A stretch of DNA of 64,000 nucleotides. It comes from Alphaproteobacteria bacterium. GTDB lineage: Bacteria > Planctomycetota > Phycisphaerae > UBA1845. The DNA is taken from assembly GCA_028285105.1 (NCBI GenBank), contig JANQQE010000005.1, positions 62,001 to 126,000 on the forward strand. The letters are read 5' to 3'. The translations under genes were made by a program, and so were the position numbers. The notes beneath the pieces were generated by a model. That model was not told the origin of the DNA, searched no databases, and saw only the letters and a list, made by a program, of their open reading frames with translations. Below are positions 1-64,000 of this stretch, in pieces. Within the stretch, counting starts at the first letter, position 1, and the number at the start of each line of letters is the position of its first letter.

Positions 1-33
1 GTCCGGATGAGCGGCAACCACCAGCACGTTCAC
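1..33 (-). CDS. PIG-L/LmbE-type deacetylase, N-terminal fragment (partial)
   Basis: Only eleven codons lie in the window. A GTG start overlaps the TGA stop of the cytidylyltransferase gene (GTGA overlap), and the reading VNVLVVAAHPD matches the usual opening of PIG-L/LmbE zinc deacetylases, in which the AHPDD motif binds the metal. Family members remove N-acetyl groups from sugars. The position as the next translationally coupled gene of a nonulosonic acid operon fits a sugar-modifying role. Too little is visible to exclude another Rossmann-like protein with the same opening. Confidence 0.55.
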   Translation of the reverse strand, partial: MNVLVVAAHPD

Positions 34-731
34 AGTTCGGCCTCCTGATTCGATAGCAGAAATTCGGCCCAGAGTAAGTCACGGGGCTCGTCGATGTCCA
101 CCGTTTCATTCGGCGGCGACGCAAATGCCAGCGTATCGGGACCGAGAAACGAGCGATGCGTTTCGAGGAATCCGCGGCGGGCGATCATGACAAGGCCGTC
201 ACCGCGAACGGATTGCGGAAGTTCTTTTCGCGGTGTGTCGTATACTTTGGGTTCGCGCGGTTGAAGGTTTCCGTCGACAACGTTCATTGCCCATTCGGGC
301 GGATGTTCGAGCGGTGCGATACTTTGCAGCGATTGGCCGTTTCGGTTGATGAATTGTTCGTATGCATTTCGGATGGTCGCCGCGCTGCGGAATGGACTGG
401 TCGGGAGTAGGGCGACGACGGGTTGATTCGCATCGTGCCCATTGGTGAGTTCATCGCAAATCGTTGCGCACACTTCGGCGACGCCGGTGCGGTCGTCGGC
501 CAACGTTGCGGAGCGTTTGTGCGGGGTGGCTCTATGGCGCTCGGCGATATCCAGAATCTCAGCATCGTCGGACGAAACGTAGACCTTATCGAACAATTCA
601 GAAACCTTGGCCGCATCGATCGTCCACGCCAACAGCGGTTTACCGCCGAGCGGGGCGATGTTCTTTCGCGGGAAACGTTTCGATCCGCCGCGCGCGGGGA
701 TGATGCAAATGGGTTGGTTTGATGCGGTCAT
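30..731 (-). CDS. pseF: CMP-nonulosonic acid cytidylyltransferase (PseF/NeuA family)
   Basis: Activates a nonulosonic acid with CTP to give the CMP-sugar used by glycosyltransferases. The 233-residue protein opens with the nucleotide-binding signature IPARGGSKR (residues 11-19) followed by RKNI, has an SSDD element near residue 54 and a DIDEPRDL metal-binding element near the C-terminus, all typical of the CMP-NeuAc/CMP-Pse synthetase family, and full family length. It overlaps the upstream WbqC-like gene by 4 bp (ATGA), so it is translationally coupled. The PseF rather than NeuA assignment rests on the neighbouring pseB, pseC, pseG and pseI genes, not on residues in this protein. Confidence 0.88.
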   Translation of the reverse strand: MTASNQPICIIPARGGSKRFPRKNIAPLGGKPLLAWTIDAAKVSELFDKVYVSSDDAEILDIAERHRATPHKRSATLADDRTGVAEVCATICDELTNGHDANQPVVALLPTSPFRSAATIRNAYEQFINRNGQSLQSIAPLEHPPEWAMNVVDGNLQPREPKVYDTPRKELPQSVRGDGLVMIARRGFLETHRSFLGPDTLAFASPPNETVDIDEPRDLLWAEFLLSNQEAEL

Positions 732-1441
732 GTGCAGTCCTGCGAAATGCGGGATCGATTCAGAAGTACGTCGCGACTTTCGGGCCCGTGGTTGAAGAGC
801 AGGTCAACGGCAGACAAGTTCGATTCAAATGCTCGCCCACGAATCTGCGAGTAATGCGGATGTTCGTAATCCTGAAACGAAACTGAGATTTCCGCCTCCT
901 CGAATGGTTTCAAGTCGATGTAATTCCGCCCGAGCGGACCGGAAATGTATTCGGTCGCTTTCTGCGATTTGCATATGTTGACGAGCATTTCGTTGCGTCG
1001 CCCAGAGACATTCAGCATCGAGCTTTGAACACATGGCGTTTCGATTGCAAATGCGTTAAGCAAATACTCGCTGATGGTTTTGCACAGCAGGTAGAGATTC
1101 GTCCAATCCTTCTCATAGACATGCGCAAAGAAATCTTCGTGGGTTCCAAAGTATGGAGTTTGCCCGTAGGCTTGCTTCAACGTTTCCCAATGCTTGCGTG
1201 CCCAGCGCAGTTGGTTGTCGATCTCGACGCCGCAAATCGGCAAATCGCCGAATCGTCCCTTGGTTTTCACCGGTACGGTCAGCCAAGTTGGTCCGTTAGC
1301 GGCGAGCACACGGTTGCGATTGACAAAACTATTTTTCTCAATTTGCACATGGTCGAGAATCACGTGTACGTCGCTGCGGGCGATCCGTTCGAAGTACCCG
1401 AGCCAGGGCAGATATGCCGGTTGGTTGATCGACACGATCAT
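728..1441 (-). CDS. WbqC-like family protein
   Basis: 237 residues. The N-terminus SINQPAYLPWLGYFERI (residues 4-20) is the hallmark of the WbqC-like family, cytosolic proteins found in O-antigen and surface-sugar clusters and thought to be sugar-modifying or acyl-transfer enzymes; the reaction is not firmly established. There is no signal peptide or membrane segment. The gene is coupled by 4-bp overlaps to a methyltransferase gene upstream and the cytidylyltransferase gene downstream, placing it inside the nonulosonic acid operon. With PseH absent here, a role in decorating the amino groups of the sugar is possible but is inference. Confidence 0.85.
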   Translation of the reverse strand: MIVSINQPAYLPWLGYFERIARSDVHVILDHVQIEKNSFVNRNRVLAANGPTWLTVPVKTKGRFGDLPICGVEIDNQLRWARKHWETLKQAYGQTPYFGTHEDFFAHVYEKDWTNLYLLCKTISEYLLNAFAIETPCVQSSMLNVSGRRNEMLVNICKSQKATEYISGPLGRNYIDLKPFEEAEISVSFQDYEHPHYSQIRGRAFESNLSAVDLLFNHGPESRDVLLNRSRISQDCT

Positions 1442-2064
1442 TTCGCAGCGGCTGCCTTCCTGATCGACACGCAGAAATCATGCGGCAGGTAATCGAGTCG
1501 CAGACAAACGAAAGGCGAAAGCGATCGGCAGAAATCCAGCGTACGCAGTGGGTCGGCGCGGAACTCATCGTCGTCATCCGTTTGAGCCCAGTTACTCAGT
1601 GACGTAAAGATTAACCTATCGCAGGCGAGTTCGAACATGCGCGAAATCAGTGCGAACATCTTCTGCTCACAGTCGCCTTCTAACAGATAAAAGATTCCGT
1701 TGGCAATCACGAAATTAGCCACCGGCGCATTGTTGTCGGTGAGGATATCAAACTGTCGTGCATCCAGTCCGCGCGATTGGGCGTACTGGACCATGCCGGG
1801 ACAAACATCAACACCGACGTAAGTCGCATCTGCCACTCGATCTTTAAGCAACACACCAAAATCACCCAACCCGCAACCAACATCCAGCACACTCTTGCCT
1901 CGATAATCGCACGCATCAATCAGCACGTTGAAACGCGCCATCTGACTCTCGCGAGAACCGTAATCCAGCGCCGAGATGCCCGGACCGAAGTGGGCCAAAC
2001 GCTCGCCAAAGTAAGACGACGCTTTTGCAATGTCGGCACTCAAGTTCGGCTGCATCGTCTTCAT
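1438..2064 (-). CDS. Class I SAM-dependent methyltransferase
   Basis: 208 residues with a Rossmann methyltransferase core: motif I VLDVGCGLGDFG at residues 59-70 and the acidic post-I strand VGVDV at 83-87. The substrate is unknown. Its place between a formyltransferase and a WbqC-like gene, with 4-bp overlaps at both ends, suggests it methylates the nonulosonic acid or its precursor, or the finished glycan. It differs clearly from the second methyltransferase of the same operon (261 residues). Confidence 0.82.
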   Translation of the reverse strand: MKTMQPNLSADIAKASSYFGERLAHFGPGISALDYGSRESQMARFNVLIDACDYRGKSVLDVGCGLGDFGVLLKDRVADATYVGVDVCPGMVQYAQSRGLDARQFDILTDNNAPVANFVIANGIFYLLEGDCEQKMFALISRMFELACDRLIFTSLSNWAQTDDDDEFRADPLRTLDFCRSLSPFVCLRLDYLPHDFCVSIRKAAAAK

Positions 2065-2981
2065 GTTGTCGCCACCGTCGCTTGCTTTTTCGGCATAAAT
2101 CTATCGCCGATCGTCAATTCGTCGTCAGCGACGTCAATAGAAAAATCGGTCGCAACGATTACACCGCCACCGCAGGCAATTTCAAACGATGCTTTGCCCG
2201 AAACCTTGACAATCGTTCCCGGCTCAGCTTCGACTTGCGAATGTTTGACATGACCCTTCCAGATGGTGACGCATTTGTCACCGACGTAACTGAATGCACC
2301 CGGATAGGGTCGCGCTACTCCGCGAATCAGGTTGCGAATCTCGGAAGCACTCTTGCCCCAATCGATGATCCCATCGTCCGGACGCCTTGCCGGATACACC
2401 GGATGCTTGCCTTCGGGTTGCGGAATTCGATTCGCCGTGCCTTTTGCAAGAGACGCTACGACTTCCTCCGTAATTTCCTCGTAAAGCGGGTACAGTTTCG
2501 ACAACGCATCACCGACGTCTTCATCCGGCCCGAGGTCGAATGCGCGTTGCTCGATAATGTCGCCGGCATCGACGTCTTCGGTCACGCAGTGCGCCGTCAA
2601 TCCCAATGGTGTTTCACCGTGGATGATCGCCCAGTTCAAAGGCGCTCGACCCCGATATTTCGGCAGCAGACTCGGATGAAGGTTGATCGCACCCATCGGC
2701 GCGAGATTCAAAATGTCGGTTGGCACGATGTATCGATAATCCGTCAGCCAGATCAGATCGGGTTTTGCATGGCGAATGAATTGATGGAACCCTTCATCGG
2801 TGGGGCGTCGTCGCTCAACTTCAAGCCCTTGGTAGCAGGCGTATTCAAAAACCGATTCATATCGAATTCCGTCCTCAACGTCGGCTGGGTGCGCAACAAC
2901 GCCGACCACTTCGCACGTTCGGCAAAGCGTCGCGAGTGTCCTTACGCCAACGGTATGATTTCCCATGAACACCACGCGCAT
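2061..2981 (-). CDS. Formyltransferase family protein, probably sugar N-formyltransferase
   Basis: 306 residues. The N-terminal formyltransferase fold carries the catalytic set of the family: N100 and H102 in INLHPSLLPKYRGRAPLNW and D138 in EDVDAGDII, which correspond to the Asn-His-Asp of methionyl-tRNA formyltransferase. A C-terminal FMT-like domain follows (about residues 205-300). The enzyme transfers formyl from N10-formyltetrahydrofolate to an amine. Because it sits in a pseudaminic-acid-type operon that lacks PseH, a role on an amino sugar is more likely than initiator-tRNA formylation. Its start lies within the last 40 bp of the preceding methyltransferase gene. Confidence 0.85.
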   Translation of the reverse strand: MRVVFMGNHTVGVRTLATLCRTCEVVGVVAHPADVEDGIRYESVFEYACYQGLEVERRRPTDEGFHQFIRHAKPDLIWLTDYRYIVPTDILNLAPMGAINLHPSLLPKYRGRAPLNWAIIHGETPLGLTAHCVTEDVDAGDIIEQRAFDLGPDEDVGDALSKLYPLYEEITEEVVASLAKGTANRIPQPEGKHPVYPARRPDDGIIDWGKSASEIRNLIRGVARPYPGAFSYVGDKCVTIWKGHVKHSQVEAEPGTIVKVSGKASFEIACGGGVIVATDFSIDVADDELTIGDRFMPKKQATVATT

Positions 2982-3727
2982 CGGTGGACGTATCCTTTGT
3001 TTGCGAAATCTATGACGAAATCAAATCGATGGTCGCGGTTCGGAGCGGTCTCTGGCAATTCCGCGACCCGAGCCGTTCCGCCCAACTCGCCAGCCCATTC
3101 CGTCAATTCGGCGGCGGTATACCAATGGGCATTCGCCTGACGGTCCAAAATCGCCTTTTTTTCCCCGTCAGTTAAGTGATCGGCAGCATCGATCTGAGAA
3201 GTGTAGGCCGACTCGAAGGCGGCTTGCTTCGTTCGATCGGGAACCGATAGCAGCACGATCCGCCCCGGTTTTCGCAGGACGCGGGCAGCTTCTTGCAGCA
3301 TTCGGCGTACGGCATTCGACGGGTTGAGTTGGATGACACCGGCCATGAGAATTCGATCCACTGAATTGTCAGCGAATTGCAAATGATCACCGCCCGCAAC
3401 TTTCACGTTTGCATTTTTGAGTCCGGCGAGGTTTTGGCTTGCCAACTTGGCCAATTCTTCGACAGGTTCAACACCAACGTATTGCCCACAACAGGCGCTC
3501 AACACAATACCAAACAACCCGTTTGCACAACCGACATCCAACAGAGTGTGCTTACGTTCTAGTTGGAGCAAAGCGACGGCTCGGTGGATTTCCTTAAGCA
3601 GATTGGCGGTATTGTATTTTTGGCCGCGACCGGTTTGAACGATCGGATTGTCGCTGGCGGCTTTTCGCTCATACTCGTGGCGCCAGAATGCAGTTTCTGA
3701 ATTGGATTCAGTTGTGCTAGGCGACAT
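2942..3727 (-). CDS. Class I SAM-dependent methyltransferase
   Basis: 261 residues with motif I LLDVGCANGLFG near residues 62-73 and VGVEPV near 84-89, followed by the usual core including a VLRKPGRIVLLSVP strand. The substrate is unknown. The gene overlaps pseI by 11 bp upstream and the formyltransferase gene by 40 bp downstream, so the last 13 codons are read in two frames. It probably methylates a nonulosonic acid intermediate; a role in another glycan step cannot be excluded. Confidence 0.82.
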   Translation of the reverse strand: MSPSTTESNSETAFWRHEYERKAASDNPIVQTGRGQKYNTANLLKEIHRAVALLQLERKHTLLDVGCANGLFGIVLSACCGQYVGVEPVEELAKLASQNLAGLKNANVKVAGGDHLQFADNSVDRILMAGVIQLNPSNAVRRMLQEAARVLRKPGRIVLLSVPDRTKQAAFESAYTSQIDAADHLTDGEKKAILDRQANAHWYTAAELTEWAGELGGTARVAELPETAPNRDHRFDFVIDFANKGYVHRCAWCSWEIIPLA

Positions 3728-4766
3728 CGTTCATTCCAATGTTTTCGCCGGCGCGCAAGTCGCGAACGATCTTTCGTCCGATCAGGCGATCCTTGTTCTC
3801 GGGGGCAAGCCCAGTGGCAGGCCGCAGGAAAACGATGTCGGATTCCGCTAACGTTTGTCCCTTCTTCATCGGTTTCGCAGCCGCACACGAAATTCGAAAT
3901 TGAACCCGCGCATCATTCTCTGCTGCCGAAGGTGCGATGACCGCAGACCCCATGCACGCTTCGATCTCGCGGAGGCGCTTGACCATGTGCTCGAATTCCA
4001 TCGGACTCATCGAGAAGCGGTGATCAGGACCGGGCAGGCTCTTGTCGATCGTGAAGTGCTTTTCGATCCAGCATGCACCCAGCGCCACCGCGCCGATGGC
4101 AGCCGTCGAACCAACTGAATGATCGCTGAACCCGATGGGGCAGTTAAACGCCTTTCGCAGGGTGACCATCCGATTGAGATGCACCTCTTCAAACGGTGTC
4201 GGGTACGACGACGTGCAATGAAGCAGGATAATCTTGTCGTTGCCGGTTTTGCGAAACGTGTTGACGGCTGACTCGACTTCGGCAAGCGTGGCCATCCCCG
4301 TTGACAGCACCGTTGGCAATCTGCTCCGGCCCATCGCGGTGATTACGTCTGGGTGCGTCAGAAAATCGGAACCATTCTTGAGTACGCCAACGCCCATTTC
4401 GACAAGTCGCTTCACGCCGTTGGTGCTGGTGGGTGTCGCGTGGAAATCGATGTTTGCTTTATCGCAATGTGACTTCAGCGAACTGATGTCAACCGGTTCC
4501 AACTCGCACCGCTGGAACATCGCCCGCTGCGATTCGGTGACGCGCCGACCTTCGGACTCGTATGAATATGTCAGTGATCCGTCGCGGATAAAGTCGTCCG
4601 TTTCGTAACTTTGAAACTTAACGGCATTCGCCCCCGTCGCTGCGGCAGCGTCGATACTCTTCCTGGCGAGTTTGATGTCGCCGTTGTGGTTGATGCCGAT
4701 TTCGGCGACGACGTATGCGGGATGGCAATCACCAATTCTGTTGCGACCGATTTCCATCGATTTCAT
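3717..4766 (-). CDS. pseI: Pseudaminic acid synthase (NeuB/PseI family)
   Basis: Condenses a 2,4-diamino-trideoxy hexose with phosphoenolpyruvate to make a nine-carbon nonulosonic acid. The protein (349 residues) has the NeuB barrel, with AEIGINHNGD near the N-terminus, HCTSSYPTPFEEVHL, GFSDHSVG and IEKHFTIDKSLPGPDHRFS, and a C-terminal SAF domain (RPATGLAPEN) that closes over the active site. The start is set at an ATG behind AGGAG rather than at an upstream TTG; it forms an ATGA overlap with pseG. The sister synthase two genes upstream is more divergent, so this one is the better candidate for the main PseI. Confidence 0.88.
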   Translation of the reverse strand: MKSMEIGRNRIGDCHPAYVVAEIGINHNGDIKLARKSIDAAAATGANAVKFQSYETDDFIRDGSLTYSYESEGRRVTESQRAMFQRCELEPVDISSLKSHCDKANIDFHATPTSTNGVKRLVEMGVGVLKNGSDFLTHPDVITAMGRSRLPTVLSTGMATLAEVESAVNTFRKTGNDKIILLHCTSSYPTPFEEVHLNRMVTLRKAFNCPIGFSDHSVGSTAAIGAVALGACWIEKHFTIDKSLPGPDHRFSMSPMEFEHMVKRLREIEACMGSAVIAPSAAENDARVQFRISCAAAKPMKKGQTLAESDIVFLRPATGLAPENKDRLIGRKIVRDLRAGENIGMNDVA

Positions 4767-5818
4767 GTCGTTACTCCTAGACAACTACGCAGCCGCTTCG
4801 CGATGGATTTTGCCGCTCGCTCTGCACCCAGCCCATCAACGAGTTCTCGACCAACGTGGGCCATTTGATTGCGTTTTGCTTCGTTATCGATCAATTCAGC
4901 GACGGTATTTACAAACGCATGTTTGTCGACCAACTCCCACGCTCCAAGATTTACGGCTGCTCCCGATTGATGAAGTTCGTCTGCAATTCGAATCTGATCG
5001 GCCGACAGGATACCGATCACCATCGGTACGCCGAGGCAGCAAAGCTCCCAACATGAACTTCCGCCAGCACCGATGGCGATGTCCGCCCATTGCATGTGCT
5101 CAGCGACATTTGCAACGTCGTGGAGCATTGAAATGTCGTGGCGACTTAAATTGTTTGGCATTGCATCGTCGAAAGTTTGCCCAGCAATTATGCATCGGAT
5201 GGTGCAGTGTTTGGGAATTCCTTCCAACCAACTCAAGACTCGGGAACACAGTGCATGCGTATCGCTGCCGCCGAACTGCACAAGTACTCGCGGCTGAGCC
5301 ATCTCGCCGGTCGATTGCAAACTGCGAATCGTCGAAAACTCACGTCGAAGCAAAGCGTATTGAGGGCCGATCAGAATCTCGCTTCCTTCGCCGGCGTTGT
5401 ATTCCTGTGGAGAAATACCGGGATTCGGATTGAGTATCCAATCGACGGCTCGAAAGTTTCGTACAGATTCGTCATCGATTATGAAAACCTGTTTCTCGTT
5501 GCTTGCCAGCGTCTCAAAATACTCGTGATCAGCAGCGTAATGGTCTACGAGGATTGCGTCGCTATTCTTGCCATTCGCCAGTGCTGCGATTGCTTCTGCA
5601 CTGGATCGATCAAAGCCTGCGGCACATTTGTGGAGTTGATGTATGGGAATTGCTCGCGAGTCCAACGTTTGAATTGCGAATGCCGACGGTTGATTCATCG
5701 CGAACGCGACGCGTACACCTTGATCGCGCAGTTCATCCGCCAGCGCCACGCAGCGCACCAGATGCCCCAACCCTACGGCGGCTGAGGCGTCGCATCGTAT
5801 GAGTACGCCATCGTTCAT
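4763..5818 (-). CDS. pseG: UDP-2,4-diacetamido-trideoxy-altropyranose hydrolase (PseG)
   Basis: Removes UDP from the UDP-sugar intermediate before the synthase step. The N-terminus LIRCDASAAVGLGHLVRC is the PseG signature (R-x-D-A-S with the catalytic G-x-GH loop), and the GT-B-like fold continues with a VQFGGSD element and the AIGAGGSSCWELCCLGVP nucleotide-binding segment. 351 residues from the ATG at 5818; a TTG four codons upstream would add little. It is coupled to pseI by a 4-bp overlap. No PseH acetyltransferase domain is fused to it, unlike some homologues. Confidence 0.9.
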   Translation of the reverse strand: MNDGVLIRCDASAAVGLGHLVRCVALADELRDQGVRVAFAMNQPSAFAIQTLDSRAIPIHQLHKCAAGFDRSSAEAIAALANGKNSDAILVDHYAADHEYFETLASNEKQVFIIDDESVRNFRAVDWILNPNPGISPQEYNAGEGSEILIGPQYALLRREFSTIRSLQSTGEMAQPRVLVQFGGSDTHALCSRVLSWLEGIPKHCTIRCIIAGQTFDDAMPNNLSRHDISMLHDVANVAEHMQWADIAIGAGGSSCWELCCLGVPMVIGILSADQIRIADELHQSGAAVNLGAWELVDKHAFVNTVAELIDNEAKRNQMAHVGRELVDGLGAERAAKSIAKRLRSCLGVTT

Positions 5819-5840
5819 ATGCAGATTCAACCAACGCTAT

Positions 5841-6884
5841 CTAAATGTCTGGCCAGGCAATCAGTTCATTCTCTGCGATGTCGCGCTTGGCCGTTCTTCC
5901 GACGATCTGCGGAAGCATCTCCGGTGCGATGCCCGTACCGGGTCGCTTGCAAGCAAGCATGCGTTCGTTGATCGTAGTGCCAGCATTGATGTCGGTATTT
6001 GCGACGACGCTGACGAAGTACATTTTCTTCTGTCGCAAGTCTTCTTCGGAAGGGCGGATCGCGTTCTCACCCAGCATCGCCTCGCAGCGCCGCACCATCT
6101 GCACCCACTCTGCAAACTCATCGGGTTCGAGGGCTTTGATGTGATGATGCCCTTCGTGCGTGCGATCCAGCGTCAGGCGTTTTTCGATTAAGTTGGCACC
6201 GAGGCTGATCGCAGCCAACTCCGGCACATGGTCGCGGTCGTCCGCCGAGTAACCCACCGGGCACGCGAAGACGTTTTTCATATATGGCACGCTTTTGACG
6301 TTGATGCCCGACGGTTCCTTCGCGTGGCTGCAATGAACGAGAATGACGTCTTGCAACTCTTCGCATCGAACCCAACCGATCATCTTGTCAATGTCGCCCG
6401 CCGTCGTCGGGCCGGTATCGATTTGAAGCGGCAATCCGGTTTGTGCCATCTTGCGGATGAGCGAAACGTTGGCTGTGTCCCACGAACTGAGTTTCAAGAA
6501 TTGCGTTTCGAGTTCGACGGCAAGGTTCACGCCGGGGAGGTAGTCAACCGTTGCACCAAAGATGATGCCGCGTTTCCTGCATCGGGCTGCGATCGTCTGC
6601 CATTCCTTCGTCGTGAACGTTAACCCGCTGAACATTTCAAACATGTTCTCGCGACGTTGGCCCGAAGCGCATTCGTATTCGTACACGACGTTGCGATCGC
6701 TCATGAAATATTCCGGCCCGATGATCATGAATTTGATCGCGTCAGCCCCAGCGTCAGCCGCCGCATCGATCATCGCCAGCGACGCATCAAGATCGCCGTT
6801 ACACGTTGTGCCCACTTCGACCGAAATGAATACGGGGTGTCCGTCGCCGATGATCTTGTCTGCGATTTGCACATTTGCATTCAT
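5841..6884 (-). CDS. Second NeuB/PseI-family nonulosonic acid synthase, divergent
   Basis: 347 residues with the complete family architecture: NeuB barrel (VEVGTTCNGD, residues around 22-31; DAIKFMI; HCSHAKEPSGIN; IEKRLTLDR) and a C-terminal SAF domain (RPGTGIAPEM). It departs from the usual pattern where most family members have P-G-P-D-H after the IEKHFT strand; here the segment reads THEGHHHIK. It lies between pseC and pseG in the same operon. It may make a different nonulosonic acid, use a different donor sugar, or have lost synthase activity. Confidence 0.82.
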   Translation of the reverse strand: MNANVQIADKIIGDGHPVFISVEVGTTCNGDLDASLAMIDAAADAGADAIKFMIIGPEYFMSDRNVVYEYECASGQRRENMFEMFSGLTFTTKEWQTIAARCRKRGIIFGATVDYLPGVNLAVELETQFLKLSSWDTANVSLIRKMAQTGLPLQIDTGPTTAGDIDKMIGWVRCEELQDVILVHCSHAKEPSGINVKSVPYMKNVFACPVGYSADDRDHVPELAAISLGANLIEKRLTLDRTHEGHHHIKALEPDEFAEWVQMVRRCEAMLGENAIRPSEEDLRQKKMYFVSVVANTDINAGTTINERMLACKRPGTGIAPEMLPQIVGRTAKRDIAENELIAWPDI

Positions 6885-6898
6885 GGGTCACCGTCGAT

Positions 6899-8107
6899 TC
6901 ATTGTTTGCCAAATGCCTTGCGACCCGCCGCGATCACTTCCGCGACATCGTCATCGGTCATCTTTGGAAATATCGGCAAGGTCAGTATCTCAGCGTAAGC
7001 CGCCGCGGCACGCGGGCAGTTCGCCGTTTGGCCTGATTCGTCATTTGCGTAGAGCGATAGCTGATGAATCGGCTGATAGTGGACGTTTACACCGATGCCC
7101 TCTGCCCGGAGTCTTTCAAATGCCGTCGCCCGATCGATGCCGCATTCGTTGGCGATTACGCGAATAATGTATAGGTGAAAGGCATTCTCGCGGTTCGGTT
7201 TTTGTCGAAGCGGCGCAATGCCGGGTATTTTTTTGAACGCCTCGTCATAGGCGGCTGCGATCTCGCGTCGTCGCGTCAGCCAACCATCCAGCTTCGACAG
7301 TTGGTTTGTTGCGAGTGCGCATTGCACGTCCGTCAGCCGATAGTTGAATCCGAGTTTCGCGATGTCGTATTCCCAGGTGGCTTGCGATTGGCGGCTGTGA
7401 TGGTCGCGGTTCATGCAGTGGTTTCGGAACTGCCGCATGCAATCGGCCAACGCTTCGTCATTCGTGGTGATCGCACCGCCTTCGCCAGCCGTGATGTGCT
7501 TGACGGGATGAAAGCTAAATGCCGTCATCTTCGCGATCGATCCGACCGGTTGGCCGTCGTATGTCGCACCCAGCGCATGACACCCGTCCGTAAGCAGTGC
7601 CACGTCGTGACGCTCGGCAATCGACCGCAGCGCGTTGTAGTCGCATGGCTGACCTGCAAAATCGACCGCGACAATCGCTTTGACCGATTTCGTCAGTTTG
7701 CGTTCGAAGTCTTCCGGATCGACCAACAGCGTATCGGATTCGACGTCGGCGAAAATTGGCGTGCCACGACAATACCGAACCGCACTCGCCGTCGCAGCAA
7801 ATGTCATCGTGGGAACAACCACATGATCGCCCGGCCCAACGTCGATCGCGTGCATCATCGCATGAAGGGCAGCCGTCCCGTTGCTCACTGCCACCGCGTA
7901 TTTCGCGCCGACTCTCTTCGCCAGCGCCGCTTCAAACCGCTCGACGGCAGGCCCGGTGGTGAGCCAATTGCCGCGCAGCACTTCGACAACCGCCGCGATA
8001 TCGTCCTCGTCAATCCACTGCTGACCGTAGGGCAACATGGACGTTCGCACGGGCTCGCCGCCAACGACGGCCAGCGTTTTACTTTTGCAATCGGTGGATG
8101 ATTTCAT
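6899..8107 (-). CDS. pseC: UDP-4-keto-6-deoxy sugar aminotransferase (PseC)
   Basis: PLP-dependent DegT/DnrJ/EryC1-family enzyme that aminates the 4-keto sugar made by PseB. 402 residues; AVSNGTAALHA binds cofactor phosphate, TDGCHALG (residues 173-180) carries the cofactor-contacting Asp, and the PLP lysine is K203 in SFHPVKHITAGEGG, a sequence typical of PseC. The start is set at an ATG at 8107, inside the end of pseB (29-bp overlap); a longer frame starting at 8179 is possible but would add an atypical N-terminus. Confidence 0.9.
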   Translation of the reverse strand: MKSSTDCKSKTLAVVGGEPVRTSMLPYGQQWIDEDDIAAVVEVLRGNWLTTGPAVERFEAALAKRVGAKYAVAVSNGTAALHAMMHAIDVGPGDHVVVPTMTFAATASAVRYCRGTPIFADVESDTLLVDPEDFERKLTKSVKAIVAVDFAGQPCDYNALRSIAERHDVALLTDGCHALGATYDGQPVGSIAKMTAFSFHPVKHITAGEGGAITTNDEALADCMRQFRNHCMNRDHHSRQSQATWEYDIAKLGFNYRLTDVQCALATNQLSKLDGWLTRRREIAAAYDEAFKKIPGIAPLRQKPNRENAFHLYIIRVIANECGIDRATAFERLRAEGIGVNVHYQPIHQLSLYANDESGQTANCPRAAAAYAEILTLPIFPKMTDDDVAEVIAAGRKAFGKQ

Positions 8108-9053
8108 TGACGGGTAAGTAGTTTTCAATGCGGTCGCTGCTGTAGCTGAACCCCACTTCGGCGCGGCGACCTTTTTCAATCCATTGTTGGGAAGCGGCTG
8201 TCGGTTGCGCGGGCAGCAAGATAAACCGGTCGCCCATGTCGATCGTCATCGGCGCTTCGTCCACCGAGATCAGCGACTCGTGCAGCTTTTCGCCCGGGCG
8301 GATGCCGATGATCTTCATTTCGCACTTGGGTGCCATTGCTCTTGCGAGGTCGGCGATCTTGACGGCTGGCAGTTTGGGTACGAAGACTTCGCCACCTTGC
8401 ATGCGTTCGATCACCGATGCCACAAAGCGCACACCTTGATCGACGGTGATCCAAAAGCGAGTCATGCGATCGTCGGTAACGGTGACAACGCCTTCCTCGC
8501 GCTGTTTCTCGAAAAGCGAAATCACGCTACCGCGGCTGCCAAAGACGTTGCCATATCGGACCGCCGAGAACCGCGTACGATTTTCACCGCTGCTGTAGGC
8601 GTTGGCTTGTACGATCAGTTTTTCGGCGACGAGTTTGGTAGCGCCGTAAATGTTGACCGGTGCAGTGGCTTTGTCCGTGCTGAGGAACAATACTTTCTTA
8701 ACGCCGCAATCGAGTGCTGCGTCGATGACGTTCTTCGTTCCGTTGATGTTGGTGTTGACGGCTTCGATGGGGTTGTATTCGCAGGCCGGTACCTGTTTGA
8801 GGGCGGCTGCATGTACGACGATGTCTACATGTTGCATCGCCCGTTGAAGTCTCGGCATGTCGCGCACGTCGCCGATGAAGTAGCGGATGTTATCGTGCGA
8901 AAAGCGCGAACGCATTTCGTGTTGCTTCCATTCGTCGCGACTGTAAACGATGAGCTTTGTAGGATTCTGCTCGCGCAGGATGACTTCGGCGAAGCGCTGT
9001 CCGAATGAACCGGTTCCTCCGGTGACGAGGACTGTTGAGGTTGACCAATCGAT
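8079..9053 (-). CDS. pseB: UDP-N-acetylglucosamine 4,6-dehydratase, inverting (PseB), ATC start
   Basis: First enzyme of the pseudaminic acid route. The extended SDR has the NAD-binding VTGGTGSFG motif, LIVYSRDEWKQHEM, HAAALKQVPACEYNP and the YGATK catalytic pair, all characteristic of PseB. The Rossmann motif lies upstream of the first ATG in this frame (at 8915), and no ATG, GTG or TTG occurs in frame between an upstream stop and that motif. An ATC codon at 9053-9051 stands seven bases after a perfect AAGGAGGG at 9068-9061 and gives an N-terminus of normal length (324 residues). Starting at 8915 would delete the cofactor-binding loop. Confidence 0.85.
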   Translation of the reverse strand: MDWSTSTVLVTGGTGSFGQRFAEVILREQNPTKLIVYSRDEWKQHEMRSRFSHDNIRYFIGDVRDMPRLQRAMQHVDIVVHAAALKQVPACEYNPIEAVNTNINGTKNVIDAALDCGVKKVLFLSTDKATAPVNIYGATKLVAEKLIVQANAYSSGENRTRFSAVRYGNVFGSRGSVISLFEKQREEGVVTVTDDRMTRFWITVDQGVRFVASVIERMQGGEVFVPKLPAVKIADLARAMAPKCEMKIIGIRPGEKLHESLISVDEAPMTIDMGDRFILLPAQPTAASQQWIEKGRRAEVGFSYSSDRIENYLPVNEIIHRLQK

Positions 9054-9060
9054 GACGAAT

Positions 9061-9068
9061 CCCTCCTT
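9061..9068 (-). promoter_or_regulatory. Strong ribosome binding site deciding a non-canonical ATC start
   Basis: AAGGAGGG on the minus strand, seven bases before the proposed ATC initiation codon of pseB. It is one of the strongest Shine-Dalgarno matches in the window and is the main evidence that translation begins here and not at the downstream ATG. Confidence 0.7.
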
Positions 9069-9253
9069 GGATTGCGAATCGTCGGCGAAGTTGAATTGCC
9101 AAGTGCATCATCCTGATGCGCCGAACATGATACGCCCTAATGATTACGGATGCATCATCCGATTTTCTTCAGGAAATTCCGATCGGTCCCAAGTGACGCA
9201 GATAATTCACAGGGAGCAATTCGCTTGAGCTGTGTTGGATAGTCGTGGGCCAA

Positions 9254-10579
9254 TCAATCGTGGGCCAGGCGATCGATGATCTTCGCTCCCACCGCGTCGC
9301 CCCAGACATTCGCCACCGTGCGAAACATATCGACGATGCGGTCGAACCCCAGTATCAACCCGATGCCCGCCACCGGAATTGCCGTCGAACCCAGGCTGCC
9401 ATTGACCGAATCGATCACAATGACCAACGTGACCAAACCCGCGCTGGGAATGCCTGCCGCACCGACAGCCGCCAGCGTCGCCGTGACTGCGACGATGATG
9501 AGTTGCGTCATCGACAAATCCACGCCAAACGCCTGCGCCAGAAAGACGGCTGCCACTGCTTCATAAAGCGCTGTCCCGTCCATGTTGATCGTCGAACCCA
9601 GCGGCAGCACGAAGCCAGCCGTCTCCTTCCCGACGCCACCGTACTCCGTTGCGCATTCGATCGTGACCGGAAGCGTCGCCGAAGACGAGTCCGTCGCGAG
9701 TGCGGTTAAGAGCGCCTGGCGAATCTGAAACATATAGCGGAACGGATTGGTCTTTCCGAAGATCCAGAGGATCAGCGGCAAGACGATGAGCGCATGAATA
9801 CCGATTCCCAGCAGCGACCCGGTGATGAACTTACCAGCCGGTCCGACAAACACCGCCAACCCGATCCGCCCAATGGTCCACGCGAGTAGCGCAAACACAC
9901 CGACAGGTGCCAGCCACATGACCGCGACGACCATCCGCATGAGTACCTCGAAGACGGCAGAGAAGAACTCGACGATGATCTTTCCCTTGTCGCCGAGGGT
10001 GGTGACGATGACGGCGAAGAAGATCGAAAAGCAGATGACGCCGAGCGGCTGACCTTTGGCCATCGCCTCGACGATGTTCGTGGGAATCATCTGCCCGACG
10101 AGGTTGCGGACAGCCGCCATGATGCCGGCTTCGGCCATCACTTCACCGCGATCGGTGATTTCGCGAAGGCCTTCGGTCTGACTTTCTTCAACGATTTGCG
10201 TGATGTTTGGCGACTTGGCCAGATCGTCTCCAGGGCGGATGGTCGTCACGATGACGAGTCCGATGATGACGGCGACCAGCATGGTGGCGAAGTAGTAGAA
10301 AAGCGTCGCCACACCGATGCGGCCCAGGCGGGAAAAGTCGCCCACGCTCGTCACACCGACAATCACGCTCGACGCCACCAACGGAATGATGAGCATCTTG
10401 AGAAGGCCCATGAATACCGACACGCCGATGAATTCGAATATGCCAAGTGCCCCGGCATGGGCATGCACCGAAGTCGGATCGTTGGCATCGTAGCCGGCAT
10501 CATAAATCATTTCGCCAACCACAATGCCAGCCACCAACCCCAGCATGATCAAGATGGTCAACCACCAGTCGCGACTCAA
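9254..10579 (-). CDS. Dicarboxylate/amino acid:cation symporter (DAACS family)
   Basis: 441-residue inner-membrane transporter of the GltP/DctA fold. The serine-rich reentrant loop reads ATDSSSATLPVTIECA, followed by GVGKETAGFVLPLGSTINMDGTA, the NMDGT motif that binds sodium and substrate. About eight hydrophobic segments plus the two hairpin loops are visible. It imports glutamate, aspartate or C4-dicarboxylates with sodium or protons; the exact substrate cannot be read from the sequence. It has an insertion around residues 115-145 (DDLAKSPNITQIVEESQ region). It stands alone between the nonulosonic acid operon and the zinc-ribbon array. Confidence 0.9.
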   Translation of the reverse strand: MSRDWWLTILIMLGLVAGIVVGEMIYDAGYDANDPTSVHAHAGALGIFEFIGVSVFMGLLKMLIIPLVASSVIVGVTSVGDFSRLGRIGVATLFYYFATMLVAVIIGLVIVTTIRPGDDLAKSPNITQIVEESQTEGLREITDRGEVMAEAGIMAAVRNLVGQMIPTNIVEAMAKGQPLGVICFSIFFAVIVTTLGDKGKIIVEFFSAVFEVLMRMVVAVMWLAPVGVFALLAWTIGRIGLAVFVGPAGKFITGSLLGIGIHALIVLPLILWIFGKTNPFRYMFQIRQALLTALATDSSSATLPVTIECATEYGGVGKETAGFVLPLGSTINMDGTALYEAVAAVFLAQAFGVDLSMTQLIIVAVTATLAAVGAAGIPSAGLVTLVIVIDSVNGSLGSTAIPVAGIGLILGFDRIVDMFRTVANVWGDAVGAKIIDRLAHD

Positions 10580-10737
10580 AATGCACTCCGTAAGTCCATG
10601 ACAACAATGTAGGGAGCGGCTCGTGGCACCGCACTATTCAAAACGAAGACAACCAGATGCGGAGGCATCGTAAGTCAGCCGGCTGATGGGGTCCAGTCGA
10701 ATTTGAGACGCACCAACTGTACTGTGACCGCTGGTCA

Positions 10738-11544
10738 CTATCCCATTAGGGCAACAGCCGATATGGCCATGATTGCAAAAACCAGAAAGCCCATGAAGCA
10801 ACTGAACGCAACGCAGAACGGAATCATCAAGACGGACAACACAAGGCATGTCATCTTCTTTCGCATTTCAAATGAAATGCATGTCATGCACAACCACCAA
10901 TAGCCAATGATGATGACAAGACCGTAGAACAGAATATTGTTGCCGGGAAAGATCAGTCTATCTGCACTTTGGCCGTAGATTCTCGAAACACAGACGAACA
11001 GTGCGGTAACAATCAAGTATGCTCTCGTCATTCGTACGATTGCGTGATTTTGTGCATAAGCGTCATCTGCTGCGGAATGCTCACAGTATGGGAGGACAAC
11101 AAATACAGCCCCCGCAATAGATAATTCGCAGAAAACTACGCCAAGCACAACGCTGGCGACAACAATGATCGAGACCAACGCTTCTTCAGGGTCGGTGATC
11201 ATGTGCGGTGCCAGCGCAACGATGACAGCGATGACCAAACACCATCGCGAAAACAAAACCGCTTCGCGTGGGTCAGGATTTCGCGGAAACGTTCTCGCGA
11301 ATCGAACCGGCATCAACCAGATCGTCAGAACCGTCAGCACAAACGCAGGCAAATAACCAATTTCGCCGCGCTGACTCCAAACCGGAATCGGAGCCACCGC
11401 CCCAGCCAACTCCGCAAGCATCTGCTCACGATCAAACGCCTTTCCGCATTCGGGACACACTTCGCCAGCCAAGCCTGTGAGGTTGTAATCACACGCCAGG
11501 CAGCGAAGGCCGACATCTTCAATCGTTTGCGGCTTATCGTTCAT
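10738..11544 (-). CDS. Zinc-ribbon membrane protein, paralog 4 of 4
   Basis: 268 residues, unknown function. An N-terminal motif GLRCLACDYNLTGL with CPEC about 14 residues later forms a four-cysteine zinc ribbon (residues 12-35); a PVWSQRGEIG linker and roughly six hydrophobic segments follow to the C-terminus. The same architecture and recurring sequence (Q-T-I-E-D-V-G-L, YNLTGL, W-x-x-R-x-E-I-G, A-I-V-R-M-T-R-A) occur in the three genes upstream. It is the last member of the array in transcription order and is followed by about 160 bp before the symporter gene. Confidence 0.75.
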   Translation of the reverse strand: MNDKPQTIEDVGLRCLACDYNLTGLAGEVCPECGKAFDREQMLAELAGAVAPIPVWSQRGEIGYLPAFVLTVLTIWLMPVRFARTFPRNPDPREAVLFSRWCLVIAVIVALAPHMITDPEEALVSIIVVASVVLGVVFCELSIAGAVFVVLPYCEHSAADDAYAQNHAIVRMTRAYLIVTALFVCVSRIYGQSADRLIFPGNNILFYGLVIIIGYWWLCMTCISFEMRKKMTCLVLSVLMIPFCVAFSCFMGFLVFAIMAISAVALMG

Positions 11545-11551
11545 TCAACAT

Positions 11552-11575
11552 GTGGGGTGCGGTTTGCCGCACCGG
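11552..11575. repeat. REP-like palindrome, copy 1
   Basis: GTGGGGTGCGG-TTTG-CCGCACC, a short GC-rich hairpin just upstream of paralog 4. Its core GGTGCGG/CCGCACC is shared with the elements at 12364-12378 and 13199-13272, and a variant occurs at 46125-46145. Confidence 0.6.
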
Positions 11576-11582
11576 ATTCTTC

Positions 11583-12362
11583 TCAGAATAATCGCAAAAT
11601 GCTTGCAGCAACAAAGCAACCAACGGTACCGAACATTACTCCCATAGCCATAGAGATCGGCACCATACAGATTGCCAAATACAGATTGCGTATGTCGCCG
11701 TGAAACGACTTTGCGATATACGCGATACTGATCCACCAATAAATGACTATGGTGACAAGTCCACCCAATAGTACGGGTTCGAGCAGCCAGCGGAAGTTGA
11801 ACATAAGAGCCGCTATTCTCATAACGAAAATCCACACGGCGCTCAGGATCAGGAATGCTCGCGTCATTCGCACAACGGCGAGGTTTTGGGTGTATTCGTT
11901 TGGCACGTTTCGCCGCGACGCAAAGACGATTGCGGCCATTGAGTTCTCACACGCCAATACCCCAATGACAATGCCAATAAGTACAATCGCCTGATCGGTG
12001 CGGGTAGGAATGTTGATTGCCGCATGAATGGCAAAAGGAATCTGGGTTAAGACCGCAATGATCAAGCATACGGTAGAATACACAATTGCGTCGCTTGGTT
12101 TGGGTCTTGATGGGAGTTGTCGACCAAACCGCTCAGGATGTAACCAGATTTCAAGGGTTGTCCGAATAAACGCACGTGTAAACCCAATCTCTGTTCGTCG
12201 TCCCCAGATCGGGAATCGCCCATTCTCGCCCGCCAACAATGCCGCGCGGTTGTATGCTTTGCCGCACTCTGGGCAGATTACAATCGTAAGGCCCGTCAGG
12301 TTGTACCCGCACTCCGGGCATCGAAGGCCGACATCTTCGATTGTCTGAGGTGAATCGTTCAT
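11583..12362 (-). CDS. Zinc-ribbon membrane protein, paralog 3 of 4
   Basis: 259 residues, unknown function. It begins like its neighbours (SPQTIEDVGLRCPECGYN) with a second CPEC pair, then a linker ending in WGRRTEIG, then several hydrophobic stretches. The spacing of the repeated motif V-R-M-T-R-A-F-L matches the paralogs, so this is a tandem duplicate and not a convergent zinc ribbon. The C-terminus, ending in a hydrophobic segment, is shorter than in paralog 4. Confidence 0.75.
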   Translation of the reverse strand: MNDSPQTIEDVGLRCPECGYNLTGLTIVICPECGKAYNRAALLAGENGRFPIWGRRTEIGFTRAFIRTTLEIWLHPERFGRQLPSRPKPSDAIVYSTVCLIIAVLTQIPFAIHAAINIPTRTDQAIVLIGIVIGVLACENSMAAIVFASRRNVPNEYTQNLAVVRMTRAFLILSAVWIFVMRIAALMFNFRWLLEPVLLGGLVTIVIYWWISIAYIAKSFHGDIRNLYLAICMVPISMAMGVMFGTVGCFVAASILRLF

Positions 12363-12363
12363 A

Positions 12364-12378
12364 CAAACCGCACCCTAC
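12364..12378. repeat. REP-like palindrome, half copy
   Basis: CAAACCGCACCCTAC matches one arm and the loop of the full element at 13249-13272; the other arm is replaced by the start region of paralog 3. Confidence 0.45.
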
Positions 12379-12387
12379 GCCACAATC

Positions 12388-13191
12388 TTAATAGAAAAAC
12401 ATTGCCAGAAGTCCTAAACACACGAATGCCAGAGCGGCGCATGCAATGACGCAGATCGGAACCATAATGACACCGAGGACGAAGTTCGTGCTGTCGTTCC
12501 GATACGTTCGTGCGATCAGTGCGACACTGATCCACCAGAAGAGGCAAATGGCCGAAAGGACGTACGCACTGATTGCCGCTATGTCGGCTGAATCGCTCAG
12601 TAATATAAGCCCTGCGACGGATGTGCATAATCCTAGGGCGCTCAGAATCATGAACGACCTTGTCATTCGTACCAACGCAAGACTTTGGCGATACCAGGGT
12701 TTGGGCGTGCCGACTTTCGTAATCCGAAAGAAGGGTACAAACACGGCGGCTGCGATGGTCCACTCTGTCAGGTAGACGCCCACCGCCACCGCAAACAAAG
12801 TGATGATGCCACCGACAAAATCCTCCAGGTTTCCGATGCTCAGAATCGTGATCGGAATCAAGAGTACGCCCAGCCCCGCCCCCAGGCTCCATTGCGCGAA
12901 CCTATTCGCTTCTTGAGTGTCCGGGTTTACCGGAAATCGGTTTGCGAATCGGATCGGATGGGACCAGATTTCAATCGCCGTTGAAACGAACGCCTGAACG
13001 CTGCCCACTTCCTTGCGCCGACACCAGATTGGAATCGGCATGACCGCACCAGCCAACTCCGCAAGTAACTGCTCACGATCAAACGATTCGCCGCATTCGG
13101 GACAGATGTCATCCGCCAAGCCGGTAAGGTTGTACTCGCATTCCGGGCATCGAAGGCCGACATCGTCGATTGTCTGAGGTGAATCGCTCAT
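12388..13191 (-). CDS. Zinc-ribbon membrane protein, paralog 2 of 4
   Basis: 267 residues, unknown function. The N-terminal ribbon (GLRCPECEYNLTGL, then CPECGESFDREQLLAE) is followed by PIWCRRKEVG and about six hydrophobic segments. In the first 60 residues it is closest to paralog 4 (shared AELAGAV and P-I-P-[VI]-W), suggesting a recent duplication. The N-terminal ribbon is expected to be cytoplasmic and the remainder membrane-embedded; partner and ligand are unknown. Confidence 0.75.
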   Translation of the reverse strand: MSDSPQTIDDVGLRCPECEYNLTGLADDICPECGESFDREQLLAELAGAVMPIPIWCRRKEVGSVQAFVSTAIEIWSHPIRFANRFPVNPDTQEANRFAQWSLGAGLGVLLIPITILSIGNLEDFVGGIITLFAVAVGVYLTEWTIAAAVFVPFFRITKVGTPKPWYRQSLALVRMTRSFMILSALGLCTSVAGLILLSDSADIAAISAYVLSAICLFWWISVALIARTYRNDSTNFVLGVIMVPICVIACAALAFVCLGLLAMFFY

Positions 13192-13198
13192 TCAAATC

Positions 13199-13272
13199 GT
13201 AGGGTGCGGCTTGCCGCACCTGATAGTTATTTGTTCAACGACGGATAACAGGTGCGGTAAACCGCACCCTAC
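13199..13272. repeat. Pair of REP-like palindromes in inverted orientation
   Basis: Two hairpin units face each other across 26 bp: GTAGGGTGCGG-CTTG-CCGCACCTG (13199-13222) and CAGGTGCGG-TAAA-CCGCACCCTAC (13249-13272). Each can fold alone, and the two are reverse complements except in the loop, so the whole can form a long cruciform. This paired, inverted layout is typical of bacterial REP/BIME-type intergenic repeats. Confidence 0.7.
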
Positions 13273-13300
13273 GGAAACATCGCATGCAGCGCTATTAGCG

Positions 13301-14131
13301 TTACCACAACTGAATCATTGTGCCTGTCGCCGCACCGAGCAGTGACATCATCGCCAGCGCCAGCCCGATACTGAGCGCCGCAACAACCGGTATGAGCATG
13401 ATGGACAATACGAGATTCCAGACATCGCGACGATATGTCGCGGCTATGCACGTCATGCTGACCCACCAATACCCCAAGATGAACGGAATGCCCCAGTCTG
13501 CAACGGGAGTCGTATGCCACTTGCCCGAAAAGATCGTGTTGCCCGACCATGCGACAGCCAGGATCAAAGCGCTCAAAACCAAATAACCCCGCGTCATCCG
13601 AACCAATGCCAAACTGCGATCGTGGAGTCCATCGACCGGGCCGTCCTTCTCGACCGACGTCAGCAGAATGACGGTGGCTAACCTCTCGCAGATATTGACA
13701 CAAACTGTCGCACAAACGCCCAAGCCGGTCACCATCAGAAAGTAAGTCGAATCCGGCGAGTTGGCGAAAATGTTCGGTATCAACAAAATCAACAGCGCCG
13801 CGCCAAGACACATTCGCGCGAAAAGCAGCGGCTCATCTTTAACTGGATTCACGGGGAAGCGCTTCGTGTATCGAATCGGATGCAGCCAGATCCAAAACAA
13901 CGTCCGAATGAATGCCGGAATCGTGCCAACCCTGGTTCGCTGATCCCACACTGGAATGGGGGCTGGCGCTCCGGCGAAGTACGCGAGCAGTTGCTCGCGT
14001 TCAAAAAGGTCACCGCATTCCGGACAAGCCCCGTCATCCAACCCGGTCAGATTGTACTCGCAACAGAGGCAATGCAGGCCTTCGTCGACGGGCGATTGCG
14101 AGTCTTCATGAATTCGGGGATCATCGGCCAT
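13301..14131 (-). CDS. Zinc-ribbon membrane protein, paralog 1 of 4
   Basis: 276 residues and first in transcription order. The ribbon reads GLHCLCCEYNLTGL with CPECGDLFEREQLLAY, then PVWDQRTRVG and about six hydrophobic segments with the shared V-R-M-T-R-G motif. It is the most divergent of the four at the extreme N-terminus (an extra DSQSPVDE segment). It is divergent from the MFS gene at 14311, and the 180 bp between them presumably holds promoters for both; no clear promoter motif was recognised. Confidence 0.75.
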   Translation of the reverse strand: MADDPRIHEDSQSPVDEGLHCLCCEYNLTGLDDGACPECGDLFEREQLLAYFAGAPAPIPVWDQRTRVGTIPAFIRTLFWIWLHPIRYTKRFPVNPVKDEPLLFARMCLGAALLILLIPNIFANSPDSTYFLMVTGLGVCATVCVNICERLATVILLTSVEKDGPVDGLHDRSLALVRMTRGYLVLSALILAVAWSGNTIFSGKWHTTPVADWGIPFILGYWWVSMTCIAATYRRDVWNLVLSIMLIPVVAALSIGLALAMMSLLGAATGTMIQLW

Positions 14132-14310
14132 CGGCTGGTTGGGTTTCCATTTGATTAGTTGAAAGCGTTCCGTTCGATCGATAGTGTCTTGACGCGAACC
14201 GCTGATGGCACCGGGCGAATCTTCTTCGGTGATGATACGCTCGAATTTAGCAGGTTGTCGAATGGCATTCTATTTATGACGGAAGGCTTTATGGTGAAGG
14301 CGACGGAGAC

Positions 14311-15612
14311 ATGAACAAGTTCTTGACGCTGCCGAGAACGGTTCAACTTCTGTGCGTCGGTTCGCTCATCAACCGTGCGGGCCAGATGCTTGTCATTTTC
14401 CTGACGATTTATTTGACCGATCACTTGGGTTTTTCCGAAGGGTTTGCTGGATATTGTTTCGGCGTGTTTGGGCTGGGGGCGATCGCAGCTGCTCTTGTCG
14501 GCGGACATTTTGCAGATGCGGTGGGTCGCAAGATCGTCATGCTAATCGCGCTGATTGGTGGTGGGGCGATCCTGATGTTGTTCGCGTTCCTGACCCATCC
14601 AGCGCTGATACTGCTTTCGATTGGGCTATTTGCATTTGTATCTGAGACATATCGTCCGGCATCGCAGGCCATGATCGCCGACGTCGTTTCTACAGAACAG
14701 CGTCCTCATGCGTTCACGCTGATGTATCTGGCGATCAATCTGGGGTTCGCGTTTGCCCCGCCGATTGGCGGAGTACTCATCGAGATATTATCGTTTAAGT
14801 GGGTCTTCTGGTTTGATGCGCTAACTTCGATCCTGTTCAGTTTGATTATCCTGGTGGCCATCAAAGAAACGCGCCCGGACAGCGATACGATTTCGAGTCA
14901 AAAGACTTCGGGCAAAACTACCGACACCAGTTCAACAAAGACTTCCGACTCGCATGACGTTCCCTGGCCGGAAGCATTCGGGCAAATTCTAAACGACCGG
15001 GTATTTATCGTATTTTGTGTGGCCACGTTCTTCGTAGCCGTCACTTATGTGCAAGGCCTTGCAACGCTGCCTTTGTATCTTCGCCGGCTTGGGTTTGGTG
15101 CCAAAGAATACGGCGGTATCATTATGACGAACGGGGTCATGATTGTGCTGCTTCAGATTCCGATCACCGGAATCGTCGTGAAGTACAATCGCGGGGTAGT
15201 GGTTGCGCTTGCGGCGATGATGTCCGGTTTGGGATTCATGCTGACGAATTTCGGATATACCCCATGGGGATTTCGGTTGACCGTGATGGTCTGGACCATC
15301 GGAGAGATGATGGCCATGCCTTTGGTGGCTGCAATCGTCGCGGACATGGCACCGTCGCGACTTCGCGGGCGGTACATGGGTGTGTATACGATGAGTTATT
15401 CGGGTGCGAACATGATCGCCGCGCCCCTGGGTGCATTTGTTCTTGTTCGTTTTGGAGGAAGCGTGCTTTGGGGCTTTTGTTTTGCGTTGGGTATCGCATC
15501 GGCGCTTTTGTTTTTGAGCATCCGGAAGTCCATTGAAACGCCATGCACTGATGAGACAACCAACGACGCGGAAGAAACAATACTTAGAGAGGAAGTGCAA
15601 CATGCCGGCTGA
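14311..15612 (+). CDS. MFS transporter
   Basis: 433-residue major facilitator with about twelve membrane segments and the loop 2-3 signature GGHFADAVGRKIV. A hydrophilic, Ser/Thr/Lys-rich central loop (about residues 190-215) separates the two six-helix halves. It most resembles drug-efflux type members such as MdtH, but the substrate cannot be assigned. It overlaps the start of the AIM24-like gene by 11 bp, so the two are probably co-translated. Confidence 0.85.
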   Translation: MNKFLTLPRTVQLLCVGSLINRAGQMLVIFLTIYLTDHLGFSEGFAGYCFGVFGLGAIAAALVGGHFADAVGRKIVMLIALIGGGAILMLFAFLTHPALILLSIGLFAFVSETYRPASQAMIADVVSTEQRPHAFTLMYLAINLGFAFAPPIGGVLIEILSFKWVFWFDALTSILFSLIILVAIKETRPDSDTISSQKTSGKTTDTSSTKTSDSHDVPWPEAFGQILNDRVFIVFCVATFFVAVTYVQGLATLPLYLRRLGFGAKEYGGIIMTNGVMIVLLQIPITGIVVKYNRGVVVALAAMMSGLGFMLTNFGYTPWGFRLTVMVWTIGEMMAMPLVAAIVADMAPSRLRGRYMGVYTMSYSGANMIAAPLGAFVLVRFGGSVLWGFCFALGIASALLFLSIRKSIETPCTDETTNDAEETILREEVQHAG

Positions 15613-16393
15613 TGTGATCGATTATGAACTGATTGGCGACGATTTACAGATGGTGGTTATTACCCTCGACCCCGGAGAAGCCGTCCTCGCCGAAGCGGGG
15701 GCGATGTGCTACAAGACCTCGGGCGTCGAAATTGATACGCGCATGGATCCGCACGGGCAGGGCGGTTTCTTCAACTCGATTTTTCGCGCAGGCAAACGTG
15801 TGCTGACGGGCGAAAGTTTTTTCATCACCGTCTTCACCTGCACGTCGAACAACCGCGAAGAGGTCGCGTTCGCGTCGCCATACCCTGGAAAGATCATCCC
15901 GTTCGATTTGAATGAGTTCGGCGGGCAGATCACATGTCAGAAAGACTCTTACCTTTGCAGCGCGAAGGGCATCGACGTTGACATCACGTTCACCAAGAGA
16001 CTCGGCAGCGGATTTTTCGGTGGTGAAGGGTTCATCTTGCAGAAACTCACCGGCGACGGACTCGCGTTCATCCATGCCGGCGGAACCATCGTCCCCATCG
16101 ACCTCCAAGCCGGTCAGACGCTGCAGGTCGATACTGGCTGCCTTGTGGCGTTTACGTCGGGCGTCGAATACGACATCAAGTATGTCGGCGGCATCAAGAC
16201 AGCCGTCTTCGGCGGTGAGGGTCTGTTCTTCGCAAACATGACGGGCCCCGGGCGCGTGTGGCTGCAATCGCTGCCGTTTAGCCGGTTGGCTGACCGCGTT
16301 ATCGCCCACGCACCACGGGCGGGTGGTAAGCGTACGGGCGAAGGGAGCATTCTAGGCGGAATTGGCGGCTTGCTCGATGGGGACAACAACTGA
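15602..16393 (+). CDS. TIGR00266/AIM24 family protein
   Basis: 263 residues. It shows the family pattern of a double beta-structure rich in glycine: AEAGAMCYKTSGVEIDTRM near the N-terminus, LTGESFFITVF, GEGFILQKLTG, then GGIKTAVFGGEGLFFANMTGPG, a repeat of the GGEG element. The family is widespread, with no established enzymatic activity. The start is set at the ATG at 15602 preceded by AGAGGAAG; a longer frame reaches back to 15533 but lacks support. Its last 42 bases overlap the convergent glycosyltransferase gene. Confidence 0.85.
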   Translation: MPADVIDYELIGDDLQMVVITLDPGEAVLAEAGAMCYKTSGVEIDTRMDPHGQGGFFNSIFRAGKRVLTGESFFITVFTCTSNNREEVAFASPYPGKIIPFDLNEFGGQITCQKDSYLCSAKGIDVDITFTKRLGSGFFGGEGFILQKLTGDGLAFIHAGGTIVPIDLQAGQTLQVDTGCLVAFTSGVEYDIKYVGGIKTAVFGGEGLFFANMTGPGRVWLQSLPFSRLADRVIAHAPRAGGKRTGEGSILGGIGGLLDGDNN

Positions 16394-17575
16394 TGGCCGG
16401 CGAAGCGTGGGTGATTCCGCATACCATGCGTGAATCGGCACATCGGTGCGCTTAGACCATTGCGCGAGAGTGCGCGTCGCATGGGCGGGCGACATGTTCG
16501 AAACGACGATCGCATCGATTCCGTCCAGCGAAACCGCATCAGATTGTACAACGCCAATACCGCGATAGTCTCTGCTGATTCGCGCGAAGTTGTCGTCAAC
16601 GATCGACGCCAATTCGATTCCGCACTGCCTTGCACCGATTACAAACGGATAGATGTTCTTTCCAAGATCGGCAAGCACGATTCGCCGAACTCCCGTTGCA
16701 TGCAGGTTTCGCATCCGCGCGGTGACCTCATCATAGCGAAAGAGTTTTTCGAACGTTGCCGCAGATAAGCGATACTTCGCAAATCGACTTCGCTCGGAAT
16801 CGTATCGGCGCAGCGCTTCAGATTCAGCGTGCTGGTTGGCTGCGATGTAGCCCTGCGATTGAACGATCCAGCGGTAACGTTGTAATACATCTTCGCGAAC
16901 GATCGCTTCGTACGCATCAGGGATGTATCGAGCGGTGACCAGCAAATTGTTGCGCGTGTCATAGAAACACGTCCGTTCAGAAATGCGTGAGCGAGCCGTC
17001 TTCAAATGGTCGACGTGCAAATCATCGAACCGCTCAACATCCCAGCCACCCGCCATCAATCGAAAGCACAGGTCGTATTCCTCGGCTTGCATGAAATATG
17101 TGCGATCTAACCCGCCAACATCCTCATAGGCGCCGCGCCGAAGCCCTACTCCACAGCCGACAAAGACATGCGGCAGGGCGGCACTTTCGCGACGACCATC
17201 GGGCAGATGCACGGTGAATCCAGCCGCTCCCAACTTGGGATTCGATGAGAAACGGCTGACCATTTGATCGATACTGTTAGGAAGCGGGTAGGAATCGTCA
17301 TCGAGAAAGAGCAGGTATTCGCCGCTTGCCACATCCGCGCCGTATGCCTTCGCGCAGCTGCCGTGGTTATCGTCGAGGAGAATAAGCTTAATGGCTGGCA
17401 GGCACGTCGCGATGGCGTCGGCTGTTTCGTCCGCAGATGCGTTGTCCACGACGATAATTTCAATTTGAAATTCTGTGCGAAGTGCCACGAGACGATGTAA
17501 CGTCGAGAGGGTCACGTCGCGGCGATTGTGGGTGGCGAGTATGATTGAGATGTCAGGCGACGTTGGCATTGGCAT
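16352..17575 (-). CDS. GT2 glycosyltransferase with an extra C-terminal Rossmann-like domain
   Basis: 407 residues. Residues 1 to about 250 form a GT-A family 2 transferase: SIILATHNRRD, VVDNASADET, FLDDDSY (the DxD-type metal site), then GLDRTYFMQAEEYDLCFRLM with the ED acceptor-side motif. Residues from about 290 on are a separate domain with a nucleotide-binding-like strand (RRIVLADLGKNIYP) and VVQSDAVSLDGIDAIVVSN. The start is the ATG at 17575; an in-frame extension to 17695 would overlap nadD and looks non-coding. Likely cytosolic or membrane-peripheral and involved in surface glycan synthesis. Confidence 0.82.
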   Translation of the reverse strand: MPMPTSPDISIILATHNRRDVTLSTLHRLVALRTEFQIEIIVVDNASADETADAIATCLPAIKLILLDDNHGSCAKAYGADVASGEYLLFLDDDSYPLPNSIDQMVSRFSSNPKLGAAGFTVHLPDGRRESAALPHVFVGCGVGLRRGAYEDVGGLDRTYFMQAEEYDLCFRLMAGGWDVERFDDLHVDHLKTARSRISERTCFYDTRNNLLVTARYIPDAYEAIVREDVLQRYRWIVQSQGYIAANQHAESEALRRYDSERSRFAKYRLSAATFEKLFRYDEVTARMRNLHATGVRRIVLADLGKNIYPFVIGARQCGIELASIVDDNFARISRDYRGIGVVQSDAVSLDGIDAIVVSNMSPAHATRTLAQWSKRTDVPIHAWYAESPTLRRPSVVVPIEQAANSA

Positions 17576-17661
17576 CCATCCGATCTGCCCATGGTATCGG
17601 CATGAACAAGTCGGCGGCTTGACGTTCAATGAAATGCCGCTTTGAATGCGTCGGGTAGGTA

Positions 17662-18351
17662 TTGAGCGAGCTGTTCTGCAATCGGGTTCAATCACGGGAA
17701 TTCAACACATTGGCATCGCACGTTGCACTTTATGGCGGGAGTTTCAACCCGGTACATCACGGGCATTTAATCATCGCGCGAAGCATTGCTGAAGCGCTGG
17801 ATGTCGAAGAAGTGATCCTGCTGCCAAGTCATGCGCCGCCCCACAAGCTGGCGCAAGGGTTGGCGAAAACCGAACATCGCATGGAGATGGTGCGGTTGGC
17901 TGTCGCAGAGGATCCGTTGTTTTCGGTCAGCGACCATGACGCCACTTGCGACGGACCGAGCTACACCGTCAAGACGATTGAACATTTTCGCAAGTCGTTG
18001 CCGGCTCAAACCGAAATCATCTGGATCATCGGTGCCGACTCATTGTTAGAATTGCACACGTGGTACGAAGTAGCAAAATTGGTAGACAGTTGCAGCATTG
18101 TCACCGCCCATCGGCCCGGTTCGCCATTGGCATCGCTTGATGCGCTGAAGCAAATGATCGGTGAAGAAAAAACGCGCCGGCTGGTGGACGATGTCATCGA
18201 TACACCGCACATCGATATTTCCTCGACGCAGATCAGAAACCGCGTTATGGAGAATCGATCGATCCGTTACCTCGTACCGGCGAATGTGGAGGAGTACATT
18301 CGCAAGCACGGGTTGTACCGAACAACTGACCAGCCAACCGGCACGTCGTAA
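17662..18351 (+). CDS. nadD: Nicotinate-nucleotide adenylyltransferase
   Basis: Makes nicotinic acid adenine dinucleotide from nicotinate mononucleotide and ATP in NAD synthesis. The nucleotidyltransferase motif GGSFNPVHHGH, IGADSLLELHTW and the C-terminal SSTQIRNRV motif identify NadD. There is no ATG near the N-terminus: TTG at 17662 gives 229 residues and TTG at 17710 gives 213, the latter placing the first beta strand where the family usually has it. It is convergent with the SPFH gene, with only 4 bp between stop codons. Confidence 0.9.
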   Translation: MSELFCNRVQSREFNTLASHVALYGGSFNPVHHGHLIIARSIAEALDVEEVILLPSHAPPHKLAQGLAKTEHRMEMVRLAVAEDPLFSVSDHDATCDGPSYTVKTIEHFRKSLPAQTEIIWIIGADSLLELHTWYEVAKLVDSCSIVTAHRPGSPLASLDALKQMIGEEKTRRLVDDVIDTPHIDISSTQIRNRVMENRSIRYLVPANVEEYIRKHGLYRTTDQPTGTS

Positions 18352-18355
18352 ACCG

Positions 18356-20059
18356 TTACCTTTGCGAGGAACCGCCGCTTCCAACCGGGCCAACTTGGTT
18401 GCCGAGCAAACGCGCGGCGCCCACTTCTTCAAAGCGCTTCAAGTCCGTCCAGAACGTTCCCTCACCTGCGAAGAACAAGCGAATCGATTCCGGTTTGAAA
18501 TCGTTTGCGAAGGTGTACAAATTGAACGCCCGTCCGCCACCGAAGGCATCAACCAGCATTCGGTAACCGTCGGCTTCGGCTTGGTTCTTGAACTTTTCGA
18601 CGTCGGCACGGGCTTGTCCTAGAATCTCCGTCCGTTGGGCGTCGAGCAGCGCGATCTCCTGCTGGATGGTGGCGATTTCCAATTCGGCTTGGGCGTCGAT
18701 CTGCGCGGCTTCTTTCTCTGCGTCAGCCAGGATATTCGCGACCATCACGCGGGAGTCGGCTTGGATGGTTTCCCGGGCGATGTCGACTTTCTTTTGAGCC
18801 TCTTCCAACTCGGCCCGTACGATCGCCGCATCGCGCTGTTTCTCTTTTGTCAATCGTTTTTCGATGGCGATGTAACTTTGCTGAATGGTTCGCTTCAAGT
18901 CTTCAGTCACTTGTTCGCCTTCGCTCCCGACGTTGGGCGCGTGAACTTCGATTTCGCGTACGAGTGCCAGAAGCACTTCGACATTCTTCGCATGACAGAC
19001 TTCCTGAAGTTTCTCGGTCAAGTCCTTCTGAAACATCTCGCGTTTTTCACCGTGAATGAAGTCGCGGGCGTCATAGGTCGAACCGATGTTTCGGCAGATC
19101 GACGGAAGCTGCGAACCGATCACCGTCTCCAGCACGCTATCGACGTTTCCGAATTCATTGATAATCGTTGCCGCATTCTTCGGATCGATGCCCCAGATGA
19201 TCGTCACACCCACGCGAATGTCATAACCCGTGTCGGACGGGAACGAAATGCGGTTGTTGACCATGTCGTTGACTCGGATCTGCGAGTATTCGTTGAATCC
19301 GATCTCGATGAGCGTGACTTTCTTAAGCTTCGGGTTGATGAGGTACACACCCGGCTGTAAGACTTCTTTGACCGTTCCACGCTGACCGCGAGCGGAAAGC
19401 TGCCGCAGGTTCGTTCTGAAACCATCGCTGGTGACGTTAACTTGTGCGGTATCAACGCCGCCGTCCATTTCGTCTACGTTTGCGAAAAGGTTGGTTACGA
19501 CTCCGACAAAACCCGCCGGTATCACCGCAGCCGGATGGCGCTCGACTTCATATACATATGGATTGAGTTTATACGTTCCTGGCGTTAAAACTTCCTTGAT
19601 GATTCCGCTGTAATTGCTGGCCCGCGAAACCACGGGGCTGCCATCGGGCGAGGGATCGCCCGTTCGACGCACAAGCACGCCGACTTCCGGGAACTCGCCC
19701 TTAAACTTAAACTTGCCCGTTCGAACTTCTTCACGCTGACGCGCGTCGAGTGAATGGACCCATTCCCAGGTCTTGGGATTGCCTGATGAAATCTTAACCA
19801 ATGGGTGGCGCTCAATGCTCCAGGTGTACGGATTCTTAAAGTATCGACCTGGGCCCAGCACTTCGCGTTGAATACCTTTTTGACTCGAGTCGGTCGCGAC
19901 CTTCTGGTTTGCGGAAAGCACTGTACCTGTCTTTCGAATCAACACCGCGCATTGATCTGCAGGAATGTAAATCCGAAACGAAAACCAAAACAATGCGATG
20001 ATGCCAACGGTGGCGAGTAAGGCCATTCCAACGACCGTTCCGAGTAGTTTGCGAATCAT
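18356..20059 (-). CDS. SPFH/Band 7 domain protein, second of a pair
   Basis: 567 residues. One N-terminal membrane helix (residues 8-30) is followed by repeated units of the form VLIRKTG...EVLGPGRYFKNPYTWSIERHP (at least three, about residues 35-240), an SPFH core, and a long charged coiled coil (about 400-500) ending in AEADGYRMLVDAFGGG, the flotillin-like C-terminus. SPFH proteins oligomerise into membrane-anchored rings or cages. It is coupled to the upstream paralog by a 4-bp ATGA overlap, so the two probably form a hetero-oligomer. Confidence 0.82.
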   Translation of the reverse strand: MIRKLLGTVVGMALLATVGIIALFWFSFRIYIPADQCAVLIRKTGTVLSANQKVATDSSQKGIQREVLGPGRYFKNPYTWSIERHPLVKISSGNPKTWEWVHSLDARQREEVRTGKFKFKGEFPEVGVLVRRTGDPSPDGSPVVSRASNYSGIIKEVLTPGTYKLNPYVYEVERHPAAVIPAGFVGVVTNLFANVDEMDGGVDTAQVNVTSDGFRTNLRQLSARGQRGTVKEVLQPGVYLINPKLKKVTLIEIGFNEYSQIRVNDMVNNRISFPSDTGYDIRVGVTIIWGIDPKNAATIINEFGNVDSVLETVIGSQLPSICRNIGSTYDARDFIHGEKREMFQKDLTEKLQEVCHAKNVEVLLALVREIEVHAPNVGSEGEQVTEDLKRTIQQSYIAIEKRLTKEKQRDAAIVRAELEEAQKKVDIARETIQADSRVMVANILADAEKEAAQIDAQAELEIATIQQEIALLDAQRTEILGQARADVEKFKNQAEADGYRMLVDAFGGGRAFNLYTFANDFKPESIRLFFAGEGTFWTDLKRFEEVGAARLLGNQVGPVGSGGSSQR

Positions 20060-21687
20060 TGGTCACCCCCTTTCGCCAACGGTTGAACCGGTGGCGTGAA
20101 ATCCTGAAACGATTTGAAGATGTCGGCGAATGGGCCTTCCGTGTTCGACAGCACCGACTGAATCGACGGGGCGATCTTTTGCAGGAAAAAGTGTTGTGCG
20201 TACACCATTCCACCGCCGAATGCTTCGACGGCGCTCTTGAGCGGTTCAGCCCGCGCTTGATAGTCATACATGATGACGTTGGCGTCGGCTTGCCCGCGAG
20301 CGATGATGGCCTTGGCCTGCTTGGTCGCCGACTCCAGATCGAGCCGGGCGACTTCCAATTGCCGATCCGCATCGGTGACGGAGATGATTTTCCGTTGTTC
20401 GGCTTCCTTGGTCAGGCTGACGGTTTGCCGTCGAGCATCACCCAACGCTGCGTTCCGCGTTTGCATCTCGCGCTGTTCGACGAGAAGCGCTTCGGCTTTC
20501 GCTTCTTCGATCTGGTTGCGACTGCGTTCGATTTCCTGGTCGGCTTGCTCGCGCTGGCTGATCAAACTTGCCACCTCTGGCGGCGGAATGATCTCGCGGA
20601 CCAGCGCGGAGTGAATGTTGATACCGCGTTCCTCGCCCGCCAACTGCAACTGCTTCCACAGTTTGTCCTGGAATTCCGTTCTTGTTTTTCCGCTGATGAA
20701 GTCCCGAGCCTGAAGTTTCGATCCTTCGATTCGTGAGATACTTCGGGCATAGGGGAGGATGATCTTGTCGATGATGTCCTGCTCATCGCCGAATGCGACG
20801 GTGACGTCGGCGACATGTTCGGGCATGATCGACCACTCGATCGTTCCCTCGATCGAAATCGTGAAACTGTCGTTCGACGGGAAGTGAATCGCGTCTTCAC
20901 CGAGCATGTGATACGTGCGGTTGCGCAGGTCCACGATGTCGATCTTCTTGAGATACGGGTTGTAGTATTCGAGGCCCGGTTCCAGCGTTTGCCTTTGCAC
21001 GCCTTGTTCGCCCTGCCCGACGGTGTAAGTGTTCGTGATTTTCGGTTCGTCACCGCTCAGCAATGTGACCACTCCGACGTGACCGGCTGGTATCTGAATC
21101 GCCGGAAACTTCTGCACTTCGTAGGCGAGTTTGTTGACGTAGTGACGTCCAGGGCCAAGCGTTTGTGCGACCGGTCCGCGTTCGTCCGGCTCCGTCGCCA
21201 CGGTCTTCGGGAATTTCAGGGGTCGACCAAACTTGCGAATAAGCACGCCGACTTCGCCCTGACCGATGACCGTTACCTTCTGACGGATGCGTTTATACGT
21301 GTACGGATTCGGATAATAGCGCCCTTCCTTCAGCGGTTCGAGGACGACGCCTTTGTAGCGGTTGGTCATCTTGGTCCGCAGGGCATGGAGTTCATCCTTG
21401 TCGCCTGGCAACTCGCGTTCTTCGTAGGCGGCTAGCTTGTCGAGCAATTCCGGATACAGCACGATCTGGTCTTCGAACTCTTCGCCAAGCTCAGCCGGTA
21501 TGGTTCTGCCAGTCTTGCGCACGAGGACAAGCACCTCATCGGCATTGACTTCCTGGCGGATCACAAACCACATCGTAATCATGTAGGCGAGGAACAGAGC
21601 AATTGCCAACCCAACCACCAGCGCAATGCGCTTTAAGGTTGCGGCAGGCATCGATCCGCCGGATTCGGTTTCGGTTGAATAAGACAT
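20056..21687 (-). CDS. SPFH/Band 7 domain protein, first of a pair
   Basis: 543 residues, paralogous to the gene that follows. It has an N-terminal membrane helix (about residues 18-42), then repeated units (VLVRKTG, GVVLEPLKEGRYYPNPYTY, GVLIRKFG, QTLGPGRHYVNK, QRQTLEPGLEYYNPYLKK), an SPFH core and a coiled coil (about 390-480) that ends VEAFGGGMVYAQHFF. The start is preceded by AAAGGAAG. The pair lies next to a small zinc-ribbon membrane protein transcribed the same way. Function is unknown beyond membrane scaffolding. Confidence 0.82.
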   Translation of the reverse strand: MSYSTETESGGSMPAATLKRIALVVGLAIALFLAYMITMWFVIRQEVNADEVLVLVRKTGRTIPAELGEEFEDQIVLYPELLDKLAAYEERELPGDKDELHALRTKMTNRYKGVVLEPLKEGRYYPNPYTYKRIRQKVTVIGQGEVGVLIRKFGRPLKFPKTVATEPDERGPVAQTLGPGRHYVNKLAYEVQKFPAIQIPAGHVGVVTLLSGDEPKITNTYTVGQGEQGVQRQTLEPGLEYYNPYLKKIDIVDLRNRTYHMLGEDAIHFPSNDSFTISIEGTIEWSIMPEHVADVTVAFGDEQDIIDKIILPYARSISRIEGSKLQARDFISGKTRTEFQDKLWKQLQLAGEERGINIHSALVREIIPPPEVASLISQREQADQEIERSRNQIEEAKAEALLVEQREMQTRNAALGDARRQTVSLTKEAEQRKIISVTDADRQLEVARLDLESATKQAKAIIARGQADANVIMYDYQARAEPLKSAVEAFGGGMVYAQHFFLQKIAPSIQSVLSNTEGPFADIFKSFQDFTPPVQPLAKGGDQ

Positions 21688-21762
21688 GCTTCAATCTTCC
21701 TTTCAAGACATCCTGCGTATTGGTGATGCGGCTGACATACCGGCCTGTTCTATTCCGCGAGC

Positions 21763-21969
21763 CTACTTCAGTTTTTCACCGCAATGGGCGCAAAACTTCG
21801 CTCGTTTCTTGTTGCGGCGGTAACATTTGTGGCATTCGCGACGATCGTTCGACAATTGTTTTCGATGCCCCGCATCCGACTGACCGAAGGCGCGAATCAA
21901 GATCGCGACCGCTGCAAAGACGGAAACGATCATTCCAATGGTGACGATAAAAGTCATCGGAGCAAACAT
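21763..21969 (-). CDS. Small membrane protein with C-terminal zinc ribbon
   Basis: 68 residues: a hydrophobic helix (about 5-27) followed by CHKC and CAHC pairs spaced 11 residues apart, a compact zinc ribbon. A GAGG stands just before the ATG. It lies about 75 bp upstream of the SPFH pair on the same strand and may be co-transcribed. The function is unknown; the topology suggests a membrane-tethered cytosolic zinc finger. Confidence 0.6.
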   Translation of the reverse strand: MFAPMTFIVTIGMIVSVFAAVAILIRAFGQSDAGHRKQLSNDRRECHKCYRRNKKRAKFCAHCGEKLK

Positions 21970-22295
21970 TGTTGCCTCATCATGTTGCCGCTTTACGATG
22001 AACTTTCACCTTCGGCGGCGTCCACAAAACCTGTCGTGCAGTGCTGTATTATCGTCTGCCTGCAAGAGAAATATACCTCAGAAACGCCCCTTATGCCGCT
22101 ATAAACGAATCGGCGTTTTGGAACCGGGCGTCCATCGAGATCGTCAAAACATGCCTCCCAGCATGATTGTACTTTCCAGATTCAAACAGACCCGTCCAAT
22201 TGCGAGGGTGGCCATTGTTTGTTGTAATGGACCGAATCGCTCGCGCTGAGATTTTCGGAGCGTCCAGATTCGCATCGGGTTTGTAGGAGTTTGTC
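21970..22295. other. Intergenic region between divergent genes
   Basis: About 325 bp with no convincing coding frame. It should hold promoters for the small zinc-ribbon gene (minus) and adenine deaminase (plus). A GTAGGAG ribosome binding site precedes the deaminase ATG. I recognise no riboswitch or repeat here. Confidence 0.6.
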
Positions 22296-24020
22296 ATGAT
22301 GGATTTGAAATCACGCGTCGATGTCGCTACCGGTCGCGTCCCTGCCGACCTCGTCTTGCGCGGTGGGAATATCGTTAATGTGCTGTCCAACGAAATTCAC
22401 GAAGGCGATGTCGCGATCTGCGGCGATCGCATCGTGGGCATCGGCCAATACGATGGCAAAGAAATCGTCGAACTCGATGGGCAGTTTGTCTGCCCCGGAT
22501 TCATCGACGGACACGTTCACATCGAATCGTCGATGCTAGCCGTACCCGAATTCGCCAAGGTCGTCTCGGTGCATGGCACGGTGGCTGTCGTGACCGATCC
22601 CCACGAAATCGCCAACGTCATGGGTACCGAAGGCATCCGCTACATGTTGTCATCCAGCAAGCACTGCCCGATATTCATTTACGTGATGCTGAGTTCGTGC
22701 GTTCCGGCATCGTGTTTTGAAAGCGCCGGCGCCGAACTTTCTGCCGTCGATCTGGAACCGCTGCTTGCCAACCGCTGGGTGCTGGGATTGGCTGAGATGA
22801 TGAATTATCCCGGCGTGGTCGGCGGAGACCCGGTCTGCCTCGATAAAATTGCGATGATGAAAGACAAGCCTGTCGATGGACACGCCCCCGGACTTTCCGG
22901 TCGCGATCTCTGTGCATACGCATCCTGCGGAATCGGCAGCGATCACGAATGCACCACGGCTGATGAAGCTCGCGAGAAGCTTCGCATGGGGCTGCACATC
23001 ATGATTCGCGAAGGTAGCCAAGCCCGCAACCTCGAAGCGCTGCTGCCAGTTGTAACATCCGAAACGCTGGATCGTTTCATGTTCGTCACCGACGACAAGG
23101 ATGTGGACGACTTGCTCGAGCAAGGTCAGATCGACCACATGATTCGCAAAGCCATCGGACTCGGGATGGACCCGATTCACGCCATCAAGTTAGCCACGCA
23201 CAACACGGCGCGGTATTTCGGGCTAAGCGATCTCGGTGCCGTTGCACCCGGACGTCTCGCTTCGATTGCAGTCCTCGAAGACTTGAAGAATTGCAAAGTG
23301 ACGCGCGTTTACCATGCCGGCGAACTTATTGCCCTCGACGGCAAGTCGATGGGTAAGAGCGTCGAGCAGCAACCGTCGCAAACACTGCGAAGCAGCATAA
23401 ACATCGATTGGGTCGAACCCGAGCATCTGCTCATCAAGGCTCCGTCGGATGGGCCATGCGATATTCACGTCATCGAAGTCATCGAAGACCGCATCGATAC
23501 TGAACGAACCGTCGAGACGATCAAGCCCATCGACGGCTGCCTGCACGCCGATCCAAAGCGCGACCTTGCCAAGATCGCCGTCTTCGAGCGTCACCAAGCC
23601 AGCGGTAAAATCGGGCTGTCATTTGTTCGTGGGTTCGGATTTTCGAGTGGGGCGATCGCGTCGTCGGTAGGCCACGACTCCCACAACATCGTGGTGGCTG
23701 GCACAAACGATGCCGACATGTTAGCCGCCGTCATCCATCTGGTTCGGATTCGCGGCGGGTTCTGCGTGGTCAAAGATGAGAAGGTTCTCGCCGATGTGGC
23801 TCTACCAGTGGCTGGCCTGATGAGCGAAACCGATGCCCATACATTGAGCGAACAATTGCAAAGACTCCACGAAGCGGCTGAACAACTCGACGGCAAATTG
23901 CGGCGACCGTTCATGGCCCTCTCGTTCCTAACACTGTCGGTGATCGGACAACTGAAACTGACCGATCAGGGCCTCATCGACGTGGATCGATTCGAACTCA
24001 TCGAACCCATCGTGGGGTAG
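22296..24020 (+). CDS. ade: Adenine deaminase
   Basis: Converts adenine to hypoxanthine and ammonia in purine salvage. 574 residues, the usual length. The amidohydrolase metal site GFIDGHVHIESSM has the HxH pair at 73 and 75. VVTDPHEIANV, EMMNYPGVV, DGHAPGLSG, SDHECTTADEA and FVTDDKDVDDLLEQG follow in the order seen in adenine deaminases, then the C-terminal Ade domain with HDSHNIVVAGTND. It is cytosolic and stands as a single gene with its own ribosome binding site. Confidence 0.93.
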   Translation: MMDLKSRVDVATGRVPADLVLRGGNIVNVLSNEIHEGDVAICGDRIVGIGQYDGKEIVELDGQFVCPGFIDGHVHIESSMLAVPEFAKVVSVHGTVAVVTDPHEIANVMGTEGIRYMLSSSKHCPIFIYVMLSSCVPASCFESAGAELSAVDLEPLLANRWVLGLAEMMNYPGVVGGDPVCLDKIAMMKDKPVDGHAPGLSGRDLCAYASCGIGSDHECTTADEAREKLRMGLHIMIREGSQARNLEALLPVVTSETLDRFMFVTDDKDVDDLLEQGQIDHMIRKAIGLGMDPIHAIKLATHNTARYFGLSDLGAVAPGRLASIAVLEDLKNCKVTRVYHAGELIALDGKSMGKSVEQQPSQTLRSSINIDWVEPEHLLIKAPSDGPCDIHVIEVIEDRIDTERTVETIKPIDGCLHADPKRDLAKIAVFERHQASGKIGLSFVRGFGFSSGAIASSVGHDSHNIVVAGTNDADMLAAVIHLVRIRGGFCVVKDEKVLADVALPVAGLMSETDAHTLSEQLQRLHEAAEQLDGKLRRPFMALSFLTLSVIGQLKLTDQGLIDVDRFELIEPIVG

Positions 24021-24233
24021 ACAGGGTTGATCGATTGGCAGCGGCTTGACAGAATCGAAGCCTTGCCGCGAGAATTTAGCAAGCCCTCAAGATCGGAGGG
24101 GGCTTGGCTCGCTGGAATGTACACTCAAGAGGGAAGCACCGTATTGGCTGGCGACCCGGGCGGCGATCTGCCGATTCTAAAAGAGATTATTTCGATGCGA
24201 GTAAGACATGCGAAACAGGTCCTAATTTAATCC

Positions 24234-25289
24234 ATGATGAGAATGGCAATGCGTTATACAAAATCCCCAACGATGCTGATGGTCGCAGGACTGTTGGCCG
24301 CCACTTTGAATTCCGGTTGCAGCGAGCAGACCTTCTCGTCGTCGATTTTGAACCCGTTCGATTTCAAGATGCCATTTGTCCCACAGAAGAAGCCTATCCG
24401 CATTGGCATCGTGTCGCAGAAGGTTGGACTGTTCGACCCATCCACCTGGAAGATTGGCGAAGTTGGGTCGCCCTGGACGCCGCTGCGATTGCGGTTGGAG
24501 CGGCAACTCGATGCACCGGTTCAGATTTCTCCGCTCAAACCGTTTCAGGTTGCAGCCCATCTACAGTCGGGTCGCGTGGACTTTGCGTTTCTGTCTGCCC
24601 GCGAATTCGTTGATCTGTCCAAAGAGTTCGGCGACCTTGGCAGTGTGATTGCCGTTTCGGATGTGTTGGAGCGGCAGGGATTGATCGTTGCCGATGCGAA
24701 GTCGAAGATCAAAACGCTGGCAGACATACCCGGTCATCGATTTTCATTCGGCCCAGCCGGCGATCCGGTCCTCGATACGAAGACGCGCGAAACGCTCAAA
24801 TCCAACGGTGTCGCCATCAAGTCGATCAAAAAGGAACTGCTGCCGATCCCAAACACGTTTCAGCATCATGTTTCGTCGGCAGAGTCGGCTTATGAAATTG
24901 CCTATGGCATCGGGACCCATGTGGGCGTGATCGAGAAGTCAGATTACCTCGACTATCCAGAATCGGGCGGGAGTTTTCTGCTGCGGACATTCGGTAAGGA
25001 CAGCTTTCGCGTGCTGGCAGAAACCGATCCGGTGCGCGTCGAGACGATTCCCGAAGGCCCGTTCATCGCAGCTGCAGACACCGATGAGATGTTGATCCAG
25101 AAGGTTCAGGCATTCCTGCTTGAAGCGTCCGAAAAAAATCAATCGGCCCTGAAACCGATGGGACTCGCAGGCTTCGTTGCACCGGTCGGTGATGTCAACA
25201 GCCAACTTGCTCGACTTGCGTTGGCGCAACCGGCAAGCAAGTCCGGTCAGCCTTCAGGCGATTCCTCAATCATGAAGCCGCAAAAGTAA
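24234..25289 (+). CDS. PhnD-like substrate-binding lipoprotein
   Basis: 351 residues. A signal peptide ends in a lipobox with the acylated cysteine near residue 29 (ATLNSGC). The mature part has a periplasmic-binding-protein type 2 fold like the phosphate/phosphonate PhnD family: LRLRLERQLDAPVQISPLKPFQ, then a DFAFLSAREFVDL strand, and LADIPGHRFSFGPAGDPVLDT at the domain crossover. It is presumably anchored in a membrane facing the periplasm. No ABC permease or ATPase gene lies nearby, so it may serve a sensor or an unlinked transporter. Confidence 0.78.
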   Translation: MMRMAMRYTKSPTMLMVAGLLAATLNSGCSEQTFSSSILNPFDFKMPFVPQKKPIRIGIVSQKVGLFDPSTWKIGEVGSPWTPLRLRLERQLDAPVQISPLKPFQVAAHLQSGRVDFAFLSAREFVDLSKEFGDLGSVIAVSDVLERQGLIVADAKSKIKTLADIPGHRFSFGPAGDPVLDTKTRETLKSNGVAIKSIKKELLPIPNTFQHHVSSAESAYEIAYGIGTHVGVIEKSDYLDYPESGGSFLLRTFGKDSFRVLAETDPVRVETIPEGPFIAAADTDEMLIQKVQAFLLEASEKNQSALKPMGLAGFVAPVGDVNSQLARLALAQPASKSGQPSGDSSIMKPQK

Positions 25290-25335
25290 CACTTGGCCCA
25301 CCCTAAGATTCTTGCACTCGACCGCTTGTATCACC

Positions 25336-26514
25336 ATGAACGATTCGAACATGAAACGATTTCTTATCATCGGCGCCGGCAGACAAGGCTGTGCGGTTGC
25401 AGCATTCTTGCTGGAACAATTCGACAGCACCGCGATCGATTTTGTCGATTGCAGCGCCGAACAATTGTCGCAAGCCGTCAAATTGCAAAAGGACGCGTCG
25501 CGCGTCGCAATTCACGAATTATGCGTTTCACCGGTCGATGATGCGCTTCGAGAATTGATGTCGCAATCGGCGTGCGTCATCTCCTGTGTACCATACCGAT
25601 TCAACGTTGAACTGACGCAAGCCTCCGTCGCAGCCCAAGCGCCGTTCTGCGATCTCGGTGGAAACGTGGGCACGGTCGCTGCCCAACTCGAACTGGATGC
25701 CGAATGCAAAGCGGCGGGTATTGCGATCGCTCCGGACTGCGGACTTGCACCCGGATTGCTCAACATCCTTGCCGAGTATTGGTCGAAGGACTGGGATTAC
25801 AAATCGGTCAGACTCTACTGCGGTGGCCTTCCGCAAAACCCCACGGGCGTGATGAACTATGCGCTGACGTTCAACGTCTGCGGTTTGCTCAATGAATACC
25901 TTGACGACTGCGAAGTGTCGCGCGGAGGCATGCTTGAAATCGTTCCCGGAATGAGCGAACCGGAACGACTCAACGACCTGGCGCTGCCCGGCGAGTTTGA
26001 AGCCTTCGCCACCAGCGGAGGAACGTCGCGCGGCGCAAAGGATTACGCAACCAAAGGCGTCGATTACATTTACAAAACCATTCGCCACCCGGGGCATCGC
26101 GATGTCATTGTGGCCATGTGGGAGATGGGTTTCTTTGACACGAAACCGTCAACGCACGTCTCTGCCAACGAGTCGTATGAACTGATTCCGTGGGACGTTT
26201 CGGGCAGCATCATGGAAAAAAACATGCCGTCCGACGGTCACGATCTGGTCGTCGCGCGGGCGGCAGTCGAAGGCACGAAGGACGGGCAAGCCGTCAGCGG
26301 TCAGATCAATCTCATCGATTACGCCGTGGATCGGTTCACCGCGATGGAGCGGACGACGGGCTTCCCAACTGCAATCGTGGCGGCCTCTCTTGCTGGATTG
26401 TACGAGGAACATCCGGTCGAACCTGGAGCCCGCGTACCATTCCAATTCATGAATCCGAAGCTGGTCATCGATGAATTGCAACGAGCCGGCATCAACGGAA
26501 TCAGTATTCGCTGA
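25336..26514 (+). CDS. Saccharopine dehydrogenase family protein
   Basis: 392 residues from the ATG at 25336 (ATG at 25351 is also possible). The N-terminal NAD(P)-binding motif reads LIIGAGRQGCAVA. CDLGGNVG and APDCGLAPGLLN are typical of the saccharopine dehydrogenase/carboxynorspermidine-type family, which reduces or oxidises imine-linked amino acids. Members with this motif set include lysine-catabolic and polyamine enzymes; the substrate cannot be decided here. It follows the PhnD-like gene by about 45 bp and could be co-transcribed. Confidence 0.78.
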   Translation: MNDSNMKRFLIIGAGRQGCAVAAFLLEQFDSTAIDFVDCSAEQLSQAVKLQKDASRVAIHELCVSPVDDALRELMSQSACVISCVPYRFNVELTQASVAAQAPFCDLGGNVGTVAAQLELDAECKAAGIAIAPDCGLAPGLLNILAEYWSKDWDYKSVRLYCGGLPQNPTGVMNYALTFNVCGLLNEYLDDCEVSRGGMLEIVPGMSEPERLNDLALPGEFEAFATSGGTSRGAKDYATKGVDYIYKTIRHPGHRDVIVAMWEMGFFDTKPSTHVSANESYELIPWDVSGSIMEKNMPSDGHDLVVARAAVEGTKDGQAVSGQINLIDYAVDRFTAMERTTGFPTAIVAASLAGLYEEHPVEPGARVPFQFMNPKLVIDELQRAGINGISIR

Positions 26515-26521
26515 ACGGCGA

Positions 26522-27931
26522 CTAAGCACTCAGTTCAAATGCGTCGCCTTGTTTTGGCAGAAACACTTCGGCGAAACCGGCGTCGCGCATGTTGTCGGCC
26601 ATCACTTCGGCTTGATCCGTTTCACCGTGAACGAGGAACGCCTGCTTGGTCTTGGATGCCAGCGGGGATGTCCATTGCAAGAGTTCCTCGGCATTGGCAT
26701 GGGCGCTGAAACCGTTGAGCGTTTTGACGCGGGCATTGAGTTCATATTTCTTCCCGAAGATCCGCACGTCTTTGACTTTCTCGACGATGCGTCGCCCCAG
26801 TGTGTGCATTGCCTGGTATCCGACGATAAGGACCGTATTGCGCGGGTTGGAAACATTGTTCTTGAGATGATGCAGGATACGTCCGGCTTCGCACATGCCA
26901 CTGGCCGACACAATAATCATCGGTTCGTGACGATGTTGCAGTGCTTTGCTGTCTTCGACGCTGGCGGTGTATTCGCAGATGTCGCTGCGGAAGATTGCAC
27001 CGGCTTCCTTCTTGAAACCCGCCGCTTCTTCGTCAAACACTTCGGGGTGCAGGCGGAAAATCTCGGTGGCTTTGCGGGCGAGGGGGCTGTCCACAATGAT
27101 CGGGATGCGTTTCTTGATGAGCCCTTCGTGCAACAATTGGTGGTAAAAGTACACGATGATCTGCGTTCGTCCGACCGCAAATGCCGGGATGATCACCTTG
27201 CCTCCGCGATCGATCGCATCGTTAATCACTTTGGCAAGTTGCCCGTGCATGTCGTCCGGCTTGGATGACATGCGGTTGCCGTAGGTGCTTTCGCTGATGA
27301 GATAATCGCACTCCGGTAAGAGGGCTGGATCGCGCAGAATTGCCAGGTCGGGTCGGCCCAGATCACCCGTAAAGGTGATGCGAATCGGTTTGCCAGTCGG
27401 TTGTTCAAGCGTAAGCGCCACGCCCGCCGACCCTAGCATGTGACCGGCTTCGTGGAGGCGGGCGGTGATTCCGGGCACAACTTCAAAGGTCTCGCGAAGC
27501 TTGCGCGGTTCAAAAAGTTTGAGCGTATCCTCGACATCGGTCTTGGAATAGAGCGGTTCGATCGGCGCATCGCCACGTTTGACCCGTTTGCGATTCCAGT
27601 ATTCGGCGTCTTCATGCTGAATGTGAGCGGAGTCTGCCAAGAGGATCTTCACTAGATCGCAGGTGGCTGCCGTTGCATAAATCGGTCCAGAAAATCCTTC
27701 GCGAACAAGTCGGGGCAATTTGCCGCAGTGGTCGATGTGTGCGTGCGAAAGAACAACTGCATCGATCTGCGACGGTTTGCACGGAAACGAACGATTTCTT
27801 TCGTTGGCGAGTTTTCGGCGGCCTTGAAAAAGTCCGCAGTCAAGCGAGATGGTCTTACCGTTGTGTTCGACCAGGTGCATGGAACCGGTGACTTCACCAG
27901 CCGCTCCATGAAAGATTAAGCGCGATGCCAT
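26522..27931 (-). CDS. MBL-fold/beta-CASP ribonuclease (CPSF-like)
   Basis: 469 residues. A metallo-beta-lactamase domain carries HAHIDH (63-68), HEAGHMLGSAG, GDLGRP and SESTYGNR; an inserted beta-CASP domain and a C-terminal RNA-specificity segment (VKTLNGFSAHANAEELLQW, VHGE) follow. Such proteins cut RNA, related to eukaryotic CPSF-73 and bacterial homologues of the YsbL/TTHA0252 type. It is cytosolic and zinc-dependent. It is a single gene convergent with the saccharopine-dehydrogenase-like gene, with stops 7 bp apart. Confidence 0.9.
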   Translation of the reverse strand: MASRLIFHGAAGEVTGSMHLVEHNGKTISLDCGLFQGRRKLANERNRSFPCKPSQIDAVVLSHAHIDHCGKLPRLVREGFSGPIYATAATCDLVKILLADSAHIQHEDAEYWNRKRVKRGDAPIEPLYSKTDVEDTLKLFEPRKLRETFEVVPGITARLHEAGHMLGSAGVALTLEQPTGKPIRITFTGDLGRPDLAILRDPALLPECDYLISESTYGNRMSSKPDDMHGQLAKVINDAIDRGGKVIIPAFAVGRTQIIVYFYHQLLHEGLIKKRIPIIVDSPLARKATEIFRLHPEVFDEEAAGFKKEAGAIFRSDICEYTASVEDSKALQHRHEPMIIVSASGMCEAGRILHHLKNNVSNPRNTVLIVGYQAMHTLGRRIVEKVKDVRIFGKKYELNARVKTLNGFSAHANAEELLQWTSPLASKTKQAFLVHGETDQAEVMADNMRDAGFAEVFLPKQGDAFELSA

Positions 27932-28030
27932 TGCGATAAATTCCTCAAGTTAAAACAACTTCCGCACGAGTCGGCGTGAATTCGTTCAGGGTAGTGATCG
28001 CCGGTGCAGTACGCAACCGCAGGGCGTGCA

Positions 28031-29557
28031 TCATTCGCCGTGAATGCTCTTATGGACGTTGTGGTTGTTGGCGAGCCAGGGTGTGATCGTTGCGAGGCGT
28101 TTACGGAAACTCGACCAGTCGCGATCCTTGGCGTTGGTCCAGAGCACTTCGGAAAGGGCGCACATCCTCGGAAGCGCCATCATTTCAACCGTTTTGAAGT
28201 CGGGCATCCGTTCTGTCCAGACGTTGGCTTGACCGCCCAGCACATTCTTGCCGCTCTCGTCGTTGAGTTCGGCTGGGATCGGTTCAAACGCATACACTTC
28301 TTTCAGCGAGATCGGATCAGCCCAGGTCGCGCCGTGATCGTTCGGGTCGTCGATGTGTTTGAAATCGAAGTAGCAGTGCGTGTGCGGCGACATCACCACC
28401 CGGTGTCCCTGCTTCGCGGCATTGATGCCATGCTCCATGCCACGCCATGACATCAACACGTTGCCAGCCGGCAAACCCATCTCAAGCACTTCATCCCAGA
28501 ACACACCGACGCGGTTGAGTTTCTTAAGATGAGCAACCACGCGAGCAGTGAAGTAACCTTGCAAACCCGATTCGTCTTTAAGCCTCTCATCGGTGAAGCG
28601 TTTTTGACACTTGGCGCATTCCTTCCAGCGGTCGGTCGGGCACTCGTCGCCACCGAGATGGATGTACGTGCTATCGAATACTTCGGCGACTTCGTCGAGC
28701 ATCGTCGTGACCAACTTGAACGCGTCTTCGTTGCCGACACACAGGACGTCCTTATGAATCCCCGTCGTCTTCGAAACCTCAAGAGGCCCGCCCGTACACG
28801 AAAGTTCCGGATAAGCAGCCAGCATCGCTTGCGTGTGGCCGGGCAAATCAATCTCTGGAATGACTTCGATGTGTCGCAGCTTCGCATAATCGATGACTTC
28901 GCGAATGTCCTTCTTCGTATAGAACCCGCTGCCGCTCGTCTTGCCGTCCGACCGCTTCGCACCGATCGAAGTGAGTCTTGGATAGGCGTCGATCTCGAAG
29001 CGCCAACCTTGATCGTCCGTCAGATGCCAGTGGAACACGTTAAATTTGAAAAGGGCGAGCAAGTCGAGATATCGCTTGATGTCGGCGACTGAAAAAAAAT
29101 GCCGACTCACATCCAGATGCATTCCGCGCCAGGCAAAACGCGGCTGGTCCGCAATCGTCATCGCTGGAATCTTGATGATGTCGGTCGATGCAGAATCACT
29201 GGCATCCTTTTGCTGCAACGCCAATTGATAAAGCGATTGAACACCACGCGTCAGTCCCGCATCGCTCTGTGCGGTAATCGTGACATCATTGGGCGCAATC
29301 GTCAGTTCGTATGATTCGTCAATGCTGGCATCCTTGCGGGATTTTTTGAGCAATCGAATCGCACCGCTCGTTGGATCGCCGTCAAATTGCGAGTGTTTCA
29401 ACTGAATCTCAAACGGTCTTGTCATAAACAAGCTGTGAAGGTACTCGCCAACGCGCGAATGGGCATCGCCATCATCCATCACGGCGATCTTGCAGCTTCG
29501 ATCCACCGTAAACGAACCGGACGAAGTGGTAACGGTTGACGGCTTGGGAACGAACAT
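28031..29557 (-). CDS. Beta-N-acetylhexosaminidase (GH20)
   Basis: Cleaves terminal N-acetylglucosamine or N-acetylgalactosamine from glycans. 508 residues from the ATG at 29557, which lies 8 bp after the stop of the ABC ATPase gene. An N-terminal GH20b domain (residues 1-140) precedes the TIM barrel with RGMHLDVSRHFF, HWHLTDDQGWR and the catalytic Asp-Glu pair D304-E305 in LGGDECP. No signal peptide is obvious on this start, so it may be cytosolic and recycle muropeptides or process internal glycans. An in-frame extension to 29623 overlaps the ATPase gene and is not supported. Confidence 0.9.
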   Translation of the reverse strand: MFVPKPSTVTTSSGSFTVDRSCKIAVMDDGDAHSRVGEYLHSLFMTRPFEIQLKHSQFDGDPTSGAIRLLKKSRKDASIDESYELTIAPNDVTITAQSDAGLTRGVQSLYQLALQQKDASDSASTDIIKIPAMTIADQPRFAWRGMHLDVSRHFFSVADIKRYLDLLALFKFNVFHWHLTDDQGWRFEIDAYPRLTSIGAKRSDGKTSGSGFYTKKDIREVIDYAKLRHIEVIPEIDLPGHTQAMLAAYPELSCTGGPLEVSKTTGIHKDVLCVGNEDAFKLVTTMLDEVAEVFDSTYIHLGGDECPTDRWKECAKCQKRFTDERLKDESGLQGYFTARVVAHLKKLNRVGVFWDEVLEMGLPAGNVLMSWRGMEHGINAAKQGHRVVMSPHTHCYFDFKHIDDPNDHGATWADPISLKEVYAFEPIPAELNDESGKNVLGGQANVWTERMPDFKTVEMMALPRMCALSEVLWTNAKDRDWSSFRKRLATITPWLANNHNVHKSIHGE

Positions 29558-29564
29558 GGTGAGG

Positions 29565-30266
29565 TTACTCGGTTTCGGATCGGGAATGGTCGGCTGCCTG
29601 CGAAACAGCTGACATCGATCCATCGAGCAACTCGTAACCGCGTTGACAACGACTCGCCAGCGTTGGGCTGTGGGTCACCAGCAAAAGCGTACAAGAGTCG
29701 GCATGCTGCAACTCGAACAACAACGCCGACACAGCATCTGCCGATTTGCGATCGAGGTTGCCCGTCGGTTCATCCGCGAGCAGCAACTTCGGTCGATGGA
29801 TCAATGCTCTGGCAATCGCCACCCGTTGGCGTTCTCCGCCGGAAAGCTCGGCAGGCAAATGGTCCTTGCGTTCGGATAGTCCCACGCGGTCCAGAAGTTC
29901 ATTCGCCCGTTCGACCGCCCCCGTTGACTCGGAAGTCGCCAGCGACGGCAGTAATACGTTTTCAATCGCCGACAATTGAGTCAGCAGATGATGATCCTGA
30001 AACACGAAACCGATCTGTCGATTTCGAAACCGAGCCAACTCAACGTTCGACATATTAAGCGGTGCATGACCGTCAATTGCAAATTCACCGCTCGTCGGCG
30101 AATCAAGCGTGCCGACGATATTCAGCAGCGTACTCTTGCCGGAACCGGAGGCTCCCATGATCGAAACGGACTCGCCGCGTTCGACGCGCATCGAAATGCC
30201 CGAAAGAACCACCAAGGGTTCACCGCGTGTTTCGTGCTGTTTGCAGATGGCATTCAGTTCAAGCAT
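29565..30266 (-). CDS. LolD-like ABC transporter ATP-binding protein
   Basis: 233 residues with all ABC motifs: Walker A GASGSGKST (38-46), Q-loop VFQDHHLL (88-95), signature LSGGERQRVA (141-150) and Walker B LLLADEPT (161-168). It resembles the MacB/LolD/FtsE class that powers lipoprotein release or macrolide-type export. No LolC/E or MacB permease gene is present on either side; instead it sits between a GT4 glycosyltransferase and a GH20 hexosaminidase on the same strand. The permease must be encoded elsewhere. Confidence 0.88.
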   Translation of the reverse strand: MLELNAICKQHETRGEPLVVLSGISMRVERGESVSIMGASGSGKSTLLNIVGTLDSPTSGEFAIDGHAPLNMSNVELARFRNRQIGFVFQDHHLLTQLSAIENVLLPSLATSESTGAVERANELLDRVGLSERKDHLPAELSGGERQRVAIARALIHRPKLLLADEPTGNLDRKSADAVSALLFELQHADSCTLLLVTHSPTLASRCQRGYELLDGSMSAVSQAADHSRSETE

Positions 30267-30286
30267 ATCGTCGATAGGCTATCGCG

Positions 30287-31591
30287 TCAGCTGCCTAACG
30301 TCGAGGCGGTGCGATCGGCAACGAGTGTTTCAAACAGGCTCCATGTTAGACGGCGCATGCGCTCGGCAGTGTAATGTTGGCCGACGGCGATCCGACCCGC
30401 GTTGCCAAGCTTGCTCCGAAGCGTTTCATCCTCCATGAGTGTTCCAATTTGTGCCATAAGGTCAGCGCGATCGTTCGGTTCAAACAGCAAACCCCCGCCC
30501 GTATTCTCGACCATTTCCCGAAACGAACCATGTCGTGGCAACACAACCGGTACACCGCATGCCAGGGTTTCAAGGACATAAAAGCCCTTCGCCTCACGAT
30601 ACAACGACGGTACACACAGCGCATGGAGGCTGCTCAGGAGTCGAACCTTGTCTTCGAACGTCGGTGAATAGACATATTCAACGTGCTGGGCGACTCCTTT
30701 GCCTTTGAGATACCGCATGACATCATTGAAGTATTTCTTGTCGGAGCGGCCCAAGTATCCGCTGATCTTCAGGTTGGCGCCAATCCCTTCGTTTCTTAAT
30801 TCAACGAAGGCTTCAGCCAACTGTCTGAGTCCCTTTTCCTCGCAAATCCGCGCGAAGTAACCAACCGTAAACGTGTCATCCGGTGAATTCGTCGAGACGG
30901 AGAACTTCTCGACATCGATCCCCATCGGGATCACGTGCATTCGATCGGCAGGAAGGGCGAAGTGTTGCTGCGCATGGCCTGCAAAGTACTCCGTCACCGA
31001 CACATATGCATCCACATCGTTTGCAGCACGAGCAATCAATTCAAACGCCCGCACACGATGCGCGTCAGGCAGGCGGTCGAGGAATATGTCTTCACCGCTA
31101 AGCGTACAGACAACCTTGCAGCCGAGTTCTTTTTTTAGTGTGCGAGCCAGTCCGGCGAACATCAGGTTCGGAAGGTTGATGATGTCGGGCGCGAGCGTTT
31201 TGAGATCGCGCACCAAATCTTCGAGTTCTTTGCGCTGGTTCCCGTCGGGGCCTTCAAGAATCGATACCGTAAGCGGCCCGAGGGATTCCGGAGTGGTGCT
31301 GCTGGAGAACATTCCGACGAAACGCAGCAGCGCATTTGAACGAAGGATTCGATCGATTGGTCCGAGATGCCTTCGAAAAAACGGTACGACCTGTTCGAGG
31401 TAAACGCCAAGCCCACCGAAATGAACTTCGCTTGAACCGACCACTGTTTCGTCCGTCATGATTGGCGTGTACATCGGCCAGAGCGAGACGTCTTTGCCCT
31501 CAGCAATCAAACCGGCAGCCAGTCGGTTATCGCGCAGACAACTTCCGCAAAACATGCCACCTGCACCAGCCGCCAGAAACAAAACGCGCAA
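30287..31591 (-). CDS. Glycosyltransferase family 4
   Basis: 434 residues with a GT-B fold. The N-terminal domain begins LFLAAGAGGMFCGSCLRDN, a glycine-rich acceptor loop, and the C-terminal domain holds VGYFARICEEKGLRQL and the donor site SLYREAKGFYVLETLACGVPVV (the E-x7-E motif of GT4). It transfers a sugar from a nucleotide donor to a cell-surface or storage glycan; donor and acceptor are unknown. It is the first gene of a three-gene unit with the ABC ATPase and GH20 enzyme. Confidence 0.86.
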   Translation of the reverse strand: MRVLFLAAGAGGMFCGSCLRDNRLAAGLIAEGKDVSLWPMYTPIMTDETVVGSSEVHFGGLGVYLEQVVPFFRRHLGPIDRILRSNALLRFVGMFSSSTTPESLGPLTVSILEGPDGNQRKELEDLVRDLKTLAPDIINLPNLMFAGLARTLKKELGCKVVCTLSGEDIFLDRLPDAHRVRAFELIARAANDVDAYVSVTEYFAGHAQQHFALPADRMHVIPMGIDVEKFSVSTNSPDDTFTVGYFARICEEKGLRQLAEAFVELRNEGIGANLKISGYLGRSDKKYFNDVMRYLKGKGVAQHVEYVYSPTFEDKVRLLSSLHALCVPSLYREAKGFYVLETLACGVPVVLPRHGSFREMVENTGGGLLFEPNDRADLMAQIGTLMEDETLRSKLGNAGRIAVGQHYTAERMRRLTWSLFETLVADRTASTLGS

Positions 31592-31986
31592 CGTTGTCCC
31601 TCACACAATCGAACTGCAAATGCAGATACAGACTCACCATGCGTCAAACTCATGTCCAGCAACGACTAATACCAGTCGTAGTCGCGACTGGGCATTAGTC
31701 AAATGGAGCAAAAAATGGGTGAAAAACACCATGCCATGTGAATTCGATGAAATCGACGCTGTAGTCGCAACATTTGTATCGATTCTGACGGTTTTGACGA
31801 CAATGAAACACATTGGACACAGTTTGGCATACTTTTAAGTTCTTTGGGCTGGTATTGGATGCAACCAGATCATAAACTATTTGCGTGTGGATAAAGGGAA
31901 GCGGCAGGGCGCTTGCGGTGCATTCAAATTTTGCGTTGCATTCCGATTGCAACGACCGTTAGCGCCGATTTTCGGAGGACTGGGAA
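31592..31986. other. Divergent intergenic region with a strong hairpin
   Basis: About 395 bp between a minus-strand glycosyltransferase gene and a plus-strand pseudopilin gene. No coding frame is convincing. It holds the hairpin at 31664-31700 and an AT-rich segment near 31700-31960, and ends with GGAGG before the pseudopilin ATG. Confidence 0.6.
31664..31700. promoter_or_regulatory. 37-bp imperfect palindrome, possible leader hairpin or operator
   Basis: Outer arms GACTAAT (31664-31670) and ATTAGTC (31694-31700), inner arms CCAGTCG (31672-31678) and CGACTGG (31685-31691), with a six-base loop. No T-run follows on either strand, so it is not an ordinary terminator. It lies about 75 bp upstream of the glycosyltransferase start on the minus strand. 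Confidence 0.5.
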
Positions 31987-32871
31987 ATGTACCCCCAGCC
32001 CAACAAGACCAAGCCAGCCTCGGTGCGGTCCAATAAGGTCGACGGTTTCACGTTGGTCGAACTGCTGATCGTGGTTTCGATCATCGCGCTGTTGATCGGT
32101 ATGCTCCTTCCCAGTCTGCGCAACGCCCGCGAACAAGCCAAGCAACTCGCCTGCAAAAAGAATCTCACCAACATGTGGAACGGCGTGCTTTCGTATTCAT
32201 ACGAATACAATGATCGCGTCCCATTCATGATGCACATCAGCGACGATCACGATCCGTTCGATCCGAAGAATCAAACGGCAGTCGGTGTGGTGCTTGGGCC
32301 ATACGTCGAGTACAGATCGTTTCAATGTCCGTCGGCTGTTACGGGTTATCCTGAAACCGATCCGAATCGCCGCAACAAATGGAAGCTGACTTACGATTTT
32401 AATACTGCCGATCAGCGCACCCCGGGCATGGGTAAGCCGTACGATGATTCTCCATACGCTTACTCAGGCAAAGAAAATGACCCTGCCGTCGCGAACGAGG
32501 TTTACTTCGATGGTCGGCCTTTGAATCGGATTTCGGTCAACAGGCCGCCCAAGGACGAGCCGACCGATGGCGAAGGTGGTAGTGAAGGTTCGCCGCCGAA
32601 CAAGGTCGAAATCATCTGGTCGTATGGCATGCCGATGATCGCCGATGCATTGGGCGAGCGCGTTCCCGGCGATCGAGAAGCGGGTCGGCCGATATATCCG
32701 CATCGTGGCACTGTGCGACGTCAGTCAGACGTATTTCGATCGTTTGTATCAACGTCCGACCCGCGTGTGATTTCAGCGCGTCGGCCCGGCTATTTCCACA
32801 TGCAGGCCACGGGCGAACACAAGCAGATTTACCTCACCCGATACTCGCCCGACAGCGAGCCATTGGACTAG
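31987..32871 (+). CDS. Pseudopilin-like protein (prepilin N-terminal cleavage/methylation)
   Basis: 294 residues. A short basic leader ends at the prepilin peptidase site G/FTLVELL (around residue 20), followed by a hydrophobic helix SIIALLIGMLLPSLRNAREQA. The mature domain is large for a pilin and rich in charged loops, as in the expanded pseudopilin families of Planctomycetota. It is expected to be processed by prepilin peptidase and held in the inner membrane or assembled into a pseudopilus. A GGAGG precedes the ATG. No other secretion genes adjoin it. Confidence 0.85.
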   Translation: MYPQPNKTKPASVRSNKVDGFTLVELLIVVSIIALLIGMLLPSLRNAREQAKQLACKKNLTNMWNGVLSYSYEYNDRVPFMMHISDDHDPFDPKNQTAVGVVLGPYVEYRSFQCPSAVTGYPETDPNRRNKWKLTYDFNTADQRTPGMGKPYDDSPYAYSGKENDPAVANEVYFDGRPLNRISVNRPPKDEPTDGEGGSEGSPPNKVEIIWSYGMPMIADALGERVPGDREAGRPIYPHRGTVRRQSDVFRSFVSTSDPRVISARRPGYFHMQATGEHKQIYLTRYSPDSEPLD

Positions 32872-32937
32872 GTTCCCCTTCATTAACTTGTATTTGTCAC
32901 TAATTTGTATTTGTTTCGGTGCGCGAGTGTTTTGCGC

Positions 32938-33594
32938 TTAGCGAGCCAGGACTGCCGTCGCCCATGTTGATGGATCGATGTGCCAATACAGATCATCCCC
33001 AACCGTGAGGAATTGTTGACCACGGGCCATGTCTTCGAGCATGTAATAAAAACCGATTCGCGAATGCTCTGACGGTTCAAAACCGCTCAGCGCCGAAGAG
33101 GGTAGCATCGCCTCGAGGCCGTAACCCTTTTTCGTGACGTTTGCTGACACCTTGATTCGACCGGTGGAAATGGGCGGGGCGTTTTCCTTCGCGCGATTGA
33201 TCGGTGCAGAGCCAGCCACCGGTTGGTCTCGCTTCTTGCCACCACCCGTAGGAAGAACGAAAAACTGCTGGCAGTAGCGCGTCGCCCGGTGGATGTCGCG
33301 GGTGTCGCGCATGTCGGTGCAGATGCGCAGGTTGTCGCCCTTCCAGAAGGTGGCAGGGTCACATCGAAATTTCTTGTCGGGGCAATCGACCTTACACGCC
33401 ACTGCGATGCCATCATCGTTCCAGCAGGCGTATACCTTGGCGAACGGTTCCTGCCCGTCGAGTTCGCCAAGATTCGGTAGCAGAAATTCATCCGACCAGT
33501 CGGTGAGTTTGCCCGTAAGTCGTGGCAACTTGGATCGGTGATTCAATCGAATCTCGAAATCCATCAGCAATCGGTTGGGAATCAACTGGGGCAT
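32938..33594 (-). CDS. CBM9-like sugar-binding domain protein
   Basis: 218 residues, consistent with a family 9-like carbohydrate-binding beta-sandwich: LTDWSDEFLLP, VYACWNDDGIAVACKVDCPD and DNLRICTDMRDTRDIHRATR, then YGLEAMLPSSALSGFEP near the C-terminus. There is no signal peptide, so it may be cytosolic despite the fold. It lies only 5 bp after the uvrA stop on the same strand and is probably co-transcribed, an unexpected pairing. The family call is by pattern and not certain. Confidence 0.65.
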   Translation of the reverse strand: MPQLIPNRLLMDFEIRLNHRSKLPRLTGKLTDWSDEFLLPNLGELDGQEPFAKVYACWNDDGIAVACKVDCPDKKFRCDPATFWKGDNLRICTDMRDTRDIHRATRYCQQFFVLPTGGGKKRDQPVAGSAPINRAKENAPPISTGRIKVSANVTKKGYGLEAMLPSSALSGFEPSEHSRIGFYYMLEDMARGQQFLTVGDDLYWHIDPSTWATAVLAR

Positions 33595-33599
33595 CGTGA

Positions 33600-36500
33600 T
33601 TAACCTTTCCGCGATTCGCCGTAGGCTTCGACGTGTTTGAGAATGGCTGCAAGTTGCTTCGGATCGGTGTCGGCTGGCTCGGCGATCCAGAATTGCACTT
33701 CGTCAAAGTCGCCGTGCTTCTTGATTTCGACGCTGAACCCGAGGCGTTCGATTTGCGTCGGCGTGACGGTGTGCAGCGGCATGCGTAGATGAACGCGAAT
33801 GCCTTTGGGCATGTTGGTGACGATCAGCCCCACCCGATTGCGTTCGTGGTTCACGCGGATGCCGACGTTCTGCGCCCAATCGAACGCAAGCTCGGGGCAG
33901 AACTTGCTGATCTTGCCGATGATGTCGAGCAGGCAGACTTTCGACCAGCGGGCTTTCTTATCGCGGCGCTTCATCGCTTCATGGTTGAGGTGCCATTTCT
34001 TCGGATCGACCTTCCACGGTTCACCTTTTTTGGGGTTCTCTTTCACATCACCCACCTTTTTCAGATATGCGTCGGCAGCTTTCTTGAAGAAGCGTTTTAA
34101 CACCGTCTTGTTGACGTCCTTCTGGTCGTGGAGTTGGATACGGATGCTGTCCCAGTCGGTGTTGATGTTCCGCAGGCGAACGCGGTTTTCGTTTGAATAG
34201 TGCGGCAGGTCGTCGCGTTCGTCGAGCTTTTTGATCTTCAGCGTTTTTTGCAATGTCGATTCGGTGAATGTTCCCTTTGGCGTTCTAATAGACAGGTACA
34301 GATGCACGGAAGACCGTGTTAGTGCATGCAGGAACCAGGGCGTCTTGCTGCCGGGCGCCTTGATTTCGACGTGGCCTTGATCGTTCCAGTCTGTCGGCGA
34401 GAAGTCGGCCAGCGATTCGATGGTTTCGATTGCCCAGGCCAAAACGCCAGGATCCCATTTCGGACGTTTGCCATGATAATCGAGTTGGTTTTCAAGATGC
34501 CATTTGCGCCCGTCCACCTGCCACGGCATCTCGACATCTTGCGCTTCCTCCAACAGCATGTCATCGATGTTCGTATCGTCACCCGACGAACTAGCCGTTT
34601 CGATCTCTCGCGTTTCCACCGGACCGGATCGCAAGATGGGTTTGAGTGCAGTTCCGGTTGGTGACGATTTTAACTTGGCCAACGCTTCCGGTGTGCATGC
34701 TGCCACCAACTCGCCGCCTTCGTCGCCCGCTTCCGGACCGAGTTCCATCACCCAGTCGCAACTCTTGATCACGTCGAGGTTGTGCTCGATACAGATGACT
34801 GTGTTGCCCATGTCCACCAGTCGATGCAGCACGCGGAGCAGTTTCTTGAGATCGTCGAAATGCAATCCGGTGGTCGGTTCATCGAGGATGTAAACTGTTC
34901 TGCCGGTGGACGGGCGACTCAACTCTGCGGCCAACTTCACACGCTGGGCTTCACCTCCGGAAAGCGTCGGAGCGCCCTGTCCAAGTTTAAGATAATCCAG
35001 CCCGACGTCGGCCAACGTTTGCAACACACGCTTTAAGCGAGGGACATTCTTGAAGTGTTCCAGCGCTTCAGCCACCGACATTTCCAGCACGTCGGCGATG
35101 CTCTTGCCCTTGTATTTAACCTCGAGCGTGTCAGCCGTGTAGCGCGTTCCACCGCAGGCTTCGCACGGAATCCACACGTCGGGCAAAAAGTGCATCTCGA
35201 TGCAGCGCTTGCCGTACCCCACGCAAGCTTCGCAACGCCCACCCGCCCGATTAAAACTGAAGCGGTTGGCGGTGTAGCCTCGAATGCGGCTGTCAGCCAG
35301 CTTCGCAAAAAGTTCGCGAACCAAATCGAACCCCCCGGTGTAGGTGACTGCGTTGCTTGCGGGGCTGTTGCCGATGGGTGCTTGATCGACGTTGATGACC
35401 TTATCGACATGATCCAACCCAACGATGCGATGATGACCGCCCGCCACCAATCGTGCCCGATGAATTCGCGATGCCAAGGCTTTGTAAAGCACTTCACTGA
35501 CCAACGAGCTTTTGCCGCTTCCCGAAACGCCAACGACGCACACGAATCGCCCAAGTGGAAAATCGGCATCAATCTCGCGCAGGTTGTTGTGATACGCACC
35601 CTTCACCGACAACCAACGATCCGGTATTGGCGACTTGGCCGACGGATCTACGGGCAGCCGGTTGGATGGAACGGGAATCGCCTTCTTGCCCGAGAGGTAC
35701 TGACCCGTCAACGACTTTCGCTTTTTTGCAAGTCCGTTGGGTGATGCGGCGGCTGTAATCTCTCCGCCGAACTCGCCAGCCGCCGGCCCGAAGTCAAGCA
35801 CATGATCGGCGCTTTGGATGACGTCGCGGTCGTGCTCGACGATCATCAGCGTATTGCCCAACGCCCGCAGCTTTTGCAGCGCCCCGATCAGGCGGCAATT
35901 ATCGCGCGGATGGAGTCCGATCGTCGGTTCATCCAGCACATACAGCACACCGGTGAGTCCGCTACCGATCTGCGATGCCAGCCGAATGCGTTGCGATTCG
36001 CCACCGGAGAGCGTCGGTGCGGAACGCCCCAGGCTGAGATAATCCAATCCGACATCGACGAGAAACGTCAGTCGGGCTTGGACTTCGTGCAGCAGTTCGC
36101 CCGCCACGGTGCGCTGCGACTTGGTGAGTTTAAGCGTCTTGAAAAACGTCAGCGCCTCGCCGAGACGCATGCTGCACACTTCATGAATCGTGCGTTTGGC
36201 CAGTCGCGCCTCGCGTGCCTGAGCGATGAGGCGTGTTCCTCGGCAGGCTTCGCACGGTACTTCGGTGACGAGTTGGGCCAACTGCTTGCGATACTTCCAA
36301 CTGATCCGAGTGGCTCGATCGATCGCGGGGAAGAACCCTCGCCAACGGATGCGAAGTCCCTCGTCAAGTTCGATCCACTCGTCCCCCGCACCTTGTAAGA
36401 ATTCGATTTGCTGATTGTCCGTCAGCGAGTTCCAGGGCTTGGAAATGTCGAATCCGATTCGGTCAGCCACCGCCCGCGCCGCACGGGTCAAAAGTCCTTC

Positions 36501-38624
36501 GCCCCTCAACTCGCCCCATGCGCCGATGGCACCATCGAGGATCGACTTGAGCGGATGGGTGATGATCGCCGCAGGGCTGGCACCGCGCTGCGTTCCCAAA
36601 CCTTCACATGCCGGACACCAACCCAACCGGGTATTGAACGAGTAGTGATGCGGCGTTAACTCGTCGTAACTCTGACCGCATTGTTGGCACGAAAGGAATT
36701 GGCTGAACCGAAGGTCTTCAAATTTTTTCGATTTCGGGTTCTCGATTTGAACAAGCATCACCCCGCCACCCACCGATAGGGCTTGTTCGATGCTGTCGGC
36801 GATGCGCGACTTGGCTTTGCTGTCGATGACGACGCGGTCGATGACGAGTTCCACGTCATGGCGTTTTCGGCGATCGATGTCGATGGATTGGTCGAGGTCA
36901 TAAATGACGCCATCGACGCGGGCGCGGCGAAATCCGTTCTTGCGCTCGCGTTCGAACAGTGCGGTGTACGATTCATTGCCGCTGCGACGAATCGGCGCGA
37001 GAAGAATCGCCCTGGTTTTCGTCGGCAGGTCCATCACCTTCGAAAGAATCTCGTCGGTGGTTTGCGTCCCGATTTTGATCAGGCACTTCGGGCAATGGGG
37101 CACGCCGATCCGTGACCACAGTACGCGCATGTAGTCGTGAATTTCCGTGACCGTCCCAACCGTCGAACGCGGCGAGCGACTCGGCGCTTTCTGTTCGATG
37201 CTGATCGCAGGCGACAAACCGGTGACATGATCGACGCGCGGTTTCTCCATTTGCCCGAGAAACTGCCGTGCGTATGAACTGAGCGATTCGACGTAGCGGC
37301 GCTGACCTTCGGCGTAAACGGTGTCGATCGCCAACGTGCTTTTGCCGCTTCCCGACGGGCCGCAGAATACGGTGGTTTTTTCGCGCGGGATGCGAACGTT
37401 GATGTCCTTGAGATTGTTCTGTCGCGCACCGGTGACTTCGATATCGGAGAGCCTGCTGCGGGAGCCGTTTCGGCGCGCCGTTTTTTTTGTAGATGATCTG
37501 CGCGAGGCGCTGGTTTTTGAGCGCGGTCTTAAAGCGTCGCGCAGAATCCTGCCTGTATCGCTCTTCGCCGACTTGGCCAATGCTTCCGGCGTGCCGGCTG
37601 CTACTATCTTGCCACCGCCAGCCCCACCCTCCGGACCCAGATCGATGATCCAGTCAGCCGTCTTGATGACATCGACATTGTGCTCCACCACGACTACGGT
37701 GTTGCCCGCATCGACGAACCCGTGCAGCACTTCCAGCAGGCGCCGAATGTCGGCAAAGTGAAGTCCGGTCGTCGGTTCATCCAGAAGGTAAAGCGTTCTA
37801 CCGGTCGAGCGCTTGACCAGTTCGCGGGCGAGTTTGATCCGTTGGGCTTCTCCACCCGAAAGTGTCGTGGAAGATTGGCCGAGCTTGACGTAATCGAGTC
37901 CGACATCGTGCAGGGTTCGCAGCATGTTGGCGATCTTTGGGACGTTTTCAAAATGGTTGAGCGCCTCCTGCACGTCCATTTCCAAGACGTCGGCGATGTT
38001 CTTGCCCTTAAAACGAATTTGCAGCGTCTCGCGGTTGAAGCGATGCCCGTCGCAGATCGGGCACGTCACCCACACGTCGGCGAGAAAATCCATTTCCATC
38101 TTGTTCGCGCCGTTGCCATCGCATCCGTCGCAGCGTCCGCCTCCTTTCTCGCCGGTGTGGACGTTGAAGCTGAAACGGCCGGGTTTGTAACCGCGCACTT
38201 TGGCGTCGGGCGTCTGCGCGAACAGCCGGCGGATCTCGTCGAAGACCTTGATGTACGTCGAAGGGTTCGAGCGCGGCGTGCGACCGATGGGGGCTTGGTC
38301 GATGTCAATCACTTTGTCGAGTTGATCGATGCCGAGGATATTGTCATGCGCGCCCGGGACGAGTTTCTCGGCTCCGTTGAGTTCCAGCGCCAACCGTCGA
38401 TACAAAATGTCGTTGACCAGCGAACTCTTTCCGCTTCCTGACACGCCGGTGACGCAAACGAATCGACCGAGCGGTAAGTGAACGTTGATATTCTTTAGGT
38501 TATGCCTGCGCGCCCCAAGCACCGACAACCACTCGTGTGTCGAATCATTCACCATCGACGAGGAGCGGTCAGCCAGCTTGCTCTTGCGGGACGTTTTTTT
38601 TCTGGTACTTGTCGCCACTGTCAC
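33600..38624 (-). CDS. uvrA: Multi-domain UvrA with three ABC halves and a repeated C-terminal tail
   Basis: 1674 residues against about 940 in standard UvrA, the damage-recognition ATPase of nucleotide excision repair. Residues 30-365 are a complete UvrA C-terminal-type half (Walker A at 60-68, zinc cluster GRCDGCDGNG and CPICDG, signature LSGGEAQR, Walker B LLDEPTTG). Residues 395-985 are a canonical N-terminal half with the UvrB-binding insertion and its cysteine cluster (Walker A about 422-429). Residues 1000-1335 are the canonical C-terminal half. Residues 1366-1674 hold two copies of a W-x-V-D-x-K-W-H-L unit (1368 and 1537). The start is GTG; ATG at codon 24 is possible. Confidence 0.9.
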   Translation of the reverse strand: MTVATSTRKKTSRKSKLADRSSSMVNDSTHEWLSVLGARRHNLKNINVHLPLGRFVCVTGVSGSGKSSLVNDILYRRLALELNGAEKLVPGAHDNILGIDQLDKVIDIDQAPIGRTPRSNPSTYIKVFDEIRRLFAQTPDAKVRGYKPGRFSFNVHTGEKGGGRCDGCDGNGANKMEMDFLADVWVTCPICDGHRFNRETLQIRFKGKNIADVLEMDVQEALNHFENVPKIANMLRTLHDVGLDYVKLGQSSTTLSGGEAQRIKLARELVKRSTGRTLYLLDEPTTGLHFADIRRLLEVLHGFVDAGNTVVVVEHNVDVIKTADWIIDLGPEGGAGGGKIVAAGTPEALAKSAKSDTGRILRDALRPRSKTSASRRSSTKKTARRNGSRSRLSDIEVTGARQNNLKDINVRIPREKTTVFCGPSGSGKSTLAIDTVYAEGQRRYVESLSSYARQFLGQMEKPRVDHVTGLSPAISIEQKAPSRSPRSTVGTVTEIHDYMRVLWSRIGVPHCPKCLIKIGTQTTDEILSKVMDLPTKTRAILLAPIRRSGNESYTALFERERKNGFRRARVDGVIYDLDQSIDIDRRKRHDVELVIDRVVIDSKAKSRIADSIEQALSVGGGVMLVQIENPKSKKFEDLRFSQFLSCQQCGQSYDELTPHHYSFNTRLGWCPACEGLGTQRGASPAAIITHPLKSILDGAIGAWGELRGEGLLTRAARAVADRIGFDISKPWNSLTDNQQIEFLQGAGDEWIELDEGLRIRWRGFFPAIDRATRISWKYRKQLAQLVTEVPCEACRGTRLIAQAREARLAKRTIHEVCSMRLGEALTFFKTLKLTKSQRTVAGELLHEVQARLTFLVDVGLDYLSLGRSAPTLSGGESQRIRLASQIGSGLTGVLYVLDEPTIGLHPRDNCRLIGALQKLRALGNTLMIVEHDRDVIQSADHVLDFGPAAGEFGGEITAAASPNGLAKKRKSLTGQYLSGKKAIPVPSNRLPVDPSAKSPIPDRWLSVKGAYHNNLREIDADFPLGRFVCVVGVSGSGKSSLVSEVLYKALASRIHRARLVAGGHHRIVGLDHVDKVINVDQAPIGNSPASNAVTYTGGFDLVRELFAKLADSRIRGYTANRFSFNRAGGRCEACVGYGKRCIEMHFLPDVWIPCEACGGTRYTADTLEVKYKGKSIADVLEMSVAEALEHFKNVPRLKRVLQTLADVGLDYLKLGQGAPTLSGGEAQRVKLAAELSRPSTGRTVYILDEPTTGLHFDDLKKLLRVLHRLVDMGNTVICIEHNLDVIKSCDWVMELGPEAGDEGGELVAACTPEALAKLKSSPTGTALKPILRSGPVETREIETASSSGDDTNIDDMLLEEAQDVEMPWQVDGRKWHLENQLDYHGKRPKWDPGVLAWAIETIESLADFSPTDWNDQGHVEIKAPGSKTPWFLHALTRSSVHLYLSIRTPKGTFTESTLQKTLKIKKLDERDDLPHYSNENRVRLRNINTDWDSIRIQLHDQKDVNKTVLKRFFKKAADAYLKKVGDVKENPKKGEPWKVDPKKWHLNHEAMKRRDKKARWSKVCLLDIIGKISKFCPELAFDWAQNVGIRVNHERNRVGLIVTNMPKGIRVHLRMPLHTVTPTQIERLGFSVEIKKHGDFDEVQFWIAEPADTDPKQLAAILKHVEAYGESRKG

Positions 38625-38762
38625 AGTATTGTTTCAAGGGATTGGGCTTGGGGTCAAAGTCGCAGGGAGATTCTTATCCAGTTGCGCGGTTTTTGTCGAA
38701 CGGGCGAATCTTCGGAAATCGGGCGCGACACCTTCCTACAGGTCGCATCAGGGCAAATATGC

Positions 38763-38768
38763 TATAAT
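38763..38768 (+). promoter_or_regulatory. Candidate -10 box for the radical SAM operon
   Basis: A perfect TATAAT about 90 bp upstream of the TTG start of the HemN-like gene; only a weak -35 match is visible 17 bp further upstream. It lies in the 230-bp divergent region between uvrA and this operon. Confidence 0.4.
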
Positions 38769-38854
38769 CGAGCCACTCGCATTTGAATCAATGAGGCGAA
38801 CATGCGGGTAGTGCCGAGCGGAGAGGTGCGGGCTGCAAACGAAAGGTTGGCAAG

Positions 38855-40183
38855 TTGGAACTGGACGTCATTCAAAAGAACGCCAACACCGAGGTTGGCA
38901 GCTACTTCGTCGCCAACTATCCGCCGTTTTCGGTGTGGGGTCCCGGATATCGCGATGCCGTTCTCGATGGACTTGAGCAGGCTCCGGGCGACAACCCGCC
39001 TCCTTTGGGGTTGTACATTCACATCCCGTTTTGCCGCAAGCGCTGCCATTTCTGTTACTTCCGCGTCTACACCGATCGCAACTCCGGCGAGATTGAGCAA
39101 TACCTCGATGCCCTGACCCATGAAATCGAGTTGTACTCCCGCAAGCCGTATCTCCAGGGACGCGATTTCGAGTTCGTCTACTTCGGCGGAGGTACGCCCT
39201 CATATCTCAGTGCCGATCAGTTGCGTGGTCTGGTCGATCGAATCAACAAGCACTGGCGTTGGGAGAGAGCCCGCGAAGTCACGTTTGAATGCGAACCCGG
39301 TACGCTTAAAAAAAGCAAACTCGAAGCGATTAAGGAAATCGGCGTCACCCGGTTGAGCCTTGGCATCGAGCACTTCGACGACGACATCCTGGAAATCAAC
39401 GGTCGGGCTCATCGCTCGCCAGAAGTCGTTCGGGCATACAACTGGGCGCGCGAAATCGGGTTCGATCAGATCAATGTCGATCTCATCGCGGGCATGGCTG
39501 GTGACACCGACGCGAAGTGGGAAGACACGGTGGCGAAAACTCTGGCACTCAAACCCGACAACCTCACCGTTTATCAGATGGAAGTTCCGCAGAATTCGAC
39601 GCTCGCCCGTGAAGCCCGCGAGTCGGACGGCGAAGTGCCCATCGCAGATTGGCCGACCAAGCGCAAGTGGGTGCAGTACGCCTTCGACGAATTCTGCAAG
39701 GAGGGCTACGAGGTCTCCAGCGCGTACACCGTGGTCAAGCGCGACAACAACAACGGATTCTATTACCGCGACAGTCTATGGCGCGGTGCCGACATGATCG
39801 GTACGGGTGTGGCGTCGTTTTCGTTTGGCAATGGAAATCATTTTCAAAACGAAGGTGGATGGGCGGATTATCTCGATGCCATTTCCAACGAGATTTTGCC
39901 CATCGCCCGAGGGTTGGTTCCCAGCGACAGACAATTGATGATCCGCGAGTTGGCATTGCAGCATAAGCTGGGCAAAGTGGACGCCGGATATTTTCGCGAT
40001 AAATTCAACGTCGAAGTGGCGGCTGAGTATTCCGACGTTTACGCAGCGCTTGTGAGGTCGAAGTTTGCCGAGATCGACGGCGATCGAATTCGACTGACGC
40101 CGCAGGGCCTGATGCGCGTCGACGCGCTCTTGCCATACTTTTTTGAACCCGAGTTTCGGAGCGACCTGCCGGATGGAAACTGA
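38855..40183 (+). CDS. HemN/HemW-like radical SAM protein (coproporphyrinogen III oxidase family)
   Basis: 442 residues. The 4Fe-4S/SAM site C60-x3-C64-x2-C67 (IPFCRKRCHFCYF) is preceded by LYIHIP and followed by VYFGGGTPSYLS, VTFECEPGTL and SLGIEHFDDDIL, the family landmarks of HemN-like enzymes. A HemN C-terminal domain follows. It may not be the haem enzyme: its neighbours are a chorismate-lyase-like and a halogenase-like gene. The start is TTG with AAAGG upstream; no ATG is available in frame. Likely cytosolic and oxygen-sensitive. Confidence 0.85.
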   Translation: MELDVIQKNANTEVGSYFVANYPPFSVWGPGYRDAVLDGLEQAPGDNPPPLGLYIHIPFCRKRCHFCYFRVYTDRNSGEIEQYLDALTHEIELYSRKPYLQGRDFEFVYFGGGTPSYLSADQLRGLVDRINKHWRWERAREVTFECEPGTLKKSKLEAIKEIGVTRLSLGIEHFDDDILEINGRAHRSPEVVRAYNWAREIGFDQINVDLIAGMAGDTDAKWEDTVAKTLALKPDNLTVYQMEVPQNSTLAREARESDGEVPIADWPTKRKWVQYAFDEFCKEGYEVSSAYTVVKRDNNNGFYYRDSLWRGADMIGTGVASFSFGNGNHFQNEGGWADYLDAISNEILPIARGLVPSDRQLMIRELALQHKLGKVDAGYFRDKFNVEVAAEYSDVYAALVRSKFAEIDGDRIRLTPQGLMRVDALLPYFFEPEFRSDLPDGN

Positions 40184-40754
40184 AAAACTCAGACTGGTTG
40201 AGTGCAAAAGCGCCGAAGAAGCGCTCGAATCGCTGTGCCATTGGTTTTACGAAGATCGCATTTCCGTCGAAGGGTGCGATCACGTCGAACCCGGCGATAT
40301 GCCTTCCAGCTATCAGCAGTTGCTCGTTCACAACGAACACATGACCGAGCGACTCACCGCGTATCACGGCGAAGACGTTGAGTTGCAGTTGCTGCACAAC
40401 CGTTCCGACGGCGATTTGTATAGCCGCAACATCTTGCTCACGCTGCCTTCCGATCCGGATTTTGTGGTCGAATTCGGCATCATGCGGATGAATCTGGCAA
40501 TGGTTGGCGACGAAGTCCGCAAGGAGATCGAAGCCGGCGAAACGCCGTTGGGCAGCATTCTTGTCGGGCATCAAGTCTTGCGCCGCATCGAACCGCGTTG
40601 GTATCTCAAGTTTGACGCCGATTCGCCGATGGCTTCGCACTTTGGGCGGGAGCAGGAGCAACCCATTTACGGACGTGTTGGAATCATTTACTGCAATGAC
40701 GAACCTGCGATCGAACTTCTCGAAGTGGTTCGCGATAACCGAAACGGCAAGTAG
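40173..40754 (+). CDS. Chorismate-lyase-like protein (DUF98 family)
   Basis: 193 residues from the ATG at 40173, which overlaps the radical SAM stop by 11 bp. The pattern MTERLTAYHGEDVELQLL, YSRNILLTL, TPLGSILVGHQVLRR and PIYGRVGIIYCNDEPAIELLEV follows the DUF98 chorismate pyruvate-lyase family, which removes pyruvate from chorismate to give 4-hydroxybenzoate; homologues also act in glycolipid synthesis. The active-site Arg of LYGR is present as YGR. The assignment is by pattern; activity on chorismate is inference. Confidence 0.68.
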   Translation: METEKLRLVECKSAEEALESLCHWFYEDRISVEGCDHVEPGDMPSSYQQLLVHNEHMTERLTAYHGEDVELQLLHNRSDGDLYSRNILLTLPSDPDFVVEFGIMRMNLAMVGDEVRKEIEAGETPLGSILVGHQVLRRIEPRWYLKFDADSPMASHFGREQEQPIYGRVGIIYCNDEPAIELLEVVRDNRNGK

Positions 40755-40797
40755 CCCTTACGGTGTGGTGTAAAACTGCACGATGTGAAACTGCTCT

Positions 40798-42081
40798 ATG
40801 AACGGTCAAATGAACCAATCCTACGACTGCATCATCATGGGAGGCGGGCCCGCCGGCGCGACGTGTGCGACGATTCTTGCGCAGCACAAACGTCGCGTAC
40901 TCGTGCTTGAGAAATCGAGTTTCCCGCGCCATCACATTGGCGAGTCGCTGATGCCGCACACGTATTGGACTTTCGAGCGACTTGGCATGCTTGATAAACT
41001 TAAAGCGTCGGATTTTCCGCGCAAGCAAAGTGTTCAGTTTGTCAACGCCACCGGTGCAGATTCACAGCCGTTTTATTTTCCGCGCTGGCGCAATCATCCA
41101 AGTTCGACGACGTGGCAGGTCCCGCGCGGCGAGTTCGACAAGATGATGCTGGACAATGCCCGCGAACACGGTGCGAAGGCGATCGAAGGCGTGAAGGTCA
41201 ACCGCGTTTTGTTCGATTGCGACCAGATCGAGGGCCAAAGGGCGATTGGTGTCTCCGCCACCGTCGATGGAGAATCGAATGAGTTTTTCGCACCGGTTAT
41301 TGTCGATGCCACGGGCGAGTCGGCGATCCTGTCGCGGCAACTTCGCATCCGACATGGCGACGCCAAACTCAAGAACGGGGCGATCTACGGCTACTTCAAA
41401 GGCGCCGCCCGCGACGAAGGAGAAAACGCGGGAGCGACAATCATCATCCACATGCCCGATCGCGAGGGCTGGTTCTGGTACATTCCCCTTTCCAACGACA
41501 TCACCAGCGTGGGTGTCGTCGCCCCTCCGGCATTTTTATTCGCCGGTCGCGGTGACGATCCTCAGGCCACCATGCTCGAAGAAATCGCCCGCACCCCGGG
41601 CATCGCCCGTCGTCTCGAGTCGGCAACGCAGGTTGGCAAGACCTACGTCACCAGCGATTTTTCACAGACATCATCCAGCATCGCAGGTGACGGTTGGGTT
41701 CTGATTGGCGATGCTTTCGGTTTTCTCGATCCGGTGTATTCTTCAGGGGTGATGCTCGCGCTGAAAAGCGGCGAATATGCAGCCGACACGATTCACGCAG
41801 CCTTGACCGACGACGATCTGTCAGGCACCCGTCTCGGTTCGTTTGGCAACGAGTTCATTGCCGGCATGCAGTCGCTTAGGAATCTGGTATACACATTCTA
41901 TGATCGCGATTTCAGCTTCGGCGATTTTGCCCAAGCCCACCCGCAATACAAAGATCACTTGATCCGCCTGTTGATCGGTGATGTCTTCAATGACGAGGTC
42001 AATGAAATCTTCGACGCGCTGGGCAAGTTCGTTGATTTGCCTTGTAAGCACACTTCCAAAGAGAAAACCGCACTGATATGA
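40798..42081 (+). CDS. Flavin-dependent halogenase-like FAD oxidoreductase
   Basis: 427 residues. FAD-binding MGGGPAGATCA (14-23) is followed by GESLMPHTYWTFERLG. A lysine in DFPRKQSVQF (K76) sits where phenol-type halogenases have theirs, WFWYIP (225-230) fits the halogenase WxWxIP motif, and FLDPVYSSG (309-317) fits FxxPxxSxG. These features also occur in geranylgeranyl-reductase-like and other FAD enzymes, so halogenation is not proven. The gene lies 43 bp after the DUF98 gene and is coupled to the DUF3311 gene by a 4-bp overlap. Confidence 0.78.
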   Translation: MNGQMNQSYDCIIMGGGPAGATCATILAQHKRRVLVLEKSSFPRHHIGESLMPHTYWTFERLGMLDKLKASDFPRKQSVQFVNATGADSQPFYFPRWRNHPSSTTWQVPRGEFDKMMLDNAREHGAKAIEGVKVNRVLFDCDQIEGQRAIGVSATVDGESNEFFAPVIVDATGESAILSRQLRIRHGDAKLKNGAIYGYFKGAARDEGENAGATIIIHMPDREGWFWYIPLSNDITSVGVVAPPAFLFAGRGDDPQATMLEEIARTPGIARRLESATQVGKTYVTSDFSQTSSSIAGDGWVLIGDAFGFLDPVYSSGVMLALKSGEYAADTIHAALTDDDLSGTRLGSFGNEFIAGMQSLRNLVYTFYDRDFSFGDFAQAHPQYKDHLIRLLIGDVFNDEVNEIFDALGKFVDLPCKHTSKEKTALI

Positions 42082-42314
42082 AAATACTCGTTTATGCATT
42101 GATCCTGCTGTTGATGATTGCGCATCAGGATTTCTGGTGGTGGGATACCGAAAAACCGCTCATCGGCGGGGTGGTGCCCATTGGGCTCGCCTACCATGCT
42201 GTTGTGTCCGTCGCTGCGGCGATTCTGTGGGGACTGGCGGCCAAGCATTGTTGGCCGAGCGGTCTTGACGACGACGATGAGTCAACCGCTGCCAACGACA
42301 GGGCCACCCAATGA
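42078..42314 (+). CDS. DUF3311 small membrane protein
   Basis: 78 residues, two hydrophobic segments joined by a QDFWWWDTEKP loop, then a GLAYHAVVS segment; this matches DUF3311, a small partner encoded just before sodium-solute symporters. It overlaps the halogenase-like gene by 4 bp and the symporter gene by 4 bp, so all three are translationally coupled. Probably an accessory subunit of the transporter. Confidence 0.82.
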   Translation: MKILVYALILLLMIAHQDFWWWDTEKPLIGGVVPIGLAYHAVVSVAAAILWGLAAKHCWPSGLDDDDESTAANDRATQ

Positions 42315-43981
42315 CACAATTTATCATCATATGCGTCTACCTGTCGCTGCTCTTGATGCTCGGCGTCGTCAGCAGTCGCCTGTTTAAGGGTACAGCGGCT
42401 GACTATTTTCTGGCGTCGCGCGGCATTGGCTCGTTCCTGCTGTTGATGTCACTGTTTGGCACGACGATGACGGCGTTTGCGCTCGTGGGTTCCACCGGCG
42501 AATCGTTCCGTGAAGGCATCGGCGTCTACGGAATGATGGCCTCTTGGTCTGGCATCATCCATTCGGCGTGTTTTTTCCTGGTCGGAATCAAGCTCTGGTC
42601 GTTCGGCAAGCGGTTTGGTTACACGACGCAGATTCAATTCTTCCGTGATCGATTCGAATCGGACAAACTCGGCGTGGTGCTGTTTCCGATTCTCGTCGGG
42701 CTGATCATTCCATACCTGCTCATCGGTGTGATGGCCGCTGGCGTGACCATCGAACGCACGACAGGCGGGGCGTTTCCCAGCTTATTTGCAGCACACGGTG
42801 TGGGGCCGGCAGCGATACCGGAGGGGGCAATTCCATTCTGGCTTGGGTCGGCGGGCATTTGCCTGGTGGTCTTGATCTACGTCTTCTTCGGTGGCGTTCG
42901 CGGCACCGCATGGGCCAACGCATTCCAAACCATCGTGTTCATCATCTTGGGGATGGTGACATTTTCAGTGATCTCCAGCAAACTCGGAGGCGCACAAGCC
43001 GCGACCGAGATGGTCCTCAAAGACAACCCGCACGTCATGCGCCGCACCGTACGCGAGGACGATCCACTGACGCGCTATCACGGCGATCAAAAAGTATTCG
43101 AGAATCGGATGACTGCATGGGAGGCCAAGCCGGAAGCCGAGAAAGGCCCGCAGCCAAAACCTCCGCGCAAACCGCACGGTATCAGCTTCCTGCACTTTTT
43201 GTCATACATGTTCATCCCGCTTAGTGTCGGAATGTTTCCGCACCTATTTCAGCATTGGCTCACGGCGAAGAGCGCCAAGTCGTTCAAGCTTTCGGTCATC
43301 GCCCACCCGCTGCTGATCATGATCGTGTGGGTTCCATGCGTGCTGCTCGGCGCGTGGGCGACATCAGCAGTCATCAATGGCAAACCTGTGATTCCGTACG
43401 GATTCAGCAATCCCAATGCGGTCCTGGTCAAGATGGTGGCGACGATGACGAGCGATGGGCTTGGCGGATTGCTGACAGCCGGCATTCTCGCTGCGATCAT
43501 GTCGTCGCTCGACTCGCAGTTTCTGTGCATCGGCAGCATGTTTACCAATGACATCGTCGCGCACTATGCGGGCAAGGATCGACTGACCGATCGGCAGAAG
43601 GTCTTGTGCGGTCGCGTTTTCGTGGTCTTGATCGTGGCGGCGACCTATGGACTGGCTCAACTTCGTCCGGGTAGCGTGTTTACGCTGGGCGTTTGGTGCT
43701 TTAGCGGTTTCGCGAGTTTGTTCCCGCTGGTGTTTGCGGCGGTGTATTGGAGGCGGGCGACGCGTGCGGGTGCGTACGCATGTGTGCTGACGGCTGCGGG
43801 CGTCTGGTGGTGGTTGTTTGCGAAATCCGGGTATGGGAGCCAGGGGCAATTCCTCTTTGGCGGAATGATGCCGGTGGCGACCATTGTTGGCGCTTCGACG
43901 ACGGCCTTGGTGCTGGTTTCCTTGATGACGAAGATGCCCAGCGCCGAAACAGTCGAGCGATTCTTCCCGCGCCGTAAATAA
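42311..43981 (+). CDS. Sodium:solute symporter (SSS family)
   Basis: 556 residues with about thirteen hydrophobic segments in the LeuT-like SSS arrangement; LMSLFGTTMTAFALVGSTGE and GGLLTAGILAAIMSSLDSQFLCIGS (substrate and sodium site) are recognisable. A hydrophilic insertion of about 50 residues after the sixth segment (DDPLTRYHGDQKVFENRM) is unusual. The substrate is unknown; the co-encoded enzymes suggest an organic acid or aromatic compound. Confidence 0.88.
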   Translation: MTQFIIICVYLSLLLMLGVVSSRLFKGTAADYFLASRGIGSFLLLMSLFGTTMTAFALVGSTGESFREGIGVYGMMASWSGIIHSACFFLVGIKLWSFGKRFGYTTQIQFFRDRFESDKLGVVLFPILVGLIIPYLLIGVMAAGVTIERTTGGAFPSLFAAHGVGPAAIPEGAIPFWLGSAGICLVVLIYVFFGGVRGTAWANAFQTIVFIILGMVTFSVISSKLGGAQAATEMVLKDNPHVMRRTVREDDPLTRYHGDQKVFENRMTAWEAKPEAEKGPQPKPPRKPHGISFLHFLSYMFIPLSVGMFPHLFQHWLTAKSAKSFKLSVIAHPLLIMIVWVPCVLLGAWATSAVINGKPVIPYGFSNPNAVLVKMVATMTSDGLGGLLTAGILAAIMSSLDSQFLCIGSMFTNDIVAHYAGKDRLTDRQKVLCGRVFVVLIVAATYGLAQLRPGSVFTLGVWCFSGFASLFPLVFAAVYWRRATRAGAYACVLTAAGVWWWLFAKSGYGSQGQFLFGGMMPVATIVGASTTALVLVSLMTKMPSAETVERFFPRRK

Positions 43982-43999
43982 CCGGTATTCGAGCAGGTT

Positions 44000-44428
44000 T
44001 TGAGCGAATCGATGGCATTTGAATACAAACGAACAGTGCAGTTCGCCGAGACCGACATGGCCGGCGTCATGCACTTTTCCAATTACTTCCGAATCATGGA
44101 AGAAACGGAGCATGCGTTTTGGCGCTCGATGGGACAAAGCGTACATGCTGCCGAAGGGAATAAGACCATCAGTTGGCCGCGTGTTGCGGTGAATTGTTCC
44201 TATGTCGCGCCAGTCAAGTTCGAAGAAGAACTGACCGTCAGAATCGGCGTCTCAAAAATCGGCAAACGTTCGCTGACCATGAAATACGATTTTGCGTGTG
44301 GCGATCGCGACGTCGCTCACGGTGAAATGAAAACGGTGTGCTGCGAGGTCGGCGACGGAACGTTCGCTTCGATCGACATCCCAGCCAACATACGCGCACT
44401 GCTCAAAGCGCATCCGTGCGACCCATAG
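44000..44428 (+). CDS. Acyl-CoA thioesterase (4HBT/YbgC family)
   Basis: 142-residue hotdog-fold enzyme; VQFAETDMAGVMHFSNYFRIMEE carries the catalytic Asp of the YbgC/4-hydroxybenzoyl-CoA thioesterase group. It hydrolyses acyl- or aroyl-CoA thioesters in the cytosol. The start is either TTG at 44000 or ATG at 44012; neither has a decisive ribosome binding site. It lies 18 bp after the symporter gene, as the last member of a possible aromatic-acid operon. Confidence 0.83.
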   Translation: MSESMAFEYKRTVQFAETDMAGVMHFSNYFRIMEETEHAFWRSMGQSVHAAEGNKTISWPRVAVNCSYVAPVKFEEELTVRIGVSKIGKRSLTMKYDFACGDRDVAHGEMKTVCCEVGDGTFASIDIPANIRALLKAHPCDP

Positions 44429-44503
44429 GAAAATCAAGAACGAGCCGGATAATTCTGGATATCTCTACAATACCCTTTAGCTACGAATGAAACGGAGCTA
44501 CGA

Positions 44504-44971
44504 ATGAAGCCTTGGATGTGGTTTGTATTGCTAACGGTTTTGACCTGGGGGGCGTACGTGCCCACGATTCATCACGGCCAAGTTAGCATCGGCAAAGATG
44601 CGGCAGACAAAGGCCCGCTACGTGCGTTTCTGTTTGTCGGCATCGCGTACTTCGTGGTGGCGGGCGCGGTGTTGATCGGACTGTTAGCCGCCAAGATGGA
44701 ACCGTGGTCGTTCCGCGCGGAGGGCGTCAAGTTCTCGTTCATCGCGGGCATTCTCGGTGCAGTCGGCGCGTTGGGGATCGTGTTCGCATTCAAGTACGGC
44801 GGCAAGCCAGCCGTCGTACCGCCATTGGTCTTCGCCGGCGCTCCGATCATGAGTACGATCGTGGCGATGTTATGGCACAAGCCCACGAAAGCGGTGAATC
44901 CAATGTTTTTCATCGGCATCGTCGTCGCCGCGATAGGGACGGCGATGGTGCTTCGCTATAAACCGTCCTAA
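44504..44971 (+). CDS. EamA/DMT-like membrane protein, single repeat
   Basis: 155 residues with four to five hydrophobic segments, resembling one half of a drug/metabolite transporter of the EamA kind: LLTVLTWGAYVPTIHHGQ, AFKYGGKPAVVPPLVFAGAP and a closing IGIVVAAIGTAMVL helix. Single-repeat members usually dimerise. Substrate unknown. It is preceded by its own ribosome binding site (ACGGAGC) and is not obviously part of a larger operon. Confidence 0.72.
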   Translation: MKPWMWFVLLTVLTWGAYVPTIHHGQVSIGKDAADKGPLRAFLFVGIAYFVVAGAVLIGLLAAKMEPWSFRAEGVKFSFIAGILGAVGALGIVFAFKYGGKPAVVPPLVFAGAPIMSTIVAMLWHKPTKAVNPMFFIGIVVAAIGTAMVLRYKPS

Positions 44972-44990
44972 AGGTTCGATAATCGATCAT

Positions 44991-46121
44991 ATGACCAGAC
45001 TTGTTCAAACATGCTCATTGATCATGCTGTCCTGCGCGGCCACGGCCGTACACGCAAGGGATGAGAAGGATCCCGCATGGCCGATGTTTCGGGGCGACCC
45101 GATGCAAACTGGAATCGCCGCTGGCGAGTTTCCCAACAGACCATCTGTTCGGTGGAGTCACTCGGTCAAGGACGCGGCATTTACAACGGCGGCAGCCATC
45201 GCAAAAAATACGGTGTTCGTCGGTGATGATGTTGGCGTGATGCGGGCATTCGATCTTTCAACCGGCGAGCAGCGTTGGAGGTTTGAAGTCGGCGATGAAG
45301 TGCCGATTGTTTCAGCGCCAACGGTGTACGACGGCATCGTCTATTTCGGTGACGAATCCGGAGTGCTTCACGCGCTGAATGCAAAAGATGGCAGCGAACG
45401 CTGGACCTTTAAGACTGACGGTTCGATCGTCTCGGGAATCAATATCGGAGACGGTCACTTGGTCTTCGGTTCGTACGATGGAAACTTGTATTGTATCAAT
45501 CCCTACGATGGCAAGGCGAAGTGGAAGTTTCAAACCGACGACAAGATTCATGGCACGCCTGCGATCGTGAAGAATCGGGTGTTGGTTGCCGGCTGCGATT
45601 CGAAAATGCATGTTGTCGTGTTAGCCGATGGCAGGGAAGCTTCAAGCGTGCCGCTCGGTTCGGTGTCGGGGTCGTCTGCTGCAGTCGCTGGTCAGCACGC
45701 ATTCATCGGAACGTACGGTAATGAAGTGCTGGGAATCGACTGGCAGAAACCCGAAGTCGTCTGGCGTTTCGAAAATGAAGACCGCCAGTTTCCGTTTGTC
45801 GCTTCGGTGGCATTGACAGACAAGCTGGCGATCATTGGCGGCAGAGATAAAACCGTTCATGGCCTCGACATAAAAACCGGCGATCCGGTCTGGACGTTCA
45901 ACGCGAAGGGGCGCGTGGAAGGGTCGGCCGTCGTTGCGGGAAACATTGCCATCGTCGGTACGCAGCGCGGCATGTTATTCGGTATCGATACAAAGACCGG
46001 CAAAGAGGCATGGCACTTCGAAGCCGGCGAAAGCATTACCGCATCGCCGGCCGTCGCGAATAACTGCATCGTCATCGGAACCGACGACGGTGTGCTGTAC
46101 TGCCTCGAAGCCAAGAAATAG
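44991..46121 (+). CDS. PQQ-like beta-propeller repeat protein, exported
   Basis: 376 residues. A signal peptide (about 1-22, ending VHA) precedes seven to eight PQQ/BamB-like blades, each with a G-x-L/V-x-[AG]-x-D-x-x-[TS]-G-x-x-x-W pattern, for example AFDLSTGEQRWRF, ALNAKDGSERWTF and GIDTKTGKEAWHFE. No PQQ-dependent catalytic residues were recognised, so it is a scaffold or binding protein rather than a dehydrogenase. It is followed by a paralog. Confidence 0.85.
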   Translation: MTRLVQTCSLIMLSCAATAVHARDEKDPAWPMFRGDPMQTGIAAGEFPNRPSVRWSHSVKDAAFTTAAAIAKNTVFVGDDVGVMRAFDLSTGEQRWRFEVGDEVPIVSAPTVYDGIVYFGDESGVLHALNAKDGSERWTFKTDGSIVSGINIGDGHLVFGSYDGNLYCINPYDGKAKWKFQTDDKIHGTPAIVKNRVLVAGCDSKMHVVVLADGREASSVPLGSVSGSSAAVAGQHAFIGTYGNEVLGIDWQKPEVVWRFENEDRQFPFVASVALTDKLAIIGGRDKTVHGLDIKTGDPVWTFNAKGRVEGSAVVAGNIAIVGTQRGMLFGIDTKTGKEAWHFEAGESITASPAVANNCIVIGTDDGVLYCLEAKK

Positions 46122-46124
46122 TTT

Positions 46125-46145
46125 GTAGGGTGCGCTGTGCGCACC
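46125..46145. repeat. REP-like palindrome variant
   Basis: GTAGGGTGCG-C-TGTGCGCACC between the two beta-propeller genes; it keeps the GTAGGGTGCG arm of the repeats at 11552-13272 but has a different loop. Confidence 0.45.
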
Positions 46146-46177
46146 GATCAGATTAACAATTGCGCCAGGAGTATCGA

Positions 46178-47446
46178 ATGCAAAACGCTTCGAATACTAT
46201 CTTTTTCTCTACGCAACGAACGTTAATCGCATCGATCATCCTTTCGATCTTCCTCAGCACATCGCACGCGAGCCAACCGTGGACGCAGTGGGGCGGTTCG
46301 CAGCGCAACTTCATGATCGACGACTCTGCAAAACTCGCCGACCAATGGCCCAAAGATGGCCCGTCGAAACTCTGGTCGCGCAAACTCGGCGACGGATATG
46401 CCACCATCCTCGCTGAAGGTGACAAACTCTACACCATGTACCGCGTCGAGAATGACGAGTTCACGGTTTGCCTCAACGCCAAGACCGGTGAAACCATTTG
46501 GGAGTACAAGACCGAATCGCCATTCACCGAACTCATGGCCCAGTTCGGACCCGGACCGAGTTCGACACCTGTCATCGCGGGCGATCGCATCTTCAGCGTC
46601 GGTACGAACATGGTCCTGACCTGCCTCGACAAGAAAGACGGAAAGGTTCAGTGGGCGCACAACCTCCCCGAAAAGTTCGGCGCCGAAGTTCCCGGACGCG
46701 GTTACTCGTCCAGCCCCATCGCGTACGATAACTTCATCGTGCTGCCGGTCGGTGGCAGTGAAGGTCAAAGCCTGGTCGCCTTCAACCAAGCCGATGGAAA
46801 AGTCGTGTGGAAAAAACACGATTTCGGCATCACCCACTCGTCGCCAATCCTCATCCAAAACGACGGCAAGCCCGAACTCGTTGCATTCATGGCCGCTGAG
46901 GTGATCGGCCTCAATCCGAATACCGGCGACCTTTTGTGGCGTCATCCGCACGAAACGCAGTACGGGGCGAATCTTGCGACTCCGTTGTGGACCGGCGACG
47001 ATTTAATCTACGTGTCTGCCGCCTATGATTCGGGCAGCCGCGTCATTCAACTCGTCAGGGAAGGCGACGAAACCAAACCGAAAGAACTCTGGTACAGTCG
47101 CAAAGTTCGCATCCACCACGCCAATGCCGTCCGGATCGGCGATTACCTTTATGCGTCGAGCGGCGATTTCGGTCCGGCATTTGTCGCATGCATCAATGCG
47201 ACGACGGGTGAACTGGCATGGCGCGAACGCGGGTTCGCAAAAGCCACCTGCCTCCTCGCTGACGGTAAGATCATTTTGCTCGACGAAAACGGCAGGCTGG
47301 CACTTGTTCATGCCGACCCGAAAGGAATGAAAGTCATCTCAGAATGCCAACCGCTCGAGCGCCTTGCATGGTCGGCACCGACGCTTTCGGGAACCACGCT
47401 GTATTTGCGCGACCGGCAGACTATCACAGCCCTAGATCTCAAATAG
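46178..47446 (+). CDS. PQQ-like beta-propeller repeat protein, exported
   Basis: 422 residues; the start at 46178 follows AGGAG with a seven-base spacer. A signal peptide (about 1-30, ending SHA) is followed by WTQWGGSQRNF, the opening seen in many planctomycete exported beta-propeller proteins, then blades such as CLNAKTGETIWEYK, CLDKKDGKVQWAHN, AFNQADGKVVWKKH and GLNPNTGDLLWRHP. It is a paralog of the preceding gene and probably periplasmic. Function unknown. Confidence 0.85.
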   Translation: MQNASNTIFFSTQRTLIASIILSIFLSTSHASQPWTQWGGSQRNFMIDDSAKLADQWPKDGPSKLWSRKLGDGYATILAEGDKLYTMYRVENDEFTVCLNAKTGETIWEYKTESPFTELMAQFGPGPSSTPVIAGDRIFSVGTNMVLTCLDKKDGKVQWAHNLPEKFGAEVPGRGYSSSPIAYDNFIVLPVGGSEGQSLVAFNQADGKVVWKKHDFGITHSSPILIQNDGKPELVAFMAAEVIGLNPNTGDLLWRHPHETQYGANLATPLWTGDDLIYVSAAYDSGSRVIQLVREGDETKPKELWYSRKVRIHHANAVRIGDYLYASSGDFGPAFVACINATTGELAWRERGFAKATCLLADGKIILLDENGRLALVHADPKGMKVISECQPLERLAWSAPTLSGTTLYLRDRQTITALDLK

Positions 47447-47454
47447 TAAACCCG

Positions 47455-48243
47455 ATGGCCACTCCCGATATCTATTGCGAAAGCGAATTGAATGGACGAA
47501 TCGCATTCGCGAAAGCCCTGGCCAACCAACTGCAATTACAAATTGTAGACAACATTGCAGGACGCGAAGATGTTGTGCTGGCGGTGACCGATGAGCGATT
47601 GGAACTACGCTCTTGCGGTAAGGATGCGCCCGGTCCGGTGTACGTCGACTTGGTCGGTGGATCGTTGGGATTCAGCCGCACGGTCAACCGCTACGGTCAA
47701 CTCTTCAAAGCCGTCGGATTCAAGAATCAACCCGAACCGCCAACGATCTTCGATGCGACGGCAGGTCTTTGTCACGATGCGTTTCTACTTGCGTTTCAAG
47801 GTTGCGACGTGAGTGCAGTCGAACGTTCGCCCGTCTTGTTCGCGATGATTGAAGACGGTTTGCGACGGGCATCGGACGCCGATCCCGATCTTGAAGCGAT
47901 CATCCGCGACAAATTGCACATTCGATGCGACGATGCTTTTGAAGTGCTTACAGGGCTTTCGGAATCCGATCGTCCTGATGTCGTGTACCTCGATCCGATG
48001 TTCCCGCATCGAACCAAATCGGCACTGGTCAAGAAGGAAATGCGGGTCTTGCGGTCAATCGTGGGTGACGATCAAGACGCAGCCGACCTGCTGCTGATCG
48101 CCCGGACGGCTGCTCGAAAGCGCGTGGTGGTCAAGCGAATGAAGCACGCTCCGGAACTCGCTCCCGATCCGATGGTTTGTTTTCGGGGCAAAACAACCCG
48201 GTTCGACGTGTACGCGCCAGCCCCTTTGCCAAGCAGTAGATAA
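47455..48243 (+). CDS. rsmJ: 16S rRNA (guanine1516-N2)-methyltransferase
   Basis: 262 residues from the ATG at 47455, which lies 8 bp after the preceding stop. VYVDLVGGSLGFSRTVNRYGQ, FDATAGLCHDAFLLA (SAM motif I) and YLDPMFPHRTKSALVKKEMR (substrate motif with DPMFP) are diagnostic for RsmJ/YhiQ. It methylates G1516 of small-subunit rRNA. An in-frame extension back to 47344 overlaps the propeller gene and is not supported. Confidence 0.93.
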   Translation: MATPDIYCESELNGRIAFAKALANQLQLQIVDNIAGREDVVLAVTDERLELRSCGKDAPGPVYVDLVGGSLGFSRTVNRYGQLFKAVGFKNQPEPPTIFDATAGLCHDAFLLAFQGCDVSAVERSPVLFAMIEDGLRRASDADPDLEAIIRDKLHIRCDDAFEVLTGLSESDRPDVVYLDPMFPHRTKSALVKKEMRVLRSIVGDDQDAADLLLIARTAARKRVVVKRMKHAPELAPDPMVCFRGKTTRFDVYAPAPLPSSR

Positions 48244-48309
48244 GCCGTATAGTCAAAGTCTCCAGTGATCTGAAGAATCGAACACCAGTTAGAAGGGAAT
48301 TGTGTAGCA

Positions 48310-48822
48310 ATGGCTTTGAATGCAACCATCAAGACGAACAAGGGCGACATCAACGTGGAGTTCTTCGACGACGATGCCCCCATGACCGTCAGCAATTTTA
48401 TCAACCTTGCCCAGCGCGGTTACTACGATGGCATCAAGTTTCACCGCGTCATCGATAACTTCATGATTCAAACCGGTGACCCCAAGGGCAACGGAACCGG
48501 CGGACCGGGATATGAATTCGGCGACGAATGCTCGCCCACGCGCCGCCATGACTCACCCGGCGTGCTTTCGATGGCCAACCGTGGTCCAGCGACCAATGGC
48601 AGCCAGTTCTTCATCACGCATCTGCCGACCCCGCACCTCGATGGTAAGCACACGGTCTTTGGCAAAGTGACTTCCGGTCAAGATATTGTCGATTCAATTG
48701 CGCAAGGCGACAGCATGACCGCAGTCGAAGTCGAAGGCGATGTCGACGCCCTGTTGGAAGCGCAGAGTAAGAACGTGTCGACGTGGAACAAAGTACTCGA
48801 TCGGAATTATCCGACCAAGTAA
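48310..48822 (+). CDS. ppiB: Peptidyl-prolyl cis-trans isomerase, cyclophilin type (PpiB)
   Basis: 170 residues, a cytosolic cyclophilin. [25 protein letters not shown] holds the active-site Arg, Phe, Met and Gln; [17 protein letters not shown] and [11 protein letters not shown] complete the pocket. It lies 66 bp after rsmJ and has a strong terminator behind it, so the two probably share a transcript. Confidence 0.93.
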
Positions 48823-48850
48823 CGCGATGGCGATAACGAGAATACGAAAA

Positions 48851-48888
48851 GGGCGCGACCGATCGAACGAACCGTCGCGCCCTTCTTC
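48851..48888 (+). terminator. Rho-independent terminator after ppiB
   Basis: Perfect 9-bp stem GGGCGCGAC (48851-48859) / GTCGCGCCC (48874-48882), a 14-base loop, then TTCTTC. Confidence 0.75.
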
Positions 48889-48916
48889 AATTCTAAAATG
48901 AATTGGCGTGGATCGA

Positions 48917-49600
48917 TTACTTGCCTTTATTGCCGCCACGACCACCGCGTCCCCAGCCCATTTCGACGCCACGTTCTTTCGCGCGGGCCATCATCTTGGG
49001 CCAGTACCGCATCATCTTGGCCATGGTCTCAGGATTGCGACTCTCCATGCGTTCTTTGCGTTGCTGGGTTGTTGGACGTTGCCGATTCTTGCGGCGTTCC
49101 TCGCGTTCTTTTTCCATCTCGGGGTCGTCTTTGTGTTTCTCGCGATACTCCCGCATCTTGTCGCGGAATTCCATGAATTCGTCGATGTGCTTATCCATGA
49201 TTGCTTCTTTTTCGGATTCGGGCGCGGACGTGTACTCATCGACCTTCCGCTCCATGTCCTCCTGCATGAGTCTGCCCATGTTTTCACGCAATTTTTGACG
49301 CTGATCATCGGTCAGGTCGTCAGAACGCATCCGTTCAAAGATGGTATCCAGCGATGCGTTCTTGAGCGTGTTCATCGCCTTGGCTCGGGCTTCGCTGTTG
49401 TCTGCGGAAGCGAGCTTTTCATTGTCCAATGATGACAATGCGTCGATCACCTTGTCGGGGCTGTCGCTCGTCAACCCCTCACTGGAATTGCCGAACAAAC
49501 CTGCGGACGATGCATAAAGACCTCCCGCCGCAATAAGCGCTACGCAAACAACGCCAATGATCAATCCGCGACTGCTGGATTCAGAACTGCTGTTACTCAT
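48917..49600 (-). CDS. Membrane-anchored charged protein of unknown function
   Basis: 227 residues. One membrane helix near the N-terminus (about 12-35), then a long, highly charged, mostly helical region with many Met, Arg, Lys and Glu residues (TDDQRQKLRENMGRLMQEDM), ending in a glycine/arginine tail GWGRGGRGGNKGK. No catalytic motif was recognised. It lies 19 bp after the pseudopilin gene on the same strand, so it may be a membrane partner of that protein; that is inference. Confidence 0.65.
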   Translation of the reverse strand: MSNSSSESSSRGLIIGVVCVALIAAGGLYASSAGLFGNSSEGLTSDSPDKVIDALSSLDNEKLASADNSEARAKAMNTLKNASLDTIFERMRSDDLTDDQRQKLRENMGRLMQEDMERKVDEYTSAPESEKEAIMDKHIDEFMEFRDKMREYREKHKDDPEMEKEREERRKNRQRPTTQQRKERMESRNPETMAKMMRYWPKMMARAKERGVEMGWGRGGRGGNKGK

Positions 49601-49619
49601 CGCACCAAACCTCCGTTAT

Positions 49620-50324
49620 CTATCTTTCAAGATCGCCGACGTGACCGTCAACGTATAAATAGTTCTTCGATCCGGGTTTGCCGGCTTTCCCATGAAATGT
49701 CTCGTAGTCGGTCATCAGCCAGATTTCTTCTTCTGCCGGTTTGCCGCCAAAATACTGTTTGGCCCGTTCGCTGCGGACGATGTCCTGAAGTTTGACGCGA
49801 ATATTGAAGTCGAGCGGTTCTCCCGGATTCATCAGGAAGAACGGCAGGAGGGTGTTGAACTCGTAGCTGGAGTTTTCCGTTTCAAAAAAACTCTTGCCGG
49901 CTTTGTCGCCGTCGCGCTTAAACTTGCCCGGAATATCAGCAGGGCATTTGAAAACCTTCTCGCCGTCGATCTCCAATTCTTTTTCCAAGTCTTTGACGAT
50001 CTTGCTGTCCTTGCGGATGTAAGGACGCAGGACCGTGGCGATCCCAGGTTTGGGAGGATCATCCACCTCGATGCTGAGCGACGGAACGTCGGCAACGGTG
50101 GGCAGGAAATCGTTGGAATCGTTGAGGTACATGCGCAAGCCATGACCGATGGCCCGCAGGTGACCGCCACAAGCCACGCGCTTCGACACCCGCCGAGCGC
50201 CCCGGAGGGATGGCAGCAGGATCGCGATCAAGAGTGCCAGAATCGAGATCACCACCAGCAATTCAACCAAGGTGAATCCGCGTCCGCGTGTATTCTTGAA
50301 TAGATGAAGTTGCCTGAGCATCAT
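49620..50324 (-). CDS. Pseudopilin-like protein with VDGH-type C-terminus
   Basis: 234 residues from the ATG pair at 50324/50321. A short leader is followed by the prepilin site G/FTLVELLVVISILALLIAILLPSL and a large globular domain; the C-terminus reads NYLYVDGHVGDLER, the H-x-DG-like ending common in planctomycete pseudopilin families. The longer frame to 50444 has no pilin leader features. It is likely co-transcribed with the charged protein downstream. Confidence 0.85.
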   Translation of the reverse strand: MMLRQLHLFKNTRGRGFTLVELLVVISILALLIAILLPSLRGARRVSKRVACGGHLRAIGHGLRMYLNDSNDFLPTVADVPSLSIEVDDPPKPGIATVLRPYIRKDSKIVKDLEKELEIDGEKVFKCPADIPGKFKRDGDKAGKSFFETENSSYEFNTLLPFFLMNPGEPLDFNIRVKLQDIVRSERAKQYFGGKPAEEEIWLMTDYETFHGKAGKPGSKNYLYVDGHVGDLER

Positions 50325-50549
50325 GAATTTAGTTCGGCTTTCTCGCGCACTTGGCATAAGCCGATCAACACTTCCCACCCATACTCTAACGCACTTTGAC
50401 GCCGGGTATTGCTGCCAATGGTCAAAAACGACAGAATTCCACAATTCCGACCATTGGATACAACTAAAGCTTCTAGAAGTTGTGCGCGGGATTGAATCGA
50501 CAGTATCAAGATATTGGGATAGCGCCTCCGAAGAAGGACGGAATGAAGC

Positions 50550-51365
50550 ATGTCTGCGAAACCGCTCGACGAACCATACAGCGTGTCACCTGAGTCGATC
50601 GAAAGCTACAAGGCCAACGGCCACGTTTTGCTTCGCGATGTGGCTGGCGAATCGGTGCTGAACGCATACCGCACGGCGATTGCCAACTACGTGATGCAAA
50701 AAAGCAAGGATGCGGCTCCGCTGTCCGATCGCGACGCATACCACAAATCGTTCCTGCAATTCGCCAATCTTTGGGAAGACGATGCGACCGTGCGCGAGTT
50801 TGTGTTGGCCAAGCGTTTCGCAAAGATTGCAGCCGACCTGATGGGCGTACCTGCCGTCCGACTGTATCACGACCAGGCGCTCTTCAAGGAACCTGGCGGG
50901 AGTGCCACATCATGGCATCAGGATCAATACTATTGGCCACTCGATACCAACAACTGCATCACGATGTGGATGCCGTTGGTTGACGTGCCGGTTGAAATGG
51001 GCGTGCTGACATTTGCATCCGGCTCTCATGCCGAAGGTTCGCTCTTAAATGCATCCATATCCGATGAGTCGGACGCAGGCTTCGAGGATATCGTCAAGGA
51101 ACGAGAATATCCGGTTGAGCATGCGGCGATGAATGCCGGCGATGCAACGTTTCATTCCGGCTGGACCGTTCACCGCGCACCCGCCAATGAAACATCGAAC
51201 ATGCGCGAAGTGATGACGGTGATCTACTTTGCCGACGGCACGCACTTGCTGGAACCCGACAACCCACACCGACCCGCCGACCTCGCGCGTTGGTTCCCCG
51301 ATCAGAAACCGGGCGAACTGGCCGGTGGTGCGCTGACGCCAGTTGTTTATTCCGCGTCGAGTTAG
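50550..51365 (+). CDS. Phytanoyl-CoA dioxygenase (PhyH) family protein
   Basis: 271-residue non-haem Fe(II)/2-oxoglutarate oxygenase. The iron triad is visible as His and Asp of SWHQDQYYW and the distal His of FHSGWTVHRAP, with a following Arg that may bind 2-oxoglutarate (MREVMTVIYFADG region). Substrates in this family range from phytanoyl-CoA to small metabolites and halogenated or secondary compounds; none can be assigned here. It is convergent with the aquaporin gene, the stop codons overlapping. Confidence 0.86.
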   Translation: MSAKPLDEPYSVSPESIESYKANGHVLLRDVAGESVLNAYRTAIANYVMQKSKDAAPLSDRDAYHKSFLQFANLWEDDATVREFVLAKRFAKIAADLMGVPAVRLYHDQALFKEPGGSATSWHQDQYYWPLDTNNCITMWMPLVDVPVEMGVLTFASGSHAEGSLLNASISDESDAGFEDIVKEREYPVEHAAMNAGDATFHSGWTVHRAPANETSNMREVMTVIYFADGTHLLEPDNPHRPADLARWFPDQKPGELAGGALTPVVYSASS

Positions 51366-51997
51366 TCGTTAGCACACTGAAGCTTGAAGACAACCGTGGC
51401 TGCCAATGCGCCCACGACGGGTCCGACCCAGTACATCCACAAGTTCGCAAGCGAGCCCTCGCCAACGATCGCGCCCATGAGCAAGGGACCGGTTCCGACG
51501 GCAGGGTTGAACGCACCGCCGGAAATCCCGCCAACGGTCGCAGCCCCGACAGTCACCGTGAAACCGATGGCCAGACCGTAATACGAATTGCCTTCGGTTT
51601 TCTTTGCGGTGGCTACGTTGAAGATCACGAGCATGAGCGCGAAGGTCAGCAGCATCTCGGCCCCCAGCGCCTGCCATGTTCCGACGTCCGCTCCTGGTTC
51701 GGGGCCAAACGGCTTGCCAAGCAACCAATAGACGATTGCCGATGCGCCAAGCGCCCCAGCGATTTGAGCGACGATGTATGGCACGACATCCTTCGCATCG
51801 GCTTTCCCACCAACGAGCAAGCCAATCGTGACGGCTGGGTTGTAGTGTGCCCCGCTGACATGCCCGCCCATGTAAACCATGACCATCAGCATCGACCCAA
51901 TGATCACGGGTGCCATCGTCGATCCGCTCAACACGGCCATTCCAATGGCGAATACAAGAAAAAACGTTCCAACGAATTCGGTGATGTATTTGTTCAT
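51362..51997 (-). CDS. Aquaporin/MIP family channel
   Basis: 211 residues with six membrane helices and the two half-helix NPA motifs, SGAHYNPAVT and SGGAFNPAVG. The aromatic/arginine filter position after the second NPA reads G-T-G rather than the usual Arg-containing NPAR, so permeability may differ from classical water channels. Conducts water or small neutral solutes. Convergent with PhyH. Confidence 0.9.
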   Translation of the reverse strand: MNKYITEFVGTFFLVFAIGMAVLSGSTMAPVIIGSMLMVMVYMGGHVSGAHYNPAVTIGLLVGGKADAKDVVPYIVAQIAGALGASAIVYWLLGKPFGPEPGADVGTWQALGAEMLLTFALMLVIFNVATAKKTEGNSYYGLAIGFTVTVGAATVGGISGGAFNPAVGTGPLLMGAIVGEGSLANLWMYWVGPVVGALAATVVFKLQCAND

Positions 51998-52313
51998 GAT
52001 TGCAAAATCCCGATCAAGAAAGTGTCAGTCCAATGCTTTCGTCACGCCGATGCCTTCGTCACGTCGCGATAGTTGAATGGCGCAACAATTCGAGAGGATA
52101 ACCAACCGACCCGCGTGCTGAAAGTTGAATCAGGAATAATTGTCCGAAAATCACTTCATCGCCGGAGCAAGCGTACTTTGGGAATTTGGGTGTACTCAGG
52201 AAATTGAAGCAAAGCGACTTGAACTCCGTTTCCATCTCTGTATACTTCCGCGCCAACTGGGTCATACGTTTATTGTTTTGTACTTTGAAAGGGCGGGATT
52301 TGCTCCGTCAACT

Positions 52314-52403
52314 TCACATTTCAATATTGGGCTCTTTCGCGCCGGACATGTTCGCCGTTGGTGGCATGTGCAAGTATGGCGATGAGGGGACGTCCACAAA
52401 CAT
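52314..52403 (-). CDS. Candidate 29-residue protein with a strong ribosome binding site
   Basis: GGAGG stands four bases before an ATG on the minus strand; the frame reads MFVDVPSSPYLHMPPTANMS and stops at TGA after 29 codons. Proline-rich, no membrane segment. It lies downstream of a hairpin that would be in its leader. It might be a leader peptide or chance; no recognised family. Confidence 0.3.
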   Translation of the reverse strand: MFVDVPSSPYLHMPPTANMSGAKEPNIEM

Positions 52404-52441
52404 GAGACCTCCGGATTAGGTTCATTCCATAGGCTTATCAC

Positions 52442-52482
52442 AAGCCCGAGGATGTCCTAAGCGGCGTCCTTGGGCTTTTTTT
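52442..52482 (+). terminator. Terminator-like hairpin with T-run
   Basis: Stem AAGCCC-g-AGGA (52442-52452) / TCCT-t-GGGCTT (52467-52477), followed by TTTTT. No plus-strand gene ends nearby; the nearest is about 1 kb upstream. It may end an unseen small RNA or act as an attenuator-type leader. Confidence 0.5.
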
Positions 52483-52594
52483 GTGGACACGTTTAATCGA
52501 TACCTGCCCGATGGTGGGATGAGAATAGTTGTGGTGCGCGCACTTCACGAAAGCGGAAGGTCGTCACCGCATCAAAAATGAATTGAGACATACC

Positions 52595-54436
52595 ATGAGC
52601 AACAACAAGAACATTGATCCGTGGATTGAGCGCGATCTGGCGGCTGATTTCAAACGCGGGCGACTTCAGCCGGCATTTGAAGTTGACGATGATGTGAGCC
52701 GATTGGCATCGGTCGTGGCGTGCGGCAGGGCGGCGGTCATCACGGGTCCGTCCGGGATCGGAAAGACCGCAATCGTTCACGAGTTTATTCGACGCTCGCA
52801 AATGGACCGGGATTTTTCGGGTCTCCACAAGCGGCGCGTGATTCAGATTTCGCTTGAGCGCCGGCGCAACGCGCTGAAGTTCAACGAACGCATCGGACCG
52901 CAATTTGATGCCTTCGTCGAAGCCATCAAGCAGATGTGGCGGGCCCCCGTCGTCTTCATTCGCGACCTCGACTTGGCGTATACCTACGATCTGGAAGGCG
53001 GGCTGAATGTACTCGCCGCCTGCGAGAAAGTTACGCTGATCGGTGAAGGTTCGGTCGAAGGCATCGGTGAAATGCTCGAAGACACAGAATCGTTGCACCG
53101 ACAGTTTGTGACGGTCGAGGTTGAAGAACCCGATCACAATCGAACGAAGCGCATCCTCAACGCATGGACGAAGCATCAGCATGCGAGCGAGAACCGGACA
53201 TATGGCGAATGTGCCGCTCAGGAGGCGATCGCACTGACGCACCGTTTTCTGGGACGTGATCTGATGCCGCGGAAGGCGATCGATCTGCTGACAAGTACGG
53301 CAGCGAATACGTCGAAGGGCGTGACGATCGAATCGTCACACGTGATTGATCGATTCTGCGCAACGCATCGAACGCCGAGAATGTTGGTCGATCCGAAAAT
53401 TCCGCTCGATCTGGACGAACTTCGCGACGAGTACAAGCGCGAAGTCGTCGGTCAGCCGGAAGCGATTGACGCCATCGTCGAGATGATCGGAATCATCAAA
53501 GCAGGCCTGTCCGATCATCGCCGACCGATGGGCGTCTTTCTGCTCGTCGGTGGAAGCGGGGTGGGTAAGACGCATCTCGCCCACCTTGTCGCGAAGCATT
53601 TGTTTGCATCGCCCGACCGGTTGGTTCGCATCAACATGGCCGACCTCGGTGAAGGCGGAGACGCGGATCGCTTGTTCGGTAACGGATACGCCGAAACGCT
53701 TTCAGCCCGTCGCGGATTGCTGACCACCCGCATCATGGGTCATCCGTTCGGTGTCGTTCTGCTTGACGAGTTCGAGAAGGCGAATTCGGCAGTTCACGAT
53801 CGGTTTCTGCAACTCATCGATGAGGGTGCATTCATCAACGGTGAAAATGAATTTGTACCGTGTCGGTCGTTGATCTTCATCGCGACGTCGAATGCCGGCG
53901 CCATCGGAAACGCAACGCCGTTCGGTTTCAAAACGGGTGAAGCGTTCGGTTCGGCAGCGAAGTGTGCGCTTGAGCGATCGTTTCGATTTGAACTGCTGAA
54001 TCGGTTTGACCGGATCATCCAGTTCAAACCGCTCGATCGAAAGGCCAATCGCGAGATCGTTCGCGGTGAAGTCGATAAGCTTGGGCGGCGATTCGGATTG
54101 ATTCAGCGGCAGTTGACTTTGCGGGCGGATGATGCGGTGATCGACTGGATCGTCGAGAAGTCGTTCGATCCCGCGCAGGGAGCCCGTGCCATTCGGCGGG
54201 CGATCGAACGGTGGCTGACGACAGAATTGGCCCGAGTGATGGTGCAGGAGTTTCCGCCCGTCGCTTCGCAAATTCGGCTGAAACTGGAAAACGACAGACC
54301 GGCGGCAGCCGTCTTACCGGGCGGCGAAATCGACGCCAGTTCCAAACAGTCGGTGGCCGTCTGCAAAGTGTCGCACACGAGCCAACGGGACGCGCCGGGT
54401 TTTTCCATGCTTCGACCGACGGTCAAGAGATCGTAA
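52595..54436 (+). CDS. ClpA/ClpB-like double AAA+ ATPase with degenerate first module
   Basis: 613 residues, shorter than ClpA/ClpB. It lacks the Clp N-domain and the ClpB middle coiled coil. Module 1: Walker A GPSGIGKT (51-58), but Walker B is VVFIRDLDLAY, without the catalytic DE pair. Module 2: Walker A GGSGVGKT (319-326), Walker B VVLLDEFEKA (387-396), sensor 1 TSNAG, arginine finger FRFELLNRFDR (464-473), sensor 2 GARAIRRAIE. No ClpP-docking IGF/IGL loop was found. The start at 52595 is an ATG; the longer frame to 52529 is unsupported. Likely an unfoldase or remodeller; its target is unknown. Confidence 0.8.
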   Translation: MSNNKNIDPWIERDLAADFKRGRLQPAFEVDDDVSRLASVVACGRAAVITGPSGIGKTAIVHEFIRRSQMDRDFSGLHKRRVIQISLERRRNALKFNERIGPQFDAFVEAIKQMWRAPVVFIRDLDLAYTYDLEGGLNVLAACEKVTLIGEGSVEGIGEMLEDTESLHRQFVTVEVEEPDHNRTKRILNAWTKHQHASENRTYGECAAQEAIALTHRFLGRDLMPRKAIDLLTSTAANTSKGVTIESSHVIDRFCATHRTPRMLVDPKIPLDLDELRDEYKREVVGQPEAIDAIVEMIGIIKAGLSDHRRPMGVFLLVGGSGVGKTHLAHLVAKHLFASPDRLVRINMADLGEGGDADRLFGNGYAETLSARRGLLTTRIMGHPFGVVLLDEFEKANSAVHDRFLQLIDEGAFINGENEFVPCRSLIFIATSNAGAIGNATPFGFKTGEAFGSAAKCALERSFRFELLNRFDRIIQFKPLDRKANREIVRGEVDKLGRRFGLIQRQLTLRADDAVIDWIVEKSFDPAQGARAIRRAIERWLTTELARVMVQEFPPVASQIRLKLENDRPAAAVLPGGEIDASSKQSVAVCKVSHTSQRDAPGFSMLRPTVKRS

Positions 54437-54470
54437 GTGGTGCATCCACTGACGAATGGACAGATGCAAT

Positions 54471-54512
54471 AAGTGCCGGGTGATCGCGACGAGCGGTTAC
54501 CCGGTACTTTTC
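54471..54512 (+). terminator. Rho-independent terminator after the AAA+ gene
   Basis: Stem AAGTgCCGGGT (54471-54481) / ACCCGGtACTT (54499-54509) followed by TTC, about 35 bp after the stop codon. Confidence 0.7.
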
Positions 54513-54575
54513 ATTGCTGGCAAATTGGGCGAACGCATCGACCTCAATCCACTATTGCATTACGATCCACCTCAT

Positions 54576-55667
<1,092 letters not shown>

Positions 55668-55930
55668 GCGAAAAATTGCCTGTTTTCGCATTTCGAAAAA
55701 CCGTTGCCAGACACCGATCCCAACCGATAATGGGAATGTGACTTACGAACGTGAATAGTTGCGAGCGGTTGGCAGACGATCTATACTTGAGACACAGTCA
55801 TCGCGGATAGCCGCGAAAATCGGTCGTCGCGGAAATCGGATTAATTGTTCGGGTAACTCTGAATGCTCGAATTGAATAGACATCCGTAGCCGAAATCATC
55901 GCTTCACAGGAATCATATACGGAGCATACC

Positions 55931-56206
55931 ATGCGTAAGAATGGCAACTCGAAATCGTCGCGTCTGAAACGAGGTTGGGTGCTTTGTATTGCGGCTGCTG
56001 CAACGCTGGGTGCGTTGAAGCAAACGGCATGCATTGCTTTTGGTTCGGAAGAAATCTTGCGCACGATCAATTTCTGTTTCGTGTTCGATTGTCAGAACGG
56101 ATTGTTTGGCGGAGTCGTCGATCCGTGTCCCGATCCGCTGACCGATCCGCTGGACGGAACGTCAACGAATCTCTTTGTCGATTGTCCCAATCCCAATGCC
56201 CAGTAG
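55931..56206 (+). CDS. Small exported protein, member 1 of a triad
   Basis: 91 residues, unknown function. A basic N-terminus (KSSRLKRGW) and a hydrophobic stretch VLCIAAAATLGAL lead to KQTAC, where a cysteine stands at a lipobox-like position; the mature part contains NFCFVFDCQNGLFGG and proline/aspartate-rich segments with three further cysteines. CGGAG precedes the ATG. Two neighbouring genes downstream show the same R-x-x-W/hydrophobic/Q-x-x-x-C layout. Confidence 0.6.
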   Translation: MRKNGNSKSSRLKRGWVLCIAAAATLGALKQTACIAFGSEEILRTINFCFVFDCQNGLFGGVVDPCPDPLTDPLDGTSTNLFVDCPNPNAQ

Positions 56207-56220
56207 GCAGCGGTTTGATT

Positions 56221-56252
56221 ACTTGTTAAGACTTGTTAAGACTTGTTAAGAC
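56221..56252. repeat. Tandem 10-bp repeat
   Basis: ACTTGTTAAG repeated three times without interruption, followed by a partial copy (AC), 15 bp after the stop of triad member 1. Confidence 0.8.
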
Positions 56253-56307
56253 ATTTCGATTCCCGGTTGCGTGCTGCGGTATCGTTTGAATCATGGAGGC
56301 CTGTCAG

Positions 56308-56706
56308 ATGAGCAACGTACAATCACGAACTCGTAGGGCGACAACCTGGACCGCGTTGTCAATGATTCTGACAGGGACTGCATTTCAGATTCCATCGTGC
56401 AGCAGCTTCCTGACGGTTTTCAACCCGTGCGGAACGGTATTCGCATTCTGCAACGCTCGTGAAATTGACGCGCTGTTTGGTGACGTACCGGACTTCAACC
56501 TTGATCCATCATGCACCATTCCGTTCTTCGGCGTAGATAACGACGATGCCGGCGGCGGAAACGTTGGCGGTCAAGGTGGCGGTCAGGGTGGCGGTGGTGG
56601 CTTCGGTGGAGGGGGCGGCGGCTTCGGTGGCGGATTTGTCGGCGGACAAGCCGGAGTGTGTTCGAATCAAGAAATCTTTCCCACGACACCCGGACCGCGT
56701 CCGTAG
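56308..56706 (+). CDS. Small exported glycine-rich protein, member 2 of a triad
   Basis: 132 residues. The start is set at the ATG at 56308, eight bases after GGAGG; an upstream ATG at 56293 contains that ribosome binding site. The N-terminus (RTRRATTWTALSMILTGTAFQIPSC) has the same layout as its neighbours, with a cysteine at a lipobox-like position. Around residues 80-110 is a glycine-rich tract (GGG-x-GGG). Unknown function; expected to be exported. Confidence 0.6.
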   Translation: MSNVQSRTRRATTWTALSMILTGTAFQIPSCSSFLTVFNPCGTVFAFCNAREIDALFGDVPDFNLDPSCTIPFFGVDNDDAGGGNVGGQGGGQGGGGGFGGGGGGFGGGFVGGQAGVCSNQEIFPTTPGPRP

Positions 56707-56745
56707 ACGGGTCGCGTTTCAACTGACCAGCGCTCTGAGTTGAAT

Positions 56746-56898
56746 ATGATCTCGATTCGTCACAAGAAATGGGTGATTCTCGCCTTGGGCGGCGGAACGT
56801 TGCTACAGGTGGGTGGGTGCGCTGCGACTTTTGCACCAGTATTCAGCAGCCTCGTACAATCGGTCGGGCTGACGTACTTGTTCGGTCGAGGGTTTTAG
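56746..56898 (+). CDS. Very small lipoprotein-like protein, member 3 of a triad
   Basis: 50 residues. MISIRHKKWVILALGGGTLL leads to QVGGC, a good lipobox with acylatable cysteine, and then a 25-residue hydrophobic-aromatic tail (PVFSSLVQSVGLTYLFGRGF). It shares the basic-W-hydrophobic-Q-x-x-x-C layout of the two genes upstream and is spaced 40 bp from the second. No strong ribosome binding site, but the shared pattern argues it is real. Confidence 0.5.
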   Translation: MISIRHKKWVILALGGGTLLQVGGCAATFAPVFSSLVQSVGLTYLFGRGF

Positions 56899-56934
56899 GC
56901 GTTTTTGAATTCGCTTGATTGCATCGCATTCTTG

Positions 56935-57948
56935 TCAATCGTTGAACTCAAAATCGTCCATTGGCATCGATCCATCTGCGGGCGAATCGATGCTACCTGT
57001 GTCGTGCTTCGCGTGAATCGGCAGGCGTCGAATCCTACCGCCGATTTCAATCGCCACGCCATTTCCCGTAATTGCCCGCACGACTGCTCCGTCGATCTCT
57101 TCATCGACGCCAACGATTGAACCATTGATTACAGCCAGCTTTCGCTCACCGCCCAACATCACGCCATCGACGCTGAACCGACTTGAGATATCGTTTGATC
57201 GCACGGGAACCCTGGTGATCGATCGTGTTTTTGGTCTCTGAATCGATCGATTCGAAACGCGGCGCCCTTTGCGTAAGTTGCGTTTTCTGGCTATGGGTTT
57301 GGGCTTGTTTCTGACCGTCGGTTTCTCAATAGATCGTTCTGCCATCCTATTTTCGTGAATGGATATTGATTCGTTCGGTACGACAGTTGCATGATTAATT
57401 GCGGTTGCCGAGTTGATCTCGGATATCTTGTGCGGGTCGATTTCAGGAATCACGGAAAGCAATGGGCATGATGTTTCAATATCGGCGGTGGGTTCCGCAG
57501 CAGGCAGAGCAGCCGGCGTCGGACCCAACGGTGTTGTGACTTCGTTTGCGTTGGCAGTCGCAACGGCTGATTTAGCGGCGACGACTTGCTGATTCGGTGA
57601 GTTTTCTTGTTCAGCCAGGCTCGCGTTCGACGGGGCTGCCAATCCGTGCGGAGCAAGGTCCGGGAACTTCCAGAGCGAATCGATCCAATCCGGAAACACG
57701 GTCAAATACCCGGCGAAACCGATGACGGTGACAAAGAGCGTCATCAACGCATTCGACAGAAAAGCTCCGCCTGCACCGCTGACCTGTCGCGGGCGGGCGA
57801 TCCCTTTGACGGCTGTCTCGCTTGCCTCGTCCGTGTATTGCGGCTTGGGGTCGGCCGCGCGCGACGGCGCTACTGCATTGTGCAATTCACCTGTCCGGTA
57901 ATCGCGCTCAGCCCGACCGAGGGCATCACCAATAACGCTCATTGACAA
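56935..57948 (-). CDS. GspB-like protein (type II secretion assembly partner)
   Basis: 337 residues. One membrane helix (about 64-85) is followed by a long proline/alanine-rich and basic linker and a C-terminal domain with FSVDGVMLGGERKLAVING and AVVRAITGNGVAIEIGGRI, a pattern like the GspB/PilP-type HR domain that handles secretin assembly. It overlaps the ExeA-like ATPase gene by 10 bp. GspA-GspB pairs assist secretin multimerisation in type II secretion; no other gsp gene is in the window. Confidence 0.72.
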   Translation of the reverse strand: MSMSVIGDALGRAERDYRTGELHNAVAPSRAADPKPQYTDEASETAVKGIARPRQVSGAGGAFLSNALMTLFVTVIGFAGYLTVFPDWIDSLWKFPDLAPHGLAAPSNASLAEQENSPNQQVVAAKSAVATANANEVTTPLGPTPAALPAAEPTADIETSCPLLSVIPEIDPHKISEINSATAINHATVVPNESISIHENRMAERSIEKPTVRNKPKPIARKRNLRKGRRVSNRSIQRPKTRSITRVPVRSNDISSRFSVDGVMLGGERKLAVINGSIVGVDEEIDGAVVRAITGNGVAIEIGGRIRRLPIHAKHDTGSIDSPADGSMPMDDFEFND

Positions 57949-58751
57949 ACGCCCTCCAACTCTTCGATTGCCACCTTCGTGGTTTCGATGGATACGTTTG
58001 ACTTTTCGCGACTGTAAGCCGCAAGCAGTGCCATGTCGCAGGCTGTATTGACCTGCCGTGGAATACCATCCGAGAATTTCTGAATTAGCTGGATCGATTG
58101 CCCATCGAAGGATGGCGTCCCGTTGGCACCTGCGACTTTCAACCGATGGCGAATGTATGCACTGGTGTCATTGAGTGACATTTTTTTGAGGTGATACGAA
58201 ACGCTGATCCGCTGCCGCAACTGGCGAAGACTATGGTCGTTGAGCATGGTGCGAAATTCCGGCTGACCGATGAGTACGATCTGCACGAGCTTGCGACTTT
58301 CCGTTTCGAGGTTGGAGAGCAACCGGATGTTTTCGAGCATGTCACGCGAGAGGCACTGCGATTCGTCGATGATCAGAACGACATCGTTTCCGCAGGCGGC
58401 TTGTTCGAGCAGGTAAGAATTCAATTGTTCGCGAAGCGACAGTTTGTCGCCCTTCGGTTCTGCGTGTCCGAGTTCCATCAGAATCAAGCGCAGCAGTTGA
58501 ATTTCGGTGAGTCGTGGGTTCAGGATCAGCGCTGTCTTGCAATTGGAACCCAGCTCCCGCAGCAGCGCCCGGCACAATGTCGTCTTGCCCGCGCCCACTT
58601 CGCCCGTCAGCACGATGAAGCCCTTCCGCTGGCGAATACCAAAGAGCAAATGCTCCAGCGCCTGGCGATGATCGTTGGTAAAATGCAGAAAGCGCGTACC
58701 CGGGGTCAGGTTAAACGGCATCTCGCGAAGTTTGAAATGTTCAAGATACAT
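57939..58751 (-). CDS. GspA/ExeA-like AAA ATPase
   Basis: 270 residues from the ATG at 58751, giving the classical opening MYLEHFKLREMPFNLTPG. Walker A TGEVGAGKTT (49-58), Walker B VVLIIDESQCLS, sensor segment VLIGQPEF and RISVSYHLKKM (arginine finger region) place it in the ExeA/GspA group. It has no periplasmic peptidoglycan-binding C-terminal domain, so it is the ATPase module alone. The longer frame to 58841 has no support. Coupled to the GspB-like gene downstream. Confidence 0.86.
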   Translation of the reverse strand: MYLEHFKLREMPFNLTPGTRFLHFTNDHRQALEHLLFGIRQRKGFIVLTGEVGAGKTTLCRALLRELGSNCKTALILNPRLTEIQLLRLILMELGHAEPKGDKLSLREQLNSYLLEQAACGNDVVLIIDESQCLSRDMLENIRLLSNLETESRKLVQIVLIGQPEFRTMLNDHSLRQLRQRISVSYHLKKMSLNDTSAYIRHRLKVAGANGTPSFDGQSIQLIQKFSDGIPRQVNTACDMALLAAYSREKSNVSIETTKVAIEELEGVCQ

Positions 58752-58923
58752 CGTGTCAGGCCCTCGTTTATCGGTCCAATCGTCTCCCATTGATTTCGGC
58801 AGACTGATCAATACGACTTGACGCCTGCTTTGCGTGTTCAATCAAATCGAACGCTCGGCAGTGCATCCGCCCCCAAGCGAATCATTGGCCCCCACGCCCA
58901 TCAGTGGATAAACTGCCACTGTT

Positions 58924-59970
58924 ATGACGCCATCGAGAAAAATCAGACTGACCAGCTACGCCAATTGCGCCGGTTGAGCCGGAAAGCTCCCCGTGGAGCT
59001 CACCGCACAGGTTGTGCGCAGTTTGCCCAGGCAATCTCACCCCAGCGTGCTGGCTGGCATGGATCACTTTGAAGATGCCGGTGTGTATCAGCTCGACGAG
59101 GAAACTGCGCTCGTGCAGACGGTCGATTTTTTCCCGCCGCTGGTGGACGATCCGTTCACCTTCGGCCAGATCGCAGCCGCCAACAGCCTCTCCGACATCT
59201 ACGCGATGGGCGGCAAACCGATCTCGGCGTTGAACATAGTCGGTTTTCCCGACAACGATCTACCCGGCGACATCCTTTGTGAAATCCTTCTAGGTGGAGC
59301 CGACAAAGTCACAGAAGCAGGCGCAGCGATTCTTGGCGGGCACAGCGTTCGCGACGCGGAGATCAAATACGGGTTGGCTGTCACCGGAACGATTCACCCC
59401 GACCGCATCATCTGCAACAACACCGCCAAACCGGGCGACGTGCTGGTTCTCACCAAACCGATCGGCAGCGGTGTGCTGACCAGTGCGGCGAAGAAGAACA
59501 TGATCGCGCAAGACGACTTGACCGAAGCCATTGAAGTAATGACAGCACTGAATCGCGGGGCGTGCGAGGCGATGGTCGAGGTAGGCGTGAGCGCCGCGAC
59601 GGACATCACCGGATTCGGTCTGCTCGGCCACGCCTTCGAGATGGCCGACGGTTCCGGCGTATCGATCAAGCTGAACGCGAACGACATCCCGCTGTTGCAG
59701 GACACACTCAAGTTTGCTGCACAAGGTATCGTTACCCGCGCCCACAAGGCGTCGCTGCAATACCTGTCCAACCGTTTGAAAGTTGAAGGCATCGATGAAA
59801 CGCTCGTCAACGTGTTGGCCGACGCCCAGACGTCTGGCGGGCTGCTGATAGCAGTTGCATCCGATCGCGCCGATGCGCTGATCCACGCGCTTGAACAACG
59901 TAGCGCACCGACCGCCGCAGTCGTCGGCGAAGTCAGATCACCTGCCGATCAGGCCATTGAGCTAATCTAG
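58924..59970 (+). CDS. selD: Selenide, water dikinase (SelD), selenoprotein with in-frame UGA
   Basis: Makes selenophosphate from selenide and ATP, the selenium donor for selenocysteine and selenouridine synthesis. From the ATG at 58924 the frame reads MTPSRKIRLTSYANCAG, then TGA (58975-58977, codon 18), then AGKLPVELTAQVVRSL. The TGA takes the place of the catalytic Cys17 of E. coli SelD (HGAGCGCKI), i.e. selenocysteine. ATP-binding segments VQTVDFFPPLVDDPFTFG, ILGGHSVRDAEIKYGL and ATDITGFGLLGHA follow. A conventional reading starts at the GTG at 58993 and loses the active site. A hairpin suited as SECIS follows directly. Length 348 residues. Confidence 0.9.
58981..59004 (+). promoter_or_regulatory. 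Candidate bacterial SECIS hairpin in selD
   Basis: Directly after the UGA: GG (58981-58982), internal loop, AGCTCC (58985-58990), loop CCGT (58991-58994), GGAGCT (58995-59000), CC (59003-59004). The loop G is about 16 bases after the UGA, within the range for bacterial SECIS elements that bind SelB. Confidence 0.6.
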
Positions 59971-60701
59971 TTTTTCGGCGGGACGAGATCCTCGGCGTTG
60001 GGTAAATCGTCCAGCGATCCCAATCCGAAGACTTCGAGGAAGGTCTTGGTGGTTCCGTAGAGCATGGGGCGACCCAATTCTTCTGCCCGGCCGACGATTT
60101 TCACGAGGTTCATTTCGCGCAGGCGGTTGACCATTTCTCCGCACGCCACCCCGCGAATCGATTCGATGTCCACCCGCAGGACCGGCTGCTTGTAGGCGAC
60201 AATCGCCAGCGTTTCCATCGCCGCCGGTGTCAGCTTGGTTTCCGCACGCAGCTTCAGTACCTTCGAAAGCCATGCGTTGTAGACCGACATGGTGAGCATC
60301 TGATAGCCCTTGGCGATGTGCTCGATGCGAAACGCCCGGCCCGTTTTCTCGTAATGCTCGTTGAGCTTTTCGATGTGGTTTTTGACGTCGGTTGCGTTAC
60401 CCGATCCGACGATTTGCGCGATCTTGGCCGCAGGGACGGGTGAGTCGGTGGCGAATAGGACGGCCTCAACGATCGATTCCGGCGACACGTCCTGCTCAGT
60501 CATTACCGTTGGCTCCTGAGCAGCAGGCGCCTCAGCCGTTTCGTCCACGGCGACCGCCTCTTCAAAAGTCACATCGTAAACAGGCGGTTCGTCAGCAGGG
60601 TTGGACGCGCCGTTGGATTGGGCGCTCTGCTCAGCCGGTGCCTTCCTGGACTTTTTTGATTTGCCTTGCTTTGTCGTGTTCTCTTGCTTTGTCTTGGCCA
60701 T
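59967..60701 (-). CDS. scpB: Segregation and condensation protein B
   Basis: 244 residues from the ATG at 60701. After a low-complexity, Lys/Ala/Glu-rich N-terminal extension (1-70), the ScpB winged-helix core contains AVLFATDSPVPAAKIAQI, LAIVAYKQPVLRVDIESIRG and a C-terminal GRPMLYGTTKTFLEVFGL, all diagnostic of ScpB. It is a subunit of the SMC-ScpAB condensin that organises chromosomes. Convergent with selD, overlapping it by 4 bp. A longer frame to 60869 is not supported. ScpA is not adjacent. Confidence 0.9.
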   Translation of the reverse strand: MAKTKQENTTKQGKSKKSRKAPAEQSAQSNGASNPADEPPVYDVTFEEAVAVDETAEAPAAQEPTVMTEQDVSPESIVEAVLFATDSPVPAAKIAQIVGSGNATDVKNHIEKLNEHYEKTGRAFRIEHIAKGYQMLTMSVYNAWLSKVLKLRAETKLTPAAMETLAIVAYKQPVLRVDIESIRGVACGEMVNRLREMNLVKIVGRAEELGRPMLYGTTKTFLEVFGLGSLDDLPNAEDLVPPKN

Positions 60702-60843
60702 AACGGCCCATGATAATCGCCGGGTCAAAAAAATCGAATCCCAATCGACATCAATTCTGCGAAACCCTTTTTGCTGATCCACAAGGTAGTTACAATCCAA
60801 GAAGGCGCCGAGAAACGTGCGGCTGTGACTTGAAGGAACCACG

Positions 60844-62040
60844 ATGAATCCAGATTTTGCAGCATCCATTCAATCCCGGTTGTCCGAGTTGATCGCCTTT
60901 CGCCACGACCTCCATGCCCATCCGGAAATGTCATTTGAAGAAAAGCGGACGTCGTCGAAAGTGCTGGAGCGACTTCGACAAATATCGGGGCTAACGATTC
61001 GCGACGGTTTGGCTGGCGGGACGGGCATCTGCGCGACGATCAATGCCGACAAGAAGGGCCCATGCGTGCTGCTGCGGGCCGACATGGATGCTCTGCCCAT
61101 CGAGGAACTTTCGGATCTGCCGTACAAGTCGGAGTGCCCAGGCATGATGCACGCCTGCGGGCACGATGGTCATACGACGGCGCTGCTCGGTGCGGCGTAT
61201 GCGTTGACTGATCACGCAGATTCGCTGACAGGACCGGTCAAGCTATGCTTTCAGCCGGCAGAGGAGCAGGGCTGCGGCGGGCAGCGGATGATCGATGACG
61301 GTGTGCTGGAAGACCCGCATGTCGAAGCGGCGTTTGCCCTGCACGGTTGGCCCGATTTAGAGGTCGGCCACATCCTGAGCGTGCCGGGTCCGATCCTTGC
61401 AGCGACTTCGCCATTCGAAATCGAATTCACCGGTTGCGGAACGCACGCAGCCTACCCGCACAAAGGGACCGACTTGCTCGTCGCCGTCGCGCAGCTCGTC
61501 ACCAATGCCCAGGCCATCCGCACGCGACTCATCGATCCGATCAACCCGATCGTCGTTTCGTTCACGCAGATCAATGGCGGGTTCACACACAACGTGTTGC
61601 CCGAAACGTGCCATGTGAAAGGGACGATTCGCGCCCTCGATGCGAAAGCTCACGCCACGGCCAAGCAGCAACTTCAGCATTTCGTGCAATCGACTGCGGC
61701 TACCTTTTCCATCCAAGCCGACCTGCGCTTCATCGAAGATTACCCGGTGTTGATCAACGACCCGGACTGTGCAGCCCTTGTCGCCGAAGTGGCGGTCGAT
61801 ACGTTTGGGGCGGAGATGGTCACGACGAAATCGAACCCGAGCATGGGCGGCGAGGACTTCGCATTCTTCGCCCAGCACGTACCGTCGGCGATGTTCAGAT
61901 TGGGCCTGCGTCCGAAGGGCGCATTAGAATACCCCAACCTCCACAATCCGCACTTCAACTTCAACGACGACGCCATCGCCACCGGCGCAATTATGCACAG
62001 CAACATTGCGCATCGCTTTCAGCAGAAGCGTTTGGCTTAG
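60844..62040 (+). CDS. M20-family amidohydrolase
   Basis: 398 residues. FRHDLHAHPEMSFEE, LLRADMDALPI, MMHACGHDGHT (metal ligand), FQPAEEQGCGG (catalytic Glu) and SMGGEDFAFF (C-terminal metal ligand) are the motifs of the HipO/YxeP group of aminoacylase-like amidohydrolases that hydrolyse N-acyl amino acids and related amides. It is cytosolic with a two-metal site and a dimerisation lid domain (about 190-300). Substrate unknown. Confidence 0.9.
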   Translation: MNPDFAASIQSRLSELIAFRHDLHAHPEMSFEEKRTSSKVLERLRQISGLTIRDGLAGGTGICATINADKKGPCVLLRADMDALPIEELSDLPYKSECPGMMHACGHDGHTTALLGAAYALTDHADSLTGPVKLCFQPAEEQGCGGQRMIDDGVLEDPHVEAAFALHGWPDLEVGHILSVPGPILAATSPFEIEFTGCGTHAAYPHKGTDLLVAVAQLVTNAQAIRTRLIDPINPIVVSFTQINGGFTHNVLPETCHVKGTIRALDAKAHATAKQQLQHFVQSTAATFSIQADLRFIEDYPVLINDPDCAALVAEVAVDTFGAEMVTTKSNPSMGGEDFAFFAQHVPSAMFRLGLRPKGALEYPNLHNPHFNFNDDAIATGAIMHSNIAHRFQQKRLA

Positions 62041-62048
62041 GTATTCAA

Positions 62049-62432
62049 TTAATCATTGAGTCCCAACGCGCTGGCGGTTGCAGCGGTTTCGGTGTGGCTG
62101 ATCGAGAGCATGATCCGCTCAATACCCAAATCCTTGGCCACCTGGGCGCACATCCCGCTCAACGTGACCTGCGGTGCCCCCATCTCATCGTTGGTGATTT
62201 CAATGTCGGTCCAGGCGATGCCGCCGCGCCAACCGGTGCCCAGCACTTTCAGGATGGCTTCCTTGGCTGCGAATCGCCCGGAGATATGCGGGATGGGGCT
62301 GTGAAGTTTGTCAGCCCGCTCGCGTTCGGTCGGGGTCAACACGCGGTCGAGGAACCGGTCTGGGTGCTTGCTAAGCAGATCGGCGATGCGGTGACACTCT
62401 ACAATATCAATGCCGTGGCTGACGACGTTCAT
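62049..62432 (-). CDS. acpS: Holo-[acyl-carrier-protein] synthase
   Basis: 127 residues from the ATG at 62432. SHGIDIVECHRIADLL carries the metal-binding Asp, and RFAAKEAILKVLG carries the Glu/Lys of the coenzyme A site; SISHTETAATA closes the family pattern. It transfers the phosphopantetheine arm of CoA to acyl carrier protein. Divergent from the UvrD-like gene by about 100 bp. A longer frame to 62570 overlaps the helicase start and is not supported. Confidence 0.93.
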   Translation of the reverse strand: MNVVSHGIDIVECHRIADLLSKHPDRFLDRVLTPTERERADKLHSPIPHISGRFAAKEAILKVLGTGWRGGIAWTDIEITNDEMGAPQVTLSGMCAQVAKDLGIERIMLSISHTETAATASALGLND

Positions 62433-62519
62433 GCTCCCAGCGTACGCATCGGATTGACGTGCAGCAAGTCGGGCATGATTGCCTGGGCCGCATCGCTTTT
62501 CAGCCAACCCTCCGCGCTG

Positions 62520-62534
62520 TATACACGGTGTATA
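62520..62534. promoter_or_regulatory. Perfect 15-bp palindrome at the helicase start, possible operator
   Basis: TATACAC-G-GTGTATA, 7-bp arms around one G. Its last base is the A of the helicase ATG, so a bound protein would cover the ribosome binding region. It does not match the known LexA boxes I can recall. Confidence 0.4.
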
Positions 62535-64000
62535 TGGTTCATGCGCCGAACACATTCGAATTGGAAGCACTCTTAGCCGACCTGACCGATCCGCAGCGGG
62601 AGGCAGTTTGCCACACGGACGGTCCTCTGCTGGTGTTGGCCGGTGCGGGTTGCGGCAAGACCCGGGTCATCACCCGGCGGGCGGCGTATCTGGCTCGCAC
62701 CGTGACCCAACCGCGAAACGTCCTGGCGATCACCTTTACGAACAAAGCCGCTTCAGAGATGTACGAACGCATTTCGGCGCTGGGCGTCGGCGCGGAAATG
62801 ACCATCAGCACGTTTCACTCGTTGTGCTATCGATTGCTGCGGATTCATCACGAGCGGGCTGGCCTGCCCGATGACTTCACCGTGTTCGACTCTGCCGACC
62901 AGCGGAAGGTCATCCAACTGGCGATCGCCCGGGCGCAACTGTCGGCAGACAACTGGTCGCCAGCCCGATTGCAAGGCGTGATCAGCAACGCCAAGAACGC
63001 GATGGTCACCGCATCGATGTACGCCAACGAAGCGACGGATTGGTCGGAGCGAACCATTGCCAAAGTTTATGAAGCCTACGAGATGGTGCTGGCTGAGCAG
63101 CATGGCGTGGACTTCGACGATCTGCTCTTGAAGCTGGCGTTTCTGCTCAGGGATGACGAGGAGTTTCGGCGGCAATTGGAGCGGCGATACACGCACGTGC
63201 TGATCGATGAGTATCAGGATACGAACAGTGCGCAGTACATGATTGCACATTTGATCACCGAGCAGAATAAGAACATCTGCGCGACGGGCGATCCGGATCA
63301 ATCGATCTACGGCTGGCGCGGGGCTGACATCGGTAACATTCTGCGGTTCGAGGAAGACCATGAGCAAGCGCAAGTGGTGCGGTTGGAGCGCAACTATCGG
63401 TCGACCAAACGGATTCTCGCAGCCGCTAGTTCGGTCATCGAACACAATGTGCAGCGAAAAGACAAGACGCTTTGGACGAAGAACGTCGAAGGCTCGAAGG
63501 TTCGCGTGCTGATCACGGGCGATGCGGACGAAGAGTCGGAATTCATCGCCAAGGAGTTGATCGATCGAAGGGAAGATGGCGAAGACCTTTCGGATGTCGC
63601 GGTATTCTATCGGCTAAATTCCTTGAGTCGATCAATCGAAGAAGCGTTGCTGCAAAATGGCGTGGCGTATCAGGTCGCCCGCGGCGTGGAATTCTACAAC
63701 CGCAAGGAAATCAAGGATGTCCTCGCCTACGTGCGTTTGCTGATCAACGTGCATGACGAGGTTTCGCTCACCCGCATCATCAACACGCCGACGCGCGGTA
63801 TTGGCAAAACGACCATCGACCGCATCATCGACCACGCCCGGGCGACGGGTAAGGAGATGTTCGAATTCGTGTTCCAACCGCAACTCGTGCCAACGTTAAA
63901 GAATGCGGCTGTCGGAAAGGTCACTGCCTTCTCCGAGATCCTGGGCAATTTGCGAAAAGTCACCGAGGAGTCGCCATCGATCGCGCTGGAGCGAATCATT
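62534..64000 (+). CDS. UvrD/PcrA-type DNA helicase (N-terminal part, truncated by window end)
   Basis: 489 codons are visible and the frame is open at the window end. LTDPQREAV (Q-motif), Walker A LAGAGCGKTRVITRRA, AITFTNKAASEM, STFHSLCYRLLR, then FDDLLLK, LIDEYQDTN (Walker B), TGDPDQSIYGWRGA, RLERNYRST and NRKEIKDVLAYVRLL follow the superfamily 1 UvrD/PcrA order. It unwinds DNA in repair and replication. The Walker A serine is replaced by cysteine (GAGCGKT). The ATG at 62534 is the first start after the palindrome; GTG at 62528 is an alternative. Confidence 0.92.
   Translation, partial: MVHAPNTFELEALLADLTDPQREAVCHTDGPLLVLAGAGCGKTRVITRRAAYLARTVTQPRNVLAITFTNKAASEMYERISALGVGAEMTISTFHSLCYRLLRIHHERAGLPDDFTVFDSADQRKVIQLAIARAQLSADNWSPARLQGVISNAKNAMVTASMYANEATDWSERTIAKVYEAYEMVLAEQHGVDFDDLLLKLAFLLRDDEEFRRQLERRYTHVLIDEYQDTNSAQYMIAHLITEQNKNICATGDPDQSIYGWRGADIGNILRFEEDHEQAQVVRLERNYRSTKRILAAASSVIEHNVQRKDKTLWTKNVEGSKVRVLITGDADEESEFIAKELIDRREDGEDLSDVAVFYRLNSLSRSIEEALLQNGVAYQVARGVEFYNRKEIKDVLAYVRLLINVHDEVSLTRIINTPTRGIGKTTIDRIIDHARATGKEMFEFVFQPQLVPTLKNAAVGKVTAFSEILGNLRKVTEESPSIALERII

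Follow-up and report, generated by a model that had tools for sequence, protein, structure and literature searches.

The window analysed here is a stretch of 64,000 nucleotides, and between its positions 10738 and 14131 four consecutive open reading frames lie on the minus strand. In the order of transcription these are P0004 (13301..14131, 276 aa), P0003 (12388..13191, 267 aa), P0002 (11583..12362, 259 aa) and P0001 (10738..11544, 268 aa), separated by gaps of 109, 25 and 38 bases, and each product is predicted to consist of a ribbon and five transmembrane (TM) helices. The four-cysteine ribbons are encoded, also on the minus strand, at 14015..14071 in P0004, 13093..13149 in P0003, 12264..12320 in P0002 and 11446..11502 in P0001. 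With P0004 as the reference, P0003 is 41%, P0002 35% and P0001 38% identical, and the alignment of the four proteins has 53 invariant columns; therefore the likeness within the array is not due to chance. C-x2-C, YNLTGL and CPECG are present in all four proteins, as is the linker W-x-x-R-x-x-[IV]-G, which occurs in the versions WSQRGEIG, WGRRTEIG, WCRRKEVG and WDQRTRVG. A preliminary description had read this region as four consecutive paralogous genes for membrane proteins that share a ribbon, the YNLTGL motif and this linker, and the alignment and the predicted helices bear it out on each of these points.

On the downstream side the array is followed by a conserved sodium:dicarboxylate symporter gene (PF00375; 9254..10579, minus strand; 89-92% identity in the genus), which may be the last gene of the array transcription unit, with a gap of 158 bases. 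On the other side is a conserved, divergently oriented MFS transporter gene (14311..15612, plus strand; 57-68% identity in the genus), and both neighbors are kept across the genus. Further out on the minus strand, a DegT-type aminotransferase gene and a polysaccharide-synthesis dehydratase gene (6899-8915), which are nucleotide-sugar genes, lie by the symporter, and two adjacent large Band_7/SPFH (flotillin-like) genes at 18359-20062 and 20059-21690 are syntenic in the genus. The intergenic gaps contain REP-like palindromes, one (GGTGCGGTTTGCCGCACC, 11556..11573) between P0002 and P0001 and an inverted pair (13203-13220 and 13251-13268) between P0004 and P0003. The element has the consensus (C)GTAGGGTGCGG-NNNN-CCGCACC, is shared by all five genus members and is absent from the 16 other genomes tested; Rfam gave no match in 9000-15000. 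The genome has a single marginal match to a Y1 transposase (L181), which is interrupted by a stop.

P0003 was modeled with AlphaFold2 from an alignment of 26 relatives, and the model is confident (mean pLDDT 87.9, pTM 0.80). The ribbon is followed by short helices at residues 56-62, 64-77 and 79-85 and then by five long TM helices (92-117, 122-151, 165-197, 201-231 and 234-266), which corrects the earlier count of about six membrane helices. The ribbon is the best-conserved part of the protein (3.34 bits per column, versus 1.8-1.9 in the membrane helices), and the most conserved positions belong to the ribbon together with the linker and juxtamembrane helices (W56, R59, G63, T71, W76, P79, F86 and P87); in the membrane domain, E143, R178, W219, W220 and P245 are conserved. 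The juxtamembrane region and the loop between helices 4 and 5 are rich in lysine and arginine, which are rare in the loops predicted to be periplasmic; this distribution is consistent with the modeled ribbon being cytoplasmic, and the C-terminus is predicted to be periplasmic. A Foldseek search of the model found no match at E 0.001 in the PDB, a set not shown to include a Yip1 structure, and the best PDB fold comparison (VIA) reached Z 6.3 with an rmsd of 12.2 over 141 residues. The PDB fold search gave no usable match, and it is not a test of Yip1.

The preliminary description did not recognize the family, and P0001-P0004 belong to no curated one: all Pfam and NCBIfam models stay below their cut-offs, and no score against PHROGs or PADLOC is convincing. 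DZR and DZR_2 (PF12773, PF18912) share the four-cysteine knuckles and a CPxCG-like second half with the array, and match many members weakly, but the ribbon of the array proteins is single and has a distinct Y-x-L-x-G signature, and all of them score below the cut-off (best DZR_2 score 17.1 bits, versus 27). The other candidate is the Yip1 family (PF04893; YIPF; prokaryotic 'Yip1 family protein'), with which the array shares five membrane helices and a cytoplasmic N-terminus, both of them predicted in the array. Eukaryotic YIPF proteins have five TM segments and form alpha/beta complexes, and no function has been reported for the relatives in prokaryotes (PMC6682643). The array differs in its added N-terminal zinc ribbon, in being tandem, genus-specific and fast-diverging, and in lacking a direct match to PF04893: a Pfam scan of P0001-P0004 found none at E up to 1, all four fall short of the gathering score of 28.6 bits, and a PF04893 search found no match at E 0.01 in the same genome or in the four other members of the genus. 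Related genomes outside the genus have clear matches to PF04893. Several of the matching proteins (L062, L067, L072, L074 and L104) also carry a ribbon and linker like those of the array, and some of them (L062 at 45.4 bits, L067 and L104) lie above the Pfam cut-off. These ribbon-Yip1 proteins of related Phycisphaerae have the same order of parts as the array, namely a CxxCxY...CPECG ribbon, a W-x-x-R-x-x-x-G linker, juxtamembrane helices and five spans, but unlike in the array, additional cysteine pairs stand between their ribbon and their linker. With a ribbon, extra cysteine pairs and then a Yip1 domain in one protein, they form a natural bridge to PF04893.

The homology of the membrane domains was assessed with profiles that hold out the proteins to be detected; a first iterative profile had Yip1 proteins in its training set and was discarded in favor of these held-out versions. 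We built a profile from intermediate ribbon-membrane proteins alone, excluding array-like and Yip1-matching proteins, and scored membrane parts with it. Under this profile the membrane domains of the array score E 1.2e-17 to 1.9e-14. Of the six held-out ribbon-Yip1 proteins, one scores 0.003 and the other five E 1.2e-10 to 7.2e-7, while reversed sequences reach no better than E 0.2. When the array family is used as the seed instead, a further held-out profile finds all six ribbon-Yip1 proteins (E 1.5e-11 to 1.1e-7), and its best decoy scores 0.09. L080_8870 and L084_1089, labeled as decoys but in fact family members that the filter missed, are left out of the decoy count. Non-ribbon Yip1 proteins are borderline, being poorly separated from decoys by both held-out profiles, and a direct hhalign comparison between the array and non-ribbon Yip1 groups gave no signal. 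Compared with the ribbon-Yip1 set, hhalign gave 94.7% over 53 columns, a result that reaches over the linker and TM1 only, and in the intermediate set 2 of 48 members match PF04893, weakly. The model of L062, which is less confident than that of P0003 (pLDDT 79.6), has short helices at 100-103, 105-118 and 120-126 and then five spans, the third of them broken, which is the same series of elements as in P0003, including juxtamembrane helices of 14 and 7 residues. We call the array Yip1-like because the intermediates-only profile finds both its membrane domains and those of the ribbon-Yip1 proteins. Judged by these profiles, the array is a ribbon-fused, divergent Yip1-like five-TM family, related to Pfam-positive Yip1 proteins by distant homology through intermediates and in the membrane part only, not a member by the Pfam criterion. 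What the preliminary description did not recognize can thus be identified, for the membrane part and by way of intermediates, as Yip1-like.

The array is narrowly distributed. At E 1e-40 the close family is found in all five genomes of the window's genus and in none of the 46 others in its taxonomic family, whereas other families of the same order contain only distant relatives, among them full-length ones; UBA1845, a relative in the genus, is classed as Phycisphaerae. In every member of the genus the array lies at one fixed locus, beside the symporter gene and/or the MFS gene, with AIM24, NadD and the two Band_7 genes nearby. The number of intact copies varies, with two in G003, three in G002, four in the window and five each in G001 and G004; the counts for G003 and G004 are lower bounds, as their contigs end at the array, and G004 has a further copy cut off at the contig end. 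Supported orthologues exist only for P0004 (in two other members of the genus, 52-55% identity) and P0003 (in three, 48-56%), and no clear orthologue of P0001 or P0002 was found among the genus members. Elsewhere in the same genome, L086 (G000:C1, 4944-5780) encodes a lone distant paralogue with a ribbon and about five membrane spans. Another distant relative, L079 (G024:C2, 7743-8441), has an in-frame TGA near its end, reflecting either a truncated gene or a sequencing error.

Our leading explanation, which we hold tentatively and at somewhat short of an even chance, is that the paralogues form a hetero-oligomeric inner-membrane assembly of divergent Yip1-like subunits with a cytoplasmic ribbon face. 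The analysis itself shows the predicted anatomy, the distant homology, the topology bias, the genus restriction, the fixed locus and the change in copy number. Each protein would present a cytoplasmic N-terminal zinc ribbon, short juxtamembrane helices and a five-helix divergent Yip1-like domain. The ribbon would bind zinc, and the paralogues would join each other as a hetero-oligomer, by analogy with the eukaryotic Yip1/Yif1 hetero-tetramers. The ribbon and juxtamembrane face may then serve as a conserved docking surface by which the inner membrane and its clients are organized or scaffolded, and the products of the transporter genes on both flanks are possible clients. The variation from two to five copies and the lost orthology of P0001 and P0002 count against this assembly, since they are a poor fit to a complex of fixed subunits. 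The lack of a direct PF04893 match, the few and weak matches in the intermediate set, the borderline scores of non-ribbon Yip1 proteins, the short reach of the hhalign result and the lack of a similar solved structure in the PDB search also speak against it.

The ribbon itself extends far beyond the array. A ribbon profile search found 82 places in this genome, and in the fetched stretches of it at least 61 ribbons of the strict pattern lie outside the array. By a simple hydropathy scan with approximate starts, 56 of the 61 ribbon proteins have predicted TM helices, whereas among background ORFs the count is 14 of 45 (Fisher p 4e-11). The K+R value by the nearest TM is 0.263 on the ribbon side and 0.105 on the far side; of 48 untied cases, 42 have more positive charge on the ribbon side (Wilcoxon p 7e-7), and the ribbons are predicted to lie on the cytoplasmic side of the membrane genome-wide. 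They are found at either terminus of otherwise unlike proteins (at the extreme C-terminus in 36 of 61), mostly at a C-terminus adjoining a membrane helix, often read CxxCxYDLTGNxSGxCPECG and stand in small-gene clusters, as in L088 (G000:C1:417000-436900) and L175. At E 0.001, 90 of 393 planctomycete genomes have a match, comprising about 85 of the 102 genomes of class Phycisphaerae, often with at least 20 matches in a search that scored no more than 21 candidates; outside the class, 5 of about 291 genomes match, each of them once. Some families within Phycisphaerae have no ribbon. By these matches the expansion is nearly confined to the class, and we found no description of it in the open-access papers searched. 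Although all four array proteins have the ribbon, it is a class-wide module carried by dozens of membrane proteins.

In an alternative explanation, the ribbon serves in Phycisphaerae as a shared module through which proteins dock to, or are sorted by, one cytoplasmic partner, and the array is one set of clients without a collective function. The excess of membrane proteins, the charge bias, the placement at either terminus and the restriction to the class all favor it, as does the conservation of Y, L, P, E and G besides the zinc ligands. A candidate partner was not found, however, and the conserved non-cysteine residues may be structural, and we regard this explanation as rather unlikely.

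The array proteins also diverge far faster than most of their neighbors. Array orthologues are about 48-56% identical within the genus, compared with about 89-92% for the symporter, 90-93% for AIM24 and about 89-95% for the dehydratase, and the MFS, glycosyltransferase and aminotransferase neighbors fall in between, at about 57-75%. In the closest pair of genomes, G001 and G004, dN/dS of the array is about 0.2 (from trimmed ORFs, replacing a first run on untrimmed ORFs), which indicates that the array genes are under purifying selection. Between array members of this pair dS ranges from 0.21 to >1, versus 0.24-0.35 in the flanks; for one member the identity is 41%, the result of either replacement or divergence. 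The locus is one of fast turnover, not of decay. The preliminary description had also held, rightly in essence, that the copies are not recent; the sole hint of exchange lies in the first 25 or so codons of P0002 and P0003, where the DNA of 25 codons is 93% identical and 8 of 8 four-fold sites agree. Excess codon identity at the 5' ends is also seen in several other within-genome pairs. Recent 5'-end gene conversion was rejected as its general cause: the 5'-end identity is mostly codon or sequence constraint, because non-orthologous pairs from different genomes, used as a control, nearly match those within genomes (0.51 versus 0.58 identical codons). For P0002 and P0003 alone, recent exchange is suggested.

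Such turnover at a fixed place, with two to five intact copies, low identity between orthologues, a replaced member and dS that varies between members, might be driven by phages or competitors, the array then being a diversifying defense or envelope-recognition locus. Against this are the purifying dN/dS, the lack of any PADLOC or PHROGs match of note (best PADLOC E 0.11) and the lack of a nuclease, toxin or mobile gene among the neighbors scanned, and we judge this reading improbable. Very unlikely, finally, is the proposal that the array supplies the adjacent dicarboxylate symporter with accessory or regulatory subunits whose ribbon senses zinc or redox state. The symporter adjoins the array on the same strand in every genome whose sequence covers that side, but in other families, flanking sequence of up to about 7 kb around distant relatives present as single copies contains no homologue of it, and dozens of unrelated proteins carry the ribbon as well.

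The hetero-oligomeric assembly of Yip1-like subunits is thus the explanation that we prefer. A broader conjecture, which we consider unlikely, is that the Y-x-L-x-G ribbon acts as a class-specific cytoplasmic tag linking dozens of unrelated inner-membrane proteins to a common partner or system, with the array as its fast-evolving Yip1-like clients. The multicopy, fast-evolving, ribbon-fused array offers a compact system for the study of prokaryotic Yip1-like proteins, and the class-wide expansion of the ribbon could point to an unrecognized organizing principle of planctomycete inner membranes.
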